From Prauserella cavernicola (GTDB taxonomy: Bacteria > Actinomycetota > Actinomycetes > Mycobacteriales > Pseudonocardiaceae), in the NCBI RefSeq assembly GCF_016595675.1, contig NZ_JAENJH010000002.1, forward strand, positions 744,001 through 808,000: a stretch of 64,000 bases of DNA, in the 5' to 3' direction. Position 1 is the first letter of the stretch, and every line of letters starts with the position of its first letter. A program made the position numbers and the translations under genes. Positions 1 through 64,000 of this stretch are shown one piece after another. The notes under the pieces were generated by a model. It did not search any database and was not told the DNA's origin. It saw only the letters and a program-made list of their open reading frames with translations.

Positions 1-1
1 G

Positions 2-439
2 CGCAAGGTGCTCAAACGCGACGCCGAGGAGGCGAAGTCGGTCGCGAAGGAGAACCTGCGCAGGGTGGGGCTCGAGGAGAAGATCAACTCGATGCCCTCG
101 CAGCTCTCGGGCGGCCAGCAGCAGCGCGTCGCCATCGCGAGGGCGTTGTCGATGCAGCCCGCGGTGATGTTGTTCGACGAGCCGACGTCGGCGCTCGACC
201 CGGAGCTCGTCGGCGACGTGCTCGGCGTGATGCGCACGCTCGCGAACGAGGGCATGACGATGCTCGTGGTGACTCACGAGATGCAGTTCGCCCGCGAGGT
301 CGCCGACAAGGTGCTGTTCATGGACGGCGGCGTCGTCGTGGAGGAGGGTCCGCCGGCGCAGGTCATCGGGGATCCGCAGCACGAACGCACCCAGACGTTC
401 CTGCGTCGCGTGCTGAATCCGGTGCACGCGCACGACTGA
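2..439 (+). CDS. Polar amino-acid ABC transporter ATPase, C-terminal part
   Basis: This is the 3' portion of an ABC transporter ATP-binding subunit that energises amino-acid uptake at the cytoplasmic face of the membrane; the 5' end with Walker A lies before the window. Visible are the signature motif [15 protein letters not shown], Walker B followed by the D-loop ([14 protein letters not shown]) and the switch histidine in VTHEM, in the right order and spacing. The C-terminal wording ([19 protein letters not shown]) is typical of the GlnQ/HisP polar amino-acid family, which rests on family knowledge. The reading frame is already open at base 2, so the GTG at base 8 is internal. Substrate cannot be told from this half. 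Confidence 0.93.
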
Positions 440-517
440 TCCGGGAACCAACCTCGCTGCGCGGTCGTCCAAGTACAGGGAGTGCTTGTTGCGGCCGAGC
501 AGCAGAGGAGATGCGTG

Positions 518-2884
518 ATGCCGGGTTTTCGCCGAGGGGGCCGCGAATCCGGCGAGGGTGAGGACGGTCAAGTCGAGGCCGTGGAGCAGGAGCGCCCTCC
601 CTTCGACCCGTTCGCGCCGCATCCCGACCGCCAGTACGAGCTCAAGGCCGCCGACCTGCTGCGGCCGTTCACCGAGCCGGGCGGGGTCGGGCTGCGGCGC
701 TGGCGCAGGCAGGCCACCAACGCGCCGATCGTGCAGGTCGAGGACGCCTACATCACGGGAAAGCTCGACCTGCGCGCCGCGGACCTGCAGTACCTGTTCC
801 GGTTCGAGCGCTGCCGGTTCGAGGAGCCGCCGGACGTACGCGAGGCGAACCTGCTCGGTCTGGTGTTCCGCAAGTGCTGGCTGCCCGGCCTCAAGGCCCG
901 CAACCTGCGCAGCCGCAACGACGTCCGGCTGATCCGCTGCCTGGTCGAGGTCGACTCGGGCAGCTCGGACGCGGAGACCACGGTTCGCAGGGCCGAGGAC
1001 TTCGAGCGCGGCCTTCCCGACGCGGCGGTGAACCTCACCGACGCCGTGATCGAGGGTTCCGTGGTGCTCACCCGCACGCGGATCTACCACCCGCGCGGCA
1101 AGGCCATCCAGGCCGACCGGCTCGTGATCACCGGCGCGTTGCTGGCGTACAGGATCGAGGCCAGCGGCGAGGTCCGCCTGCCCGGCATGCGCGCGGGCGG
1201 CAACGTGAACTTCTCCGGCGCCACGCTCGACAACCCCGACGGGTTCGCGCTCAACGGCAACGGCATGCAGGTGGGCGGCAGTCTCCTGTGCGAGGTCGAC
1301 AACTTCGGCCGCCGGACGGACCGTCGTCGCTTCACGGCCAACGGCATGTTGTTCATGCCCAGCGTCAAGGTCTCCGGCGACATCGTGCTCCGCGGCGGAC
1401 GGCTGGTGGTGGACCAGACCGGCGACATCGTGGTGGACGCGTGGAAGACCGGCGACTGGTACGTCGACCCGCGGCCCGCACTGATCGCCGACCGGCTGCA
1501 CGTCGAGGGCAACATCGAGCTGAGCGACCAGCTCGACGTCACGGGCACGATCCGGATGGTCAACGCCCGGCTCGGCGGCTCGCTGCGCCTCGCGGGCGCG
1601 CGGATCAAGGTGCTGCGCGGGCAGACGCCGCCGTTCCACGACCGGGCGGTGCACCTGGACGGCACCGAGATCAACGGCGACATCGACGGCAAGGGCATGT
1701 GGGCGGAGGGCCAGCTGCGCCTCGCCGATGTGAAGGTGCGGGGCAACGTGCTGATCGCGGGAGCCACGTTCTTCCACCCCGAGCGCGACGTCGTGTCCGC
1801 GCGCCGAAGCACAGTCTCCGGAAACCTGCTGCTCACCGACTGCGCGGTGACGGGAACACTGCGGCTGCAGGGCATGAACGTCGGCGGCAGCATCGACCTG
1901 CGCGGCACCGACGCCGCCCAGCCCGAGATCACCGACGCCGGCAGCTGGTCGGTGGACCTGCGTGCGGTGCAGGTCGCGCGCAGCCTGCTGCTGATGGCCA
2001 ACCGCGACCGGCCGTTCCGTGCCAAGGGCGGCGTGACGATGGACGGCGCGGTGGTGAAGCGCCAGATCGACTTCACGGGCGCGGAGCTGTACTCGATGCC
2101 GAGGGACGGCATCGCGCTCGACGCTGGCGACACGACGGCCGACGAGTTCGTGCTCGCCCCGATCGTCGCGCCCGAGGGCACGGTGGTGCTGCGCCGCGCG
2201 CACTGCGGAACCCTGTCCGACACCCCGGCACTGTGGAAGGCCACCGGCGGTCTCGAGCTCGAGGACTTCCGCTACGACGCGCTCGACACCCCGATCGACC
2301 TCCGCGACGACAAGACCGTCAAGGGGCGGCTGGAACAGCTGCACGACGCCATGCCCGGCTATCGGCCTGGGCCCTACGACCAGCTCGCCACGATGCTGCG
2401 CACGAGCGGCAACGAGGAGCACGCCGACACCGTGCTGCTGAAGAAGCAGCAGTACCGCTACGAGTCGCTGGCCAAGGGCAACCGGGTGCTCGGGCTCGGC
2501 GTGCGGCTGTGGAGCTGGCTGCAGCGTTCGATGGTCGGCTACGGCTACCGGCCCGTCCGCGCGCTGGCCTGGCTCGTGATGCTGCTCGTGGCCGGCAGCC
2601 TGTGGTTCGGTGTCCGCGAGGACGACTGCGTACTCGACACCGAGCGCTTCGAGGTGGTGGGCGAGCGCTGCGCGGTGAACCGCGACGACTCGGGCCTGGA
2701 GTGGAACCCGGTGCTCTACACGGCCGATCTGCTGGTGCCCATCGTGGACTTCGGCAACAAGGGCCGCTGGTTCATGGCCGACGAGGACAAGTGGGTCTCC
2801 ACCGGGTTCACGGCGATGGGCTGGGTGCTGGCCACCACGGTGGCCGCCGGTGTGACGCGCACCCTGCGACGCAACGGCAGCTAG
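518..2884 (+). CDS. Large beta-helix-like membrane-anchored protein of unknown function
   Basis: About 788 residues. After a charged N-terminus, residues ~60-600 are built from irregular repeats of about 20-23 residues with the pattern G-[NS]-[VIL]-x-[LF]-x-[GAD]-[ATN]-x-[VIL] (for example GGNVNFSGATL, GGSLRLAGARI, RGNVLIAGATF, GGSIDLRGTD), which suggests a right-handed beta-helix. Two hydrophobic segments lie near the C-terminus (~684-704 and ~765-785). Between them is a short segment with two cysteines that could form an extracytoplasmic disulfide. ATG 518 has GAGGAG eight bases upstream, so I prefer it to GTG 482. Similar proteins are often called membrane-associated oxidoreductases in Streptomyces annotations, but I see no cofactor motif to support that. 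Confidence 0.85.
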   Translation: MPGFRRGGRESGEGEDGQVEAVEQERPPFDPFAPHPDRQYELKAADLLRPFTEPGGVGLRRWRRQATNAPIVQVEDAYITGKLDLRAADLQYLFRFERCRFEEPPDVREANLLGLVFRKCWLPGLKARNLRSRNDVRLIRCLVEVDSGSSDAETTVRRAEDFERGLPDAAVNLTDAVIEGSVVLTRTRIYHPRGKAIQADRLVITGALLAYRIEASGEVRLPGMRAGGNVNFSGATLDNPDGFALNGNGMQVGGSLLCEVDNFGRRTDRRRFTANGMLFMPSVKVSGDIVLRGGRLVVDQTGDIVVDAWKTGDWYVDPRPALIADRLHVEGNIELSDQLDVTGTIRMVNARLGGSLRLAGARIKVLRGQTPPFHDRAVHLDGTEINGDIDGKGMWAEGQLRLADVKVRGNVLIAGATFFHPERDVVSARRSTVSGNLLLTDCAVTGTLRLQGMNVGGSIDLRGTDAAQPEITDAGSWSVDLRAVQVARSLLLMANRDRPFRAKGGVTMDGAVVKRQIDFTGAELYSMPRDGIALDAGDTTADEFVLAPIVAPEGTVVLRRAHCGTLSDTPALWKATGGLELEDFRYDALDTPIDLRDDKTVKGRLEQLHDAMPGYRPGPYDQLATMLRTSGNEEHADTVLLKKQQYRYESLAKGNRVLGLGVRLWSWLQRSMVGYGYRPVRALAWLVMLLVAGSLWFGVREDDCVLDTERFEVVGERCAVNRDDSGLEWNPVLYTADLLVPIVDFGNKGRWFMADEDKWVSTGFTAMGWVLATTVAAGVTRTLRRNGS

Positions 2885-2893
2885 CCTTCCGCA

Positions 2894-3370
2894 ATGTCAA
2901 CGAGGACGAAGCCGACCGCACGCGCGGAGATCGAAATCGACGCGCGGCCCGAGGACGTGTACGCGCTGGTCAGTGATCCCGGCGTGCTCGCCGAGCTGGC
3001 CGGGGAGTACACCGAACACCGTTGGTTGGGCGAGGCGCGTGGAGCGCGGCCGGGCGCCAGGTTCGTCGGCCGCAACCGCAACGGCTCCCGGCGCTGGAGC
3101 ACGGTGGCCACGATCACCCACGCCGACGAGGGCAGCCGCTTCGCGTTCGACGTGGCGTTCGGCCTGATCCAGGTCTCGCGCTGGCAGTACGACCTGGAGC
3201 CCACCGAGCGGGGCTGCCGGGTCGTGGAGAGCACGTGGAACCGCTCGCCGCAGTGGTTTCGCATGCTGGTGGGTCCGTTCATCGGCGTGCGGCCTGACGA
3301 ACGGGACGTGCGCAACCAGCGCAACATCGAGGCCACGCTGGCGGCGCTGCAACGTCGGCTGGCCCCCTGA
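2894..3370 (+). CDS. SRPBCC (START/polyketide-cyclase-like) family protein
   Basis: 158 residues matching the length and pattern of the SRPBCC fold, which binds hydrophobic ligands in a cavity. The N-terminal strand with the common I-x-I-x-A-x-P-E-D-V-Y-A-L-V-S-D-P opening is clear, followed by an RNRNG-type turn and a C-terminal amphipathic helix ending EATLAALQRRLA. It starts 9 bases after the stop of the beta-helix protein on the same strand, so co-transcription is plausible. The ligand cannot be predicted; this family includes aromatase/cyclases, stress proteins and many unassigned members. Confidence 0.85.
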   Translation: MSTRTKPTARAEIEIDARPEDVYALVSDPGVLAELAGEYTEHRWLGEARGARPGARFVGRNRNGSRRWSTVATITHADEGSRFAFDVAFGLIQVSRWQYDLEPTERGCRVVESTWNRSPQWFRMLVGPFIGVRPDERDVRNQRNIEATLAALQRRLAP

Positions 3371-3448
3371 CCACGGACGGGTAACGCGGGCTCGCGCGGG
3401 GGCGATGTGCGGTTGTCGCCCCTCCCCCGACAGCTAGGCACCCCACCC

Positions 3449-3631
3449 ATGCGCATCGCCGCCTCGGTCATCGCTTCGAGCGTCGCCGCTCTCGCCTCAG
3501 CCGCCGCCCTCGCCGGCTGCGCGAGCGAGCCGCCTGCCTCGGTATCCACCCCGAAGCTCAGCTACACCGGCACCCCGCCGACCGTCACGCTCACCGAACC
3601 GGCGGGCGGACCGACCCGGGACCGTAACTGA
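3449..3631 (+). CDS. Small putative lipoprotein
   Basis: 60 residues from ATG 3449. A basic start (MRIA) is followed by an alanine-rich hydrophobic stretch and a lipobox-like LAGC, so signal peptidase II would leave a mature peptide of only about 37 residues anchored by its first cysteine. The mature part is rich in Pro and Thr and has no recognised domain. A GTG at 3407 in frame would put 14 extra residues before the signal sequence and is less likely. Function unknown; small orphan lipoproteins of this type are common in actinomycetes. Confidence 0.55.
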   Translation: MRIAASVIASSVAALASAAALAGCASEPPASVSTPKLSYTGTPPTVTLTEPAGGPTRDRN

Positions 3632-3734
3632 CGTCGCGAAACAATCTGAAACGAACGCTTATTACATACCCCTGCCGGGTGGATCACACCCCCCGGCAGG
3701 AAGTTCCGGCGAATCCGTCGAGTTCACTACTTGT

Positions 3735-5573
3735 GTGAGTGCTCCAACGCTGCGCCAGAACGTGCGCGCACCCGAGCTGACCGGACAGACCTGGCTCAAC
3801 ACGGGTGGCAAGCAGATCAAGCTCGCCGAGCTGCGCGGACGGATCGTCCTGCTCGACTTCTGGACCTCCGGGTGTATCAACTGCCTCCACGTGCTCGACG
3901 AGCTGCGCCCGCTCGAGGAGGAGTTCGCCGACGTGCTCGTCACCGTCGGCGTGCACTCCCCGAAGTTCCTGCACGAGGGCGAGACCTCGGCCATCGAGGC
4001 CGCCGTCGAGCGCTACGGCGTGCACCACCCGGTGCTCAACGACCCCGACCTGACCAACTGGCAGCAGTACGCCGTCAAGGCGTGGCCGACGCTGGTCGTC
4101 GTGGACCCCGAGGGCTACGTCGTGCACGTGGCCGCCGGTGAGGGCCACGCCGAGGCGCTGCGCCGCGTGCTCACCGAGCTGGTCTCCACCCATGAGGCCA
4201 AGGGCACGCTGCGCAGGGGCGGCAGCCCGTACGTGCCCGTCGAGGCCGAGGCCACCGAGCTGCGGTTCCCCAGCAAGGCCGTCGTCACGGCCGAGGGCCG
4301 CGTGCTCGTCGCCGACACCGCCAACCACTCGATCGCCGAGTTCGCCTCCGACGCCGAGACGCTGGTGCGCCGCTTCGGCAGCGGCGAGCGCGGCGAGGCC
4401 GACGGCGCGTTCGACGTCGCCCGCTTCGCCGAGCCCTCGGGCCTGGCACTGCTGCCAGCCGAGGTCGCCGAGAAGGCCGGCTACCACCTGGTGGTCGCCG
4501 ACACGGCCAACCACCGGCTGCGTGGTGTCGACCTCCGCACCGGAGGCGTCACCACGGTGGCGGGCACGGGCGCGCAGTGGCGCGACGGCTCCTCCGACGG
4601 TCCCGCACTCGACGTGGACCTGACCAGCCCGTGGGACGTGCGCTGGTGGGACGCCGCCGGTGGCGTCGTGGTGGCGATGGCGGGCAACCACACGCTCGGC
4701 CTGTTCGACCCCGTCGACGGCACGGTCAGCCGGTTCGCGGGCACCACGGTCGAGGGCCTGCGCGACGGCAAGGCCGCGGAGTCGTTCTTCGCGCAGACCT
4801 CCGGGCTCGCCGTGGGCAGGGACCGGCTGTGGCTCGTCGACGCCGAGACCTCGTCGCTGCGCTGGATCGAGCCCGCCGGCGACGACTTCGCCGTCTTCAC
4901 CGCCGTCGGCACCGACCTGTTCTCCTTCGGCCACCGCGACGGCAAGGCCTCCCAGGCGCTGCTGCAGCACCCGCTCGGCGTCGCCGTGCTCGCCGACGGC
5001 ACCGTGGCGATCGCCGACACCTACAACGGAGCCATCCGCCGCTACGACCCCGCGTCCGGCGAGGTCGGCACGCTCGCGAGCGGCCTCGCCGAGCCCGCCG
5101 GGCTCGTCGTCACCGACGCGGGCGTGCTCGTGGTCGAGACCGCGGCACACCGGCTGCGCAGGCTCGACGTCTCCGGCGCCGGCCACGTCGAGGGCGAGGC
5201 GCACGCCGTGCGCAGGCCGCCGACCGTGCTCGCCCCTGGCGAACTGGACTTCACCGTGGTGTTCGTGCCGCCGCCCGGCGAGCGGCTCGACGACCGGTTC
5301 GGACCCTCGACCAGGCTCGAGGTGAGCGCGTCACCACCGGAGCTGCTCGCCGACGGCGGTGGTGGTGGAACGGACCTGACCCGCACCATCAAGTTCGCCG
5401 AGGGTGTCACCGAGGGCGTGCTGCAGATCGTCGCGCAGGCGGCGAGCTGCGACAGCGACGCCGAACACCCCGCGTGCCGCGTCACCCGGCAGGACTGGGG
5501 CGTGCCGATCCGGCTCCAACCGGACGGCGAAGCGAGCCTTCGCCTGGTTATGGCGGGCAACCCGGCGACGTAG
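3735..5573 (+). CDS. Thioredoxin-like / NHL-repeat protein (NHLRC2-type architecture)
   Basis: 612 residues from GTG 3735. Residues ~10-150 are a TlpA/thioredoxin-like domain with the redox pair in WTSGCINC (Cys47, Cys50) and a cis-proline in AWPTLVV. Residues ~170-480 contain NHL-type six-blade beta-propeller repeats, each with the A-D-T-x-N-H or A-D-T-Y-N-G signature, and a C-terminal beta-rich domain of about 120 residues follows. The order matches the eukaryotic and bacterial NHLRC2 family. No signal peptide is seen, so it probably acts in the cytosol. The substrate is unknown. The gene ends one base before the next start (5575), suggesting an operon with the GroES-like gene. Confidence 0.9.
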   Translation: MSAPTLRQNVRAPELTGQTWLNTGGKQIKLAELRGRIVLLDFWTSGCINCLHVLDELRPLEEEFADVLVTVGVHSPKFLHEGETSAIEAAVERYGVHHPVLNDPDLTNWQQYAVKAWPTLVVVDPEGYVVHVAAGEGHAEALRRVLTELVSTHEAKGTLRRGGSPYVPVEAEATELRFPSKAVVTAEGRVLVADTANHSIAEFASDAETLVRRFGSGERGEADGAFDVARFAEPSGLALLPAEVAEKAGYHLVVADTANHRLRGVDLRTGGVTTVAGTGAQWRDGSSDGPALDVDLTSPWDVRWWDAAGGVVVAMAGNHTLGLFDPVDGTVSRFAGTTVEGLRDGKAAESFFAQTSGLAVGRDRLWLVDAETSSLRWIEPAGDDFAVFTAVGTDLFSFGHRDGKASQALLQHPLGVAVLADGTVAIADTYNGAIRRYDPASGEVGTLASGLAEPAGLVVTDAGVLVVETAAHRLRRLDVSGAGHVEGEAHAVRRPPTVLAPGELDFTVVFVPPPGERLDDRFGPSTRLEVSASPPELLADGGGGGTDLTRTIKFAEGVTEGVLQIVAQAASCDSDAEHPACRVTRQDWGVPIRLQPDGEASLRLVMAGNPAT

Positions 5574-5574
5574 C

Positions 5575-5928
5575 ATGAGTCTCGTGTCAGACAGCAGGAG
5601 CCCGGTCGCGCCGGACGCCAAACTCGAGATCCAGATGCTGCACGACCGTGTGCTGGTCCGGATCCCGGTCGACGAGGGGGAACGCCGCAGCAGCAGCGGC
5701 ATCGTCATCCCGGCGACCGCGCAGGTGGCGCGACGCCTGTCCTGGGGCGATGTCCTCGGGGTCGGCAACAACGTCCGCAACGTCAAGGTCGGCGACCGGG
5801 TGCTGTTCAACCCGGACGACCAGCTGGAGGTCGAGATCCAGGGGGACGCCTACCTGGTGATGAGAGAGCGCGACATCCACGCGATGGCCAGTGAGCGGGC
5901 GGAACACGGTACGGGCTTGTACCTTTAG
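5575..5928 (+). CDS. GroES-like co-chaperonin family protein
   Basis: 117 residues from ATG 5575 (GTG 5584 also possible). The GroES signature is readable: L-H-D-R-V-L-V-R-I-P, a mobile-loop region RRSSSGIVIP and the later V-G-D-R-V-L-F-N-P strand. No groEL lies beside it and there is no CIRCE element, so it is unlikely to be the main groES; a divergent stand-alone paralogue is the likelier reading. It follows the thioredoxin-NHL gene by a single base. Whether it works with a GroEL at all is untested. Confidence 0.85.
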   Translation: MSLVSDSRSPVAPDAKLEIQMLHDRVLVRIPVDEGERRSSSGIVIPATAQVARRLSWGDVLGVGNNVRNVKVGDRVLFNPDDQLEVEIQGDAYLVMRERDIHAMASERAEHGTGLYL

Positions 5929-5957
5929 CAGCCATCCGTCGGCGGAGGGGGTCGAGG

Positions 5958-7832
5958 GTGCGGGAGGAACACGACTGGCCGGACTGGGACACCGATCCCG
6001 TGCCCAAAGCCGTGCCGCAGGCCTTCTCCGCCTATCCGCGTGCCGCTGACGACGACGAGCTGCTCGACGAACTGTTCGAGCCCGAGCCGAGGCAGGTCCA
6101 GCCCACCACGGGCAAGCGGGTCCGCAGAGGCGTCGGCAGGGCTTTCGTCATGGCGGGCCTGGCCGCGGTCGCCTTCGTGGTCCTGTACGCGGCCGACCTG
6201 TTCTTCAGCGTGGGCGAGGTCCCGCGCGGCGTGACGGTGAGCGGGGTCGAGGTCGGCGGGCTGAACCCGTCGGCCGCGGAGGACACGCTGCGCCGCGAGC
6301 TCGAACCGCGGCTGACCGAGCCCATCTCGGTGCGGGCGGGTGACGTGAACACCACGCTCGAACCCACCGACGCGGGGCTCAGCCTCGACTGGCGCTCCAC
6401 GGTCGAACAGGCGGGCAGCCAGCCGCTGAACCCGCTGACCCGCATCGCGTCGTTCTTCACCTCGCGCGAGGTCGGGGTGGTGAGCAGGGCCGACGACCAG
6501 CAGCTGCGCAAGGCGCTGCAGACCCTGGCGGAGGAGCGCATCGACCACCGGGTCGTCGAGGGCGGCATCGGCTTCCACTCGGTGGAGGACGACGGCAGCG
6601 CGGTGCGCCCGTTCGCGATCCGCCCGAAGGACGGACAGCGGCTCTCCGACGTCGACGGCGCCATGACGCTGGTGAAGCGGGGCTGGCTCAACCACGCGAC
6701 GGTGGACCTGCCGGTGGCCGTCACGTCCCCGGTGGCGACGCTGGCCGGGGTGCGGGCCGCGCTGCGGCAGGCCGAGCCGTTGGTGTCGGGGCCGGTGACG
6801 CTGCAGGGCGAGGGCCGGACGGCTGTGCTCACGCCGAGGGACATCGGCGCCGCGCTGCGCTTCGCGCCCGTCGGCGGCGGTGGCCTGGAGCTGACGCTCG
6901 ACCGTGGCAGGCTGCAGGCGTCGGTGCGCCCGCAGCTGGCGGGCACCGAGAGGCAGCCGAAGGACGCGGCGCTGCGCCTGGTTGACAACGGTCCCTCGAT
7001 CGAGCCTGCCGAGCAGGGCAGGCGCATCAACTGGGAGCGCACCTTCCAACCGTTCCTCGACGTGGCAGGGCGGCAGGACGCGAGGGACCTCGGGGTCGCC
7101 TACGACCTGCGCGAGCCGGAGGTCACCACCGAGGCGGTCGCCGACCTCGGCATCAAGGAGGTCATCGGCGAGTTCAGCACCGGCGGCGCGAGCGAGGCGG
7201 CGGCGCCCAACCTCGCGACGATGGCCGCGGCGGTGAACGGAGCCATCGTGCGGCCTGGCGAGACGTTCAGCCTCGACGCCCGCACCGGCCCGCGAACGGG
7301 CTCGCGCGGCTACACCGTCGCGCCGGCCAACGAGGACGGCACGGGAGCCGACGTGCTCGGTGGCGGCGTCTCGCAGTTCACCTCCACGCTCTACAACGCG
7401 GCCTACCTCGCCGGGCTGACCGACGCGGGCCACACCCCGCACGAGCACTACGACGAGCGCTACCCGCTCGCGCGCGACGCGATCTCGCTGCGTTCCGACG
7501 GTTCCGGCGTGGATCTGGCGTTCACCAACAACCTGCGCAAGGCGGTGGCCATCAGCGCGAGCTCGGGCGGTTCCGGTGTCACGGTGAAGATCTGGGGCAC
7601 CCGGCAGTACCGCGTCGAGGTCTCGGAGGGCTCGCGCACCGGCCTCGAACCGCCCGACGTGCGCCGCGAGGAAGGCCCCGACTGCACGCCGTCGCGGGGC
7701 GAGTTCGGCTTCACCGTCTCGGCCACGAGGGTGCGCTACGAGGTCGACGGCGGCAGGGAGGCCGGCCGCGAGACCCAGCAGGTGCGCTACGCGCCGAAGC
7801 CGGTGGTGCTCTGTGCGCCCGGGCGCGGCTAG
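5958..7832 (+). CDS. VanW family protein with peptidoglycan-binding-like domains
   Basis: 624 residues. A cytoplasmic acidic N-terminus of about 55 residues leads into one transmembrane helix (~57-78), so the bulk is extracytoplasmic. Residues ~85-400 hold two repeats of the PG_binding_4/YoaR type (the second around PVAVTSPVATLAG). Residues ~405-560 form the VanW domain with N-x-A-T-M-A-A-A-V-N-G, RPGETFSLD, GGGVSQFTSTLYNAA and the later HYDERYPLARDA. The role of VanW domains is not settled, though they are linked to cell-wall modification and glycopeptide-resistance clusters. GTG 5958 is preceded by GGAGGGGG. It converges on the LRR gene with a five-base gap. Confidence 0.9.
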   Translation: MREEHDWPDWDTDPVPKAVPQAFSAYPRAADDDELLDELFEPEPRQVQPTTGKRVRRGVGRAFVMAGLAAVAFVVLYAADLFFSVGEVPRGVTVSGVEVGGLNPSAAEDTLRRELEPRLTEPISVRAGDVNTTLEPTDAGLSLDWRSTVEQAGSQPLNPLTRIASFFTSREVGVVSRADDQQLRKALQTLAEERIDHRVVEGGIGFHSVEDDGSAVRPFAIRPKDGQRLSDVDGAMTLVKRGWLNHATVDLPVAVTSPVATLAGVRAALRQAEPLVSGPVTLQGEGRTAVLTPRDIGAALRFAPVGGGGLELTLDRGRLQASVRPQLAGTERQPKDAALRLVDNGPSIEPAEQGRRINWERTFQPFLDVAGRQDARDLGVAYDLREPEVTTEAVADLGIKEVIGEFSTGGASEAAAPNLATMAAAVNGAIVRPGETFSLDARTGPRTGSRGYTVAPANEDGTGADVLGGGVSQFTSTLYNAAYLAGLTDAGHTPHEHYDERYPLARDAISLRSDGSGVDLAFTNNLRKAVAISASSGGSGVTVKIWGTRQYRVEVSEGSRTGLEPPDVRREEGPDCTPSRGEFGFTVSATRVRYEVDGGREAGRETQQVRYAPKPVVLCAPGRG

Positions 7833-7837
7833 CAGGG

Positions 7838-8560
7838 TTACCGCAACACGACGCAGTCGCCTGCCCCGAGCTCCGGCAGCCAGTCCGGTACGCGCAGCTC
7901 GCGGTTCCAGCGCAGGTCGAGCTTGGCGAGCCTGGGCAAGCACAGCAGCGAGTCCGGCAGTTCGCGCAGGCCGTTGTCCCGCAGGTCGAGCAGGCGGAGG
8001 TCGCTGAGCGCGCCGATCGAGTCCGGCAGGTGGCTGATGCGGTTGCCGCGCAGGTGCAGTTCGCGCAATGCGGCCAGTTCACCGATCGAGTCGGGCAACG
8101 CGCGCAACCGGTTGTGGTAGAGCCGCAGCTCGCGCAACGCGCTCAGGCCGCGGATGTTCTCGGGAAGTTCGGTGAGTGCGTTGTCGGTGGCGCCGAGGTA
8201 GCGCAGTCCGGAGAGGCCGAAGAGGGAGTCCGGAAGAGACGTCAGCCGGTTGTCGCTGAGGTACAGGTACTCGGTGAGGTTCGGCAGTTCGCCTATCTCG
8301 TCGGGCAACGACGTGAACGCGTTGTGTCCGAGGTCGAGTGTGTGCACGTGCGACAACCGGCTGATCCGTGGTGACAGTTCGGTCAGTTCGTTGTCCGCGA
8401 GGATCAGCACCCGCAGTTCGCGAAGGTCCCACAGCCAGTCCGGCACCGTCGTGAGGCGGTTTCGGTAGGCGTTCACCTCCCTGATCCCGGCCGGCTCCCG
8501 TGCCGGGCCGGGAAAGGTGGTGAGTCCCTGCTCGCTCAGGTCCAGCGTGTGCCTATCCAC
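7838..8560 (-). CDS. Leucine-rich repeat protein
   Basis: 240 residues made almost wholly of about nine bacterial LRR units of 23 residues with the L-x-x-L-P-D-S-[IL]-x-x-L-x-x-L-R-x-L-x-L-x-x-N-x-L pattern. LRR domains are curved protein-interaction surfaces. No signal peptide, membrane segment or enzymatic domain is visible. GTG 8560 is chosen because the frame upstream runs through the GlsB-type gene in an unnatural frame. The start lies 14 bases after that gene's stop, so the two are probably one transcript. The binding partner is unknown. Confidence 0.82.
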   Translation of the reverse strand: MDRHTLDLSEQGLTTFPGPAREPAGIREVNAYRNRLTTVPDWLWDLRELRVLILADNELTELSPRISRLSHVHTLDLGHNAFTSLPDEIGELPNLTEYLYLSDNRLTSLPDSLFGLSGLRYLGATDNALTELPENIRGLSALRELRLYHNRLRALPDSIGELAALRELHLRGNRISHLPDSIGALSDLRLLDLRDNGLRELPDSLLCLPRLAKLDLRWNRELRVPDWLPELGAGDCVVLR

Positions 8561-8574
8561 AGTGGACCAAGTTA

Positions 8575-8856
8575 CTAGGTTCGAATGCCCTTTTTCCTGC
8601 CGCCGTAGAGGTTTGCCGCAAGCGTGACGCCGATGGCGGCGACGACGACCTGGGTGATGAACTCGAGCCAGTCCCATCCGTCGGTGTCGGCGTAACCGAG
8701 GCCGCGCGCGATGGCCGTGCCGATGAACGCTGCCACGATGCCGACCAGGATGGTCAGCCAAATCGGGATTCCCTGCTTGCCCGGGGCGAAAAACCGGCCG
8801 AGCACGCCGAGCACCAGCCCGACCACGATCGCGGCGAAGATTCCAGAGACAGCCAT
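8575..8856 (-). CDS. GlsB/YeaQ/YmgE family stress-associated membrane protein
   Basis: 93 residues with three hydrophobic segments, glycine-rich as in the family (G-x-[IV]-A-A-[IV]-V-V-G-L-V-L-G, then PGKQGIP-x-W-L-T-I-L-V-G-I-V-G/A). The GKQG turn and the final helix plus basic tail are typical. Members are membrane proteins seen in stress responses with no defined biochemistry. ATG 8856 has AGGAG eight bases upstream; GTG 8865 is an alternative. It is the first gene of a two-gene unit with the LRR gene. Confidence 0.88.
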   Translation of the reverse strand: MAVSGIFAAIVVGLVLGVLGRFFAPGKQGIPIWLTILVGIVAAFIGTAIARGLGYADTDGWDWLEFITQVVVAAIGVTLAANLYGGRKKGIRT

Positions 8857-8936
8857 GGTCTCCACTCCTGTTCAAGGTCAACGAATGACCGAACAGGAGT
8901 ACCCAGAAGGTCCCCTGGTAACCCCGAAAAACGGCG

Positions 8937-8972
8937 AAGCCCCGTGGCCGCGAGCGCGGCCACGGGGCTTTC
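8937..8972. terminator. Strong intrinsic terminator
   Basis: A perfect 15-bp stem (AAGCCCCGTGGCCGC with its complement) closes a four-base GAGC loop at 8952-8955. It lies just past the stop of the FadE5-like gene on the minus strand; on that strand the stem ends in AAGCCCCGTGG without a long U tract, while the plus-strand side ends in TTTC. It would insulate the dehydrogenase from the GlsB-LRR unit. Confidence 0.8.
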
Positions 8973-8983
8973 TGGGGGACGGG

Positions 8984-10837
8984 TCAGAACGCCGCTTCGG
9001 GCAGCTCCATCAGCTCGTTGTCGGCGGCCTCGACCACCGCGCGCCGGGAGGTGAGCTCCGGCAGCACGTCCTTCGCGAAGAACGTCGCCGCCGCCACCTT
9101 GCCCTGGTAGAACGCGGTGTCCCTGGCCGAGACCTTGCCGCCCTCACCGTCGAGCTTGGCGAGCGCGACCTCCGCTCCCTTGAGCAGCTGCCAGCCGATC
9201 ACCAGATCGCCCGCCGAGAGCAGCAGTCGCACGGTGTGCTGACCGACCTTGTAGGAGTTGTTCACGTCCTCCTGCGAGGCGCTCAGGTAGCCGATCAGCG
9301 AGCCGAGCATGCCCTGGACGTCGTCCAGCGCCTGCTTGAGCAGCGCCCGCTCATTCTTGAGCCTGCCGTTGCCCGCCTCGGACTCGATGAACTTCGTGAT
9401 CTCGCCCGCGAGGTAGGTGAGTGCCTTTCCCTTGTCGCGGACGATCTTGCGGAAGAAGAAGTCCATCGACTGGATCGCCGTGGTGCCTTCGTACAGCGAG
9501 TCGATCTTCGCGTCGCGGATGTACTGCTCGATCGGATAGTCCTGCAGGAAGCCGGATCCGCCGAGGGTCTGCAGCGACTGCACGAGCTGCTCGGTGGCCC
9601 GCTCCGAGCCGACGCCCTTGACGATCGGCAGCAGCAGGTCGTTCACGCGCTCGGCCAGGTTCAGCGAGTCCTCGTCGCCCTCGCCGATCCAGATCTGGTC
9701 CTGGAACGACGCGGTGTAGAGGTACACGGCGCGCATGCCCTCGGCGTAGGCCTTCTGCAGCATCAGCGAGCGGCGCACGTCGGGGTGGTGCGTGATGGTG
9801 ACGCGCGGCGCGGCCTTGTCGAGCTGCTTGGTGAGGTCGGGACCCTGCACGCGCTCCTTGGCGTACTCGAGCGCGTTGAGGTAGCCGGTCGACAGCGTCG
9901 CGATGGCCTTGGTCCCCACCATCATGCGGGCGTACTCGATGACCTGGAACATCTGCGCGATGCCGTTGTGCACGTCGCCGAGCAGCCAGCCCTTGGCGGG
10001 AGTGCCGTGCTGGCCGAACGTGAGCTCACAGGTGGTGGAGACCTTGAGGCCCATCTTGTGCTCGACGTTGGTGACGAAGGCGCCGTTGCGCTCACCGGGC
10101 TCGCCGGTCTCGCTGTCGAAGTGGAACTTGGGCACGAGGAACAGCGACAGGCCCTTGGTGCCGGGCTTGGTCTCGACGCCGGGGCCCTCGGGGCGTGCCA
10201 GCACCAGGTGCATGATGTTCTCGGTCATGTCCTGGTCGCCCGAGGTGATGAAGCGCTTGACGCCCTCGAGGTGCCAGGAGCCGTCCTCCTGCTGCACGGC
10301 CTTGGTGCGGCCCGCGCCGACGTCGGAGCCGGCGTCGGGCTCGGTGAGCACCATCGTCGCGCCCCACGCGCGCTCGATCATGAGCTGCGCCCAGCGCTTC
10401 TGCTCGTCGGTGCCGTTCTTGTCGACGATCATGGCGAAGTTCGGGCCCGCCATGTACATGAACAGTGCCGGGTTGGCGCCGAGGATCAGCTCGGACGAGG
10501 CCCACTGCACGGTCGGGGGCAGGCCGAAGCCGCCGAGGTGGTTCGGCAGGCCGATGCGCCACCACTCGCCGTCCCACAGCGCCTGGTAGCTCTTCTTGAA
10601 CGACTCCGGCAGCGTGGCGGAGAAGGTCTTGGGGTCGTAGACCGGCGGGTTGCGGTCGGCGTCGGCGAAGGACTCGGCGAGCGGTCCGACGGCGAGGTTG
10701 TTCAGCTCGGACAGCACGCCACGCGCCGTCTCCTCGTCGGACTCGGCCAAAACACCCTTGCCGAGGCGGTCCTGTACGCCGAGCACCTCGAAGAGGTTGA
10801 ACTCCAGGTCTCGGACGTTGCTCTTGTAGTGGCCCAT
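8984..10837 (-). CDS. FadE5-like acyl-CoA dehydrogenase
   Basis: 617 residues, the length of the mycobacterial FadE5 class, which is longer than ordinary acyl-CoA dehydrogenases. It catalyses alpha,beta-dehydrogenation of fatty acyl-CoA in beta-oxidation, passing electrons to ETF. The start at ATG 10837 ([20 protein letters not shown]) matches the conserved N-terminus and has GGAG about seven bases upstream, so the longer frame from 10921 is rejected. Visible are the FAD-site LTEPDAGSD, the KRFITSGD segment and the catalytic-base motif [11 protein letters not shown] palindrome lies in the upstream region. Electron output could pass to the EtfD homologue at 25772-28057. Confidence 0.93.
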
Positions 10838-10926
10838 GTCGTCGCTCCGTACGGGTCGTTCGGGATTCCGGCTGGGCGCTCCTGGTTCGGACATCACTGC
10901 CCTACTCGCCGGTAACTTCAAGAATA

Positions 10927-10940
10927 TTACCTGCGGGTAA
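10927..10940. promoter_or_regulatory. Palindrome TTACC-N4-GGTAA upstream of the fadE5-like gene
   Basis: TTACCTGCGGGTAA is a dyad 90 bases before the start of the acyl-CoA dehydrogenase. A further GGTAA lies at about 10910 facing the TTACC. Position and symmetry fit a TetR-family operator controlling fatty-acid genes, but no cognate regulator is adjacent, so the assignment is inference. Confidence 0.4.
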
Positions 10941-10982
10941 CCGACGGCAAGGCGGATGCCACTTTTGTGATGAAGAGATCCC

Positions 10983-11768
10983 CTATGTGGGTCCGTTCGG
11001 AGCAGGCCTGGCCGCGTTCTCGCGCGGCGTGACCGTGGCGTCGTCGGACCTGGCGATCAGTATTCCGCTGCGGAACGCGGTGGTCACGGCGTGCGTGCGA
11101 TCCCTGGCCGACAACTTGCGCAGGATGCTCTTCACGTGGGTGCGCACGGTCTCCACCGACAGGAAGAGGACCTTCGCGATGGCGGAGTTCTCCAGTCCTT
11201 CGGCCACCAGCTGCAGCACCTGGTACTCCCGGCGCGACAGCGGCATCTGCGGCCGCTGCGCAGTGCTCAGCACCTGGCCGTTGGCGCTCGGCTGCCGCTT
11301 GGGACGCGCCGTCAGCGCGGCGAGCGAGGGATCGATGTAGCGGCGGTCGACGTGCGCCCTGCGGATCGCCTCGGCGAGCCGCCTCGGCTCGGCGGAGCGC
11401 GGCAGCACACCGTGCGCCCCCGCGGCGACCGCGGTGGTCAGGAACTGAGCCGTGCGCTGCGGCTCCCGCACCAGCACGACGATGACGAGCGTGGGGTCAC
11501 CGTCGCTGAGCAGCCTGATCAGGTGACTGTGCGGATCGAAGCCGGAGTCGACGATCACGATGTTGGGACGGAGCTGTTCGCAGAGCTGTAACGACGTGTG
11601 GTGGTTGGTGGCGTGGCCGACCCAGCGAAGCCCGGGCGTGCGACTGATCAGCGCGTTGAGCCCCTCGCGAAAGATCGGCACGGGGTCCAGTGCCGCGACG
11701 GTCAACGCGCGGGTCCCCGCGGCGCCGAGCGTCGGGGCCGGCCTGCCCCTGTCCATGCTGTGCGTCAT
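10983..11768 (-). CDS. LuxR/NarL-type response regulator-like transcription factor
   Basis: 261 residues. The N-terminal ~125 residues resemble a receiver domain ([14 protein letters not shown] for the acidic pocket, candidate phospho-acceptor Asp in IVIVDSGFD). The C-terminal part holds the LuxR helix-turn-helix ([28 protein letters not shown] and [13 protein letters not shown]). Start ATG 11768 has GGAG six bases upstream. No histidine kinase is nearby, so it is an orphan regulator. The C-terminal tail of ~20 residues is unusual and unstructured. Targets unknown. Confidence 0.88.
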
Positions 11769-11996
11769 TCGTACTCCGTCTCCAACACGCCCTCGTTCCA
11801 GAGCGCGCTCCACTCGCCGTGATCACCCGGCCCCCCGTGCGAGGTCGCCCTGTGCTCCGGTGCTGGGACGTGCGTATGACGACCTCGTGACGCTTTGGAC
11901 GACCATTCAATTAATCCATGACGGAGTTTCCCTCGTTCGGGGGGCCCGGCCTAGTTGAGCTGGAGTTATGTGCCCGCCGGTTCCTGCGACACTGGG

Positions 11997-12542
11997 TCAC
12001 TGAACAGCCGCGCGCAGTTGTGCGAACTCCTCGGCGAGCGCGGCAGGCGTCCAGTGCGCGTTGAGCCCGCTCGGGTTGGGCAGCACCCAGAGCGGCGTGT
12101 CGCTGACCTGCTCTTTCTGAGGCCCGACGACGGCCTTCGGTCTGCCGAAGGCGGTGCGATAGGCGGTGATGCCGACGATCGCGAGCAGCCGAGGGCGGTA
12201 CTTCGCGACCTTGCGGGTGAGATCCTCGCCACCGGCGCGCAGTTCCTCAGCGGTGAGCTCGTCGGCTCTGGCCGTGGTCCTGGCGACGAGGTTGGTGATG
12301 CCGAGCCCGTAGGACGGCAGTTCGCCCTGCTCGCTCGGCGCCAGTTGTCTCGGCGTGAAGCCGCCGCGGTGCAGGGCAGGCCAGAACCGGTTGCCGGGGC
12401 GGGCGAAGTGGTGGCCGGTGGCGCCTGAGTACAGCCCCGGGTTGATGCCACAGAAGAGCACCCGCAACCCGGGCTCGATGACGTCGTCGATCGTGCGGCC
12501 GTGCGCCGCTGCGAGCTGATCGGCGGTGGGACGGTCTGGCAT
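11997..12542 (-). CDS. mug: Mismatch-specific uracil/thymine DNA glycosylase (Mug family)
   Basis: 181 residues. Mug excises uracil or thymine mispaired with guanine, and ethenocytosine, in base-excision repair. The two family motifs are clear: FCGINPGLYSGATGHHFARPGNRFW, which carries the catalytic-site Asn in GINPG, and LPNPSGLNAH near the C-terminus, which inserts into the helix. Length and motif spacing match E. coli Mug. The gene is separated from its neighbours by about 230 bases upstream and is divergent from the VOC gene. Confidence 0.92.
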   Translation of the reverse strand: MPDRPTADQLAAAHGRTIDDVIEPGLRVLFCGINPGLYSGATGHHFARPGNRFWPALHRGGFTPRQLAPSEQGELPSYGLGITNLVARTTARADELTAEELRAGGEDLTRKVAKYRPRLLAIVGITAYRTAFGRPKAVVGPQKEQVSDTPLWVLPNPSGLNAHWTPAALAEEFAQLRAAVQ

Positions 12543-12582
12543 GACAGCAGTCTCGCCGCTGATCGAGTGGTAGGGAGGGCCA

Positions 12583-12936
12583 ATGCCTGTTCATGTCATC
12601 GCGATCGCCGTCGACTGCGCCGACGCGGAAGCACTGGCCGCGTTCTGGCGGGAGGCACTGGGCTATCCGGAGCCGCACCGCTGGAGCGATGCGGACGGGA
12701 GACGGTACGTGCAGCTCGACGGCGACCCGCCGCTGCTCTTCCAGCCGGTGCCGGAGGGCAAGACCGGCAAGAACCGGCTCCACCTCGACGTCGCGCCCGC
12801 GGAGGGCGACCAGTACGCCGAGGTGGACCGGCTCGCGGGGCTGGGGGCCACGGTGCTGTCCGACGAGAGCAGGCATCCGTGGGTGGTGCTGGCAGACCCG
12901 GAGGGCAACGAGTTCTGCGTCCTGCCGGCGCGCTGA
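12583..12936 (+). CDS. VOC family (glyoxalase-like) protein
   Basis: 117 residues with the two beta-alpha-beta-beta-beta halves of the vicinal oxygen chelate fold: opening I-A-I-A-V-D-C-A-D-A-E-A-L-A-A-F-W, central NRLHLDV and closing W-V-V-L-A-D-P-E-G-N-E-F-C-V-L. Likely metal ligands include the His of RLHLDV and the Glu of NEFCV. The WREALGYP segment is typical of the DUF/VOC subgroup in actinomycetes. Reaction unknown. It is divergent from mug with about 40 bases between starts. Confidence 0.87.
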   Translation: MPVHVIAIAVDCADAEALAAFWREALGYPEPHRWSDADGRRYVQLDGDPPLLFQPVPEGKTGKNRLHLDVAPAEGDQYAEVDRLAGLGATVLSDESRHPWVVLADPEGNEFCVLPAR

Positions 12937-13014
12937 CCTGCTGGGGTGGCGCGATCCGCTCCCGAGTGCGTACTCTGTGTGATCCGCCACACACGACGCA
13001 TCAAGGGGGATGAC

Positions 13015-13209
13015 GTGCAACTGGCGTTGGTCATCGGCCTCGCGGTGCTGTTACTCATCGCCGCGGGTGCCACGGTAGTGCTGGAAGACCGCCGTGCGGC
13101 ACGGCGTCATGCGCAGCAAAGACAGGCGCGGCTGGCCAGACTTGGTGAGCACGACCCGCTGGCGTCGGCACCGTTGCCTGCTGGGCTGGGACAGCGTCCT
13201 CCGGGCTGA
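13015..13209 (+). CDS. Small single-pass membrane protein (hypothetical)
   Basis: 64 residues from GTG 13015, preceded by AAGGGGGA at good spacing. The first ~22 residues form a hydrophobic helix (LALVIGLAVLLLIAAGATVV) followed by a basic, glutamine- and arginine-rich cytoplasmic tail. Its last 155 bases overlap the 3' end of the VanZ-type gene on the opposite strand. The clean ribosome site and helix argue that it is real, but it has no recognised family. Confidence 0.5.
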   Translation: MQLALVIGLAVLLLIAAGATVVLEDRRAARRHAQQRQARLARLGEHDPLASAPLPAGLGQRPPG

Positions 13210-13798
13210 CGTCCTGGGCCATGTGGCGCAGCGTCAGGAAGAGAGCCGCGGCGACCCATCCGAGCAGCGCGCCCGACGTGTTGGTCATGAGGTCGTCGAT
13301 GTCGAAGATCCGGTAGACCATGGGCGCGGTGCCGAAGTTCGCGGTGATCTGTGTGAGCTCGATCAGCAGCGAGGCTCCGAAGCCCCACAGCACGGCACGG
13401 CTCGCCCGCTGGTTCCACAGCACCTTCGCGAAGATCCCGAGTGGCACGAACAGCAGCACGTTCATCGCCACCTGCTGGAACGTCTGCGTGAACAGTGCCG
13501 CCGAGCCCGGCTGGTCGTACTTGGCCAGCTCGGTGCCGATGTCTGCGACCCACTGGAAGGGCACGAGCTGCACGGTCTGCTCCAGCGCCGGGGTGTTCGG
13601 CCCGGGCAGCGGCAGCAGCACGACGGCCACAGCGAGGCACGCGTAGAGCGTCACCGCCCCGCTGACGACGATGCTCCGGGTCCGCACCCGCCCGTACCGC
13701 GCGCGCTGCGTCGATACCTGGATGGCGAGGACGATGCCCCACACGATGAGAAAACCGAGGAGGCCGTATCCCAGTGCCGTCTGCTGTGCCCAAGTCAT
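13055..13798 (-). CDS. VanZ family membrane protein
   Basis: 247 residues with five hydrophobic segments. The family signature is readable: N-V-L-L-F-V-P-L-G-I-F, S-L-L-I-E-L-T-Q and D-I-D-D-L-M-T-N-T-S-G-A-L-L-G. VanZ proteins are associated with low-level teicoplanin resistance, though most actinobacterial members are uncharacterised. The N-terminal starts Met-Thr-Trp at 13798. The C-terminal ~55 residues after the last helix are polar, not conserved in the family, and lie in the stretch overlapped by the small plus-strand gene. Confidence 0.88.
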   Translation of the reverse strand: MTWAQQTALGYGLLGFLIVWGIVLAIQVSTQRARYGRVRTRSIVVSGAVTLYACLAVAVVLLPLPGPNTPALEQTVQLVPFQWVADIGTELAKYDQPGSAALFTQTFQQVAMNVLLFVPLGIFAKVLWNQRASRAVLWGFGASLLIELTQITANFGTAPMVYRIFDIDDLMTNTSGALLGWVAAALFLTLRHMAQDVSPEDAVPAQQATVPTPAGRAHQVWPAAPVFAAHDAVPHGGLPALPWHPRR

Positions 13799-13950
13799 GA
13801 TCTAGACGTTATGGCTGGCTGACCTGCTCTGACCTCGGTCGAAGGGCTGTTGATCACCCCCTGCATCGGCCATCCGGCCGAGGGCCGTCCGGCTGGCCGG
13901 GCTCCCGTTTCGCCAAGACCGCGGCCGCCGGCCGGACCGAGAATGGGCGG

Positions 13951-14289
13951 ATGGCGACATGGGAAGACGTGGTGGCGATGGGCTCGCGGTTGCCCGAGGT
14001 CGAGGAGTCGACGTGGTACCGCACCCCGGCGTTGAAGGTCGCGGGCAAAGGCTTCGCACGGTTGCGCACTGAATCCGAGGGCGGACTCGTGCTGATGTGC
14101 GGGCTCGACGAGAAGGCCGCGCTGCTGGAGTCCGGCGACCCGGCGTTCTACACGACGCCGCACTACGACGGCTACGGGTCGATCCTGGTCGATCTGGCGG
14201 CCGTCGACGAGGACCAGCTCGGCGAGCTGATCGAGGAGTCGTGGCGGCTCAAGGCTCCGGCCCGGCTGCGGAGGGCCCTGGACGGTTGA
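13951..14289 (+). CDS. MmcQ/YjbR family DNA-binding-like protein
   Basis: 112 residues matching the CyaY-like fold of the MmcQ/YjbR family: N-terminal P-E-V-E-E-S-T-W-Y-R-T-P-A-L-K-V-A-G-K, the middle strand LVLMCGLDEKAAL, and the closing L-I-E-E-S-W-R-L-K-A-P-A-R-L. Family members are described as DNA-binding-like, with unproven function. The last 41 bases overlap the 3' end of the convergent phosphatase gene. Confidence 0.87.
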   Translation: MATWEDVVAMGSRLPEVEESTWYRTPALKVAGKGFARLRTESEGGLVLMCGLDEKAALLESGDPAFYTTPHYDGYGSILVDLAAVDEDQLGELIEESWRLKAPARLRRALDG

Positions 14290-14737
14290 GGCGCGCGTGG
14301 CGGGCGAACCAGCTGATCCACGCCCGCTGCCACGGAGCCTCGACCGCGCGGCGGCGGTAGTTCGCGCGGGTCCAGGCGAACGCCTCGCGTGGCGTGAGCC
14401 CGGTGAGGGTGGCCAGGCAGGCCATGGCGGTGCCCGTGCGGCCGATGCCGCCGTGGCATGCCATCTCCACGGCCTGGCCGGTCCTCGCGCGCTCGTGCAG
14501 CGCGACGATGCTCGCCGCGGCGGGTCGCCAGTGCGAGGGCAGCCAGCCGTCGACCCAGTGCACCCACTCGTGTTCCCAGGTGAGCGAGGCGTCGTGGCGG
14601 CGGTGGAGCACCCCGGCGCCGAGGTAGAGCCCGAAATCGGGTCGCGGCCCCTCTGGCGCGGCCTCGCGGAGTCCCCGGCCCCGGACCCACACGCCGTCCG
14701 GCAGCCTGGTCGCGCCGAGCAGAGGCGGCCCTGCCAT
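14249..14737 (-). CDS. Protein-tyrosine phosphatase family protein
   Basis: 162 residues. The Cys-X5-Arg signature is ACHGGIGRTGT with nucleophile Cys94 and phosphate-binding Arg100, and the Thr after it is the usual hydroxyl. An upstream WVDGWLPSHW segment could supply the general acid. It is cytosolic, has no regulatory domain, and is typical of small actinobacterial dual-specificity-like phosphatases. Substrate unknown. It converges on the MmcQ-like gene with 41 bases of overlap. Confidence 0.87.
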   Translation of the reverse strand: MAGPPLLGATRLPDGVWVRGRGLREAAPEGPRPDFGLYLGAGVLHRRHDASLTWEHEWVHWVDGWLPSHWRPAAASIVALHERARTGQAVEMACHGGIGRTGTAMACLATLTGLTPREAFAWTRANYRRRAVEAPWQRAWISWFARHARLNRPGPSAAGPEP

Positions 14738-14817
14738 GCCCGATTATGGGGACCCGCCGCGGTGCCGGGGCAACGACGACCGGCTATTCGGCTGGCGGCG
14801 TTCGTAATGTAGTCAGC

Positions 14818-15219
14818 ATGACCAGCGTCCGACTTGTCCGTAGTTCCCAGCTGTCGTCCGTCGCCGAGTACGCCTACGCCTCCGCCGTCTCCCTGTCGGC
14901 CGAGCGACTGATCTTCGCCGCGGGCGCGTGCCCGCTCGATGCCGAGGGCAACACGGTGGCCGTCGGCGACGTCGCCGGTCAGGCGAAGCAGGTGATGGAC
15001 AACCTCGACGTGGCCCTGCGCGAAGCGGGAGCGACACTGCGCGACGTCCTCAAGACCACGGTGTACGTCGCATCGGCGAAGCAGGACGACCTGGTGGTGG
15101 CGTGGGAGGTCGTGCGCGCCCGCTTCGGTGACCACGACGCCCCGAGCACGCTGCTCGGCGTGGCGGCCCTGGGCTACGACGACCAACTGGTGGAGGTCGA
15201 GGCGGTAGCCGCCGTCTAG
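14818..15219 (+). CDS. Rid family protein without the canonical catalytic arginine
   Basis: 133 residues of the RidA/YjgF/UK114 trimeric fold (A-G-A-C-P-L-D near residue 40, L-K-T-T-V-Y-V-A and L-V-E-V-E-A-V). At the position where RidA enzymes carry Arg in A-R-S-T-V, this protein has APSTLLGVAAL, so the imine/enamine deaminase arginine appears to be missing. That places it in a Rid subgroup whose activity should not be assumed. ATG 14818 is chosen over the longer frame because the family motif begins right after it. Confidence 0.87.
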   Translation: MTSVRLVRSSQLSSVAEYAYASAVSLSAERLIFAAGACPLDAEGNTVAVGDVAGQAKQVMDNLDVALREAGATLRDVLKTTVYVASAKQDDLVVAWEVVRARFGDHDAPSTLLGVAALGYDDQLVEVEAVAAV

Positions 15220-15262
15220 CCCAGATCACTACGCTGGCGTGCTTTTCACGAAAGGGCTTTCG

Positions 15263-15844
15263 ATGTCCGACGAGCTCGACGACGCGCAACTGTCCGCCAA
15301 GCTCGTGAACGGCCTGCGCCCCACCCGGGTCACGCTCGCCGACCACGACCCCGCGTGGCCTGCCAGGTTCGAGGCCCGCGCCTCCGAACTGCGCTCGATC
15401 CTCGGCGAGCGGGCGAGGCTGATCGAGCACATCGGCTCCACGTCGGTACCCGGACTCGCGGCGAAGCCGATCATCGACATCGTGGTGGGCATCGACGACC
15501 CGGACGACGAGGCGGCCTACCTGCGCGACCTCGAAGCGGCGGGCTACGACCCGCGGGTGCGCGAACCGGGCCACCGCTGCCTGCGGGCGGGCGAGCCGGA
15601 CGAGCCGGTGAACCTGCACTGCTACCCGCCTGACGACGTCGAGGTGCGCCGCTATCTCGCCTTCCGCGACCGCCTCCGCGCCAACGATGCGGACCGCGAG
15701 CTCTACGAGGCCACCAAACGAAAACTGGCCGAACGCGAATGGGCGGACATCAACTACTACGCGGAGGCGAAACGCCCGGTGATCTTCGAGATCCTGGCGA
15801 GGGCGGGCTGGGTCGAACCAGTCCGAAGTGGACCAACCAACTGA
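15263..15844 (+). CDS. GrpB (UPF0157) family protein
   Basis: 193 residues. The signature of this nucleotidyltransferase-fold family is clear: V-x-L-x-D-H-D-P-A-W-P-A-R-F-E, I-E-H-I-G-S-T-S-V-P-G-L-A-A-K-P-I-I-D-I-V-V-G and a central H-L/N-L-H-x-Y. The GSTSVPG plus KPIID strings correspond to the GS-DxD elements of polymerase-beta-like enzymes. In other bacteria the domain is sometimes fused to dephospho-CoA kinase. AAAGGG precedes ATG 15263. Function unproven. Confidence 0.88.
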   Translation: MSDELDDAQLSAKLVNGLRPTRVTLADHDPAWPARFEARASELRSILGERARLIEHIGSTSVPGLAAKPIIDIVVGIDDPDDEAAYLRDLEAAGYDPRVREPGHRCLRAGEPDEPVNLHCYPPDDVEVRRYLAFRDRLRANDADRELYEATKRKLAEREWADINYYAEAKRPVIFEILARAGWVEPVRSGPTN

Positions 15845-15860
15845 ACGTCCAGACAGCCGA

Positions 15861-16649
15861 TCATTCTCGGACGAGTGAGCCGCGCAGCTTCTCGTCGGGG
15901 GGAAACTGCCCGGTTGCGAGGTAGTTCTCCCAATCGGCCCGCTCGAAGACACAGTTGCCCGAGCGGATCCGCTCGAACTCCGCACCGGCCCATTGCACGG
16001 CACGCCACAGATCGGCGTCGGCCTCGCGGCTGTATCGGCTCATCGTGGTCGTGCCCGTGCGTCCTCGCGTGCAGAAAACGCCGTGGTTCGTACTCGCGAG
16101 CAGGTCCGGTCGCTGCAGGAAGCAACCGTCAGTGTCCAGGCCGGGCAGACCCGGAGTGCGGCTACCGAGCACACGCCAGACGACAGGTGCCCCCAGGAGC
16201 TCGCCGACGCGAGTGCGCCAGAAGAGGTCGTTGCAGTCGGTGCCGGTCACCACGGTGAACGCCTCGCTCACGAATGGTTCCGTTCGCCGTTGCTCGGTTC
16301 CGACGTGGCGCACGGTCAGGTCGGTGGCGACCAGCCGAGTCGAGCCCGGCCAGGTGGGAATCGAGATCGCGATCCGCCCATCGACCTCGGCCGTCTCGAT
16401 CGGGTCCAGGATGTCGCTCGGGCCGCGCTCGGTCGGCGGGTCGAGTTCGCCCGCGCCTGTGGTGACAAGTTCGTACACGTCGAGCGTGGAGTGATCGCCG
16501 GGAAGAAGCCCGAGTCGAAGGCACTGCTCGAGAACCAGTGTGATCAAGCCGTCCCCAGACCGCGTGATCTGAGCCAAGCGTCCGCCGTCGAACGCGTCGC
16601 GCTCGTCGAGCCAGACATCGAACGACGAACAGTCGGAGAATCTGGTCAC
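15861..16649 (-). CDS. Hypothetical protein, unrecognised
   Basis: 262 residues, soluble, acidic, with no signal peptide or membrane segment. I recognise no family. Noticeable are a cysteine-rich scatter (Cys in FSDCSS, EQCLRL, GTDCNDLFW, DGCFLQ, FCTRG, GNCVF) and a W-L-D-E-R-D-A-F-D-G-G motif at the N-terminus. It sits just outside the left end of the tRNA-Gly element, convergent with the GrpB gene. Codon use is normal for the chromosome, so it is probably host DNA rather than island cargo. Confidence 0.65.
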   Translation of the reverse strand: MTRFSDCSSFDVWLDERDAFDGGRLAQITRSGDGLITLVLEQCLRLGLLPGDHSTLDVYELVTTGAGELDPPTERGPSDILDPIETAEVDGRIAISIPTWPGSTRLVATDLTVRHVGTEQRRTEPFVSEAFTVVTGTDCNDLFWRTRVGELLGAPVVWRVLGSRTPGLPGLDTDGCFLQRPDLLASTNHGVFCTRGRTGTTTMSRYSREADADLWRAVQWAGAEFERIRSGNCVFERADWENYLATGQFPPDEKLRGSLVRE

Positions 16650-16724
16650 GGCGCCATTATCGAGTGAGCCGTTGCCCGACGTCGACGAGTCAGAGCGGTC
16701 CGAAGTGGATTCCCGGCAAGCGAA

Positions 16725-16755
16725 AGGCCCGCTTCCCTGATCGGGATGCGGGCCT
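16725..16755 (-). terminator. Probable original tRNA-Gly terminator
   Basis: An 8-bp stem AGGCCCGC/GCGGGCCT with an inner CCC/GGG pairing encloses a short loop. On the minus strand it is followed by TTTCG. It lies 26 bases beyond the displaced tRNA 3' segment at 16779-16820 and points the same way, so it most likely terminated the tRNA before the element inserted. Confidence 0.6.
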
Positions 16756-16778
16756 CGTGAGCTGCTGGAACAGCCTTG

Positions 16779-16820
16779 GAGCGGATGACGGGAATCGAAC
16801 CCGCGTTCTCAGCTTGGGAA
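16779..16820. repeat. Left attachment repeat: displaced 3' segment of tRNA-Gly
   Basis: 42 bases identical to 19136-19177, corresponding to the 3' part of tRNA-Gly (T arm, acceptor 3' strand and anticodon arm up to the anticodon). Beyond the 42 bases the sequence diverges from the tRNA, so this copy lacks the 5' half. This is the pattern left when a tyrosine integrase inserts into a tRNA 3' end and restores the gene at the other junction. Confidence 0.9.
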
Positions 16821-16908
16821 CCAGCGTGATCATGCTGGAAAGTAGCCCTGAGCTGCGGGCGCGGGTGTGCGCAGGGTACCGCTGGTGACCGTAGTTGACC
16901 GGCCTTAG

Positions 16909-16928
16909 TGGCACGCTAATGGCATGCG
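16909..16928. repeat. Left 20-bp subterminal repeat (candidate integrase arm site)
   Basis: TGGCACGCTAATGGCATGCG matches 18 of 20 bases of the site at 19043-19062 in direct orientation. It begins 88 bases inside the left attachment repeat. Each copy contains two tandem TGGCA units, as arm-type binding sites of tyrosine integrases often do. Confidence 0.5.
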
Positions 16929-17050
16929 CTGTCAGGGGCGACCAATCGACCTTGGTTACGAATCGATGTCGGCTGCCCGCTCTGAGTAACACGCCGACTT
17001 GCATGACGACTCTCCTCACGTCAAGTAGATCTTCATCGTCGGAGGGACCG

Positions 17051-17524
17051 ATGCTCGGAGCTGGTGGGGTTCTTCCGCCGGGCAAACATGTCGTCACCAT
17101 TGACGAGTTCCACACGCACTTTGTCGATGCGTTCGGCGACTCGACGAGTCGTAAGAGGCTGTTTGTGCGTTGGCAGAGGCACCGGGAGGCGCTGAGCAGT
17201 GTGTTGCCTATCCACTCGCAGTGGATCAACGGCAGCTACGTGACCAGTAAAATCAACCCTGGTGATGTCGATGTTGTGACGTTGTTCGATGGCGAAGCGT
17301 TCGATGGGCTGGCTCCGGGCTTGCAGCAGATGGTGGGTGCCATGTTGGCCGGGAAACAGACCAAGCACGTCTGGGGCATCGACTCGTATGCGCTGCCGAT
17401 CTACCCGGATGGGCATAGCCTTGCCCCTGAGACGTTGAAAGCGAAGGATCATTGGGACTGGTTCTGGCAGCGAATTAAGGACGTCGAGGGCGCTGAAAAG
17501 GGCTACTTGGAGGTCATGGCATGA
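17051..17524 (+). CDS. Minimal nucleotidyltransferase-like protein (island cargo gene 1)
   Basis: 157 residues from ATG 17051, with GGAGGG five bases upstream. The polymerase-beta-type nucleotidyltransferase signature is visible: Gly61-Ser62 in INGSYVTSK, then Asp72 and Asp74 in PGDVDVV, with Asp111 in HVWGIDSY as a candidate third metal-binding carboxylate. It resembles the DUF6932-type or MNT-type proteins that occur in two-gene mobile modules. No membrane segment is seen. The stop overlaps the start of the next gene by ATGA, so the two products are probably made in fixed ratio. Codon use is A/T-richer than the host. The exact activity (AMPylation, nucleotide-tail addition or none) is unknown. 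Confidence 0.78.
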   Translation: MLGAGGVLPPGKHVVTIDEFHTHFVDAFGDSTSRKRLFVRWQRHREALSSVLPIHSQWINGSYVTSKINPGDVDVVTLFDGEAFDGLAPGLQQMVGAMLAGKQTKHVWGIDSYALPIYPDGHSLAPETLKAKDHWDWFWQRIKDVEGAEKGYLEVMA

Positions 17525-18489
17525 GGTCGCGAGCAGCTCTGCGCGCTGACCTGGTGCGTCTTGAGCGCACCCTCTCGGCCCTCCAGCCTGCCTCGTCGAG
17601 TCCAGCCGTTGCGCTGTTGCGCTCTGGTATCGAAGATGTTCGCGACGATCTGGCGTCTGACCTGGCTGTCGCCGAGCGCACGCGACTAGAGGTGACCCTA
17701 GACGGCGCGGCAGTGAGCGGATACGAGATTCGTGTTGATGCCTTGACCAGGATCCTTCACAGCCTGCAGGAAGCCGTGGCCGCGATCGGGCAAGCGCTTG
17801 TCGGCAAGGCGACGAGTCGGTCTTCTATCCCCGCGGCGTTGCGTGATCAGACTGCTCTTAGCCTTACGGCTGTTTTTCCTGGGTCGTTTGGTGCAGTCTT
17901 GCAGGGCCCATCTGCGAGGCCTCGGCAAGATTCCTTCTTCGATCGCGAAGACGGCGATGGGCCGTCACCCCTCCTCGATCAGTCGTTGGACAAGATGCTG
18001 ACGTTGATTGATTTGGCAGCCACCAACCCGGAGGACGATTCCTCGATTGTTGAAGAGGTACTTCCTCTTGGTGGGCGAGCATTTAAGCACATCAACAACC
18101 TTTCAACTGCGATCGTTGATGAACAGATAAGTGCCCAGTTGAGCTGGACGGCGCCCACTGGTCAGAGCCGTGACACGTTGTTTACTCGAACCGCAGCGCG
18201 GCGACTCGGTGACGTTCTGAGCCGTAACAGGGTGACTGAGGAAGAAGTAATCCTTGAAGGGGCTCTCGGAACGGTTAGCAATATTCGAAATCGAGTTGAA
18301 CTGGACACTGGTGACGGAGTCATTCAAGCTCGCGTTGTGGACGAGCTAGTACCACGGCTCGGCGACTTCTACAGTCACCGCGTGAGAGGCTTGTTCGAGG
18401 TCAGTGTTGCCCGTTCGTTGGCGACTGGGCGCGAGACCCGTGTCTACAGCCTTGTGGACCTGGAGCGTCTTGATGCGCCCAGGGAGTAG
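17521..18489 (+). CDS. Unrecognised partner of the nucleotidyltransferase-like protein (island cargo gene 2)
   Basis: 322 residues, starting inside the stop of cargo gene 1 (ATGA). I do not recognise the family. The N-terminal ~50 residues are helical and heptad-like (LRADLVRLERTLSAL, RSGIEDVRDDLASDLAVAERT). A central region carries helices (ALTRILHSLQEAVAAIGQAL), then hydrophobic strands (LSLTAVFPGSFGAVLQ). The C-terminal third is alpha/beta with acidic loops (REDGDGPSP, TNPEDDSS) and ends in a strand-rich part (EEVILEGALGTVSNIRNRVEL). No transmembrane helix, nuclease or P-loop motif is seen. Its coupling to the nucleotidyltransferase-like gene argues that the two work together, as effector with modifier or as a toxin and its neutraliser. 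Confidence 0.72.
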   Translation: MRSRAALRADLVRLERTLSALQPASSSPAVALLRSGIEDVRDDLASDLAVAERTRLEVTLDGAAVSGYEIRVDALTRILHSLQEAVAAIGQALVGKATSRSSIPAALRDQTALSLTAVFPGSFGAVLQGPSARPRQDSFFDREDGDGPSPLLDQSLDKMLTLIDLAATNPEDDSSIVEEVLPLGGRAFKHINNLSTAIVDEQISAQLSWTAPTGQSRDTLFTRTAARRLGDVLSRNRVTEEEVILEGALGTVSNIRNRVELDTGDGVIQARVVDELVPRLGDFYSHRVRGLFEVSVARSLATGRETRVYSLVDLERLDAPRE

Positions 18490-18672
18490 CTCCTAATCTC
18501 CCCGTCCCCTTCGCCCTTGCTGATCCGTTGCGTCGAGGCGGTCGTGTCAAGGGTGAGCGCAGCTCATCGCGTAGCGACGCCGTTAGGCGCCCTTGATGCG
18601 GGCGGCTCGGCGTAAGACGATCACCGGGCGAGAAGGGGACTTCCTAGGTGACGCGTTGGTGCCAAGGGCGTC

Positions 18673-18714
18673 GCTGGTCAAGGGCGGCGCGCTTGCGCGC
18701 CGCCCTTGACCAGC
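18673..18714. repeat. Perfect 19-bp hairpin with adjoining palindrome
   Basis: A 19-bp perfect stem beginning GCTGGTCAAGGGCGGCGCG closes a CTTG loop (18692-18695). A second palindrome, TGGTCAACTTGACCA, follows at 18715-18729, repeating the GGTCAA/TTGACC unit. It could terminate the cargo operon 180 bases upstream, although no T tract follows. It abuts the point where integrase homology begins, so it may mark a deletion endpoint. Confidence 0.75.
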
Positions 18715-18730
18715 TGGTCAACTTGACCAG

Positions 18731-19042
18731 CGGGTCAAGTGGACCAAGGTCGTCGCGGACATGGGGCTCGCTGGGCTCCACTTCCACGACCTCCGGCACG
18801 CCGGGAGCATCTGGGCGTCCAAGGCTGGGACGTCGACCAAGGACCTGATGGCGCGGATGGGCCACGACGACATGCGTGCCGCGTTGATCTATCAGCGGGC
18901 TACGAGCGATGCCGACGAGCGAATCGCGGATCGGTTGTCGGAGCTGGTGGATAAGCACCGCGACGGCGTGGCGGACACCACGGACGGCGACGAGGACGAG
19001 CCTGATGACGGCGATTCCGGGCAACCGGTTCCGGTCGGCTAA
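18731..19042 (+). pseudogene. Tyrosine recombinase/integrase, C-terminal remnant
   Basis: About 103 codons of a tyrosine integrase. The catalytic box II is present: Arg in LHFHDLRHAG, His in MGHDD and the nucleophilic Tyr in ALIYQRAT. Homology starts with V-K-W-T-K-V-V-A-D-M-G-L, so the N-terminal arm-binding and core-binding domains and the first catalytic Arg are missing. The frame is closed by a TGA just upstream, inside the hairpin region, and the first ATG (18761) has no ribosome site. The acidic tail (TTDGDEDEPDDGDSG) is typical of actinobacterial integrases. It lies next to the tRNA-proximal end, as expected for the integrase of such an element. Confidence 0.87.
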
Positions 19043-19062
19043 TGGCACGTTAATGGCACGCG
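19043..19062. repeat. Right 20-bp subterminal repeat (candidate integrase arm site)
   Basis: TGGCACGTTAATGGCACGCG, beginning one base after the integrase stop and ending 73 bases inside the right attachment repeat. It is 18/20 identical to 16909-16928. Confidence 0.5.
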
Positions 19063-19085
19063 AGCCAAGTTGATCCCGAAACGAC

Positions 19086-19128
19086 GAAGACCCAGGTCCG
19101 AAGTGGACACCTTCTGACCTGGGCCTTC
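19086..19128. terminator. Hairpin downstream of tRNA-Gly
   Basis: A 13-bp stem with one mismatch (GAAGACCCAGGTC against GACCTGGGCCTTC) and a 17-base loop. It lies nine bases from the 3' end of tRNA-Gly on the minus strand and is followed there by TCGTCGTTTCG. It appears to have come with the element and to replace the original terminator, now at 16725-16755. Confidence 0.6.
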
Positions 19129-19135
19129 GATACGA

Positions 19136-19177
19136 GAGCGGATGACGGGAATCGAACCCGCGTTCTCAGCTTGGGAA
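19136..19177. repeat. Right attachment repeat inside the intact tRNA-Gly
   Basis: 42 bases identical to 16779-16820. They cover the 3' end of the tRNA gene up to the anticodon loop. Because the tRNA stays complete here, integration at this end was functionally silent. Confidence 0.9.
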
Positions 19178-19207
19178 GCTGATGTTCTACCATTGAACTA
19201 CATCCGC
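19137..19207 (-). tRNA. tRNA-Gly (anticodon CCC)
   Basis: 71 nt on the minus strand without an encoded CCA. The acceptor stem GCGGATG pairs with CATCCGC, the D arm is GTTC/GAAC, and the anticodon stem TCAGC/GCTGA encloses the loop TTCCCAA with anticodon CCC. The T arm carries the usual GTTCGATTC loop sequence. Its 3' end serves as attachment site of the adjacent element. Confidence 0.96.
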
Positions 19208-19338
19208 AGAGCACCGAAAGCATACACGGTGCCGATCTCCCGCCCACAGTGGCTTCCCTCGGACTTCGCCTCCTTGACGACTGCGGCCCGGAGTGACAAC
19301 ACTTGTTGTCCACTGCGGCGCGGGTAGGGTGAAGTGCG

Positions 19339-20577
19339 ATGACAGCCGACGAGCGGATGCCGGATCCTGAGCTGTTGCGGCAGGGCGGCTTTCGGGTCGC
19401 CACCAGGTTGTTCGGGCCCGGCGACCTGCGGGGCACCGAGGGGCAGGTGCTGTGGTTGCGCCGGTTCGCCCAGGCCGAGGACCCGCTCGCCGACGCCGTC
19501 GTCGCCATGATTCACGAGTTGCCTGCCGGGCAGGGGCGCGAGCTGTTCGAGCGTGCTCTGCGCGGTGGCGTCGACAGTCTCGACGATCCGCCAAAGCCGT
19601 TGGCCGCGTTCTTCCGCGACGTCGAGGCCACGCCGTACTGGGTCGACCAGGAGCGCATCGAACGGGGCGCTCGCGCCATCACTCGCACCGGCATCCTCGG
19701 GCTGTTCCCCCTCGGCGACATGTCGCTCATGGGCGGCTATCTCGCGTCGAGGGCCACCAAGTCGCTGATCGGCACCGGCGCCATCGAGCAGACCGCCTCC
19801 CGGCGCCTGGTCGAGACCGCCAACTGGTGGATCGACGTCACCACTCCCGGCGCATTGCGGCCGCGCGGGCACGGCTACGCCTCCGCTCTGCGCGTCCGGT
19901 TGGTGCACGCCCACGTGCGTGCGGCGATGAACCGCAGGGACGACTGGGACTACGGCGCGTGGGACCGGCCCGTCAACCAGGTGCAGACCGTCGGCACGCT
20001 CCTGCTGTTCTCGCTCGTCTACGTGCTCGGCATGCAGCTGCTCGGCGTTCGCTACACCGACCGCGAGCGCGCCGACATCCTGCACCTCTGGCGCTACGTC
20101 GGCTGGCTCATGGGCGTCGACGACGAGCTGCTGCCCGCCACCGAGGAGGACGCGTGGCGGCTGCTGTGGCTGCTCGCCACCACCGAGTTCGTCCCGGACG
20201 GCGACTCCAAGCGGCTCGCCGCCGCGCTGCTGGCCTCCCACGCCGAGGTCGGTACCGGGCGCGGTGCGGTCGGCAAGGTGCTCGCCCACGTCTCGGTCCG
20301 CGTGCACTCGTCGATCAGCAGGCTGGTGCTCGGCAAGACCAACGCCGACTTCCTCGAACTGCCCAACGACCCCATCGCCCAGGGCGTGGTGCTGGCCGCC
20401 GCGGCGACCAACTTCGCGGCCGAGACCGTGCGTCAGTGGGTGCCCGGCGCCACCGTGCTGCAGGAACGGATCGGCGACCTGGGCAGACGCCGTTACGCCG
20501 AGCGGCTCGGCAAGATCTTTCGCACCGATCCGACCTACTCCCGCCACATGAGCACCGAGAGCCCGTCCGCGGCCTGA
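19339..20577 (+). CDS. MpaB/Lcp-type oxygenase family protein (DUF2236)
   Basis: 412 residues. Members of this family are haem-dependent oxygenases such as rubber-cleaving Lcp, or homologues of MpaB. Consistent features are D-V-E-A-T-P-Y-W-V near residue 95, the RLVHAHVRAAM helix whose His is the likely axial haem ligand, and the downstream LHLWRYVGWLMGVDD helix. A TTG-rich hydrophobic helix (LLLFSLVYVLGMQLLG) is part of the fold rather than an anchor. There is no Tat or Sec signal, unlike secreted Lcp, so an intracellular role is likely. Substrate unknown. Confidence 0.87.
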   Translation: MTADERMPDPELLRQGGFRVATRLFGPGDLRGTEGQVLWLRRFAQAEDPLADAVVAMIHELPAGQGRELFERALRGGVDSLDDPPKPLAAFFRDVEATPYWVDQERIERGARAITRTGILGLFPLGDMSLMGGYLASRATKSLIGTGAIEQTASRRLVETANWWIDVTTPGALRPRGHGYASALRVRLVHAHVRAAMNRRDDWDYGAWDRPVNQVQTVGTLLLFSLVYVLGMQLLGVRYTDRERADILHLWRYVGWLMGVDDELLPATEEDAWRLLWLLATTEFVPDGDSKRLAAALLASHAEVGTGRGAVGKVLAHVSVRVHSSISRLVLGKTNADFLELPNDPIAQGVVLAAAATNFAAETVRQWVPGATVLQERIGDLGRRRYAERLGKIFRTDPTYSRHMSTESPSAA

Positions 20578-20596
20578 GCCCGGATAGGGTGGCCCG

Positions 20597-21178
20597 GTGC
20601 TACTGAGTGATCGTGACCTCCGCAAAGAGCTCGATGCCGGCAGGCTCGGGGTGGACCCCTTCACCCCGAAGATGCTGCAACCGTCCAGCATCGACGTGCG
20701 CCTCGATCGCTTCTTCCGTGTCTTCGACAACACGAAGTACACGCACATCGACCCTCAGCTGCAGCAGGACGAGCTGACCTCGCTCGTGGAGAAGGACGGC
20801 GAGGACCCGTTCGTGCTGCACCCCGGCGAGTTCGTGCTCGGCTCGACGTTCGAGATGTTCGCGCTGCCGGACGATCTCGCGGGTAGGCTCGAGGGCAAGT
20901 CCTCGCTCGGCAGACTCGGCCTGCTCACCCATTCCACGGCCGGATTCATCGACCCCGGTTTCAACGGGCACATCACGCTCGAACTCTCGAACGTGGCGAA
21001 CCTCCCCATCACCTTGTGGCCGGGAATGAAGATCGGCCAGCTGTGCCTGTTCCGGCTCACCACCGCCGCGGAGTTCCCCTACGGCTCCACCGAGGCCGGC
21101 TCGCGCTACCAGGGACAACGCGGTCCGACGCCGAGTCGCGCGTACAAGAATTTCGACCGAATCGACACGCGTCGCTGA
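20597..21178 (+). CDS. dcd: dCTP deaminase, bifunctional dCTP deaminase/dUTPase type
   Basis: 193 residues. It converts dCTP towards dUMP for thymidylate synthesis. The catalytic region [14 protein letters not shown] places Glu129 as the general base, and the KSSLGRLGL loop binds the triphosphate. Length and the Glu129 position match the mycobacterial enzyme, which performs both deamination and diphosphate release; bifunctionality here is inferred. Start is GTG 20597. It lies 19 bases after the MpaB-type gene. Confidence 0.95.
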
Positions 21179-21259
21179 AAGAATCACGCCGAGTCACCTC
21201 GTGAATGCGGCCGAGATAACGGTTCAGTAACTCACGCTTTGGTGGTAGCTTCCGCTCTT

Positions 21260-22084
21260 GTGTCTACCCCGAGCTCACGAATTCGATCACTTTTAGTGAT
21301 GGTGAGTGTGCTCGTGGGTGTCGCGGTCGCGGCGGGTGGTCACCTGTTGTGGTTGCGTCCGCAGGGCAGCGAATCCCCCGTCGCCATGCCCGACAGATTC
21401 GCGGACGACCCGTTCAACGGCTCCATCCAGCGCGGCGAACCCGATCCGGCCTCGACCTCCCCCTCCGACGAGCCGGCCTCGGCGACCCCCACGCAGCCCA
21501 GCACCGACCCCGCCCCCGAAGACCAGGCCCCCGCCGACACCCCGACCGCCGAAGACCCGACCTCGACCTCGGCCACCTCCTCGACCGCGTCCGATGGATC
21601 GGGCTCGTCGAGCGCACCCGGCTCGACCAGCGCGCAGGACCGGCCCCGGCAGACCACCGAAGCGCCCGCGCCGCCCCCGAGCCCCCGCTCGGACTCACAG
21701 ACCAGCGGCGCCTCGCCGTCGTCCACCGCCAGGGTGGTCAGCCTCGTCAACTCCGAACGCGCCGACGCCGGCTGCTCCGCACTCAGCGTCGACAACAGGC
21801 TCACCAACTCGGCACAGCGGCACAGCGACGACATGGCTCAGCGCGAGTACCTGTCGCACACCTCGCCGGACGGCACCACGTTCGACGAACGCATCAGCGA
21901 GGCCGGCTACCCGGACCCCGCCGCGGAGAACATCGCCATGGGCCTGTCGAGCCCCGAGGCCGTGATGGACGCGTGGATGTCGTCGGACGGTCACCGCCGC
22001 AACATCCTGAACTGCGACATCAACACCATCGGCGTCGGCGTGAACTCCGACGGCTGGTACTGGACGCAGAACTTCGGCTACTAG
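21260..22084 (+). CDS. CAP-domain (SCP-like) extracellular protein
   Basis: 274 residues. The N-terminal hydrophobic helix (SLLVMVSVLVGVAVAAGGHLLWL) is a signal-anchor. Then ~110 residues are a disordered Pro/Ser/Thr/Asp linker, and residues ~160-274 are a CAP domain with V-S-L-V-N-S-E-R-A-D-A-G-C, MAQREYLSH, A-E-N-I-A-M-G and HRRNILN. The two Cys (AGCSAL and ILNCDI) are placed for a disulfide. CAP proteins are secreted and bind lipids or act at the wall. The start is uncertain: TTG 21239 and GTG 21260 are both in frame, and I chose 21260 because GGTGGTAG lies about 11 bases upstream. Confidence 0.87.
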   Translation: MSTPSSRIRSLLVMVSVLVGVAVAAGGHLLWLRPQGSESPVAMPDRFADDPFNGSIQRGEPDPASTSPSDEPASATPTQPSTDPAPEDQAPADTPTAEDPTSTSATSSTASDGSGSSSAPGSTSAQDRPRQTTEAPAPPPSPRSDSQTSGASPSSTARVVSLVNSERADAGCSALSVDNRLTNSAQRHSDDMAQREYLSHTSPDGTTFDERISEAGYPDPAAENIAMGLSSPEAVMDAWMSSDGHRRNILNCDINTIGVGVNSDGWYWTQNFGY

Positions 22085-22086
22085 AA

Positions 22087-22655
22087 GCCCCGTGCCGCCC
22101 GGCGCCGGAGGCGAATCGGCGGGCCCCGTTGAGCGCCCCGGCGCCGAGCGAGGTCAGCCCGCGCCGCAGCTCGTTCGCCAGCGCGTCCTGCTCGGTGAGG
22201 CCCTGTTGCCGGCCAGGCCGATCGCGAGTGCCTCGTCGGCGGCCACCGGGCGGCCGGTGAGTACCAGGTCCAGAGCCTTGCCTGTGCCGATCAGCCTCGG
22301 CAGCCGCACCGTGCCGCCGTCGATGAGCGGCACGCCCCAGCGTCGGCAGAACACGCCGAACACGGCGTCCTCCTCGGCCACCCGCCATGGCGTGCCCGGA
22401 GACCGCCGCGAGCACGGGTTTGGACAGCCGCATCCTGGTTGGACCCATCGGCCCGTCCTGGACGCGAACGTCCTCGGCGACCCGGTTGGACTCCGGTGTG
22501 CCCAGCGACTTGAGGTCGGCACCGGAACAGAACGTGCCGCCTTCGCCCCACAGCACGGCCACGCTCGCGTCGTCGTCGGAGTCGAACTCGCGAAACGCCT
22601 CGGCCAGCGCTTCCGCCGTGGGCCCGTCGACGGCGCCCGCGCCGCGCGGGCCTGG
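22087..22655 (-). pseudogene. Decayed enoyl-CoA hydratase
   Basis: Crotonase-family sequence is readable in pieces of different frames: AVDGPTAEALAEAF and WGEGGTFCSGADLKSLG through VSGHAMAGG (22655-~22390), then RVAEEDAVFGVFCRRWGVPLIDGG through VAADEALAIGLAG (~22390-22205), then GLTEQDALANELRRGL to the end in the first frame. The N-terminal ~20 residues are missing, the usual E-L-A-L-x-C-D-L segment is deleted with a frame change, and about 35 codons are missing at the second junction. It begins right after the stop of the AidB-like gene, so it was once the next gene of that operon. Confidence 0.85.
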
Positions 22656-24278
22656 TCACGGCCACACCCTGGAGGTGATCGCGTGCACGTCGACCCCGGC
22701 GGGCAGCGTGCCGAACGCGATGCCCCAGTCGCCTGCCAGCCGCGAGGCGCAGAACGCGTCCGCGACGGCGGAGTCGCCGTGGCGCACGAGCAGCGAGCCC
22801 TGGAACACCAGCGCGAGCAGCTCCACCACGCGCCGGGCCCTGAACTCGACGTCGGAGAGATCGGCCAGTTCCTTGCGCACGCGCCCGATGGCGTCGTCGA
22901 GCCGCGAGTCCGCGCCCTCGGCCTGCTCGACCTCGGCGAAGTACGCCTCGACGGAGTCCGGCCGCTTCGCCATTGCCCGCAGCGTGTCGAGGGCCGCGAC
23001 GTTGCCGGAGCCCTCCCAGATCGAGGACAGCGGCGACTCGCGGAAGAGCCTCGGCATGCCGGACTCCTCGACGTAGCCGTTGCCGCCGAGGCATTCCAGC
23101 GCCTCGGCCGCGTGCGCGGGCGCCCGCTTGCACACCCAGTACTTGGTAGCCGCGAGGGCGAGCCGCCGCAGCGCCGCCTCCTGCCGGTCGCCGGTGATCG
23201 CGCGGTCGCTCGCGCCCGCCAGTCGCAGGGCCGCCACGGTCGCGGCCTCGGACTCCACCGCGAGGTCGGCCAGCACGTTGGTCATCAGCGGCTGGCGGTC
23301 GAGTGCCTTGCCGAAGGTGTGCCGGTGCCGGGCGTGGTGCGCTGCCCGCACCGCGCCGTAGCGCATCCCGGCCGCGCCGCCGATCACGCAGTCGAGCCGG
23401 GTGTTGTTGACCATCTCGATGATCGTGGGGACCCCGCGGCCCTCCTCGCCGACGAGCCAGCCGAACGCCTCGTCGTACTCGAGCTCGGCGGAGGCATTGG
23501 ACTTGTTGCCCAGTTTGTCCTTGAGTCGCTGCAGGTGAATGCGATTGCGGGTGCCGTCGGGCAGCACGCGGGGCAGCAGGAAGCACGACAGGCCGCCCGG
23601 CGCCTGCGCGAGCGTGAGGAACACGTCCGACATCGGAGCCGAGGTGAACCACTTGTGCCCGGTGAGCACGTAGCCGTCGCCCGCGGGCCGCGCCGAGGTG
23701 GTGTTGGCGCGGACGTCGGAGCCGCCCTGCTTCTCGGTCATCGACATGCCAGCGATGAGTCCGCGCTTGCCGCTCGGCTCGCGGAGCCCGAAGTCGTAGG
23801 TCGTGGCCGCGAGCAGTGGTTCGAAGGTCGCCGCCAGGTCGGGGCTGTGCCGCAGTGCGGGTACGGCCGAGTAGGTCATCGAGATCGGGCACGTGTGGCC
23901 GGCCTCGTTCTGGCTCCACACGTAGAACTTCGCCGCGCGGGCCACGTGCGCGCCCGTCCGGTCCTGCCGCCACGGCGCCGCGTGCAATCCGTGCGAGACG
24001 GCGACGTCCATCAGGTCGTGCCAGTGCGGGTGGAACTCCACCTCGTCGACGCGGTTGCCGACGCGGTCGTGGGTGCGCAGCGTCGGCGGGTTCTCGTTGA
24101 CTACCCTGCCCCACTCCTGCACGCGTTCACTGCCCGCGAGCGCGCCGAGCTCGTGCAGCTCCTCCTCGGCCCAGCCCGCGTCCTCGCGGCGCAGGCTCTC
24201 CAGCAGCGTCGGGTCCTCGGCGAGGTCGTGGCCCACGAGCGCGGGTACCTGGTTGGTCACCTCATGGGTGGGTGGCAT
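22656..24278 (-). CDS. AidB-like acyl-CoA dehydrogenase
   Basis: 540 residues, the length of the AidB/FadE-type group. Motifs visible are MSMTEKQGGSD in the flavin-binding middle domain, GHKWFTSAPMSD, and near the C-terminus SIWEGSGNV, the family's catalytic-base region. In family members the reaction is flavin-linked oxidation of acyl-CoA, sometimes branched; AidB itself has weak activity and binds DNA. It overlaps the TetR gene upstream by 17 bases, and the enoyl-CoA hydratase that would act next is decayed downstream. Confidence 0.92.
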   Translation of the reverse strand: MPPTHEVTNQVPALVGHDLAEDPTLLESLRREDAGWAEEELHELGALAGSERVQEWGRVVNENPPTLRTHDRVGNRVDEVEFHPHWHDLMDVAVSHGLHAAPWRQDRTGAHVARAAKFYVWSQNEAGHTCPISMTYSAVPALRHSPDLAATFEPLLAATTYDFGLREPSGKRGLIAGMSMTEKQGGSDVRANTTSARPAGDGYVLTGHKWFTSAPMSDVFLTLAQAPGGLSCFLLPRVLPDGTRNRIHLQRLKDKLGNKSNASAELEYDEAFGWLVGEEGRGVPTIIEMVNNTRLDCVIGGAAGMRYGAVRAAHHARHRHTFGKALDRQPLMTNVLADLAVESEAATVAALRLAGASDRAITGDRQEAALRRLALAATKYWVCKRAPAHAAEALECLGGNGYVEESGMPRLFRESPLSSIWEGSGNVAALDTLRAMAKRPDSVEAYFAEVEQAEGADSRLDDAIGRVRKELADLSDVEFRARRVVELLALVFQGSLLVRHGDSAVADAFCASRLAGDWGIAFGTLPAGVDVHAITSRVWP

Positions 24279-24867
24279 CGGTCGCTCCTAGCGCGCGGAG
24301 GGTGAACGTGCACAGCGCGGGTACCGCGTCGGTGCTGTCGGAGGTGAGCGGGCCGATCATCACCTCGGCGATCGCCCCGACCACGGCGGCGGCGGTGATG
24401 TCGGCGTCCTGTGGCGGGAGGACGCCGGTGCGGACGCCCTCGGCGACCCAGCGGGCCACGACGTCGCGAAACGCCCGCCGGAACACGAGCCGTTCTGCCT
24501 CGACCGGTGCGTCGACGGGCTCGGCCAGCAGCGCGTACGCCAGCCGCGGGGCCTTGAGCGCCCTGCCCGCGAACGTCTCCACCACGGCGAGCACGCGTTC
24601 GGCGACCGTGCCCGGCTGCTCGGCCGCTCGCTCCACGGCGTCGACCTCGTGTGTGACGACCAGCCGGAACAGTTCGGCGACCAGCTCGGCCTTGCCGGGA
24701 AAGTGCCGGTAGACGCTGCCGGTGGCGACGCCCGCCTGCGCGGCGACCGCCGCCATCGAACAACCGGAGTAGCCGCGCTCGGCGAGCAGCTCGATCGCGG
24801 CGTCGAGGATCAGGGCCCGCTGCGAGTCCATGCGGGCCTGGATCTGAGGGGTGCGCCGGTACACCAC
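24262..24867 (-). CDS. TetR family regulator of the AidB-like operon
   Basis: 201 residues. The N-terminal helix-turn-helix is clear: ILDAAIELLAERGYSGCSMAAVAAQAGVATGSVYRHFPGK. The C-terminal ligand domain is helical, with the P-V-D-A-P-V-E-A-E-R-L-V-F-R-R-A-F segment seen in related acyl-CoA-linked regulators. Its 3' end overlaps the start of the acyl-CoA dehydrogenase, so it is probably co-transcribed with its target. A dyad GTGAA-N7-TTCAC upstream may be its own operator. Confidence 0.92.
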   Translation of the reverse strand: MVYRRTPQIQARMDSQRALILDAAIELLAERGYSGCSMAAVAAQAGVATGSVYRHFPGKAELVAELFRLVVTHEVDAVERAAEQPGTVAERVLAVVETFAGRALKAPRLAYALLAEPVDAPVEAERLVFRRAFRDVVARWVAEGVRTGVLPPQDADITAAAVVGAIAEVMIGPLTSDSTDAVPALCTFTLRALGATDATHP

Positions 24868-24875
24868 GTCAAGAA

Positions 24876-24892
24876 GTGAAGCACCGATTCAC
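24876..24892. promoter_or_regulatory. Dyad GTGAA-N7-TTCAC, candidate TetR operator
   Basis: GTGAAGCACCGATTCAC lies 9-25 bases before the TetR start codon, where a repressor would block transcription of its own operon. The symmetry is seen in the sequence; binding is inferred. Confidence 0.45.
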
Positions 24893-24907
24893 GGCTTCAG
24901 GCAAGCG

Positions 24908-25633
24908 TCAGAGGTTGTGCAGTCCCTCGAGCACGCGCTGCATCAGGTCGAAGTCAGGGCGCCCGCCGTAGTTCGCCGTGCTGCTGTGCACGTGGACGAG
25001 CCCGGACTCGGCCAGGTCGCTGAGCAGCACGCGGGCCACTCCGAGCGGCACCGACAACAGCGCCGCGACCTCGGCGACCGAGCGCGGCTGCTCGCACATC
25101 TTGCGGACGGCCTGGTACTCCGAGCTTAGGTGCTCGGCATCCCAAGGCGCCTGCGCGATCGTGGAGATCAGGGTCTCGACGGCGAGGTCGAAGCTCGCCT
25201 GGGTGCGGCCCCGCGTGAGCACGTAGGGCCGCACGCGCAGCCGGTGCTCCTCGAACGGGTCGTCCCCGGCGGGATCCGCCGACGTGGCGAACACCCGCTC
25301 GCTGCGTGGCGGCGGCCTGACGGGGGCGCGCTCCCTCGGCGGCGGGGGTGGTTCGGGCGTCGGCTCCGGGCCGATGGGCTCGGCGGACTCGGGCTCCGGC
25401 TCAGCAGGCTCGCCGTCGGCGAACTTCTCCAGTCGCGCCGCGGACGGGAAGCGGCCGCCGGTGTAGCCCACCCTCGTGCCGCGCTTCTTGCTCTTGCGCT
25501 TCGACGTCTCCCCGGCCGGTTCGGGTTCGTCGGAACCGAACCGCGAGCGCTGCCGGGAGGAGGGAAACCGCGCGCCGGTGGGACCGACGTCATCGCCGTC
25601 GGTCTCGGGTTCGTCGTCGCCGGGGGTGGCCAT
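24908..25633 (-). CDS. DUF742 protein (conservon CvnC-like) with long disordered N-terminus
   Basis: 241 residues. Only the last ~120 residues are the DUF742 winged-helix-like domain (VRPYVLTRGRT, A-P-W-D-A-E-H, R-S-V-A-E-V-A-A-L-L-S-V-P-L-G-V-A-R-V-L-L-S-D-L). The first ~120 are low-complexity, rich in Pro, Glu and Arg, and contain two similar segments (VGPTGARFPSS and VGYTGGRFPSA). DUF742 proteins are usually the third gene of actinobacterial conservons with a sensor ATPase, a roadblock protein and a GTPase; none of these is next to it here, so it is an orphan. ATG 25633 is preferred to GTG 25639. Confidence 0.85.
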   Translation of the reverse strand: MATPGDDEPETDGDDVGPTGARFPSSRQRSRFGSDEPEPAGETSKRKSKKRGTRVGYTGGRFPSAARLEKFADGEPAEPEPESAEPIGPEPTPEPPPPPRERAPVRPPPRSERVFATSADPAGDDPFEEHRLRVRPYVLTRGRTQASFDLAVETLISTIAQAPWDAEHLSSEYQAVRKMCEQPRSVAEVAALLSVPLGVARVLLSDLAESGLVHVHSSTANYGGRPDFDLMQRVLEGLHNL

Positions 25634-25771
25634 GCCCACGTCCGTCCGCCCTCGCGCAGATCCGTGCAGGTCTCTGTGCCTCGCGGGCTACGTCGACTGC
25701 GAGGATGAACAATGTTACTCGGCTTGTCCACCTGCTCGCCCGTTCAGCGCCCCCGGCGCCGACTCATCCGA

Positions 25772-28057
25772 CTACTTGTCCTCCTCGGCCTGCGGCGTGC
25801 CCGTCGGCACCTCGTCGGTCGGCACGTCGGCCCTGCCGTCGGCCTCCGCCTCGCCGCCGCTGGTCGCGCCCACGGGGGCCGGGACCTTCTGCTCGCCGCG
25901 CTTGACGGCCGTGAGCAGTAGCTGCGCGACGTCGACGACCTCCAGCTGCTCGCTCGCCATGCCGTCGCTCTGGCGCGAGGTGACGCCGTCGGTGAGCATC
26001 ACGCGGCAGAACGGGCAGCCGGTGGCGATCTTGGAGGGCGCGGTGCCGAGCGCCTCGTCCACGCGCTCGACGTTGATCCGCTTGCCGATGCGCTCCTCCA
26101 TCCACATGCGGGCGCCGCCAGCGCCACAGCACATGGAACGGTCGCCGTGGCGCGGCATCTCGCGCAGCGCCGCACCCGAGGCGCCGACCAGCTCACGCGG
26201 AGCCTCGTACACCTTGTTGTGCCTGCCCAGATAGCACGGGTCGTGGTAGGTCACGTCCTCCGCGATGGGCGCGACCGGCGTGAGCCGCTTCTCGCGCACC
26301 AGGCGGTTGAGCAGCTGGGTGTGGTGCACGACCTCGTAGTCACCGCCGAGGTCCGGGTACTCGTTGGCCAGGGTGTTGAAGCAGTGCGCACAGGTGACGA
26401 CGATCTTGCGCTTGGCCTGTTCGACGTCCTCGAAGACGGAGTTCAGTACTTCCACGTTCTGCTGCGCGAGCATCTGGAACACGAACTCGTTGCCCGCGCG
26501 GCGAGCGGGGTCGCCGGTGCAGGTCTCCTCCGGCCCGAGCACGGAGTAGCTCACGCCGGCCATGTGCAGCAGCTCCGCCACGGCGCGAGTGGTCTTCTTC
26601 GCGCGGTCCTCGAACGCGCCCGCACAGCCGACCCAGAACAGGTACTCGGTGTCGCCGAAGTCGCCGTCGAACACGGGCACCTCGAAGTCGAGGTCGTCGG
26701 CCCAGGCCATGCGGTCCTTGGCGTTCTGGCCCCACGGGTTGCCCTTGTTCTCCAGGTTCTTGAACATCGCGTTCAGCTCGGTCGGGAAGTTCGACTCGAT
26801 CATCACCTGGTAGCGCCGCATGTCGACGATGTGGTCGACGTGCTCGATGTCCACGGGGCACTGCTCGACGCAGGCGCCGCACGACGTGCACGACCACAGC
26901 ACCTCGGGGTCGATCACACCGCCGTCGTCGCCGATGAGCGCGCGGTCGGCTTCGGCGATGGCCAGCACGTCGATGCCCGCGTACGGGTTGTCGCCCGTGA
27001 GCCCGACCTCGTCGCCCGCCATGTCCTTCTTGCCGCCCGCCAGCAGGTACGGCGCCTTGGCGTAGGCGTGGTCGCGCAGCTGCGTGATGAGCAGCTTCGG
27101 CGACAGCGGCTTGCCGGTGTTCCACGCGGGGCACTGCGACTGGCAACGCCCGCACTCGGTGCAGGTGGAGAAGTCGAGCCAGCCCTTCCAGCTGAAGTCC
27201 TCGACCTTGCCGACGCCGAAGGTGTCCTCGTCGGGGTCGGCCTCCTCGAGGTCGATCGGCTTGCCGCCGCTCATCATCGGCTTGAGCTTGCCGAGCGCGA
27301 CGCCGCCGTCGTCCTCGCGCTTGAAGTAGATGTTGAAGAACGCGCTGAACCGGTGCCAGGCCACGCCCATCGTCAGCGTGGTGCCCACGACGTAGAGCCA
27401 GATCATGCCGGAGAGCAGCTTGATCAGCGCCATGATCGACACGGCCGCGGTGCTGGTGGGCAGCAGTTCGGCCAGCGGCTGGGTGACGAAGCTCGACCAC
27501 AGGGCCGGGTCCTCGATGCCGCTGGAGATCTTGAACGCCTTGACGCCGAGGATGCCGAGACCCTCGATGATCACGACGGCCTCGACGAAGTACGCGTACT
27601 TGAAGTTGGAGCCCGCGAACCGCGACTGCCGGTCGGCCCTGCGCGGGTGGTTGGCCTGGCGGATGATCGCCAGCGCGACACCACCGACGACGGTGCCGAG
27701 ACCGAGCAGTTCGAGCAGCAGCTGCCAGGGCGCCCAGTGCCCGATGATCGGCCACGCGAAGTGCGGGTTGAAGGTCTCGCCGTAGGCCTCGAACAGCGCG
27801 AGCGAACCGAGGAGGAAGCCCCACATCACGAGCCAGTGCCATGGCCCGACGTGGCGGAGCTTGTTCATCCTCGTGTGCGCCGCGAACTCCTTGATCAGGG
27901 TGTTCAGGCGAGGCACGAAGGGACCGTTGCGCGTTGCGTCCGGCTGACCGAGTCGGATGATCTTGATCTGACGCAGGACGCCTGCGCCGAAGACACCCCA
28001 AGCGACAACGCTGACGGCAACGCCGATCACGCCGAGCGTGATCTGCAGTGCACCCAT
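25772..28057 (-). CDS. etfD: EtfD-type membrane Fe-S oxidoreductase (ETF dehydrogenase partner)
   Basis: 761 residues. The N-terminal ~245 residues carry about six transmembrane helices of the nitrate-reductase gamma/HdrE type. Two 4Fe-4S ferredoxin motifs follow (CTECGRCQSQCP near residue 300 and CTSCGACVEQCP near 392), then two CCG domains (ETCTGDPARR...CAHCF, and CCGAGG). The layout and length match mycobacterial Rv0338c/EtfD, which takes electrons from ETF during beta-oxidation and passes them to the respiratory chain. A palindrome lies upstream. The C-terminal ~35 residues are an acidic disordered tail. Confidence 0.92.
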   Translation of the reverse strand: MGALQITLGVIGVAVSVVAWGVFGAGVLRQIKIIRLGQPDATRNGPFVPRLNTLIKEFAAHTRMNKLRHVGPWHWLVMWGFLLGSLALFEAYGETFNPHFAWPIIGHWAPWQLLLELLGLGTVVGGVALAIIRQANHPRRADRQSRFAGSNFKYAYFVEAVVIIEGLGILGVKAFKISSGIEDPALWSSFVTQPLAELLPTSTAAVSIMALIKLLSGMIWLYVVGTTLTMGVAWHRFSAFFNIYFKREDDGGVALGKLKPMMSGGKPIDLEEADPDEDTFGVGKVEDFSWKGWLDFSTCTECGRCQSQCPAWNTGKPLSPKLLITQLRDHAYAKAPYLLAGGKKDMAGDEVGLTGDNPYAGIDVLAIAEADRALIGDDGGVIDPEVLWSCTSCGACVEQCPVDIEHVDHIVDMRRYQVMIESNFPTELNAMFKNLENKGNPWGQNAKDRMAWADDLDFEVPVFDGDFGDTEYLFWVGCAGAFEDRAKKTTRAVAELLHMAGVSYSVLGPEETCTGDPARRAGNEFVFQMLAQQNVEVLNSVFEDVEQAKRKIVVTCAHCFNTLANEYPDLGGDYEVVHHTQLLNRLVREKRLTPVAPIAEDVTYHDPCYLGRHNKVYEAPRELVGASGAALREMPRHGDRSMCCGAGGARMWMEERIGKRINVERVDEALGTAPSKIATGCPFCRVMLTDGVTSRQSDGMASEQLEVVDVAQLLLTAVKRGEQKVPAPVGATSGGEAEADGRADVPTDEVPTGTPQAEEDK

Positions 28058-28111
28058 GATTGGGCCTTTCGGTTCGGGACTTCGCGGTGGGTTTCGGGAG
28101 CCTAACTCTTC

Positions 28112-28125
28112 TTACTGATCAGTAA
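28112..28125. promoter_or_regulatory. Palindrome TTACTGATCAGTAA upstream of etfD
   Basis: A 14-bp perfect palindrome 55 bases before the etfD start and about 80 before the SMR start on the other strand. It has the look of a TetR-family operator. It could serve both divergent promoters; a TetR gene lies at 28526-29089. Confidence 0.5.
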
Positions 28126-28205
28126 TCGATCGCGCAGCACGAAGTCCCACCGATGTGGTGCAAAACTCGCTACTAGTGGGACTATCGTTCAGATACTCTG
28201 GGTTG

Positions 28206-28529
28206 ATGGGTGCGTATCTGTTGTTCGCCGGTGCCGTCCTGGCCGAGGTGACCGCGACGATCTCGCTGAAGTTCTCCCAGGGCTTCACCAAACTGGGCCC
28301 CTCGATCGTGGTCATCGTGGGTTACGCGATCGCGTTCGCGCTGCTGGCGCAGGTGCTCAAGGCCGGTGTCCCGGTGGCCGTGGTCTACGCGATCTGGTCC
28401 GCGGCCGGTGTCGCGCTGGTGGCCGTGATCGGCGCCGTCTTCCTCAACGAGTCCCTGAACCTGACGATGGTGGCCGGTCTGGCACTGGTGATCGGAGGCG
28501 TGGTGTTGCTCGAGGTGGGCAGGGCGTGA
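28206..28529 (+). CDS. Small multidrug resistance (SMR/EmrE-like) transporter
   Basis: 107 residues with four transmembrane helices. The essential membrane-embedded Glu is in L-A-E-V-T-A-T (helix 1), and the P-V-A-V-V-Y-A-I-W-S-A-A-G helix-3 signature and L-N-E-S-L helix-4 entry are present. SMR proteins export cationic drugs or guanidinium-type compounds as dimers. ATG 28206 gives the usual length. The downstream TetR gene overlaps its stop, forming an operon. Confidence 0.92.
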   Translation: MGAYLLFAGAVLAEVTATISLKFSQGFTKLGPSIVVIVGYAIAFALLAQVLKAGVPVAVVYAIWSAAGVALVAVIGAVFLNESLNLTMVAGLALVIGGVVLLEVGRA

Positions 28530-29089
28530 TGCGACGGCAGGTGGACGGCCGCAAGGTCCGCGGCGAGAAACGGCGTACGGAGATCATCGAGGCCACGCTG
28601 CGCGTGATCGAGCGCGACGGCGTCGCGGGCGTCACCCACCGCACGGTCGCGAAGGAGGCGGGGGTGCCGACGACGTCGACCACCTACCACTTCGCGTCGC
28701 TCGACGACCTGCTCATCGCCACGCTCATCGACTGCGCGCGCGACATGGCCACCGAGGTCTACTGGATGATCGACCGCGCGCGTTCGCGAGGCAGCAGGGG
28801 CGCCGAGGAAGTGGCGGGCCTGCTCGCCGAGGCGCTCGGGCCCAGGCGCGGCCGCACGATGGCGGAGTACGAGCTGTACCTGCTCGCGGCGCGGCGTCCC
28901 GAGCTGCGCCCTGCCGCGCGGCGCTGGCTCGACGTGCTCACCTCGATGGTGCGCCACGACGACGAGGTGGCGTTTCGCGTCTTCCTCGCCGGGATCGACG
29001 GACTGCTCATCCAGGGCCTCATCGACGACGAGCCGCCGACGGCCGAGGAGCTGAGGCCCGTCGTGGACTACCTGCTCAAGCCGCGCTGA
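28526..29089 (+). CDS. TetR family regulator of the SMR transporter
   Basis: 187 residues. The HTH is RTEIIEATLRVIERDGVAGVTHRTVAKEAGVPTTSTTYHFASLDDLL, with the TTSTTYHF recognition helix found in regulators such as those beside SMR pumps. GTG 28526 and ATG 28529 are both possible starts; either overlaps the transporter stop. It probably represses its own operon in response to a pump substrate. Confidence 0.92.
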   Translation: MMRRQVDGRKVRGEKRRTEIIEATLRVIERDGVAGVTHRTVAKEAGVPTTSTTYHFASLDDLLIATLIDCARDMATEVYWMIDRARSRGSRGAEEVAGLLAEALGPRRGRTMAEYELYLLAARRPELRPAARRWLDVLTSMVRHDDEVAFRVFLAGIDGLLIQGLIDDEPPTAEELRPVVDYLLKPR

Positions 29090-29092
29090 GGC

Positions 29093-29121
29093 GGGGCGCG
29101 GCGGCCGGGCCGCCGCGCCCC
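29093..29121. terminator. GC-rich convergent hairpin
   Basis: A perfect 13-bp stem (GGGGCGCGGCGGC with its complement) and a three-base loop between the convergent TetR and YbhB genes. It has no U tract on either side, so termination strength is uncertain. Confidence 0.55.
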
Positions 29122-29127
29122 CTTCGC

Positions 29128-29667
29128 TCAGCCCTTGTTCTCGTAGACCGGCGTGATGACCGCGCGGGCGAGGGTGTGGCCGAACATGTTGAAGCCAAGG
29201 AAAGCGGGGCTGGCCTCCTCGCCGATGTCGAGCGAGTCGACGTCGAGGGCGTGCACCGCGAAGACGTAGCGGTGGGGGCCGTGCCCGGGAGGCGGTGCCG
29301 CGCCGAGGAACTGGCGCACGCCGCCGTCGCCGGCGAGGGTGCGCGCGCCCGAGGGCAGGCCGGAGGCGCTCGCGTCGGCCGCGCCGGAGCCCAGCTCGGT
29401 CACCGACGCCGGGATGTTGAACACGGCCCAGTGCCAGAAGCCGCTGCCGGTGGGCGCGTCCGGGTCGAAGCAGGTCACCGCGAAACTCTTGGTCTCGGAG
29501 GGGAAGCCCTCCCACGCCAGGTGCGGCGAGCGGTCCTCGCCTCCGGCGCCGAAGATGCCGCTCAGGTGCGGCGTCGCGAGCGTCTCCCCCTCGGCCACGT
29601 CGTTGCTGCGCAGCGTGAAGGACGGCACGGGCGGCAGCGATTCGTAGGGGTTCTGAGCTCGGGTCAT
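29128..29667 (-). CDS. YbhB/YbcL family phosphatidylethanolamine-binding-like protein
   Basis: 179 residues. The family signature is visible: [10 protein letters not shown], then [27 protein letters not shown] and [22 protein letters not shown] with the ligand-pocket His. There is no signal peptide. Despite the name Raf kinase inhibitor-like, the bacterial function is unknown. ATG 29667 fits the family's short N-terminus. Confidence 0.9.
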
Positions 29668-29861
29668 GGGCTCTGGTCCTCCTCCAGCTCGTCGGTTCGG
29701 TGTGAGACCTCGCGAGACCTCACCGAGCAGGCTAGTGATCCCCGGCCCTGGGCGGGGGTAGGGACAGCCTCAGGGTGGAACCGGGGTTCACCCGGATGTC
29801 CTGGAGGTCCGCGACGCCATAGCGTTTGCTGCGCAGGGAAGTTGTGGCGGGAGGACTCAAC

Positions 29862-30578
29862 ATGAGGCGGGCTGGACTTGCCATCGGGGGCGTGGCGTTG
29901 ATCGGGGTGGGCGTGGCGTTCGCCCTCGGCTGGTTCTGGCCCGCCACCTCGGAGGCCACGGACCAGGTGAGCGACTCGATCAACAGGGTCGAGCTGGACA
30001 GCGGATCGGGCGACGTCCTGATCCGCGCGCAGGAGGGTGCCGAGACGACGACCGTCCGGCAGCGGTTCAGCTATCAATGGGGCGACCCCGAGCAGGCGTA
30101 CTCCGTGGAGGGCGGAGCGCTCAAGCTCACCGGTTGTGGTTCGTGGTGCTCGGTGGACTACGAGGTCGTCGTGCCCACCGGGACGACCGTCGGGGGGACG
30201 GTCGACTCCGGGGACGTCACGCTCGAGGACGTCGGCGACGTGCAGGTGGACGCCAAGTCCGGCGACCTGGTGCTCACCCGCGTCGGCGACGTGCGGGTGA
30301 CCGCGAACTCCGGGGACATCACCGGCGACGGACTGAGCGGAACGGTCGACGCGCAGGTGGACTCGGGCGACATCGTGCTGACGATGGACGACGCCCGCGA
30401 CGCCAGGTTGTCGGCCGACAGCGGTGACATCGAACTCACCGTGCCGAGCGGTTCCTACAACGTCACCGGCACCACCGACTCCGGCGACCGCGAGGTCGGC
30501 GTGGTGCAGGACCCGTCCGCCGACACCGCGCTCGACGTCAGCACCGACAGCGGTGACGTCGTGGTCAGGGCTGGGTAG
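29862..30578 (+). CDS. DUF4097-type beta-solenoid membrane-anchored protein
   Basis: 238 residues from ATG 29862 with GGGAGGA six bases upstream. A single hydrophobic helix (GGVALIGVGVAFALGWFWP) anchors it, and the extracytoplasmic part is a run of short repeats with the pattern [SD]-G-D-[VI]-x-[LV] (DSGDVTLEDVGDVQVD, KSGDLVLTRVGDVRV and so on), typical of DUF4097 beta-solenoids. It ends 50 bases before the first HAIR element of the dnaK promoter. Function unknown. Confidence 0.85.
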   Translation: MRRAGLAIGGVALIGVGVAFALGWFWPATSEATDQVSDSINRVELDSGSGDVLIRAQEGAETTTVRQRFSYQWGDPEQAYSVEGGALKLTGCGSWCSVDYEVVVPTGTTVGGTVDSGDVTLEDVGDVQVDAKSGDLVLTRVGDVRVTANSGDITGDGLSGTVDAQVDSGDIVLTMDDARDARLSADSGDIELTVPSGSYNVTGTTDSGDREVGVVQDPSADTALDVSTDSGDVVVRAG

Positions 30579-30626
30579 CCGGTTCGGGAACAACCCGGCC
30601 TGCCCACGCGTTGTGCGGGCAGAAAG

Positions 30627-30647
30627 GTTGAGTGGGCCGGGCTCAAG
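30627..30647. promoter_or_regulatory. HAIR element 1 (HspR operator) of the dnaK operon
   Basis: GTTGAGT-N7-GCTCAAG matches the HAIR consensus CTTGAGT-N7-ACTCAAG at 12 of 14 positions and has the exact spacer of seven. It lies 117 bases upstream of the dnaK start. Confidence 0.87.
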
Positions 30648-30682
30648 TCGCGGTTGACGAGCGCCGGGGACTCCGGATACAA

Positions 30683-30703
30683 CCTGAGTGAACCCCACTC
30701 AAC
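30683..30703. promoter_or_regulatory. HAIR element 2 (HspR operator) of the dnaK operon
   Basis: CCTGAGT-N7-ACTCAAC, again 12 of 14 positions with the correct spacer, 36 bases (about three and a half helical turns) after the first element on nearly the same face. Confidence 0.85.
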
Positions 30704-30763
30704 GTGGACGCAACACCGCTGGCAGAAGCCGGCGCACAGGAAAGCAAAGCAGGAGGGAACACA

Positions 30764-32652
<1,889 letters not shown>

Positions 32653-32656
<4 letters not shown>

Positions 32657-33363
32657 CCGAACACAACGACGAAACCGACCGACAAGAAGTACAGGAGCCA
32701 GTGGTCGTGCGGGATCGCCGGAAGATCGATCCGGAGACCGGTCAGCTCCGGCAGCCGGTGGCCGAACCCCAGCCGCAGGAGGAGGCGCCCGTCGACGAGG
32801 CGGGCGTCCCCGGTCCTGTCGCGGGCGAGGCGACGGTCGACGAGGCCGTCGCGCCGGTGTCGGACCTGGAGAAGCAGCTCGAGGAGCGCACAGCGGACCT
32901 GCAGCGCGTGCAGGCCGAGTACGCCAACTACCGCAGGCGGGTGGACCGCGACCGCGAGGCCGTGGTCGCAGGCGGTAAGGCCTCGGTCGTGAACGACCTG
33001 CTGCCGCTGCTCGACGACCTGGAGCGGGCCGAGCAGCACGGTGACCTCACCGGTGCCTTCAAGTCCGTGGCCGACAAGCTCGTCGGTGCGCTGGAGAAGG
33101 CGGGGCTGGAGTCGTTCGGCGCCGAGGGTGAGCCCTTCGACCCGAGCGTCCACGAGGCCGTGCAGCACGACACGTCGCCCACGGTCACGGAACCGACCGT
33201 GACCATGGTGCTTCGCCGCGGCTACCGGTTCTCGGACCGGGTGCTGCGCGCGGCGCTCGTCGGGGTGACCGACCACGAGCCCGGTGGTGCCGTGCCGGAG
33301 GAGCCGATCGATCCGCCGGTCGGCGGCGAGCTGCCCATCGACGCCGATGAGAACGCACGCTGA
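32653..33363 (+). CDS. grpE: Nucleotide exchange factor GrpE
   Basis: 236 residues from GTG 32653, overlapping the dnaK stop by four bases. The long N-terminal coiled coil ([26 protein letters not shown]) and the beta-domain signature (A-V-Q-H-D-T-S-P and [15 protein letters not shown]) are clear. GrpE releases ADP from DnaK. The extra-long disordered N-terminus (~75 residues) is common in actinobacteria. Confidence 0.96.
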
Positions 33364-33393
33364 TCGCAACCACGAGGAAGGAGGAGACGCCGC

Positions 33394-34599
33394 ATGAGCG
33401 CGCGTGAGTGGATCGGCAAGGACTTCTACCGTGAGCTGGGCGTCTCCTCCGATGCCTCGCAGGACGAGATCAAGAAGGCGTACCGGAAGCTGGCCAGGGA
33501 GAACCACCCCGACGCCAACCCCGGCAACGCCCAGGCCGAGACCAAGTTCAAGGCGGTCTCCGAGGCGTACGGCGTGCTGTCCGACACGGCCAAGCGCAAG
33601 GAGTACGACGAGGCCAGGCGCCTGTTCGGCTCCGGCGGTCCCGGTGGCTTCGGCTTTCCCGGAGCTGGCGGCGGCGCAGGCGGTGGAGGCGGCGGCTTCG
33701 ACATCAACGACCTCTTCGGCCAGAACGCCGCGGGTGGCGCCGGTGGCGGTGGCGGCTTCGGGGGGCTCGGCGACATGCTGGGCAACCTGTTCGGCCGTCG
33801 CGGCGCCGGCGGTGGCACCACGGCGGCTCGCGGTCAGCGCGGCGCCGATGTGGAGACCGACGTGCGCATCGACTTCGCCGAGGCGGTCAAGGGCGCGACC
33901 CTGCCGCTGCGGCTGTCGAGCCCCGCGTCGTGCGCGACGTGCGGCGGCAACGGCGCCCGTCCCGGCACCTCGCCGAGGACGTGCCCGACGTGTGCGGGTT
34001 CCGGTCTGGTGAGCAGGAGCCAGGGGGCGTTCGCGTTCTCCGAGCCGTGCCGCGACTGCCGTGGCCGGGGCTCGATCATCGACGACCCGTGTCCCGAGTG
34101 CGCAGGCGAGGGCATCAGCACCAGGACCAGGACGCTGACCGTCCGCATCCCCGCGGGTGTGGACGACAACCAGCGGATCCGGCTCGGCGGCCAGGGCGAA
34201 CCCGGCCGGGGCGGCGCCACGGCGGGCGACCTCTACGTTCGCGTGCACGTCAACCCGCACCCGGTGTTCGGCAGGTCGGGCAACGACCTGACCATCACCG
34301 TGCCGGTGGAGTTCTCGGAACTGGTGCTCGGCACCACGCTCACCGTGCCGACGCTCGACGCGAAGGTGTCGCTCAAGGTTCCCTCGGGCACCTCGAGCGG
34401 CCGGACGCTGCGGGTGCGCGGCAAGGGCATCACCAAGCGGGACGGCACCCAGGGCGACCTGTTGGTCACCCTGCAGGTCGTGATCCCTGGCAAGGTGGAC
34501 GGCACGGCGAAGGCCGCGCTGGAGTCCTACGCCGAGGCGGTCGCGAAGCACGATCCGCGGCCGGAGATCACCGCGCTGTTGCGAGACAGGGGGGCATGA
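33394..34599 (+). CDS. dnaJ: DnaJ co-chaperone (Hsp40)
   Basis: 401 residues. The J-domain has the HPD triad at 38-40, followed by a long Gly/Phe-rich linker (~75-150). Four zinc-binding modules follow: [24 protein letters not shown] and CPECAGEG. The C-terminal substrate domains follow. GGAGG precedes the start. It stimulates DnaK ATPase and delivers clients. Confidence 0.97.
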
Positions 34600-35042
34600 T
34601 GTTCGGTTCCGGGCTCGGAGGTGGGCTGCCGAACGGCGCCGACGAGGACACACCGGTCTTCGTGATCTCGGTCGCCGCGCAGTTGTCCGGCCTGCACGCG
34701 CAGACGTTGCGCTCGTACGACCGGCTGGGGCTCGTGTGTCCTGGCCGGACGTCGGGCGGCGGCAGGCGCTACTCGATGCGCGACATCGCCCAGCTGCGCG
34801 AGGTGCAGCGGCTCTCCCAGGAGGAGGGCGTCAACCTCGCCGGGATCAAGCGCATCATCGAGCTCGAGAACCACGTCGAGGCCTTGCAGTACCGGATGCA
34901 GGAGCTGACGGAGGAACTGGCGAACGCCTACGCGGCGGCCGAACAGGCCGCGGCCGCGGTGCACGCCTCCTACCGCAAGGACCTGGTGCCCATCCGCACG
35001 CAGAACGCGCTGGTGGTGTGGAAACCACGCCGCCGAGGCTGA
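34596..35042 (+). CDS. hspR: Heat-shock repressor HspR (MerR family)
   Basis: 148 residues, starting at ATG 34596 within the dnaJ stop (ATGA). The MerR-type winged helix is [26 protein letters not shown] with the G-G-R-R-Y-S wing, then a coiled coil with [13 protein letters not shown]. HspR binds HAIR elements and represses dnaK and clpB; both kinds of site occur in this window. The tail VVWKPRRRG is typical. Confidence 0.95.
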
Positions 35043-35060
35043 GCCCTACACCTGAGTTGA

Positions 35061-35116
35061 AGTGAAGGGCACCTTTACTGCGTTGAATGCAGTAAAGGTG
35101 CCCTTCACTGCATTCA
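35061..35116. terminator. Bidirectional terminator / repeated palindromic element
   Basis: The stem is 21 bp and perfect (outer arm AGTGAAGGGCACCTTTACTG plus one more base) with a seven-base GTTGAAT loop. A second, mutually exclusive pairing exists between TGAATGCAGT (35084-35093) and ACTGCATTCA (35107-35116). It separates hspR from the convergent flavohaemoglobin-type gene. Confidence 0.8.
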
Positions 35117-35127
35117 GGGGGACTCGC

Positions 35128-36303
35128 TCAGTCGATCGTGAAGGGGTCGTAGCGGATCTGGTCCAGTGCCGTGCCCGCGACCAGCATCCTTGACACCGTG
35201 GCCCTGATCATCGCGGGCGAGCCCGCCACGAGCACGTCGTGGTTCTGCCAGGCGCCGTGCCTGCTCACGACGTCGGCGAGGGTGCCCTGCTCGAAGCCGG
35301 GCAGGCCCTCGGCCTTCTCCACCACGGGGCACACCGTGAGCCACGGGTTGGTGGACGCCATGGCCCGCAGCTGCTCGAGGTCGTAGAGGTCGTCGAGCGT
35401 GGTGCCGCCGTAGAACAGGGTGACCTTCGGGTTCGTGCCCCACTGCCCCAGCTCGTCCAGCACGGCGCGCAGTGGCGACAGCCCGGTGCCGCCCGCGACC
35501 ATCACGACGTCGCGGCCGGACTTGCGGTCGACGGAGAGCCTGCCCATCGGCGGGCCGATCCGCCAGGTGTCGCCGCTCTGCGTGTGGCTGACGATGGCGC
35601 GGGAGACCCAGCCGCCCTCGACGGCGCGAACGTGGAACTCCAGTGAGCCGTCGGGGCGCGGCGCGTTGGCAGGCGAGAAGTAGCGCCAGAGCCGGGGCCG
35701 CTGCGGCACCTCGATGCTCAGGTACTGGCCCGCGTTGTAGGGCACGGGGTGCTCGAGTTCGACGCGGATCAGCGCCAGGTCCCAGCTGAGCCTGCGGTGC
35801 TCGGCGACCGTGCCGACCCAGGACGGCGGGTACTCGCTGGCCGCGGCGGCGTCCTGCATGGACCGCGCGATGATCGTGTACGCCTCGGCCCACGCCCGTT
35901 CGACCTGTGTGGTCCACGCGGGACCGAGCTGTCGCTTGAGCGCGGCGAGCAGCGCGGTGCCCACGGCCTCGTAGTGGGTGGGGACGACCCCGAACTTGCG
36001 GTGGTCGCGGCCGAGCTGGCGCAGGAACGGCGCCAGGTCGTCGGGCCGGTCGACCATCTGCACGATGTGCACGAGCGCTCGGACGAGCCTGCCGCGCTGC
36101 GACTCCATGTTGATCGGGAAGAAGTCGCGCGTGGCGGGCGCGAGCGTGAAGAGCATGCCGTAGAAGAACTGGGAGATCTCCGGCGTGTACGGCTCGGCCT
36201 GGCGCCAGGTGTCGCGGATCAGCTCCACCATCGCGGTGACGGCGGGCGGCGCTTCCCTGGCCGGCGCCACCCGCGGTATCGGACTGATCGCGTCGGCTGT
36301 CAT
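35128..36303 (-). CDS. Flavohaemoglobin-type protein (globin plus FAD/NAD reductase)
   Basis: 391 residues. Residues ~20-150 are a globin with the proximal His in LGRDHRKFGV. Residues ~155-250 are an FAD domain with RYFSPANAP, in place of the usual RxYS, and residues ~255-391 are an NAD(P) domain with VAGGTGLSPLRA and the closing DQIRYDPF. Family members detoxify NO as dioxygenases, though actinobacterial subtypes may act in other redox roles. Rv0385 is the mycobacterial counterpart from memory. No NO-responsive site is obvious upstream. Confidence 0.9.
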   Translation of the reverse strand: MTADAISPIPRVAPAREAPPAVTAMVELIRDTWRQAEPYTPEISQFFYGMLFTLAPATRDFFPINMESQRGRLVRALVHIVQMVDRPDDLAPFLRQLGRDHRKFGVVPTHYEAVGTALLAALKRQLGPAWTTQVERAWAEAYTIIARSMQDAAAASEYPPSWVGTVAEHRRLSWDLALIRVELEHPVPYNAGQYLSIEVPQRPRLWRYFSPANAPRPDGSLEFHVRAVEGGWVSRAIVSHTQSGDTWRIGPPMGRLSVDRKSGRDVVMVAGGTGLSPLRAVLDELGQWGTNPKVTLFYGGTTLDDLYDLEQLRAMASTNPWLTVCPVVEKAEGLPGFEQGTLADVVSRHGAWQNHDVLVAGSPAMIRATVSRMLVAGTALDQIRYDPFTID

Positions 36304-36667
36304 TCGTCTGCCCCAGTGTGGCCGTGTCGGACCGGCTGTTGGATACTCACGGTAATCAAAAGGTGTTTGCGATTATTCACTAATGGGTGACGGTGGAGTC
36401 GTCAAGGTCTTCACCAGGTCGGTGACCCGTGTCCACTCCATTGGCCCCATGAATATTCCACCTTTCCGACGCAAGCGCCCACCCAACACTAGGTTCCTGT
36501 CCTGCTGGGCGGTAGTCGCTGGGCGAGTTGTCCCCCTGTGGTTGCTCCGAGTGGGTGGCACTCGTGTCCGCTTGGTGCCATAGCTCACCTGAAGCGTGGT
36601 TCCGTTCGACGGCCACTGGGGTAGAGTTTGTATAGAGCAAGTAACTTTATGTGACCGATTGGTGGCT
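36304..36667. other. 364-base divergent intergenic region
   Basis: Divergent promoters for the flavohaemoglobin-type gene (left) and the MarR gene (right) must lie here. It is visibly lower in GC than its surroundings near 36345-36380 and 36620-36660. An open frame at 36383-36583 has no ribosome site, no convincing composition and no recognisable domain, so I do not call a gene. Confidence 0.6.
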
Positions 36668-37162
36668 ATGAATCCCTCGGACGAGGTCTGTGTGGACCTG
36701 ATGCGGGAGATCCGTACGTCCTCCCAGTTGCACAACGCCTGGGTGATGCAGCTGTGGCAGACCGAGGACGGCCCGCACCCCGCCGCCGGGATGCTGCTGT
36801 CCGAGATCCAGCGCCGCGGCGAGCTGCGGCTCTCCGAGCTCGCGAAGCTGCGCATGGTCGACATCTCCGTCGTGAGCAGACAGATCGGCCAGCTGGTGGC
36901 CTACGACCTCGTCGAGCGCAGGCCCGCACCGGAGGACGGCAGGGCCACGCTGGTCAAGGTCTCCGAGAAGGGTGAGCGCCAGCTCGAGCACTGGCGCAGG
37001 GCACATGTCGACTTCGTCCGCTCGGCGCTCGGCGGTTGGGACGAAGCTGCTCTCAAGGACCTCACCGATCGGCTCAGCGCCGTCAACGAGGACCTGCGTG
37101 CCGCGACCTTCCCCGAGGGTGCCGACGACGAACGGCCCGCCGCCCGCGCGAAGAGCGGGTAG
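36668..37162 (+). CDS. MarR family transcriptional regulator
   Basis: 164 residues from ATG 36668. The winged helix is L-L-S-E-I-Q-R-R-G-E-L-R-L-S-E-L-A-K-L-R-M-V-D-I-S-V-V-S-R-Q-I-G-Q-L and the wing D-L-V-E-R-R-P-A-P-E-D-G-R-A-T-L-V-K-V, with long dimerisation helices at both ends. Ligand and targets are unknown; the flavohaemoglobin-type gene is divergent from it. GTG 36662 is an alternative start. Confidence 0.87.
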   Translation: MNPSDEVCVDLMREIRTSSQLHNAWVMQLWQTEDGPHPAAGMLLSEIQRRGELRLSELAKLRMVDISVVSRQIGQLVAYDLVERRPAPEDGRATLVKVSEKGERQLEHWRRAHVDFVRSALGGWDEAALKDLTDRLSAVNEDLRAATFPEGADDERPAARAKSG

Positions 37163-37201
37163 CGGGCCGTCCTGGTCGGTTAGGGCCGGTGGGTCAGCGG
37201 G

Positions 37202-38791
37202 TCAGGCGCGCACGTCCTCGTCGACCTTCTTGACCTCACCGGTGCGGAGCTTGTACGCGAAGTCGGAGACCTCGCGCTTGACGATCGGCATCAGCAGGTA
37301 GAGCCCGATGATGTTGAACAGCGCCAGCAGGAACAGCACGGCGTCGGCGAAGCTGAGCACGCTGCCCAGCGTCAGGACACAGCCCGCGACGGTGAACAGG
37401 CAGAAGATCACCTGGTACACGCGCTCCGAGAGCGTCGACTTGCCGAAGAGGTACGTCCACGCCTTCTGCCCGTAGTAGCCCCACGTGATGAGCGTCGACA
37501 GCGCGAAGAGCACCACCGCGAGCGTCAGGACGTACGGGAACCACGGCAGCACCGTCTCGAAGGAGTGCGAGGTCACCGTCACGCCGTCCGGCGTCTCGCC
37601 GCCCGCGGCGACGGTGCTGCGCGCGTCGTTCCAGAACTGGGTGTTGGCGATGACGACGGTCAGCGCGGTCATGGTGCAGACGATCACCGTGTCGATGAAC
37701 GGCTCCAGCAGCGCCACGTAGCCCTCGGTGGCGGGGTTCTTCGTCTTCACCGCGGAGTGGGCGATGGACGCGGAGCCCACCCCGGCCTCGTTGGAGAACA
37801 GTGCTCGCTGGAAGCCGACGATCAGCGCACCGACGGCACCGCCGGCGACGCCCTCTCCGGTGAAGGCGCCCGAAATGATCTGGCCGACGGCGTTGGGCAC
37901 GTCGGAGATGTTGACGAAGATGACGATCAGGCACGCGGCGACGTAGATGACGGCCATGGCGGGCACGAGCTTGCTGGTGACCTTGCCGATCGACTTGATG
38001 CCGCCGAGGATCACGGCACCGACCACGACGGCGAGCACGACACCGAAGACGAACGCGGCGCCGTCACTGGCCAGGAAGCCGTCGTCGCCGCCGGTCACGT
38101 CGCGCATCTGCGCGAACGTCTGGTTGGCCTGGAACATGTTGCCGCCCGCGAGGGCGAAGAACAGCAGCATGATCGCGGCGAGCACGGCCAGCGTCTTGCC
38201 GAGCGCGACACCGAAGGCGTTGCCGAACCGTTCGGCGATGCCCTTGCGCAGGTAGTGCATGGGACCGCCGGAGACCGTGCCGTCCTCGTGGATCTCGCGG
38301 TACTTCACGCCGAGGGTGCACTCCACGAACTTGCTGCACATCGCGAGCAGGCCGGCGACGATCATCCAGAACGTGGCACCTGGGCCACCGATCGTCACCG
38401 CGACACCGACACCGGCGATGTTGCCGAGCCCGACGGTCGCCGAGAGCGCCGAGGCCAGCGCTTGGAAGTGGTTGACCTCGCCCGGCTCGTCCGAGTTGGT
38501 GTACTTGCCCCTGACCAGGTCGGTGGCCAGCTTGAACTTGCGGAACTGGACGAAGCCGAAGTACACCGTGAACACGGTCGCCGCGAGGACGAGCCACGCG
38601 ACGATCCACGGGAACGAGATGCTGCCGATCGTGATCTCCGCGAACACGAAGTTCGAGAGTCCGTCGGAGATCGGGGTGAAGACTTCGTTGACCCAGTTCT
38701 CGATCGAGGCGAGTGCGCCGCCCTCTGCGGCGAGCACGACAGTGTCAGGTGGCGGGCTCGCGGTCGCGAGCCCGGCGGTCATGGCAGCCAT
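37202..38791 (-). CDS. Alanine/glycine:sodium symporter (AGCS family)
   Basis: 529 residues with about eleven hydrophobic segments. The AGCS signature is visible as G-P-G-A-T-F-W-M-I-V-A-G, EDGTVSGGPMHYL, and FSNEAGVGSASIAHSA; the transporter imports D/L-alanine or glycine with Na+. ATG 38791 is chosen because the longer frame to 38893 runs through the HAIR operator. It is divergent from clpB and shares the promoter region with it. Confidence 0.92.
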   Translation of the reverse strand: MAAMTAGLATASPPPDTVVLAAEGGALASIENWVNEVFTPISDGLSNFVFAEITIGSISFPWIVAWLVLAATVFTVYFGFVQFRKFKLATDLVRGKYTNSDEPGEVNHFQALASALSATVGLGNIAGVGVAVTIGGPGATFWMIVAGLLAMCSKFVECTLGVKYREIHEDGTVSGGPMHYLRKGIAERFGNAFGVALGKTLAVLAAIMLLFFALAGGNMFQANQTFAQMRDVTGGDDGFLASDGAAFVFGVVLAVVVGAVILGGIKSIGKVTSKLVPAMAVIYVAACLIVIFVNISDVPNAVGQIISGAFTGEGVAGGAVGALIVGFQRALFSNEAGVGSASIAHSAVKTKNPATEGYVALLEPFIDTVIVCTMTALTVVIANTQFWNDARSTVAAGGETPDGVTVTSHSFETVLPWFPYVLTLAVVLFALSTLITWGYYGQKAWTYLFGKSTLSERVYQVIFCLFTVAGCVLTLGSVLSFADAVLFLLALFNIIGLYLLMPIVKREVSDFAYKLRTGEVKKVDEDVRA

Positions 38792-38873
38792 GGAGCGGTA
38801 GTCGATCGCAAAGGGTACGTAAAGCGCAACCCATTCGGACCAGTTGTCCTCAAAAACTTGCCTCGAAAGGGTA

Positions 38874-38894
38874 GTTGAGCGGAACACGCTCAAC
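38874..38894. promoter_or_regulatory. HAIR element (HspR operator) of clpB
   Basis: GTTGAGC-N7-GCTCAAC, a perfect inverted repeat with seven-base spacer, 11 of 14 consensus positions, 74 bases before the clpB start. It lies between the divergent AGCS transporter and clpB. Confidence 0.87.
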
Positions 38895-38967
38895 TTTTCT
38901 GACGTTGTGCATAGCGATGGCCTCTGAGGGAGGCTTGTACCGGGATTTCTCGAGCAGAGGTGAGGGG

Positions 38968-41568
38968 ATGGACTCTTTCAACCCGACCACGAAGACCCAG
39001 CAGGCGATCTCGTCCGCAGCGCAGGCCGCGACGATGGCAGGCAACCCGGAGATCTCGCCGGCACACCTGCTCGGCGCACTGCTGTCACAGGGCGACGGCC
39101 TGGCCGGGCCGCTGCTGACCGCGGTCGGGGCCGACGCGGACGTGGTCCACAAGGAACTGGAACCGATCGTCGCAGGGCTGCCGTCGGCCACCGGCGCCAC
39201 CGTGTCGACGCCACAGTTCGACGGCCACGCCGTCAAGTCGCTGACGCACGCGCAGAAGCTCGCGACCGAACTCGGTGACGAGTACGTCTCCACCGAGCAC
39301 GTGCTGGTGGGCCTCGCCGCCGAGGGCGGTCCCGTCGGCGGTCTGCTCACCCGGCACGGTGCGACGCCGGAGGCGCTGCGCGACGCGTTCACCAAGGTGC
39401 GCGGCTCCGCCAGGGTCACCAACCCCGACCCCGAGGGCACGTACCAGGCACTGGAGAAGTATGGCGTCGACCTCACCGCCGCCGCCCGCTCGGGCGAACT
39501 GGACCCGGTGATCGGTCGCGACACCGAGATCCGCCGCGTGGTGCAGGTGCTCTCGCGCCGGACCAAGAACAACCCGGTGCTGATCGGCGAGCCCGGCGTC
39601 GGCAAGACCGCGATCGTCGAGGGTCTCGCCCAGCGCATCGTGGCGGGCGACGTGCCCGAGTCGTTGCGCGGCAAGCGCGTCGTGTCGCTCGACCTCGGCT
39701 CTATGGTCGCGGGCGCCAAGTACCGCGGCGAGTTCGAGGAGCGGCTCAAGGCCGTGCTCAAGGAGATCAAGGAGTCCGACGGCCAGGTCGTCACGTTCAT
39801 CGACGAGCTGCACACCATCGTCGGAGCGGGCGGCACCGGCGACGGCGGTGCCATGGACGCGGGCAACATGATCAAGCCGATGCTCGCCAGGGGCGAGCTG
39901 CGCATGGTCGGCGCCACCACGCTCGACGAGTACCGCCAGCACATTGAGAAGGATGCCGCGCTGGAGCGCCGCTTCCAGCAGGTGCTGGTCGGCGAACCGT
40001 CCGTCGAGGACGCCATCGGCATCCTGCGCGGGCTCAAGGAGCGCTACGAGGTGCACCACGGTGTGCGCATCACCGATGCCGCGCTCGTGGCCGCCGCGAC
40101 GCTGTCCGACCGCTACATCACCGCGCGCTTCCTGCCGGACAAGGCGATCGACCTCGTCGACGAGGCCGCATCGCGCCTGCGCATGGAGATCGACTCCCGC
40201 CCCGTCGAGATCGACGAGGTGGAGCGGGCCGTGCGGCGCATGGAGATCGAGGAGATGGCGCTCGACAAGGAGGACGACCCCGCCTCCCGCGAGCGGCTGA
40301 CCGCGCTGCGCGCCGAGCTCGCCGAGAAGCGCGAGGAGCTCTCGGCGCTCACCGCCCGCTGGCAGAACGAGAAGGGCTCGATCGAGAAGGTCCGCGAGTT
40401 CAAGGAGCAGCTGGAGCAGCTGCGCGGCGAGGCCGAGCGCGCCGAGCGCGACGCCGACCTCGCGCACGCCGCCGAGCTGCGCTACGGCCGCATCCCCGCG
40501 CTGGAGAAGGACCTTGCCGAGGCCACGAGGGTCACCGAGGCCAAGGCCGAGGTGATGCTCAAGGAAGAGGTCGGGGCCGACGACGTCGCCGACGTGGTGA
40601 GCGCGTGGACGGGCATCCCCGCCGGCAGGCTGCTCGAGGGCGAGACCGGCAAGCTGCTGCGCATGGAGGACGAGCTGACCAGCAGGGTCGTCGGCCAGGC
40701 CGACGCCGTGAAGGTCGTCTCGGACGCGGTGCGCAGGGCTCGCGCCGGGGTCGCCGACCCCGACCGGCCGACGGGCTCGTTCCTGTTCCTCGGCCCCACC
40801 GGTGTCGGCAAGACCGAGCTGGCCAAGGCGCTCGCCGAGTTCCTATTCGACGACGAGCGGGCGATGTTGCGCATCGACATGAGCGAGTACAGCGAGAAGC
40901 ACAGCGTGGCTCGGCTCGTCGGGGCTCCACCCGGCTACGTCGGGTACGACCAGGGCGGTCAGCTGACCGAGTCGGTGCGCAGGCGCCCGTACTCGGTGGT
41001 GCTGCTCGACGAGGTGGAGAAGGCGCACCCCGACGTCTTCGACGTGCTGCTGCAGGTGCTCGATGACGGCAGGCTGACCGACGGCCAGGGCCGCACGGTC
41101 GACTTCCGCAACACGATCCTGGTGCTCACGTCGAACCTCGGTTCGCAGGAGATCGCCGACGCGACGCTGGACGAGCGGCAGCGCGGCGAGGCGGTGTTGT
41201 CGGTGGTGCAGCGGCACTTCAAGCCGGAATTCCTGAACCGGCTCGACGACATCGTGGTGTTCCACGCGCTCGACACCGAGCAGTTGGCGTCCATTGTGGA
41301 CATCCAGGTGCGGAAGCTGGCGCAGCGGCTCGCGCAGCGCAGGCTCACGCTCGACGTCTCGCCCGCCGCCCGCGAGTGGCTCGCGCTCAACGGCTACGAC
41401 CCCATCTACGGGGCGCGGCCGCTGCGCAGGCTCGTGCAGTCGGCGATCGGTGACGAGCTGGCCCGCAAGCTGCTCGGCGGCGACATCCGCGACGGCGACA
41501 CCGTGCAGGTCGAGGTGCCCGAGTTCGACGCGGGCGGGGGTTCGCTCTCGGTGACCAGGGCGGAGTAA
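38968..41568 (+). CDS. clpB: ATP-dependent disaggregase ClpB
   Basis: 866 residues. Walker A of the first AAA+ domain is GEPGVGKT near residue 208 and of the second GPTGVGKT near residue 609. Between them is the ~130-residue coiled-coil M-domain ([20 protein letters not shown]), and the N-terminal Clp repeat domain starts with [15 protein letters not shown]. ClpB rescues aggregates together with DnaK. ATG 38968 has GAGGTGAGGGG upstream. The HAIR site in front puts it in the HspR regulon with the dnaK operon. Confidence 0.97.
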
Positions 41569-41587
41569 ACCGAACGAGTACCCGCGA

Positions 41588-41619
41588 CACGGCCCGCTGA
41601 TCTTGGTCGGCGGGCCGTG
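41588..41619. terminator. Terminator after clpB
   Basis: A perfect 10-bp stem CACGGCCCGC/GCGGGCCGTG with a 12-base loop, 20 bases past the clpB stop, ending in a GAGGGATACC without a T tract. Confidence 0.65.
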
Positions 41620-41636
41620 AGGGATACCCTGGTCGC

Positions 41637-42365
41637 GTGGGTATTCCAGCCTGGATCTGGTTCGTCGTCGCTGCGGTCGCGTTGGTGGCCGGACTCGCCC
41701 TGCTCACCGCCGACAAGGCCAGGGAGAGTTCGCGCAACCGCGAGAGAGCGCGCTGGGCCGAGCTGCGCGGCTGGCAGTACGTCGAGGAGGACGAGCGCCT
41801 GCCGCAGCAGTGGTCGGGCGGCGCCATCGGCTACTTCGGCGCCGAGAGCGCGGTCAACGTGGTCGCGGGCTCGACGTTCACGTCCGACGGCAGGCGGCCG
41901 GTGTTCGTGTTCGACATCGAGGCCGACAGTCTGATTCCGGCCGTGATCGTGGCCGTGCGCTGCAACCGGATCCACCCGGTGCTGCTGGAGCTGTGGCTCG
42001 CGAGCGTGCCGTTCCAGCGGGCCGAAATGCCGGAGCTACTGGGCCCGGTCGGTCAGCGCTACGCGTTCGCCGACGAAGTCAACACCGCGCGCGCCATGAT
42101 CACGCAGGACCTGGTCGACGCCGCCGACGCACTGGGTGGCGACGTGGGCGTGGCGTGGCTCGAGAGCGAGTGGGTGCTGGCCAGCGTCGCGCCCAATGTC
42201 GGGCCGTCGCGGCTGGAGCGGCTGCTGCGCGACCTCGGCGAGATCGCCGACATCGTCGATCCGTTCGACGAGGAGTACGGGCAGACCGTGCACGAGGAGG
42301 CGCTGCCGTCGGCGACCCAGGCCACGACCACCACCGAGGAGCGAGCCCGCCAGCAGGGCTTCTGA
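41637..42365 (+). CDS. Conserved hypothetical membrane-anchored protein
   Basis: 242 residues. One N-terminal hydrophobic helix (PAWIWFVVAAVALVAGLALLTA) is followed by a basic stretch and then a ~180-residue alpha/beta domain with W-x-x-V-E-E-D-x-x-L-P. I recognise no enzymatic motif. A hypothetical membrane protein occupies a similar place next to clpB and pyrE in mycobacteria (Rv0383c, from memory), so it may be part of conserved synteny. It ends one base before the convergent next gene. Confidence 0.7.
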   Translation: MGIPAWIWFVVAAVALVAGLALLTADKARESSRNRERARWAELRGWQYVEEDERLPQQWSGGAIGYFGAESAVNVVAGSTFTSDGRRPVFVFDIEADSLIPAVIVAVRCNRIHPVLLELWLASVPFQRAEMPELLGPVGQRYAFADEVNTARAMITQDLVDAADALGGDVGVAWLESEWVLASVAPNVGPSRLERLLRDLGEIADIVDPFDEEYGQTVHEEALPSATQATTTTEERARQQGF

Positions 42366-42707
42366 TCACTGCAGGTCGAGCGTGCCCGAGACGTGCGGCA
42401 GGTCGTCGTCCTGCTCGGCGTACGGCTCCAGGTAGGGCTCCGGGTCGTGCGGCACGTCCAGGTCGCCGAAGTCGAGGGTGCCCGTGAACCGGCCGTCGTC
42501 CTGAACGGACAGCTCGCGGTAGGTCACGGGGAACTCGACGGTGCCCGCGGCGGCGTAGCCCTCCGCATAGGACTCGGGGTTCCAGCCGTTGAGCGCACCG
42601 CCGGTCTCCGGCGGCTCGGTGGTCTCGGCGCCGTCGGCGGGCTCGGCCTCGCTCGCCGCGAGGAAACCGCGGACGAACGACAGGTAGTCGTTGGTGTCGT
42701 GCTCCAT
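42366..42707 (-). CDS. Hypothetical acidic protein
   Basis: 113 residues from ATG 42707. It is acidic and Glu/Asp/Pro-rich, with no signal or membrane segment. It has a central GGALNGWNPESYAEGYA and ends with P-Y-L-E-P-Y-A-E-Q-D-D-D-L-P-H-V. I recognise no family. Longer frames upstream overlap the SDR and pyrE genes antisense and are not supported. It converges on the previous gene with no gap. Confidence 0.5.
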   Translation of the reverse strand: MEHDTNDYLSFVRGFLAASEAEPADGAETTEPPETGGALNGWNPESYAEGYAAAGTVEFPVTYRELSVQDDGRFTGTLDFGDLDVPHDPEPYLEPYAEQDDDLPHVSGTLDLQ

Positions 42708-42809
42708 CTGGAGGTCAACCTCGTCTGGGTGAGTACGTACCCCTAATGGCGTCTCGAAGATACTTCCTGTGGTCAACGGTCCTCCCGCGAGGGCGGTACG
42801 TTCGGCGCC

Positions 42810-43577
42810 ATGCCACTTGCATTGATCACGGGCGCTACGGTCGGTATCGGCGCGGCGTTCGCCCGCAGGCTTGCCTCCGAGCGCTACGACCTCGTGCTCG
42901 TCGCCCGCGACCAGGAGAAGCTCACTGCCAGGGCGCGTGAGCTCACCGATGCGCACGGCATCACCGTCGACGTGCTGCCGGCGGACCTGGCGACCACCGA
43001 GGGGCGCGAGGCCGTGGAGCAGCGGCTGCACGAACAGCCCGTCGACCTGCTCGTCAACAACGCCGGACTGGGACTCGCGGGTGAGCTGTGGACGGCCTCG
43101 GTCGACGACCTGCAGCGCCAGCTCGACGTCAACGTCACCGCCGTGCTGCGGCTGACCAGGGCCGCGTTGCCAGGGATGCTGGACCGCGGCAGGGGCGACG
43201 TGATCAACGTCTCGAGCGTCGCCGGGTTCTTCTCCGGCCGCGGCTCCACCTACACGGCAGGCAAGGCGTGGGTGACGTCGTTCTCCGACGGGCTCGCCTC
43301 GGCGCTGCAGGGCTCCGGCGTGCGCGTGCTGGCACTGTGCCCCGGCTTCACCGAGACCGAGTTCCACCAGCGGGCCGGCCTGGAGAAGACCGGGCCGAAG
43401 GCGTTCTGGCTCAAGGCCGACCGCGTGGTCGCCGAGGCGCTGGCCGATCTGCGCAAGGGCAAGGTCGTGTCGATCCCCAGCTCGCAGTACAAGATCGTGG
43501 TCGCAGTGGGCCGGTTGCTGCCGCGCGGGCTCGTGCGCAGGCTCGGCGGCCGGTTCGCGGGTCGAGACCGAACCTGA
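42810..43577 (+). CDS. Short-chain dehydrogenase/reductase (SDR)
   Basis: 255 residues. Nucleotide-binding motif [15 protein letters not shown] (classical TGxxxGxG), NNAG at NNAGLGLAG, active-site Ser in VINVSSVAG and Y-x-x-x-K in STYTAGKAW. Classical SDRs use NAD(P)H for oxidation or reduction of alcohols or ketones; the substrate is unknown. It is followed by pyrE 27 bases downstream. Confidence 0.92.
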
Positions 43578-43604
43578 GCGAAGCCGTGTGTAAAACTGCC
43601 GGTC

Positions 43605-44168
43605 GTGGCGAACCCCTCGACTGACGACGCGGCGAAGATCGAACTGGCCAGGCTGGTCACCGAACTGTGCGTGGTGCGCGGAAAGGTGATGCTCTCCTCC
43701 GGCAAGGAGGCCGACTACTACGTCGACCTTCGCCGGGCGACGTTGCACCACGCCGCCGCTCCGCTCATCGGCAGACTGCTGCGCAGGCTCACGGCCGACT
43801 GGGACTACGTCGCCGTCGGCGGGCTCACCCTCGGCGCCGACCCGGTGGCCGCCGCGATGCTGCACTCGGCCGCGGCCGACGACATGGTGCTCGACGCGTT
43901 CGTGGTCCGCAAGGCCGTCAAGGAGCACGGAATGCAGCGCCGCATCGAGGGCATGGAGGTGGCCGGGCAGCGCGTGCTCGCCGTCGAGGACACCTCCACC
44001 ACGGGCGGCAGCGTGCTCACGGCGGTCGAGGCCCTCACCGAGGCGGGTGCGACGGTGGTCGGCGTCGCGACGGTGGTCGACCGCGGCACCGGCGCGCGCG
44101 AGGCCATCGAGAAGGAGGGCCTGGCCTACCGCTATCTGCTCGACCTCGACGACCTGGGCCTCGCCTGA
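43605..44168 (+). CDS. pyrE: Orotate phosphoribosyltransferase
   Basis: 187 residues. The PRPP-binding motif VLAVEDTSTTGGS and the flexible loop RKAVKEHGMQRRIEG are characteristic. It makes OMP from orotate and PRPP in pyrimidine synthesis. Start is GTG 43605. It follows the SDR gene and is probably co-transcribed with it. In mycobacteria this locus sits near clpB, as here. Confidence 0.95.
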   Translation: MANPSTDDAAKIELARLVTELCVVRGKVMLSSGKEADYYVDLRRATLHHAAAPLIGRLLRRLTADWDYVAVGGLTLGADPVAAAMLHSAAADDMVLDAFVVRKAVKEHGMQRRIEGMEVAGQRVLAVEDTSTTGGSVLTAVEALTEAGATVVGVATVVDRGTGAREAIEKEGLAYRYLLDLDDLGLA

Positions 44169-44295
44169 TCAACCGCCGGTTACCCCGGTGCGATTAGTTC
44201 CTTAGGTTTACTAACGAGTACGACACCACTTCGTCACCCGGTCGGGTGAGGTCGTCGATCAAGCTCTGCTTCGCCTCGTGGCGAAGGGAGCTTGA

Positions 44296-45897
44296 ATGGC
44301 ATCCGATGTGACTCGTCGAACTCTCCTCAGATCCATTGGCGTCGCCGGCGGAGCGGGGGTGATGTTCGAGTCGATGCGCGCGCTCGGCCTCGCCGCCTCT
44401 CCGCAGGCGCTGGCCGCACCCGACTTCCGCGCACCGGCACCGGGCGACCTCGACGCGCGCAGGCGCGGCAAGAAGGTGGTGGTGCTCGGCGCGGGCGTCG
44501 CCGGTCTCGCCGCCGCCTACGAGCTCGGCAAGGCCGGGTACCGGTGCACTGTCCTCGAAGCCAAGGACCGGGTCGGCGGCCGCAACTGGACCGTCCGCGC
44601 GGGCACGACCGAGACCGACCTCGACGGCCACACCCAGACAGCGCGGTTCGGCCGGGACCCGGATCTCTACCTCAACGCAGGGCCGGGGCGGTTGCCGCAG
44701 TCGCACATCACGCTGGACTACTGCCGTGAACTGGGCGTCGCGGTGGAGCCGTTCCTCAACTCCAACGCCAACGCGCTCATCTACAACGAGGGCAGCGGGG
44801 TCGCCCCGCAGCAGTACCGCACCGCGAAGGCCGACGTGTACGGCTACGTCTCCGAACTGCTCGCCAAGGCCGTCGACCAGGGCTCACTCGACACGCGGCT
44901 GACCGCCTCCGACAAGGACGCGCTCCTGACGTTCCTCTCCGGGTTCGGCGCGGTCGGCGGCAAGGCGACGGGCTACGCCTACACCGGCACCAGCAGGCGC
45001 GGCTACTCCGTCGAGCCCGGTGCCGCCGACCAGGCGGGCGTGGTCCTCGGGCCGCCGCCCTCGCTGTCTGAGGTGTTCGCCAGCCAGGTCGGCAGGTACT
45101 TCTCGTTCGAGTTCGGTTACGACCAGGCGATGACGATGATGCAGCCCGTCGGCGGCATGGACGCGATCCCGGCGGCACTGCACCGCGCGGTGGGCAAGGA
45201 CAAGGTCAAGCTCGGCACCAGGGTCACGGGCGTCACCGACACGCCACGCGGCGTCGAGGTGACCTACCGCGACAAGCGGGGCAAACACGTGCGGCTGGAC
45301 GCCGACTTCTGTGTCGCCACCCTGCCGCCGCACCTGATGGCGAAGGTCCCCACGAACCTCGGCCCCGACGTCACGGCCGCACTGCGCTACCCCACCGTCA
45401 CGTCGGCGGGCAAGATCGGCCTCGAGTACCGGCGCCGGTGGTGGGAGACCGACGACCGGATCTACGGCGGCATCACCGAGACCGACCTGGATCTCCAGCA
45501 CGTCTGGTACCCGTCGTCGGGCTTCCACGGCAAACGCGGGATCGTCGTCGGCTACTACAACACCGGTACCGCCTCTGGTACCTACGCGGCGCTGTCTCCG
45601 GCCGCGCGCAGGGAACGAGCGCTCGCGCAGGGCGTGAAGATCCACGGAGAGAAGTACCGATCCGAGCTGGCATCCGCGTTCTCCGTCGCCTGGCAGCGCA
45701 CACCGTTCCTCGAGGGCGCTTGGGTCGGCTGGCCCTCGCGCACGAGCGGCGAGTACTCACTGCTGAACGAACCGGCAGGCCACGTCTACTTCGCGGGCGA
45801 CTGGCTGAGCTACTTCATCGCGTGGCAGGCGGGCGCGTTCGATTCCGCGCGCCACGCCGTCACGAGCATCCATCAGCGCGTACTGGCGGAAGGGTAG
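44296..45897 (+). CDS. Tat-exported flavin amine/amino-acid oxidase
   Basis: 533 residues. A Tat signal (TRRTLLRS at residues 6-13, hydrophobic core, then A-x-A near residue 40) precedes a flavin-containing monoamine oxidase fold. The FAD GxGxxG is GAGVAG at residues 65-70 within VVVLGAGVAGLAAAYELG, followed by GGRN, and the C-terminal flavin motif VYFAGDWLSYFIAWQAGAF. Family members (L-amino-acid oxidase, tryptophan monooxygenase, putrescine oxidase) yield an imine and H2O2. The next gene is an exported RidA four bases downstream. Confidence 0.92.
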   Translation: MASDVTRRTLLRSIGVAGGAGVMFESMRALGLAASPQALAAPDFRAPAPGDLDARRRGKKVVVLGAGVAGLAAAYELGKAGYRCTVLEAKDRVGGRNWTVRAGTTETDLDGHTQTARFGRDPDLYLNAGPGRLPQSHITLDYCRELGVAVEPFLNSNANALIYNEGSGVAPQQYRTAKADVYGYVSELLAKAVDQGSLDTRLTASDKDALLTFLSGFGAVGGKATGYAYTGTSRRGYSVEPGAADQAGVVLGPPPSLSEVFASQVGRYFSFEFGYDQAMTMMQPVGGMDAIPAALHRAVGKDKVKLGTRVTGVTDTPRGVEVTYRDKRGKHVRLDADFCVATLPPHLMAKVPTNLGPDVTAALRYPTVTSAGKIGLEYRRRWWETDDRIYGGITETDLDLQHVWYPSSGFHGKRGIVVGYYNTGTASGTYAALSPAARRERALAQGVKIHGEKYRSELASAFSVAWQRTPFLEGAWVGWPSRTSGEYSLLNEPAGHVYFAGDWLSYFIAWQAGAFDSARHAVTSIHQRVLAEG

Positions 45898-45901
45898 GCA
45901 C

Positions 45902-46564
45902 ATGAGCAGGTTCTCCCGGCGCAGACTCGGCGCCGTGGCGGGTGGCACGGCCGTCACGTTCGGAGTGGGCGCGGGCACCGCGTCCGCCGGCGGACATCGC
46001 GGCAAGGGGCCCCGGCCCACCGAGGTGCGGTTCAACCTCCCGCAGAGCGCCAATCCCTCGATCGCGAACGGGGTCGCGGTGGGCAGCGCGGTCGCGGTCT
46101 ACACCAGTAGTGGACTCGGTCCCGCCGCGGCGAACCCCGGTGCGCCGCCCGGGTCGCCGGAACAGTACGTCGACCCGTCGGTGTTCCCCGACGGCGCGAT
46201 GCCGGCCGGCGTCACGGTCACGGAGGCGCAGGCGTGGAACACGCTGCAGCGCATCGTGGACAACCTCGTGGAGATGGACGCGAAACCGCAGCACGTGATC
46301 ACGATGAAGTGCTACCTCAAACGCCCGCCCGGCGCGGCCGACGCCGACTACGCGGGCTGGAACCGGGCGTATCGGCACTTCTTCGCCAACGTCGACCTCG
46401 GCACCGGCAGGCCCATCGCCATGCCGATCGGCACGACCCCGCCCGTGCGGCCCCACCTCGTGAACGCGGCGCGCCCCGCCCGCGCGACCACGGAGGTTGC
46501 GGGGCTCGCGGTGCCGGGCTGGCTGGTCGAGGTGGAGGTGCAGGCGACGTATTCCGCGCGCTGA
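45902..46564 (+). CDS. Tat-exported RidA-type imine deaminase
   Basis: 220 residues. The N-terminus has a Tat motif (SRRRLGAV) and a cleavable AxA at ~25-28, unlike nearly all RidA proteins, which are cytosolic. The Rid domain keeps the catalytic arginine (Arg194 in RPARATTEVAGL) and the LVEVEV strand. It starts four bases after the oxidase, so it probably hydrolyses the imine the oxidase releases outside the membrane. Length is ~90 residues above a usual RidA because of the signal and an insertion (PGSPEQYVDPSVFPDG). Confidence 0.9.
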   Translation: MSRFSRRRLGAVAGGTAVTFGVGAGTASAGGHRGKGPRPTEVRFNLPQSANPSIANGVAVGSAVAVYTSSGLGPAAANPGAPPGSPEQYVDPSVFPDGAMPAGVTVTEAQAWNTLQRIVDNLVEMDAKPQHVITMKCYLKRPPGAADADYAGWNRAYRHFFANVDLGTGRPIAMPIGTTPPVRPHLVNAARPARATTEVAGLAVPGWLVEVEVQATYSAR

Positions 46565-46583
46565 ACAGCTGAAGATCATTCGG

Positions 46584-46623
46584 GTCGGCCTGTTGCGAAG
46601 TATCGATTTCGTAACAGGCCGAC
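46584..46623 (+). terminator. Terminator of the oxidase-RidA operon
   Basis: A 16-bp stem (GTCGGCCTGTTGCGAA against TTCGTAACAGGCCGAC with one G-T pair) and an eight-base loop, 19 bases after the RidA stop, followed by TTCGCTTTCC. Confidence 0.8.
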
Positions 46624-46718
46624 TTCGCTTTCCGACAGATCAATTGGTTGACGACGATTGATTGGTTTCGGAGTACCGTTGTAGGTGTTCAGGGGGTTGC
46701 AACGGGGTAGGTGGGGAG

Positions 46719-47105
46719 ATGCTGGGGTTTTTGACCGGTCTCACGACGACGGTCCATTTCCTCGCGTTGATCTATATCGGGCTGGGCGGTTTTCTGGCGT
46801 GGATCTGGCCGAAGTCGATCTTCGTGCACATCTTCTTCGCGCTGTGGGGAATCGTGGTGAACGTGTTCCCACTGCCCTGCCCGCTGACCGTGGCCGAGGA
46901 CCGGCTGCGCGAACTGCGCGGCCTCGGCCCGATGCCGGGCGGCTTCAACGAGTACTACATCTACGGCAAGATGGTGCCGCACGAGCTGCTCCCCGTGCTC
47001 GGCATCGCGGCGCTGCTGCTGGTGGTCGTGTCCTACGTCGGCGCCTATGTGCTGTGGCGGCACCGTCACGACGACGTACAGGGGCACTCCGTCGGCGTCG
47101 GCTGA
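46719..47105 (+). CDS. DUF2784 family membrane protein
   Basis: 128 residues with three to four transmembrane helices (TTVHFLALIYIGLGGFLAW, SIFVHIFFALWGIVVN, ELLPVLGIAALLLVVVSYVGAYVLW). The middle of the sequence holds PLPCPLTVAEDRLR, the family's conserved cysteine-proline motif (in other members C-P-L-T-x-x-E). ATG 46719 is preceded by GGGGAG. Function unknown. Confidence 0.85.
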   Translation: MLGFLTGLTTTVHFLALIYIGLGGFLAWIWPKSIFVHIFFALWGIVVNVFPLPCPLTVAEDRLRELRGLGPMPGGFNEYYIYGKMVPHELLPVLGIAALLLVVVSYVGAYVLWRHRHDDVQGHSVGVG

Positions 47106-47124
47106 ACAGGGCGACAATGAAGCG

Positions 47125-47778
47125 GTGATCGAACAGACGCCGGGACCCACCGAGTGGGTCGGCGCGCACGAGGTCGGCGTCGGACCGTGGCAGGGACACT
47201 GGCCCGACGACGATCGCTACGATCCCGAGCTGCTCGAGCATGGCGACCGGCGCAACGTGGTCGATCCGTACCGGTACTGGCGTCGAGAGGCGATCGTCGC
47301 CGACGTCGACGCACGCCGGTTCCCGTTCCACGTCGCCATCGAGAACTTCCAACACGACCACAACATCGGCACGGTGGTGCGCACAGCCAACGCGTTCGCC
47401 GCCGCCGCGGTGCACATCGTGGGCAAGCGCAGGTGGAACCGGCGCGGCGCGATGGTCACCGATCGCTACCAGCACCTGTACCACCACGCCGGTATCGGCG
47501 AGCTGGCCACGTTCGCCACCGAACACGGGCTCGCCGTCGTCGCGGTGGACAACACCCCCGGCGCGCAGCCGGTGGAGACGGCCGAGCTGCCCCGCGAGTG
47601 CGTGCTGCTGTTCGGTCAGGAGGGTCCGGGCCTGTCGCCGGAGGCGCAGGACGCCGCAGACCTCGTGGTGTCCATCGCCCAGTTCGGCACCACGCGCTCG
47701 ATCAACGCGGGCGTCGCGGCCGGAATCGTGATGCACAGCTGGATCCGGGTGCACGCGGACCTGTCGACGTCCTGGTAG
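47125..47778 (+). CDS. TrmH/SpoU-type RNA methyltransferase
   Basis: 217 residues. The three SPOUT motifs are N-F-Q-H-D-H-N-I-G-T-V-V-R-T-A-N-A-F (motif 1), L-L-F-G-Q-E-G-P-G-L-S-P-E (motif 2) and S-I-A-Q-F-G-T-T-R-S-I-N-A-G-V-A-A-G-I (motif 3, trefoil knot). It methylates a 2'-O ribose in tRNA or rRNA with SAM; which RNA is unknown. Start GTG 47125. From memory, Rv0380c occupies the matching mycobacterial position. Confidence 0.92.
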   Translation: MIEQTPGPTEWVGAHEVGVGPWQGHWPDDDRYDPELLEHGDRRNVVDPYRYWRREAIVADVDARRFPFHVAIENFQHDHNIGTVVRTANAFAAAAVHIVGKRRWNRRGAMVTDRYQHLYHHAGIGELATFATEHGLAVVAVDNTPGAQPVETAELPRECVLLFGQEGPGLSPEAQDAADLVVSIAQFGTTRSINAGVAAGIVMHSWIRVHADLSTSW

Positions 47779-47816
47779 CGCGCCCGGACACCGAGGGTTC
47801 ACTAGGATCGGTCGGC

Positions 47817-48737
47817 GTGGATCTGGACGCCGTGCGCACGTTCGTCGCGGTCGCGGACACCGGTCAGTTCTCCGAGGCCGCCTTCGAGCTGTCGATCACG
47901 CAGCAGGCGGTGTCCAAGCGCGTGGCCGCGCTGGAGAAGGAGCTCGGCGTGCGGCTGTTCGACCGCGTCCCGCGCGGGTCGAGGCTGACCATCGATGGGC
48001 AGGCGTTCCTGCCGCACGCGCGCGGACTGCTGCACGCCGAACAGCGGGCCGCCGCCTCCGTTCGTCCCGGCCATCGGGCGCTGCGCGTCGACGTGGTCGG
48101 CAGGAGGCTCGCCCCGGCCGGGCTGCTGCGCGACTTCCACCGGAGCCATTCCGGCACGGCGCTGGACGTCGTGACGCTGCCCGACGGGGACGCGGCACTG
48201 ACCGCCGTGGGCTCGGGCACGATCGACGCCGCCTTCCGCGCGGTCACCGAGCAGGCCAGGCGGCACGCCGGCGTCGAGGCAGTGCGCGTCTTCGACGAGC
48301 CGCTGGTGGCCGTCACCGGCGCCGCGCACGAGCTCGCGGGCGAGAGCGCGGTGAGCCTCGCCGACCTCGTCGGGTACCGGATCTGGATGCCCGGCAACGT
48401 CACCGGCACCGAGTGGTCGGCCTACTACGACGCGCTCGCGGCGGCGTTCGGGCTCACGATCGACCCGGTGGGCCCGAATTTCGGAATCGACCCGCTGCTC
48501 GACGCCGTCGCGGGCTCCCCCGCGCTCGTCACGTTCGCCGGCGCGCGGACTCCGCTGTCCTGGCCTGCCGACCACGATCTGCGGCGCATCCCGGTGCGCG
48601 GCCCGACGCCGGTCTACCCGCACTCGCTGCTCTGGCGCGCGGACAACCCGCATCCCGCGCTGCCCGAGCTGCGCGAGTACCTCGGCTCCGCGGAACGCGC
48701 CGCGGACACGTGGACCCCGGAGTGGGCGCGGCGCTGA
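47817..48737 (+). CDS. LysR family transcriptional regulator
   Basis: 306 residues from GTG 47817. The LysR helix-turn-helix is F-V-A-V-A-D-T-G-Q-F-S-E-A-A-F-E-L-S-I-T-Q-Q-A-V-S-K-R-V-A-A-L-E-K-E-L-G-V-R-L-F-D-R. The effector-binding domain of ~200 residues follows. The neighbouring GH76 gene begins about 45 bases downstream, but no LysR target is obvious. The regulated genes cannot be named from sequence alone. Confidence 0.9.
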   Translation: MDLDAVRTFVAVADTGQFSEAAFELSITQQAVSKRVAALEKELGVRLFDRVPRGSRLTIDGQAFLPHARGLLHAEQRAAASVRPGHRALRVDVVGRRLAPAGLLRDFHRSHSGTALDVVTLPDGDAALTAVGSGTIDAAFRAVTEQARRHAGVEAVRVFDEPLVAVTGAAHELAGESAVSLADLVGYRIWMPGNVTGTEWSAYYDALAAAFGLTIDPVGPNFGIDPLLDAVAGSPALVTFAGARTPLSWPADHDLRRIPVRGPTPVYPHSLLWRADNPHPALPELREYLGSAERAADTWTPEWARR

Positions 48738-48781
48738 GCGCCTCCGCTGCGCCGTGCCGGGTACGGCGCGAGGATGGGCGG

Positions 48782-49771
48782 ATGCCGTGGAGCGAGGCCG
48801 CAGCAGAGGCCGAGTCGGCCGTGTGCGCGCGTCATCTCACCCGCCTCTGGGGTGTGCCCGGCACCGCGCTCGCCTGCTCGGGGTGGCCGCCGACGGCCGA
48901 GCAGCGCCTGCACCGGCACTGGAACTACTGGTGGCAGGCGCAGCTGCTCGACTGCCTCGTGGACGCGCAGCGACGGGACCGCTCGGCGGGCCGGGCCACG
49001 ACGATCGCGCGGCTGGTGCGCACGATCCGGCTGCGCAACCGGGGCCGCTGGAGCAATCCCTACTACGACGACATGGCGTGGCTCGCGCTGGCGCTGCAGC
49101 GGCTCGGCGAGCGCAGGCCGGTCGAGGTGCTGTTGGGCTCGGTGTGGCAGGGCTGGAGTCCCGACGCCGGCGGCGGGATCCGCTGGCGCAGGGGCGACAC
49201 CTTCAAGAACGCGCCCACCAACGGCCCCGCCGCGATCGCCTTCGCGAGGGCGGGCGAGCAGCGGCGGGCGCGGGAACTGTTCTCGTGGCTGGAAAACCAT
49301 CTCGTCGATGCCCCCACGGGTCTGGTCAACGACGGGGTGCGGCCGGAGACGTGCGAGATCGTGCGGCACATCTACACTTACTGCCAAGGAGTTTTCCTCG
49401 GCGCGGCACTCGAATTGTCCGAAATGGACCTCGCTGAGCGGACCGTTCGCGCTGTGGCCGCTCATCTCGCGCCGGGCGGCGTGCTGCGCGGGCAGGGCGG
49501 CGGCGACGGCGGGCTGTTCGCGGGAATTCTCGCGCGCTATCTCGCGATCGCGGCGCGACGGCTGCCGAGCGGACCGGCCGCAGATGCCGCTGCCGAGCTG
49601 GTGTTCGCCTCGGCGCGGGCCTGCTGGCACGGCGCGGCGCCGACCCGCCACGGTCCGCTCTTCAGTCCGGAGTGGACGGAAAGGGCCGAGCCGATGGGCG
49701 CCGCGCGGGACCTCTCGGTTCAGCTCGGCGCGTGGCTGCTGCTGGAGGCCGCGGCGACGCTGGAGCCGTGA
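48782..49771 (+). CDS. GH76 family alpha-1,6-mannanase-like protein, no signal peptide
   Basis: 329 residues. The GH76 catalytic pair is Asp96-Asp97 in YYDDMAWLAL, and FKNAPTNGPAAI and WSPDAGGGIRW are the other family segments. GH76 enzymes cleave alpha-1,6-mannosidic bonds in mannan; most are secreted, but no signal peptide is seen here, so cytosolic action is likely. It is followed, convergently, by an HTH-less LacI homologue. Its 3' end overlaps that gene by 52 bases. Confidence 0.85.
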   Translation: MPWSEAAAEAESAVCARHLTRLWGVPGTALACSGWPPTAEQRLHRHWNYWWQAQLLDCLVDAQRRDRSAGRATTIARLVRTIRLRNRGRWSNPYYDDMAWLALALQRLGERRPVEVLLGSVWQGWSPDAGGGIRWRRGDTFKNAPTNGPAAIAFARAGEQRRARELFSWLENHLVDAPTGLVNDGVRPETCEIVRHIYTYCQGVFLGAALELSEMDLAERTVRAVAAHLAPGGVLRGQGGGDGGLFAGILARYLAIAARRLPSGPAADAAAELVFASARACWHGAAPTRHGPLFSPEWTERAEPMGAARDLSVQLGAWLLLEAAATLEP

Positions 49772-50580
49772 CCGGTGAACGTCGGCCTCAGCCGCACGGT
49801 CTGCGGCCGCCGGGCCGGATCGGCGATGCGGGCCAGCAGCAGCTCCACGCCGATGCGCCCGATGTCGATCACCGGCGTGGCGAGTGTGGACATCGCGCAG
49901 CCGGGTTCGCGGATTCCGCTGTGACAGGCGAGGCCGAGCTCGTCCCCGATCCGCAGGCCTCGCCGGTCGGCCTCGGCCAGCACGGTGGCGACCAGCCCTT
50001 CCTCGGCGACGACGATCGCCGACGGCACCTCGTTCAGCAGCACGCCCGCGGCCAGGGCGCCGCCGCGCACGACGAGGTCCTCGTTCCACGACAGCCCCGC
50101 GCGGTTGAGCCCGAGCCGGTGGCCCAGCACGCGCTCGTCGGCCGTGATGCCGCCGACCGGGCCCGCGAGCAGCCCGATGCGCCGGTGACCCTGCCGGGCC
50201 AGCTGCTCGGTGAGCGCCGCCGTGGACTGGACGTTCTCTGTGCCCACCTGGTCGACGTCGTCGCGTGCGGCGAGGCGGTCGACGAGCACGGTCGGGATGC
50301 CGAGCCGGACCAGGTCGGTCACCACGGTGTCGTCGCCAGCGGCCGGAGCCAGCAGGACGCCGTCGACCCCCTGCGCCCGCAGTGCGCGTGCCGCGGCCGC
50401 CTCGGAGTGGACCGTCCCGGTGGTGTCGGCGAAGGTCACCGCACAGCCCGCGAGCCGCGCGGCGCAGTCGATCGCTCCCGCGAGCCTGGAGTGGCCGTCC
50501 ACGTCGGCGGGCAGCGCGACTCCGAACCGATAGCAGAGCGGCGCGCGACGACGCGGCGGCGCGCTCGACGGTGAGCTCAT
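49720..50580 (-). CDS. LacI-type sugar-sensor protein lacking the DNA-binding domain
   Basis: 286 residues starting at ATG 50580. The sequence begins directly in the periplasmic-binding-protein-like sensor (Y-R-F-G-V-A-L-P-A-D-V-D), so the usual N-terminal helix-turn-helix is missing. It is clearly a paralogue of the next gene: the segments DVDQVGTENVQSTAALTEQLA and DVDQVGAENIQSTSALTEHLA are nearly identical. Only 86 bases lie between the two genes and no frame there encodes an HTH. Upstream in frame the sequence does not look like protein. It may act as a subunit of a heterodimer with its neighbour or as an anti-repressor; a decayed regulator is also possible. Confidence 0.8.
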   Translation of the reverse strand: MSSPSSAPPRRRAPLCYRFGVALPADVDGHSRLAGAIDCAARLAGCAVTFADTTGTVHSEAAAARALRAQGVDGVLLAPAAGDDTVVTDLVRLGIPTVLVDRLAARDDVDQVGTENVQSTAALTEQLARQGHRRIGLLAGPVGGITADERVLGHRLGLNRAGLSWNEDLVVRGGALAAGVLLNEVPSAIVVAEEGLVATVLAEADRRGLRIGDELGLACHSGIREPGCAMSTLATPVIDIGRIGVELLLARIADPARRPQTVRLRPTFTGHGSSVAAASSSSHAPS

Positions 50581-50666
50581 GTGGCGACTCCAGGAACGTG
50601 GATCGGGTGACGCTAACCCGAGTGGCTTAGGCCGCGATCCACTACACAGCGCAGTGCCGCCGAGAT

Positions 50667-51704
50667 TCAGTCTTCCGAGTGAATGGGCGAGCAGCCGCAG
50701 GACTCCCGGTGCCGCAGAGTCGGTGGCAGGCGCAGGGTTTCCGCCGCGCGATCGGGGTCCTTGATGCGGGCCAGCAGCAGGCGCACGGCCTCCCTGCCGA
50801 TGTCGGCGATGGGCTGCGCCATCGTGGTGAGCGGCGGTTCCACCAGGTCGGCCCACTCGGTGTCGTCGTAGCCCACCACGGCCACGTCCTTGCCCACGTA
50901 GAGCTGCCTGCGCCGCGCCTCGTGCAGCACGCCCGCCATCATCGCGTCGTTGCCCACCAGCACCGCGGTGGGCGGATCTGGCCGGTCGAGCAGCGCGGCG
51001 AACGCCCTGGCGCCACCCGCGCGCTCCGAATGGCCGGTCTCCACGAGGTCGGGGTTCCAGCTGAGCCCGGCGCGACCGAGCCCGAGCCGGTAGCCCAGTG
51101 TCCGCTCCTCGCTCGTGGCCAGCCCCGGGGTGCCGCTGACGAAGCCGATCTTGCGGTGTCCGAGCGAGGCGAGGTGCTCGGTGAGCGCCGACGTCGACTG
51201 GATGTTCTCAGCCCCGACCTGGTCCACGTCGCCGCGCGTGGCGAGCCGGTCGATCAGCACGGTCGGGATGCCGAGCGAGACGAGCTCGCCGATCACGGAG
51301 CCGTCGCCGGGTACAGACGTGAGCAGCAGTCCCTCGACCCGGCGCGATCGCAGCGCCCGCACGACGTCCTGTTCGGTGTCCACCGTGTCATGGGTGTCGG
51401 ATAACAGCACCGTGTAGCCTGCGGCTGCGGCTTCCCGCTCGATCGCCTGCATCAGCACGGCGAAGTACGGGTTGGCCAGCAGCGAGATCGCCACGCCGAT
51501 CGACCGGGTGCCACCCGTGACGAGAGAGCGGGCGATGGCATCGCCGGTGTATCCGGTCTGCTCGATCGCCTCGAGCACGGCCGTCCTGGTCTCCGGGGCG
51601 ACGGCCCTGGTGCCGTTGACGACGTGCGACACGGTGGTGATCGAGACCCCGGCCAGCTCGGCGATGTCGCGCTGAGTGGGCCGGGTCGAGCGCTGCGGGG
51701 GCAT
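50667..51704 (-). CDS. LacI family transcriptional regulator
   Basis: 345 residues. The N-terminal HTH is T-Q-R-D-I-A-E-L-A-G-V-S-I-T-T-V-S-H-V-V-N-G, followed by the hinge and a sugar-binding sensor domain of the ribose-binding fold. A 14-bp palindrome CGTTTGCGCAAACG in the upstream region is a typical LacI operator. The divergent genes are a PfkB kinase and a P-loop kinase, so it probably represses them and itself in the absence of a sugar. Confidence 0.92.
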   Translation of the reverse strand: MPPQRSTRPTQRDIAELAGVSITTVSHVVNGTRAVAPETRTAVLEAIEQTGYTGDAIARSLVTGGTRSIGVAISLLANPYFAVLMQAIEREAAAAGYTVLLSDTHDTVDTEQDVVRALRSRRVEGLLLTSVPGDGSVIGELVSLGIPTVLIDRLATRGDVDQVGAENIQSTSALTEHLASLGHRKIGFVSGTPGLATSEERTLGYRLGLGRAGLSWNPDLVETGHSERAGGARAFAALLDRPDPPTAVLVGNDAMMAGVLHEARRRQLYVGKDVAVVGYDDTEWADLVEPPLTTMAQPIADIGREAVRLLLARIKDPDRAAETLRLPPTLRHRESCGCSPIHSED

Positions 51705-51731
51705 GGTTCGTCCTTCGCGACTCGCGGCAAG

Positions 51732-51745
51732 CGTTTGCGCAAACG
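51732..51745. promoter_or_regulatory. LacI-type operator
   Basis: CGTTTGCGCAAACG, a perfect palindrome with the CG centre and the half-site common to LacI regulators, between the LacI gene and pfkB (28 bases before the regulator's start). A related half-site, GGTTGCGCG, follows. Confidence 0.75.
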
Positions 51746-51823
51746 GTTGCGCGAGAGCATAACGCGTGTCTACTTTGCAGGCATCGGGTGGTATGGCCCC
51801 CGAGGTCGAGGAGGGTGACGGGC

Positions 51824-52660
51824 GTGCGGGTGCTGCTGGCAGGGCTGTGCACCGTCGACGTCGTCCAGCGGGTCGCCGAGCTGCCGGAACCGGGCCACAA
51901 GGTCCAGTCGCACTCCGTCGAGGTCTCCGCGGGCGGACCCGCCACCAACGCCGCCGTCACGGTCGCCGCGCTCGGTGGTGAGGCCACGCTGCTCACAGTC
52001 CTCGGCGCCCACCCGCTCGCCGACCTCGCCCGCGCCGACCTCGCGACCTGCGGGGTCGAGCTGCTCGACGCGCTGCCCGCTCGTCCCGAGCCGCCCGCTC
52101 TCAGCGCGGTGGCCGTGCGGGAGCACGACGGCGAGCGCACGGTCGTCTCGCACAACGCCGCCGATGGGCCCGAACCCGGCGAGCCCGGCCCGTTGCCCGC
52201 CGCCGACGCCGTGCTCGTGGACGGCCACCACCCGGTGCTCGCGCTGGCGGCCGCCCGGCAGGCCAGGACCGAGGGCGTTCCCGTGGTGGTGGACGCCGGC
52301 AGCTGGAAGCCGGTGTTCGCCGAACTCTTCCCGCTCGCCGACGTGGTGGCCTGCTCGGCGGACTTCCGCGAGCCCGACGGCGCGCTGCGCGACGTGCCCA
52401 CCGTGGTCACCACCGCGGGCCCCGGCCCCGTGCGCTGGCGCCGCGGTGACGAGTCCGGTGAGGTGGCGGTACCGGCGGTGACGGCGAAGGACACACTCGG
52501 CGCGGGCGACGTGTGGCACGGTGCGTTCGTGGCGCGGGTCGGCGAGCTCGCGCTGCCCGAGCTCATCGGGTTCGCCAACGCGGTGGCAGCCGAGCGGGTG
52601 CGCCACAGTGGACCGAGAAGCTGGCTGGGCCCGGTGAGGGCGAAGATGGGAGAGAGATGA
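51824..52660 (+). CDS. PfkB family carbohydrate/nucleoside kinase
   Basis: 278 residues. The PfkB signature is visible as GGPATNAAVTVAALGG near residue 40 and the C-terminal DTLGAGDVWHGAF near residue 225, whose Asp is the catalytic base. It phosphorylates a sugar or nucleoside; which is unknown. GTG 51824 has GGAGG nine bases upstream. It overlaps the next kinase by ATGA and is divergent from the LacI regulator. Confidence 0.92.
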   Translation: MRVLLAGLCTVDVVQRVAELPEPGHKVQSHSVEVSAGGPATNAAVTVAALGGEATLLTVLGAHPLADLARADLATCGVELLDALPARPEPPALSAVAVREHDGERTVVSHNAADGPEPGEPGPLPAADAVLVDGHHPVLALAAARQARTEGVPVVVDAGSWKPVFAELFPLADVVACSADFREPDGALRDVPTVVTTAGPGPVRWRRGDESGEVAVPAVTAKDTLGAGDVWHGAFVARVGELALPELIGFANAVAAERVRHSGPRSWLGPVRAKMGER

Positions 52661-53292
52661 CGTCGTTCGACGAGCTGCTCGACAGGGCGCAGACGCTGGC
52701 CGCCAAGGACGGCCGCACGGTGCTCGGCATCGCGGGGGCGCCCGCGTCGGGCAAGACGACGCTCGCGTGGCGGCTCGCCAACGCGCTCGGCGACCGCGCG
52801 ACCGTGGTGGGGATGGACGGCTTCCACCTCGCGCAGGTCGAGCTCAACCGGCTGGGCCGCGTCGACCGCAAGGGTGCGCCCGAGACGTTCGACGCCTACG
52901 GCTACGTGCACCTGATCCGCAGGCTCGCCCAGGGCGAGGAGCTGGTCTACGCGCCGGAGTTCCGCAGGGAGATCGAAGAGCCGATCGCCTGCGCGGTGCC
53001 GGTGCCGCCCGACGTGCGGCTCGTGATCACCGAGGGCAACTACCTGCTGCTCGACTCGGAGCCGTGGGCAGACCTGCGGTCGCTGCTCGACGACGTCTGG
53101 TTCCTGCAGCCCGACGAGGAGGAGCGCATCGAGCGGCTGGTGACGCGTCACCGCAAGTACGGCCGTTCGCGCGTGGAGGCACAGCAGCGCGCGCTGGGCT
53201 CGGACCAGCGCAACGCCGATCTGATCGCCCCGAGCGCCATGCGAGCGGATCTCGTGGTGCGCGACATGGAGCTGCCGCACTTCGCCGTGTGA
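52657..53292 (+). CDS. P-loop nucleoside/sugar kinase (uridine-kinase-like)
   Basis: 211 residues. Walker A is GIAGAPASGKTT. Further features are M-D-G-F-H-L (nucleotide-kinase family switch), F-D-A-Y-G-Y-V-H-L, and I-T-E-G-N-Y-L-L-L. This is the YegC/FrcK-like group, which resembles uridine kinase and pantothenate kinase folds. Its role with the PfkB kinase suggests two-step phosphorylation of one sugar or of two related ones. Substrate unknown. Confidence 0.87.
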   Translation: MTSFDELLDRAQTLAAKDGRTVLGIAGAPASGKTTLAWRLANALGDRATVVGMDGFHLAQVELNRLGRVDRKGAPETFDAYGYVHLIRRLAQGEELVYAPEFRREIEEPIACAVPVPPDVRLVITEGNYLLLDSEPWADLRSLLDDVWFLQPDEEERIERLVTRHRKYGRSRVEAQQRALGSDQRNADLIAPSAMRADLVVRDMELPHFAV

Positions 53293-53306
53293 ACAACCGC
53301 TCCGGG

Positions 53307-53361
53307 TTGTCCACAGGCGCCTGTGGAAAAACGTGAGTTGTCCACAGGGAGCTGTGGACAC
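53307..53361. repeat. Cluster of four DnaA-box-like sequences in two palindromes
   Basis: TTGTCCACA occurs at 53307-53315 and 53338-53346, each followed by an inverted partner (TGTGGAAAA at 53322-53330, TGTGGACAC at 53353-53361). TTGTCCACA is the actinobacterial DnaA-box consensus. TCCACAGGCGCCTGTGGA is itself an 18-bp perfect palindrome, and GTCCACAG-N4-CTGTGGAC is a second hairpin. Bases 53362-53511 hold nothing else recognisable. It sits right after the kinase operon, so a terminator role is the main alternative. Confidence 0.6.
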
Positions 53362-53511
53362 ATGGGCCGAACTCACCGCGAGCACGCCTCGCTTCGGTCA
53401 TCCTGGGAACGGCGCGGTTACAGCGGCATCCCATTCCAGCCACCGCGTACGACGCTCGCCGGGTCGTCCGGCGAGAATCCTCTGCGGGGGGTGGAAGGAC
53501 GACTGTGAGGC

Positions 53512-53922
53512 ATGACCACACTCGCTAGCGTGCACCATCTGGCCCTCACGGTCACCGACGTCGACCGGAGCGTGCCCTGGTACGTGCGGGTGCTCGACTT
53601 CGAGGAGATCTCGCGCCGTGAGGATGACGAAACCGGGTTGCGAAAGGCCGTCCTGAAGGCGCCGGGCGACGGGTTCTCCGTGATGCTGGTGCAGCACGCG
53701 CGGGTCGAACGACCCGCCTTCGACGAACGGCACACCGGGCTCGACCACGTCGCCTTCAAGGTCGGCACCCGCGCCGAGCTGCGGCAGTGGGAGGACCGGC
53801 TCGCCGACTACGGCGTCACCTACACGGCGGCGACGCCGTCGCGCACCGCGCCCGGCTCGCTCGTCGTGGTGTTCCGCGACCCCGACGGCATCCAGCTCGA
53901 GGTGTGGTCCGACCCGGAGTGA
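53512..53922 (+). CDS. VOC family (glyoxalase-like) protein
   Basis: 136 residues. The fold is the VOC beta-alpha-beta type: opening V-H-H-L-A-L-T-V-T-D-V-D-R-S-V-P-W-Y, middle L-D-H-V-A-F-K-V and closing V-V-F-R-D-P-D-G-I-Q-L-E-V-W. The metal-ligand candidates are His9, the His of LDHVAFKV and the Glu of QLEVW. Substrate unknown; members include dioxygenases, lyases and resistance proteins. ATG 53512 follows TGAGG. Confidence 0.88.
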   Translation: MTTLASVHHLALTVTDVDRSVPWYVRVLDFEEISRREDDETGLRKAVLKAPGDGFSVMLVQHARVERPAFDERHTGLDHVAFKVGTRAELRQWEDRLADYGVTYTAATPSRTAPGSLVVVFRDPDGIQLEVWSDPE

Positions 53923-53941
53923 CGGATCACGCGCCGAGAGC

Positions 53942-54763
53942 TCAGAACTCGGGCAGCCGTTCCCCCTGCAACGCCTGGATGTCGAGCTCCACCTTCACGG
54001 TCGTGCCGATCGCGGCGACGCCCGCGCGCACCATCGCGTTGTAGTTGATCGCGAAGTCGTCGCGGCTGAGCTGGGTCTCCGCGTGGAACGCCGCGCGCAC
54101 GCCGCCCCACGGGTCGGGCCCGTAGCCGCCGTAGTGCAGGTCGAGCTCGATGTCGCGGCGCTGTCCGTGCAGCACCAGCTCACCGCGCAGCGACCACGTG
54201 TCGCTGCCCCGCTGCGTCATCCCGCTGCCGGTGAATTCGATGGCCGGATAGTTGGCGACGTCCAGGAACTCGGCCGAACGCAGGTGGTCGTCGCGCATCT
54301 TGATGCCGGTGTCGATCGACGCCGCGTCGATGCGAGCCGTCACCGACGACCGCTCCGCGGGCCTGCCGACCTCGATCCGGCCCGACAGCTCGGGAAAGCG
54401 CGCCTTGATGCTCGCGATCCCGAGGTGCCGCGCCGTCACGACGACCGAGGAGTGCACCGGGTCGATCACCCACGGGCCGGCCGGCGGCAGCTCGACCGCG
54501 CCCTCCTCCGGGGAGAGCGTGACGTCGCCGATGGAGCCGGAGCCATCACTCGCCACCTGCGCGGTCCTGGCGACGGGCAGGTAACCCGGCGCCGTGACCA
54601 CAGCGGTGTAGACGCCGGGGGCCAGCGGCCCGGTGAGCACCGAGCCGTGCTGGTCCGCCGTCGTCCGCGCCGCCTGGCCGCCGCCGAGGTCGGTCACGGT
54701 CAGCACCGCGTGCTCCACCGCCCAGCCCTCGGCGGTGCGCACGGTCCCGGACAGCCCCGGCAT
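53942..54763 (-). CDS. YceI-like protein with N-terminal carboxypeptidase-regulatory-like repeat
   Basis: 273 residues. Residues ~1-80 are one carboxypeptidase-regulatory-like beta-sandwich repeat with the G-x-V-x-x-A/D-G-x-x-V pattern; residues ~95-273 are the YceI lipocalin-like domain (WVIDPVHSSVVVTARHLGIASIKARF and FDIAG/YDMNYN-type C-terminal strands, here DDFAINYNAMV). YceI proteins bind isoprenoid or other lipid ligands. No signal peptide is visible. Its start overlaps the MFS gene's stop by one base, and its N-terminal repeat continues the repeats at the end of that gene. Confidence 0.87.
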   Translation of the reverse strand: MPGLSGTVRTAEGWAVEHAVLTVTDLGGGQAARTTADQHGSVLTGPLAPGVYTAVVTAPGYLPVARTAQVASDGSGSIGDVTLSPEEGAVELPPAGPWVIDPVHSSVVVTARHLGIASIKARFPELSGRIEVGRPAERSSVTARIDAASIDTGIKMRDDHLRSAEFLDVANYPAIEFTGSGMTQRGSDTWSLRGELVLHGQRRDIELDLHYGGYGPDPWGGVRAAFHAETQLSRDDFAINYNAMVRAGVAAIGTTVKVELDIQALQGERLPEF

Positions 54764-57369
54764 CAGTTGCCCTGCCCGGCCAGATCGTCGAGCACCTGGT
54801 CGTAGCCGAGGCGCACGTCGTGCTCGGCCTCGCCGTCGGCCACGGTCACCGTGCTCGTGGCGGGCGGGTAGCCGCTGGCGACCACGGTGTAGTCGCCCTC
54901 GGGCAGGTCGCTCACCACGTAGTGACCGGACTCGTCGGTTCGGGCCACCGCCGCGACGTTGCCCTCGGGGTCGAGCACGGTGATCCGCGCGTCCGGCACC
55001 GGCCGGCCCTCCTCGGCGCGCGCGGTGCCGCTCAGCAGCACCGAGCCCGCGAGTTCGACGTCGTGGTGCAGCACTCCGCTGTCGGGCACTGTCAGCGTCA
55101 CCGCGGTGGGCCGCAGCCGCTCCCCGCTCGCCACGAGCGTGTAGGTGCCGGCGCTGACGCCGCTGAACGCGTAGGCGCCGTCGGCCTGCGTGCTGCACGC
55201 GCCGGTGACCTCGCCACGCGAGTCGGCCAGCGTCACGGTGGCGCCCGCCAGGGGCGTGCCGCTGCCCGACGCGCGCACGACACCCGTGACCTCACCGGAA
55301 CCGGTGAGCGTGATGTCGATCCGCGCGGGAGCCTGCGACTGGCCCACCACGACGCTGGAGGCCTGCGGCTGGTGCCCGCCCGCCGACACGATCAGCACGT
55401 AGTTGCCCGGCTCGGGGGCGCCGATCGTGTAGCCGCCGTCGGGCTGCCCCGTGCCTCGCGCGACCTGCCTGCCGCGCTGGTCGATCAGCGTGAGCGCGGC
55501 GCCCGCCACCGAGGAACCGTCCTGCCTGCGGATGTGCCCGGTCACCGGCAGGCCCGACGTCTCGACGGCGCTGCCGAAACCCGTCGAGGCCAGGATCGGC
55601 GCGGCGCTCGCCTGCAGTTCACCGTGCCCGTTCTCGTCGGCCCGGGAGTGCCTGCCCGCCGCCACGAGTTCCGGTTCGCGGTCGAGCGCCTCGTCGGCGT
55701 CGGCCAGTGCTTCGTCGCGCTCGTTCTCGGCGGGCTGGGCCGCGGCGGCCGCGTCGTCGTCGAGCAGAGCCTCTCCGCCCTCCATCGGCGTCGGCTTGGG
55801 AGCGCCGTCGGCCAGCGGGATCTCCTTCATGAACAGCAGCACGACGAACGCGAGCGCTGCCACTCCGGCGCCGATGTAGAACACCAGGTTGATCGAGTCG
55901 GTGAAGCCGATTAAGAACGGTTTCGCCTGCTCGATCGGGATCTGCTGCAGGAACGACGAGTCGGTCATGATGTTGTTGCCCGCTGAGCCGATCGCGCTCG
56001 GGGCGACGCCCTCGGCGCGGAAGGCGCTCTCGATGTTGCCGCTCAGGGTGCTGAACAGCACCGAGAGGAACACCGCGACACCCAGCGTGCCGCCGATCTG
56101 CCGGAAGAACGTCGCCGAGGCCGTGGACACGCCCATGTCGCGGCGCGGGCCCGCGTTCTGCACGGCGATGATCAGGGTCTGCATGCAGCCACCGAGGCCG
56201 AGGCCGATCACGGCCATGAACACCATCGGCTGCCAGATCGGGCTGTCCCACTTCACCTGGGCGAACAGCAGCATGCCGATGGTCATCAGCGCGGTGCCGA
56301 CGACGGGGAAGATCTTGTACCGCCCGGTGCGCGAGGTGAGCTGGCCCGAGGTCACCGAGCCGGTCATCACGCCGACCATCAGCGGCAGCGACAGCAGACC
56401 CGCCTCCGTGGGCGAGTAGCCCTGCACGATCTGGAGGTACTGCGGGATCAGCATGATCGAGCCGAACATCGCGACGCCGACGATCACGCCACCCGCGATG
56501 GCGACGCTGAACGTGGAGTTGCGGAACAGGCGCAGCGGGATCAGCGCCTCGTCCTTCATCACGTGCTCGACGAAGAGGAACAGCACCAGGCCGACCGCGC
56601 CGACGCCGTAACAGATCACGGCGCGAGTGGAGCCCCAGCCCCATTCACGGCCCTGCTCGGCGATCAACAGCAACGGCACGAGGCACATCACCAGCGCGAG
56701 CCCGCCCCACCAGTCGATGCGGTGCTGCTGACGCTGGTGCGGCACGTTGAGCACCTTCGCCACCACGAACAGCGCGATGATGCCCAGCGGCACGTTGACC
56801 AGGAAGACCCAGCGCCAGCCGGTGATGCCCGCGATCGAGTCGAGCCCGGCGAGGAATCCGCCCAGCACGGGGCCGAGCACGGTCGACGTGCCGAACACGG
56901 CCAGGAAGAAGCCCTGGTACCGAGCCCGCTGCCGGGGCGGCACGATGTCGCCGAGGATCGTCAGCGCCAGCGACATCAGACCACCGGCGCCGAGGCCCTG
57001 CACCGCGCGGAACGCGGCGAGTTCGTACATCGACTGCGCGAACGTGGCCGCCACCGAGCCGAGCACGAAGATCGTGATCGCGGCGAGGTAGAACGGCTTG
57101 CGGCCGTAGATGTCGGAGAGCTTGCCGTAGATCGGCGTCGTGATGGTGGCGGTGATCAGGTAGGCGGTGGTGATCCACGCCTGCAGGCTCAGCCCGTTCA
57201 GGTCGTCGGCGATGGTCCGGATGGACGTGCCCACGATCGTCTGGTCCAGCGCCGCCAGGAACATGCCCGTCATCAGCCCGATGAGGATGACGACGATCTG
57301 GCGGTGGGTCAGGTTGGGGCCGCTGTCGTCCGCGGCTTGCGCGGGCGGTTTGTCAACGGCGGATGTCAT
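54763..57369 (-). CDS. DHA2-type MFS transporter fused to carboxypeptidase-regulatory-like repeats
   Basis: 868 residues. The first ~540 residues are a 14-helix MFS drug:H+ antiporter of the DHA2 group (ALDQTIVGTSIRTIADDL at motif D, GRKPFYLAAI at motif A, GPVLGGFLAG at motif C). An acidic linker (~540-600) leads to three beta-sandwich repeats of about 75-80 residues (T-G-H-I-R-R-Q-D-G, T-G-V-V-R-A-S-G-S-G, S-G-T-A-R-A-E-E-G). Fusion of an exporter with such repeats is unusual. The start is ATG 57369, overlapping the MarR stop (ATGA). Confidence 0.92.
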   Translation of the reverse strand: MTSAVDKPPAQAADDSGPNLTHRQIVVILIGLMTGMFLAALDQTIVGTSIRTIADDLNGLSLQAWITTAYLITATITTPIYGKLSDIYGRKPFYLAAITIFVLGSVAATFAQSMYELAAFRAVQGLGAGGLMSLALTILGDIVPPRQRARYQGFFLAVFGTSTVLGPVLGGFLAGLDSIAGITGWRWVFLVNVPLGIIALFVVAKVLNVPHQRQQHRIDWWGGLALVMCLVPLLLIAEQGREWGWGSTRAVICYGVGAVGLVLFLFVEHVMKDEALIPLRLFRNSTFSVAIAGGVIVGVAMFGSIMLIPQYLQIVQGYSPTEAGLLSLPLMVGVMTGSVTSGQLTSRTGRYKIFPVVGTALMTIGMLLFAQVKWDSPIWQPMVFMAVIGLGLGGCMQTLIIAVQNAGPRRDMGVSTASATFFRQIGGTLGVAVFLSVLFSTLSGNIESAFRAEGVAPSAIGSAGNNIMTDSSFLQQIPIEQAKPFLIGFTDSINLVFYIGAGVAALAFVVLLFMKEIPLADGAPKPTPMEGGEALLDDDAAAAAQPAENERDEALADADEALDREPELVAAGRHSRADENGHGELQASAAPILASTGFGSAVETSGLPVTGHIRRQDGSSVAGAALTLIDQRGRQVARGTGQPDGGYTIGAPEPGNYVLIVSAGGHQPQASSVVVGQSQAPARIDITLTGSGEVTGVVRASGSGTPLAGATVTLADSRGEVTGACSTQADGAYAFSGVSAGTYTLVASGERLRPTAVTLTVPDSGVLHHDVELAGSVLLSGTARAEEGRPVPDARITVLDPEGNVAAVARTDESGHYVVSDLPEGDYTVVASGYPPATSTVTVADGEAEHDVRLGYDQVLDDLAGQGN

Positions 57370-57893
57370 GCGGGGTCCCCCTCGGTGCTGCTGTGGTGCT
57401 GTGGATCGAAGTTCTCGATGCCGGTGTTGAGCCGGTCGAACAGGATGGTGAGCCGCTCCCGGTCCTCCTCCGGCCAGTCGGCGAGGATCGTGGCGAGCCA
57501 GCGGCCGCGCTGTCTCCGGTTCTCCTCGAAGACCCGCAGGCCCTCGTCGGTGGGCGCGAGCAGGCAGGCGCGGCCGTCCTCGGGATCGGCCTGCCGCTCG
57601 ACGAGGCCGTGCTGGACGAGCGTGCTGCTCTGCCTGCTGACCGTGGAGATGTCTGAGTGCAGTCCCTCGGCGAGGCGGCTCGTGCGCTGCGGTCCGTCGT
57701 GCACCAGGCTGAACAGGATCGCGTAGGCGGCTCGCTCGATGCCGTCGGGCCCGGCCTTGCTGATCTGCGACTTGGCGCGCGTGACCACCCGCATGAACCG
57801 GACCATCTGCTTGCCCAGCTCGTCGGCCACGGCGAGTTCCGCGTCGGTCGGTGAGTGCCCGGCCGGCGCGAGCTGTTCGGAGACAGATGCCAT
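57366..57893 (-). CDS. MarR family regulator of the MFS operon
   Basis: 175 residues. The winged helix is Q-R-T-S-R-L-A-E-G-L-H-S-D-I-S-T-V-S-R-Q-S-S-T-L-V-Q-H-G-L-V-E-R-Q-A-D-P-E-D-G-R. It heads the operon marR-MFS-yceI, with four-base overlap into the transporter gene. It is likely a repressor relieved by an efflux substrate. ATG 57893 is chosen; ATG/GTG starts to 57935 in frame are possible. Confidence 0.9.
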   Translation of the reverse strand: MASVSEQLAPAGHSPTDAELAVADELGKQMVRFMRVVTRAKSQISKAGPDGIERAAYAILFSLVHDGPQRTSRLAEGLHSDISTVSRQSSTLVQHGLVERQADPEDGRACLLAPTDEGLRVFEENRRQRGRWLATILADWPEEDRERLTILFDRLNTGIENFDPQHHSSTEGDPA

Positions 57894-57914
57894 GAGCAGG
57901 TCTTTCGTCACTGA

Positions 57915-58511
<597 letters not shown>

Positions 58512-58521
58512 CGTTTCCCGC

Positions 58522-59904
58522 ATGACCCTGCTGACCAGGTTGCGCCAGGAGCTCGGCAGGGACGCCGTGCTCACCGATGCCGACGTGACGGCGGCCTACT
58601 CGCGCGACGAGATGCCGCTGGCCCCGGCAGGAGCCCCGCTCGCGGTCGTGCTGCCCGCCGACGTCGCGGGTGTGCAGGCCACCGTCAGGGCGTGCGGCGA
58701 GGCGGGCGTGCCCATCGTGCCGAGGGGCGCGGGCAGCGGGCTCTGCGGCGGCGCCAACGCCATCGACGGCTGCGTGGTGCTGGCCACCACCAAGCTCGAC
58801 CAGATCGAGGAGATCGACGCCGAGAACCGGCTCGCGGTGGTCCAGCCCGGGGTCGTGAACCTGACGCTGCGCGACGCCGTCGCCAAGCACGGCCTGTTCT
58901 ACCCGCCCGATCCGTCCAGCTACGACTGGTGCACGCTCGGCGGCAACCTCGCCACCAACGCGGGCGGGCTGTGCTGCGTGAAGTACGGCGTCACCACCGA
59001 CTCCGTGCTGGGGCTCGAGGTGGTGCTCGCCGACGGCTCGCTGCTGCGCACGGGACGTCGCACGGTCAAGGGCGTCGCGGGCTACGACCTCACCAAGCTG
59101 CTGGTCGGCAGCGAGGGCACGCTCGGCGTCATCACCCAGGCGACGCTGGCACTGAGGCCGCTGCCGCAGGCGCCTGCCACGTTCGTCGCCGCGTTCTCCT
59201 CCACCAGGGACGCGGGCTCCGCCGTGAGCCGCATCGTGAGCGAGGGCCTCGTCCCGTCGCTCATGGAGATCATGGACGCCACGACGGTCGACGCCGTCGA
59301 GCGGCACCTCGGCACCGAGCTCGGCGCGAGTTCCGGCTCGGGCGCGCTGCTGCTGTGCCAGTCCGACGCGGGCGGCGAGGAGGCCAGGCGCGAGCTCGCC
59401 GCGCTGCAGCAGGTCTGCACCGACGAAGGCGCCGGGCTCACCCACGCCACCGAGGACCTCGCCGAGGGCAATCTGCTGATGCACGCACGGCGGTCGGTGC
59501 ACTACGCGCTCGCGGCCTACGGTTCGAACATGACCGACGACGTGTGCGTGCCCCGCACCCGCATCGCCGACCTCATCGAGGGCTGCGAGCGGATCAGCGC
59601 CGAGGTGGGCCTGCGGATCGCGGTCTGCGGGCACGCCGGCGACGGCAACATGCACCCCACCGTCGTCTACGACGCCGATGCCGAGGGCGAGTTCGACCGG
59701 GCCCGGCGGGCCTTCGACGCGATCCTGGAGCTGGGCCTCGCGCTCGGCGGAACCGTCACCGGCGAGCACGGCGTCGGCAAGTTCAAGCAGGAGTGGCTGG
59801 AGCGCGAACTCGGCCCCGTCGGCCTTCGGGTGCACCGCCAGATCAAGCGCGCGCTCGACCCGGAGAACCTGTTCAACCCCGGGTCGATGTTCTCGCTGGA
59901 GTGA
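58522..59904 (+). CDS. GlcD-type FAD-linked oxidase (glycolate/D-lactate dehydrogenase-like)
   Basis: 460 residues. The PCMH-type FAD-binding domain has V-P-R-G-A-G-S-G-L-C-G-G-A-N and D-P-S-S-Y-D-W-C-T-L-G-G-N-L-A-T-N-A-G-G; the C-terminal domain has C-G-H-A-G-D-G-N-M-H-P and G-E-H-G-V-G. Members oxidise 2-hydroxy acids such as glycolate, D-lactate or D-2-hydroxyglutarate. No iron-sulfur partner (GlcF) is next to it. It starts 10 bases after the PPOX gene. Confidence 0.94.
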   Translation: MTLLTRLRQELGRDAVLTDADVTAAYSRDEMPLAPAGAPLAVVLPADVAGVQATVRACGEAGVPIVPRGAGSGLCGGANAIDGCVVLATTKLDQIEEIDAENRLAVVQPGVVNLTLRDAVAKHGLFYPPDPSSYDWCTLGGNLATNAGGLCCVKYGVTTDSVLGLEVVLADGSLLRTGRRTVKGVAGYDLTKLLVGSEGTLGVITQATLALRPLPQAPATFVAAFSSTRDAGSAVSRIVSEGLVPSLMEIMDATTVDAVERHLGTELGASSGSGALLLCQSDAGGEEARRELAALQQVCTDEGAGLTHATEDLAEGNLLMHARRSVHYALAAYGSNMTDDVCVPRTRIADLIEGCERISAEVGLRIAVCGHAGDGNMHPTVVYDADAEGEFDRARRAFDAILELGLALGGTVTGEHGVGKFKQEWLERELGPVGLRVHRQIKRALDPENLFNPGSMFSLE

Positions 59905-59907
59905 GGC

Positions 59908-60567
59908 TCAGTTCTCGGTGCTCGCGCGCTTCTCGCGGCGCGCCTTGAGGTACTCGTAGGCGATCGGCAGCACCGACACCAGAACGATGAGCAGGAAGAT
60001 CGCGTCCACGTTGTCGCGGATGAACGCGATGTTGCCCAGCAACGAGCCGAGCACGATCAGACCAGCGGCCCAGAGGATGCCGCCGAGGACCGTGTAGGTG
60101 AAGAACTTCTTCGGCTCCATGCGGCCGATGCCGCCGAGCCACGTGATGAACGTGCGCACGAACGGTACGAACCTGGCGAGCACGATCGCCTTGGGGCCGT
60201 GCTTCTCCAGGAACGCGTGCGTCTTGTCGACGTACTCCTGCTTGAAGAACCGTGAGTCGGGCCGGTTGAACAGCTTCGGCCCCACCTTCCAGCCGATGCC
60301 GTAGCCGACGACGTTGCCGACGATCGCGGCGAGCGTCGCGAGCAGGCAGACCAGCCACAGCGGAACGTCGAGGCTGCCGTTGGCGGTGAACAGCCCTGCG
60401 GTGAACAGCAGCGAGTCACCGGGCAGCACCGGGAAGATGCTGCTCTCCGCGAACAGGATCAGGCACAGGACGGCGACCACCGCGGGCCCGATGCCCGAGA
60501 GCAGCTGCTCCGGGTTGAGCCAGTCCGGCATGATCGACATCTGGGCAGGAGTCTGCGCGAGAATCAC
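59908..60567 (-). CDS. DedA family membrane protein
   Basis: 219 residues with about five to six hydrophobic segments. The family motifs are F-A-E-S-S-I-F-P-V-L-P-G-D-S-L-L-F-T-A-G and G-R-F-V-P-F-V-R-T-F-I-T-W-L-G-G-I-G-R-M. DedA proteins move lipids across membranes and affect membrane potential. The start is uncertain: GTG 60567 (used here), ATG 60540 and TTG 60576 are all in frame with no clear ribosome site. Confidence 0.9.
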   Translation of the reverse strand: MILAQTPAQMSIMPDWLNPEQLLSGIGPAVVAVLCLILFAESSIFPVLPGDSLLFTAGLFTANGSLDVPLWLVCLLATLAAIVGNVVGYGIGWKVGPKLFNRPDSRFFKQEYVDKTHAFLEKHGPKAIVLARFVPFVRTFITWLGGIGRMEPKKFFTYTVLGGILWAAGLIVLGSLLGNIAFIRDNVDAIFLLIVLVSVLPIAYEYLKARREKRASTEN

Positions 60568-60623
60568 GCAGCACAAGGTACAGGGTCGCTACCAGCGGCG
60601 ACTTGAGCCTTAATGCCCGTTTT

Positions 60624-60959
60624 TCAGACCAATGTGAGCAGACCGATCACGCAACCGGCCGCCAGCCCGAGCAGCACGGTGAACGCGATGAGCCAGCTCA
60701 GCCGCAGTGGTCCGGCCACCGGCGCGGCCTTCGGCTGCGCCTCGGGTGAACTCGGGGCCTCGGTCGTGATCTCGTCGAGCGCGGCGCGTTCCCGCTCCAG
60801 CGAGCCCTCACCCGCGCCGGAGAGCAGGCCGTAGCCGCCCGGCGTCTCGACCACCGGCGGTGGTGGCTCGAGCCGGTGCGCGGCGGACTGCTCGGGCGGC
60901 GCGTGACGCGCCTGTGCGCGCAGTGCCTCCGCCAGCAGGCGCTCGGGGTCGTCGCTCAT
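60624..60959 (-). CDS. Small single-pass membrane protein, hypothetical
   Basis: 111 residues. The N-terminal ~80 are polar and proline-rich with a predicted helix (PERLLAEALRAQARH); the last ~25 are a transmembrane helix (LSWLIAFTVLLGLAAGCVIGLL), so it is tail-anchored with the N-terminus inside. The start overlaps the MerR stop by four bases, so it is translated with it. Function unknown. Confidence 0.75.
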   Translation of the reverse strand: MSDDPERLLAEALRAQARHAPPEQSAAHRLEPPPPVVETPGGYGLLSGAGEGSLERERAALDEITTEAPSSPEAQPKAAPVAGPLRLSWLIAFTVLLGLAAGCVIGLLTLV

Positions 60960-61711
60960 CGTTGTTCAGGGTAGTGCTGGCTCAGCAGCGGGCCGAACCG
61001 TTCTGCCAGCCAGTCACTGAGCGCCCTGCTCATCGACCGAGCGAGGAACGCGGTGACGGCGGCCTGCGCCAGTGGACGCAACGTGCTCGCGCGCTGCGTG
61101 AGCTCGGGCATCTCCTCGCTGCTCGGTGTCCAGCCGGTGTCCCTGCCGGGCACGACGTGCTGGTCGACCAGGTGCAGGAAGAGCGTGGCGAGCTCGTCGG
61201 TGTGGCTCTGCACCTCCTCGGCGATCTCCAGCAGCACGGGCAGCGGCACTCCCGCGGCCAGCAGCTCGCGGCCGGTGTGCAGCAACCGGGGACTCTTGAC
61301 CACCACGTGTGTGCCGCCGTCGAGGTCGAACACCCCGAGCCGGACGAGGCGCGCGACGGTCGAGGGGCCGACCTCGTGGCCGCTGAACTCGGCGAGCAGG
61401 TCGGTGATCGGCAGCCGCTCGGTGGCCTCGTCGCTCCAGGGTGCGGCGAGGACCTGTTCCAGTCCGAGCAGGTGCTCGAGGTCGCGGCCCGATTCCCAGG
61501 TGGTGAGCAGCTCGCGGATCTGCGCGAAGGTGTAGCCGCGCTTGAGCAACCCGAGGATCATCCGCAGCCGCGCCAGATGCGCCTCTGAGTAGAGCGCGAC
61601 GCGGCCTCGTCGCTCAGGAGGAGGAAGCAGCTCCCGATCCTGGTAGACCCTGACGTTTCCAACGGTTGTGCCCGCGACGCGGGCGAGCTCGTCGACGCGG
61701 TATTCCGCCAC
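60956..61711 (-). CDS. MerR family transcriptional regulator
   Basis: 251 residues. The N-terminal winged helix is Y-R-V-D-E-L-A-R-V-A-G-T-T-V-G-N-V-R-V-Y-Q-D-R-E-L-L-P-P-P with the wing G-R-V-A-L-Y. The remaining ~170 residues are a helical effector domain without metal-binding Cys/His clusters. It lies 10 bases after nagA and overlaps the small membrane gene. Its signal and targets are unknown. Confidence 0.88.
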   Translation of the reverse strand: MAEYRVDELARVAGTTVGNVRVYQDRELLPPPERRGRVALYSEAHLARLRMILGLLKRGYTFAQIRELLTTWESGRDLEHLLGLEQVLAAPWSDEATERLPITDLLAEFSGHEVGPSTVARLVRLGVFDLDGGTHVVVKSPRLLHTGRELLAAGVPLPVLLEIAEEVQSHTDELATLFLHLVDQHVVPGRDTGWTPSSEEMPELTQRASTLRPLAQAAVTAFLARSMSRALSDWLAERFGPLLSQHYPEQR

Positions 61712-61721
61712 CCAGAAGAGT

Positions 61722-62879
61722 CTAGTGGTCGCTGGGTGTCACCCATTCGCCGCGGCGCAATACTCCCATTGGGCAAAGGTTGTCGTCGAGGAGCACGAGG
61801 TCGGCTCGGCTGCCCCGTCGCAGGTGACCGGCCTGCTCGGCGATACCGAGCAGCTCCGCCGGTCTACTCGCAGTAGCACGCACGGCGTCGGAGATGCTCA
61901 GGCCGGCGCCGTGGACGAGGTTGCGGAACGCGGCGTCCATCGTCAGTGTGCTGCCCGCGAGCGCGCCGTTGCCGGCGAGCGTGGCGACGCCGTCGCGCAC
62001 GTCGACGGCGAGCCTGCCGAGCGTGTAGGTGCCGTCGGCCGCGTCGGTCGCCGACATCGCGTCGGTGACGAGCACGGTCCGGTCGGGGCCCGCGTGCCGC
62101 GCGGCCAGCCGGACCACGGTGGGGTGCACGTGGACGAGGTCGCAGATCAGCTCCACCGTCACGCGCTCGTCGTCGAGCAGCACGCCGATGGGTCCCGGCT
62201 CGCGGTGGTGCAGCGGCCGCATGCCGTTGAACAGATGCGTGGCCACCGTCGCGCCCGCGTCGATGGCGGGCCGGATCTGCTCCTCCGTGCCGTCGGTGTG
62301 CCCGATCGCGGCGACGACGCCCGACTCGGCGAGCTGGCGCACCGCCTTGATGCCGCCGGTCAGCTCGGGAGCGAGCGTGACCATGCGCACGGTGCCCCTG
62401 CCCGCGTCGAGCAGCGCGTCCACCGCGCTCGAGTCGGGTTCGCGCAGTGCGTCCGGATCGTGCGCGCCACACCGGGTCTGCGCGATGAACGGCCCCTCGA
62501 GGTGCACGCCTGCCAGTTCACCGTCGGCCACCAGGTCCGACAGCGCCGCGAGCTGGTTCGAGAGCACCGCGAACGGGTCGGAGACCAGGCTGGCCAGCAT
62601 CGTCGTGGTGCCGTGCCTGCGATGCGCGGCGACGGCTTTGGCCGCCTCGCCGGGATCGGTCGTCGAGAACGACGAGCCGCCACCGCCGTGGCAGTGCAGG
62701 TCGACGAACCCGGGCACGACGAGTGCGCCGCGCAGGTCCACGTGGTCGCCCTCGGGCGGGTTTCCCGTGCCGAGGTCGGCGATCAGACCGCCGGAGACGG
62801 AGAGCCAGCCACCGTCGAGCACACCGTCCGGGCAGGCGAGCCGCCCGCCTGTGAGCACGAAGTCGTCGGAACCGTTCAC
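61722..62879 (-). CDS. nagA: N-acetylglucosamine-6-phosphate deacetylase
   Basis: 385 residues. Amidohydrolase metal motif DLHCHGGGG, followed by HLEGPF, GHTDG and HLFNGMRPL, and the active-site Asp in LVTDAMSATDA. NagA deacetylates GlcNAc-6-P in chitin and murein recycling. GTG 62879 is the start; ATG codons just upstream lead into an immediate TGA. A DasR-like dre site lies 12 bases upstream. It heads the transcript nagA-merR-small membrane gene. Confidence 0.95.
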   Translation of the reverse strand: MNGSDDFVLTGGRLACPDGVLDGGWLSVSGGLIADLGTGNPPEGDHVDLRGALVVPGFVDLHCHGGGGSSFSTTDPGEAAKAVAAHRRHGTTTMLASLVSDPFAVLSNQLAALSDLVADGELAGVHLEGPFIAQTRCGAHDPDALREPDSSAVDALLDAGRGTVRMVTLAPELTGGIKAVRQLAESGVVAAIGHTDGTEEQIRPAIDAGATVATHLFNGMRPLHHREPGPIGVLLDDERVTVELICDLVHVHPTVVRLAARHAGPDRTVLVTDAMSATDAADGTYTLGRLAVDVRDGVATLAGNGALAGSTLTMDAAFRNLVHGAGLSISDAVRATASRPAELLGIAEQAGHLRRGSRADLVLLDDNLCPMGVLRRGEWVTPSDH

Positions 62880-62890
62880 GAGCCCATCAT

Positions 62891-62906
62891 ATTGGTCCAG
62901 ACCAGA
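62891..62906. promoter_or_regulatory. DasR-type operator (dre) of nagA
   Basis: ATTGGTCCAGACCAGA contains TGGTC-N2-GACCA, the core of the dre consensus ACTGGTCTAGACCACT. It lies immediately before nagA, a known DasR target in Streptomyces. The regulator itself is not in this window. Confidence 0.75.
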
Positions 62907-62945
62907 ATGTTGGCAACTAACGAGGTATCGCTGCTGCTTCGTTAC

Positions 62946-63563
62946 TCAGTTTCTGCCGTCGTGCATCGTCCGCTGCAGAGCCTCGAGCGCGCGGCTCGCG
63001 GTGGACTTCACGGTCCCCTTCGAGATGCCGGCCGCCTCGGAGATCTCGGCCTCCGACAGTCCGCCGTAGTAGCGCAGCACCAGCACCTCGCGCTGGCGCG
63101 GCGGCAGCTTGCCCAGCGCGGCGACCACGGCCTGGTGCTCGGTCGACAGCATCGCCAGGCTCTCGGCCGAGCGCGCGTTGACCGCGTGCGGCGGCACGTA
63201 CTCGCGGGCGGTCTTGCGCCTGCGCAACACGCTGCGTGAGCCGTTCACCACAGCCGTCCGCAGGTAGCCGACGGCAGCGGCCGCGTCGCGGAGCTTGCCC
63301 CAGTTGCGGTGCAGACCTGTGAACGCCTCCTGCACGACGTCCTCCGCCGTGGCGGGTTCGTCGACGAGCAGGATCGCGAGCCGCACGAGCCGCATCCGGT
63401 GCTGGCGGTACAGATCCTCGAGGTTCAGCGGGCCGGTCGGCTGGGCCTTGGGCACCGGAGAGTCCAGTGTCCGCAGATGCCCGAGCGTCTGCTCGACGCT
63501 GCTCTCGACGTTCCTCCCGGCCGCGGCGCCCGGCTGTCCCATGGGCTCGGCGCTGCCCTGCAT
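62946..63563 (-). CDS. SigE-family ECF RNA polymerase sigma factor
   Basis: 205 residues. Sigma-70 region 2 is L-Y-R-Q-H-R-M-R-L-V-R-L-A-I-L-L-V-D-E-P-A-T-A-E-D-V-V-Q-E-A-F and region 4 L-P-P-R-Q-R-E-V-L-V-L-R-Y-Y-G-G-L-S-E-A-E-I-S-E-A-A-G-I-S-K-G-T-V-K-S. This is the SigE-type ECF group of actinomycetes. The start is ATG 63563; the longer frame to 63704 is not supported. No anti-sigma gene is adjacent. Its regulon is unknown. Confidence 0.93.
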   Translation of the reverse strand: MQGSAEPMGQPGAAAGRNVESSVEQTLGHLRTLDSPVPKAQPTGPLNLEDLYRQHRMRLVRLAILLVDEPATAEDVVQEAFTGLHRNWGKLRDAAAAVGYLRTAVVNGSRSVLRRRKTAREYVPPHAVNARSAESLAMLSTEHQAVVAALGKLPPRQREVLVLRYYGGLSEAEISEAAGISKGTVKSTASRALEALQRTMHDGRN

Positions 63564-63727
63564 CGAAACCTGCCCATCCCTCGACGGCGTTCTCCAGCCC
63601 CTAGACCAGAGCTGACGCGTACTCAGCGTATCGGTTCGGACCGGCATTACCCAGCGTTCCCAGGTGACCGTCGGGTACCGATACGGTGCGCTGGCTGGAG
63701 ACAACGCTAGATCATCGGGAGGTTCCA

Positions 63728-64000
63728 GTGGCCTGGTTCTTGGTGGAAATCCGTTACGTGCCCGAGAAGTTCGCCGAGGTGCGGCCCCGGCACAGGGAGT
63801 TCCTCGTCTCGCTCGCGGAGCAGGGCGTAGTCGCGGTGGCGGGGCCGGTGGACAACGACACCGGCGGGGTGTCGCTGTACCAGGCGGAGAACCGGGAGGA
63901 GCTGCAGAAGCTGATCGACCAGGACCCCTACCACCTCGAGGGTGCGATCGCGGAGCGCACGGTCCGCGAGTTCAAGCCGGTGATCGGCGCCTGGGTCCCG
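63728..64000 (+). CDS. YciI-like protein, 5' part
   Basis: At least 91 residues; the gene runs past the window's end. GTG 63728 has GGGAGG five bases upstream. The sequence M-A-W-F-L-V-E-I-R-Y-V and A-G-P-V-D-N-D-T-G-G-V-S-L-Y resembles the YciI/ABM-type dimeric alpha/beta-barrel family, with the I-D-Q-D-P-Y segment. Some YciI proteins act as dehydratases; most are unassigned. The conserved catalytic His-Asp pair is not evident (the usual His is Arg/Lys here). Confidence 0.85.
   Translation, partial: MAWFLVEIRYVPEKFAEVRPRHREFLVSLAEQGVVAVAGPVDNDTGGVSLYQAENREELQKLIDQDPYHLEGAIAERTVREFKPVIGAWVP

Follow-up and report, generated by a model that had tools for sequence, protein, structure and literature searches.

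A candidate PDC-M63 gene pair in a tRNA-Gly element of Prauserella cavernicola and the sequence relationship of its larger protein to partners of PIN-domain proteins

Introduction

The 64,000-nt stretch of Prauserella cavernicola DNA analysed here (contig NZ_JAENJH010000002.1, positions 744,001 to 808,000; hereafter the window) carries, beside a tRNA gene, two overlapping genes for a shorter and a longer protein, A and B. What kind of module these genes form, and what it may do, is the question raised by this locus. A sequence-only reading had described A as nucleotidyltransferase-like and B as a partner of no assignable family, had likened the pair to defence or toxin-antitoxin modules such as MNT-HEPN and AbiE, and had put it forward as a candidate for an undescribed system. 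Loci compared with the window are designated by numbers with the prefix L.

Results and discussion

The element at tRNA-Gly

Both open reading frames drawn by the sequence-only reading are present (Table 1), on the same strand and with a 4-nt overlap (ATGA, 17521-17524). Its tRNA-associated element is borne out by the perfect 42-nt repeat, whose right copy lies inside tRNA-Gly, and its remark on codons unlike those of the host by a third-position GC content of 0.73 in A and 0.60 in B, against 0.84 for the integrase remnant and a range of 0.80-0.95 among the seven ORFs measured in the flanks. This remnant matches Pfam Phage_integrase (E 1.7e-5; 25.1 bits, below the cut-off of 27.1) and phrog_1 (E 3.5e-11).

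Table 1. Features of the tRNA-Gly element and its gene pair (window positions)
Feature	Position	Strand	Remarks
att-type direct repeat, left element end (partial tRNA-Gly copy)	16779-16820		42 nt, 100% identical to 19136-19177
decayed pSAM2-like integrative element at tRNA-Gly	16779-19135		ends and integrase 3' part match the element of congener G731
cargo slot	16925-18496	+	without blastn match in four occupied same-site relatives
gene A	17051-17524	+	157 aa; DUF6932 / PDC-M63A; motif G61-S62, D72, D74, D111
gene B	17521-18489	+	322 aa; PDC-M63B; residues ~47-296 align with PIN-linked family
palindrome, perfect	18673-18714		20-nt arms; at point of ~1.8-kb absence relative to the G731 element
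integrase C-terminal remnant	18761-19042	+	93 aa; Phage_integrase and phrog_1 matches
tRNA-Gly (CCC), integration site	19136-19207	-	ARAGORN; right repeat 19136-19177 inside

The tRNA-Gly site was sought in 20 relatives and in the host's own genome, and was read out in six of these relatives, which were selected by their matches. It is occupied, with two repeat copies, in four of these (L164-L167), and holds one copy in the other two (L168, L169); in L168 it is empty, because the left-flank match ends ~160 nt from the single copy. In the congener G731 (L164), the right element end shares 98% identity with the window across 418 nt, an integrase ORF of 405 aa runs into this end, and a RepSA match is found, for which reasons the element is called pSAM2-like. 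The blastn pieces from the four occupied relatives comprise only element positions 1-146 and ~1719 onward, leaving 147-~1718, with A and B, unmatched. Compared with L164, the window element is without ~1.8 kb that includes most of the integrase, a gap that coincides with the palindrome. Because the cargo finds no match in the relatives and the integrase is largely missing, A and B look, by sequence comparison, like exchangeable cargo in a decayed element. The pair fills the cargo slot, as the sequence-only reading had it, but is not all that the element holds, given the integrase remnant. A search for promoters and terminators in the element gave nothing above chance.

The tRNA-Gly(CCC) gene is an integration hotspot in the relatives (L164-L169), with elements that differ in content and size, and the cargo slot of the G731 element may encode a putative protein of 305 aa that matches DUF5677 below threshold (E 0.0068). 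The flanking ORF at 15239-15844, which we take to be GrpB-like, also has a GS-type nucleotidyltransferase-like motif, probably by coincidence beside the element.

Identity of the pair

A matches Pfam DUF6932 (PF22014; E 2.5e-28, 99.7 bits against a cut-off of 27), described by Pfam as a family of unknown function, as well as PADLOC PDC-M63A (E 3.3e-17) and phrog_9194. For B, the PADLOC match is to PDC-M63B (E 1.4e-11); phage families without known function match it weakly, and no Pfam or NCBIfam model does. The view that no family could be assigned is thereby superseded for both proteins, A having a Pfam and a PADLOC family and B a PADLOC family. The PDC entries of PADLOC are candidate defence systems, and the matches to PDC-M63A and PDC-M63B rule out an undescribed system, PDC-M63 having been tested once, reportedly without effect (see below). 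By these matches and the adjacency of its genes, the window pair is a PDC-M63 candidate module, a divergent actinobacterial member in which the features tested revealed no difference from PDC-M63. Among solved structures no convincing relative was found for the A or the B profile, and a single-protein scan with window A found no viral relatives.

Pairing of A and B across loci

B follows A at 107 of 110 loci, and at 71 of 74 after merging of A's at ≥90% identity, counts by cluster being given as well because many loci are related; the coupling proposed by the sequence-only reading is thus a property of the family. Since the loci were found through A alone, the presence of B is not built into the set, which comprises 30 of 47 matches from the search of the host's order, two further matches, phage and plasmid records, and additional loci, with L001 and L003 being the same place. 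Two of the 107 pairs are broken, L106 by a split in A and L097 by one in B. The three loci without B are L100, which is cut by a contig end, and L074 and L083, in which no B was found within 1.6 kb after A.

The matched part of B starts at most 140 nt from the A stop in 104 of 106 accepted pairs, whatever the start codon, the exceptions being the pairs with a broken B or A (L097 and L106). With start codons picked by a rule that favours the 4-nt overlap, B starts at most 30 nt from the A stop in 70 of 71 clusters (the remaining one, L010, being a start mis-call), with an overlap of 4 nt in 43. Members of the pair occur in actinobacteria, γ-proteobacteria, Bacteroidetes, Nitrospirae, Desulfoferrobacter and a Parcubacteria bin, while DUF6932 is present in 43 of 397 genomes of the host's order.

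An enrichment of the pairs at tRNA sites, for which the sequence-only reading had suggested a survey, turned out to be weak: a tRNA gene lies within ~2.5 kb of the pair at 5/47 loci scanned (L070, L102, L105, L127, L129), and a long flanking repeat (44 nt, in L105) was found at one of seven tRNA-bearing loci tested. A general tRNA association of the family was accordingly set aside.

The nucleotidyltransferase motif of A

Nucleotidyltransferases of the pol-β type carry the pattern hG[GS]-x(9-13)-[DE]h[DE]h. Window A fits this pattern with G61-S62, nine residues, and D72-V-D74-V, except that the residue preceding G61 is N, which is not hydrophobic. The metal-site residues listed by the sequence-only reading (Gly61, Ser62, Asp72, Asp74 and, as a possibility, Asp111) are all present, and the third acidic residue, D111, is kept in ≥90% of 20 aligned A's. 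In the A tree, G[GS] and the three acidic residues are kept in 55 of 76 rows, window A included, with Ser62 in 47 of these. The best local match of the A profile to members of PF01909/PF18765 in hhalign pairs the GS and DxD motifs without reaching significance (P 0.046), and four mycobacterial prophage records label A as a nucleotidyltransferase. The motif, Asp111 and the depositors' labels suggest that A is a nucleotidyltransferase-like protein.

The motif is lost in part of the family. In a clade of ten actinobacterial A's, N72 and S111 replace two of the acids, and active-site loss is found in at least three lineages, namely L021, this clade, and a fixed chromosomal lineage represented by a second A-B pair in the host's own genome (L123). 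The second pair, with A and B 32% and 25% identical to those of the window, adjoins ectoine-type genes, and its lineage (L111-L125) has the same neighbours at 15 of 15 loci, which were chosen from the host's family; S62 is lost in 21 of 23 distinct sequences of the fixed lineage, and D72 in 9 of 23. From gene order and alignment, a module that is mobile in other lineages is fixed in this one and its active site altered, raising the question of why one lineage became a fixed chromosomal pair. Its conserved chromosomal position, unlike that of a mobile defence gene, speaks against such a role there. The sequence-only reading had named the occurrence of homologues mostly apart in core genomes as evidence against its proposal; they are not mostly apart, though in this one lineage the pair is chromosomally conserved. 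By the same comparisons the window pair is intact and mobile, but belongs to a family with altered and fixed forms as well, which argues against catalysis and defence as the role of every member; catalysis is, to judge by these residues, not kept in every A lineage.

Active-site loss in three or more lineages is what would be expected if A sensed nucleotides without catalysis throughout the family and the activity lay in B, a reading made distinctly improbable by the retention of G[GS] and the three acids in the 55 rows and by the nature of B: when 48 B's were compared with known families, 26 families matched, nearly all of them weakly, none being a convincing enzyme family.

Phage, prophage and plasmid settings

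In a set of 36 phage-type loci of our own selection (from phages and viral contigs, plus a few records of bacteria or plasmids), a same-strand repressor-like gene lies upstream of the pair at 31 loci, or in 13 of 17 clusters, a count that is partly circular because the eight query proteins are upstream genes of the same set; at L039, L060, L065, L066 and L069 no such gene was matched. Independently of these queries, Escherichia, Erwinia and mycobacterial phage records name cI, CI or 'immunity repressor' upstream, and among 38 upstream genes of mixed origin Pfam HTH_3 is found in 13 and Peptidase_S24 in nine. The pair is present in 96 of 5,426 complete E. coli genomes, on chromosomes only and always at ≥99% identity, in a search blind to distant forms; at the E. 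coli locus read out, its neighbours are an XRE-family regulator on one side and, on the other, kil/gam-type genes of a lambda-like prophage. Two plasmids of actinobacteria carry the pair as well, and there the annotation shows no repressor immediately upstream. Its place in temperate phages is that of lambda rexA/rexB, directly downstream of cI. Homology of the pair to RexA was considered and was not found by sequence, RexA giving no significant match to the A and B profiles (hhalign P 0.44 and 0.47).

A deletion of PDC-M63AB from a prophage of E. coli NILS69 reportedly gave no evidence of defence with 10 phages, the authors noting the limited diversity of their own phages (PMC12409345). The literature searched, with subscription papers and preprints outside its range, offers no mechanism for the PDC-M63 pair in the text covered (including PMC12429752, PMC12894663, PMC8092301). 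As the sole printed test found was negative and used a limited phage set, PDC-M63 appears worth re-testing.

The negative deletion test, the repressor-linked place in phages and the fixed chromosomal lineage with its altered active site would all suit a pair with no part in defence, serving instead as a lysogeny or regulatory accessory (adjusting the repressor switch, for example), of which one actinobacterial family would keep a version domesticated for housekeeping. We regard this as rather unlikely, in view of the presence of the pair in another type of element (that of the window) and on the two plasmids lacking an annotated upstream repressor, and of the relationship of B to partners of PIN proteins, described below.

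The wider family of B

A profile of B matched in 33 of 397 genomes of the host's order, 12 of them without a DUF6932 match. The profile is insensitive: it matched nothing in 22 of the 43 genomes with DUF6932, yet B is present in each of the 12 among them for which A loci were examined. Among the 12 B-like loci without A, seven have a PIN gene directly downstream, PIN proteins being of the RNA-cutting type; one has PDC-M32A/M32B, and four have neither. In L138, one of these four, a fragment resembling A lies upstream (E 2.6e-4), so that this locus probably represents an M63 pair that has been broken. The PIN gene overlaps the B-like gene by 4 nt in six loci and by 8 nt in one. Three of the seven PIN genes were checked with Pfam, six were used to build a model, and the seventh was found by this model; the alignment of the six PIN proteins has four invariant acidic columns. 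The linked-PIN model had no match in any M63 locus examined, including that of the window.

A profile of the PIN-linked B-like proteins matched in eight of 346 genomes of the phylum, including the window's own and one with a known locus; two further PIN pairs were found (L146, L148), and four genomes showed no PIN. The same profile finds window B at E 2.6e-8, and hhalign aligns M63B with the PIN-linked alignment over 220 columns (probability 98.5, E 1.5e-15). PADLOC gave no or weak matches for the five PIN-type B-like proteins and three PIN proteins scanned, and tblastn with the PIN-linked B of L137 found no phage or plasmid relatives. Altogether, B-like proteins were seen directly upstream of PIN genes in L133, L134, L136, L137, L142, L143, L144, L146 and L148.

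The large partner of the PIN-linked pairs and of PDC-M32 therefore has a long stretch in common with window B, whereas the small partner is a PIN protein or M32B, encoded downstream, in place of the upstream A of M63. With the chosen starts, the shared stretch of M63B is preceded by a median of 45 residues (83 sequences), whereas the PIN-type B-like proteins have a shorter N-terminal part and a C-terminal tail, with LAxxQG[VI] in 6 of 8. In both types the extra piece faces the partner gene. The new observation is thus that B belongs, by profile comparison, to an unannotated family in which the remaining members have PIN-domain proteins or PDC-M32B as partners; the copies of Pfam and PADLOC searched do not unite M63B with M32A and the PIN-linked proteins.

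A tentative reading, which we hold at somewhat less than even odds, is that M63B, M32A and the PIN-linked proteins form one control platform, into which unrelated small effectors (a nucleotidyltransferase, a PIN nuclease, M32B) plug, with an effector-contacting extension facing the effector gene, the nucleotidyltransferase being the effector in M63 and the whole set being defence or toxin-antitoxin modules. If B is such a platform, the function of three unsolved two-gene modules may be solvable jointly, with the PIN-linked form and its predictable chemistry as an entry point to the sensing of infection by B. The shared partner family is of more than routine interest in turning an unsolved pair into a testable scheme.

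A proposed role for the pair

For the pair itself, we propose that A is a nucleotidyltransferase-like effector and B its two-part control partner, acting in defence upon phage infection, with a probability of about 0.42. The assignment of roles follows from one large partner being common to unrelated small proteins, one of them a PIN protein with its acids kept. In the proposed mechanism, B would bind A and hold it inactive in the healthy cell, and infection by a foreign phage would release A or switch it on. Active A would then modify some molecule of the host or the phage by nucleotide transfer, with arrest of growth or of phage production as the result. A pair in a prophage may be expressed together with the repressor, and would protect the lysogen from other phages. 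The tight pairing, the motif of A, the repressor-side place, the mobile copy in the window and the relation of B to PIN partners are features of the sequences themselves; what we infer is that A is the effector and is bound by B, that the pair is expressed in the lysogen and that it has a defensive function, along with the trigger, the target and the nucleotide.

The best-known precedent is the opposite arrangement, in which an antitoxin modifies a toxic partner. MNT-HEPN and AbiE likewise have a nucleotidyltransferase-type motif in a two-gene overlapping unit, and the A-then-B overlap with a minimal motif resembles that kind, so that B might by analogy be a toxin, inactivated by nucleotides that A adds to it. 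Window B has no Pfam family, however, and no HEPN or AbiE match was found by sequence for the 48 B's among the best 25 of the 26 families; moreover, the pairing of B's relatives with PIN proteins suggests a shared partner and not a toxin, and loss of catalysis in A with B kept would leave B uncontrolled. An antitoxin A acting on a toxic B is thus unlikely, with less support here than A as effector. The likeness to toxin-antitoxin or defence modules seen by the sequence-only reading is, by sequence kinship, strengthened through the PIN-linked relatives of B, but does not extend to membership of MNT-HEPN or AbiE, for which no partner was detected.

Neighbouring genes

A PADLOC survey of 296 of 328 selected neighbour genes gave scattered matches at 1e-10, almost all of one gene per model, the survey being uncontrolled, several models broad, and the gene calls rough. 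Beside the B-like genes of L135, L142 and L143 lie genes that we take to be Mrr-like, and beside that of L136 one that is presumably type I specificity-like. In a Geodermatophilus element at tRNA-Lys (L105, 7258-12869), a 44-nt repeat is accompanied by the pair, an integrase and an OGG-like glycosylase gene, making this element a counterpart of the window layout with a full integrase.
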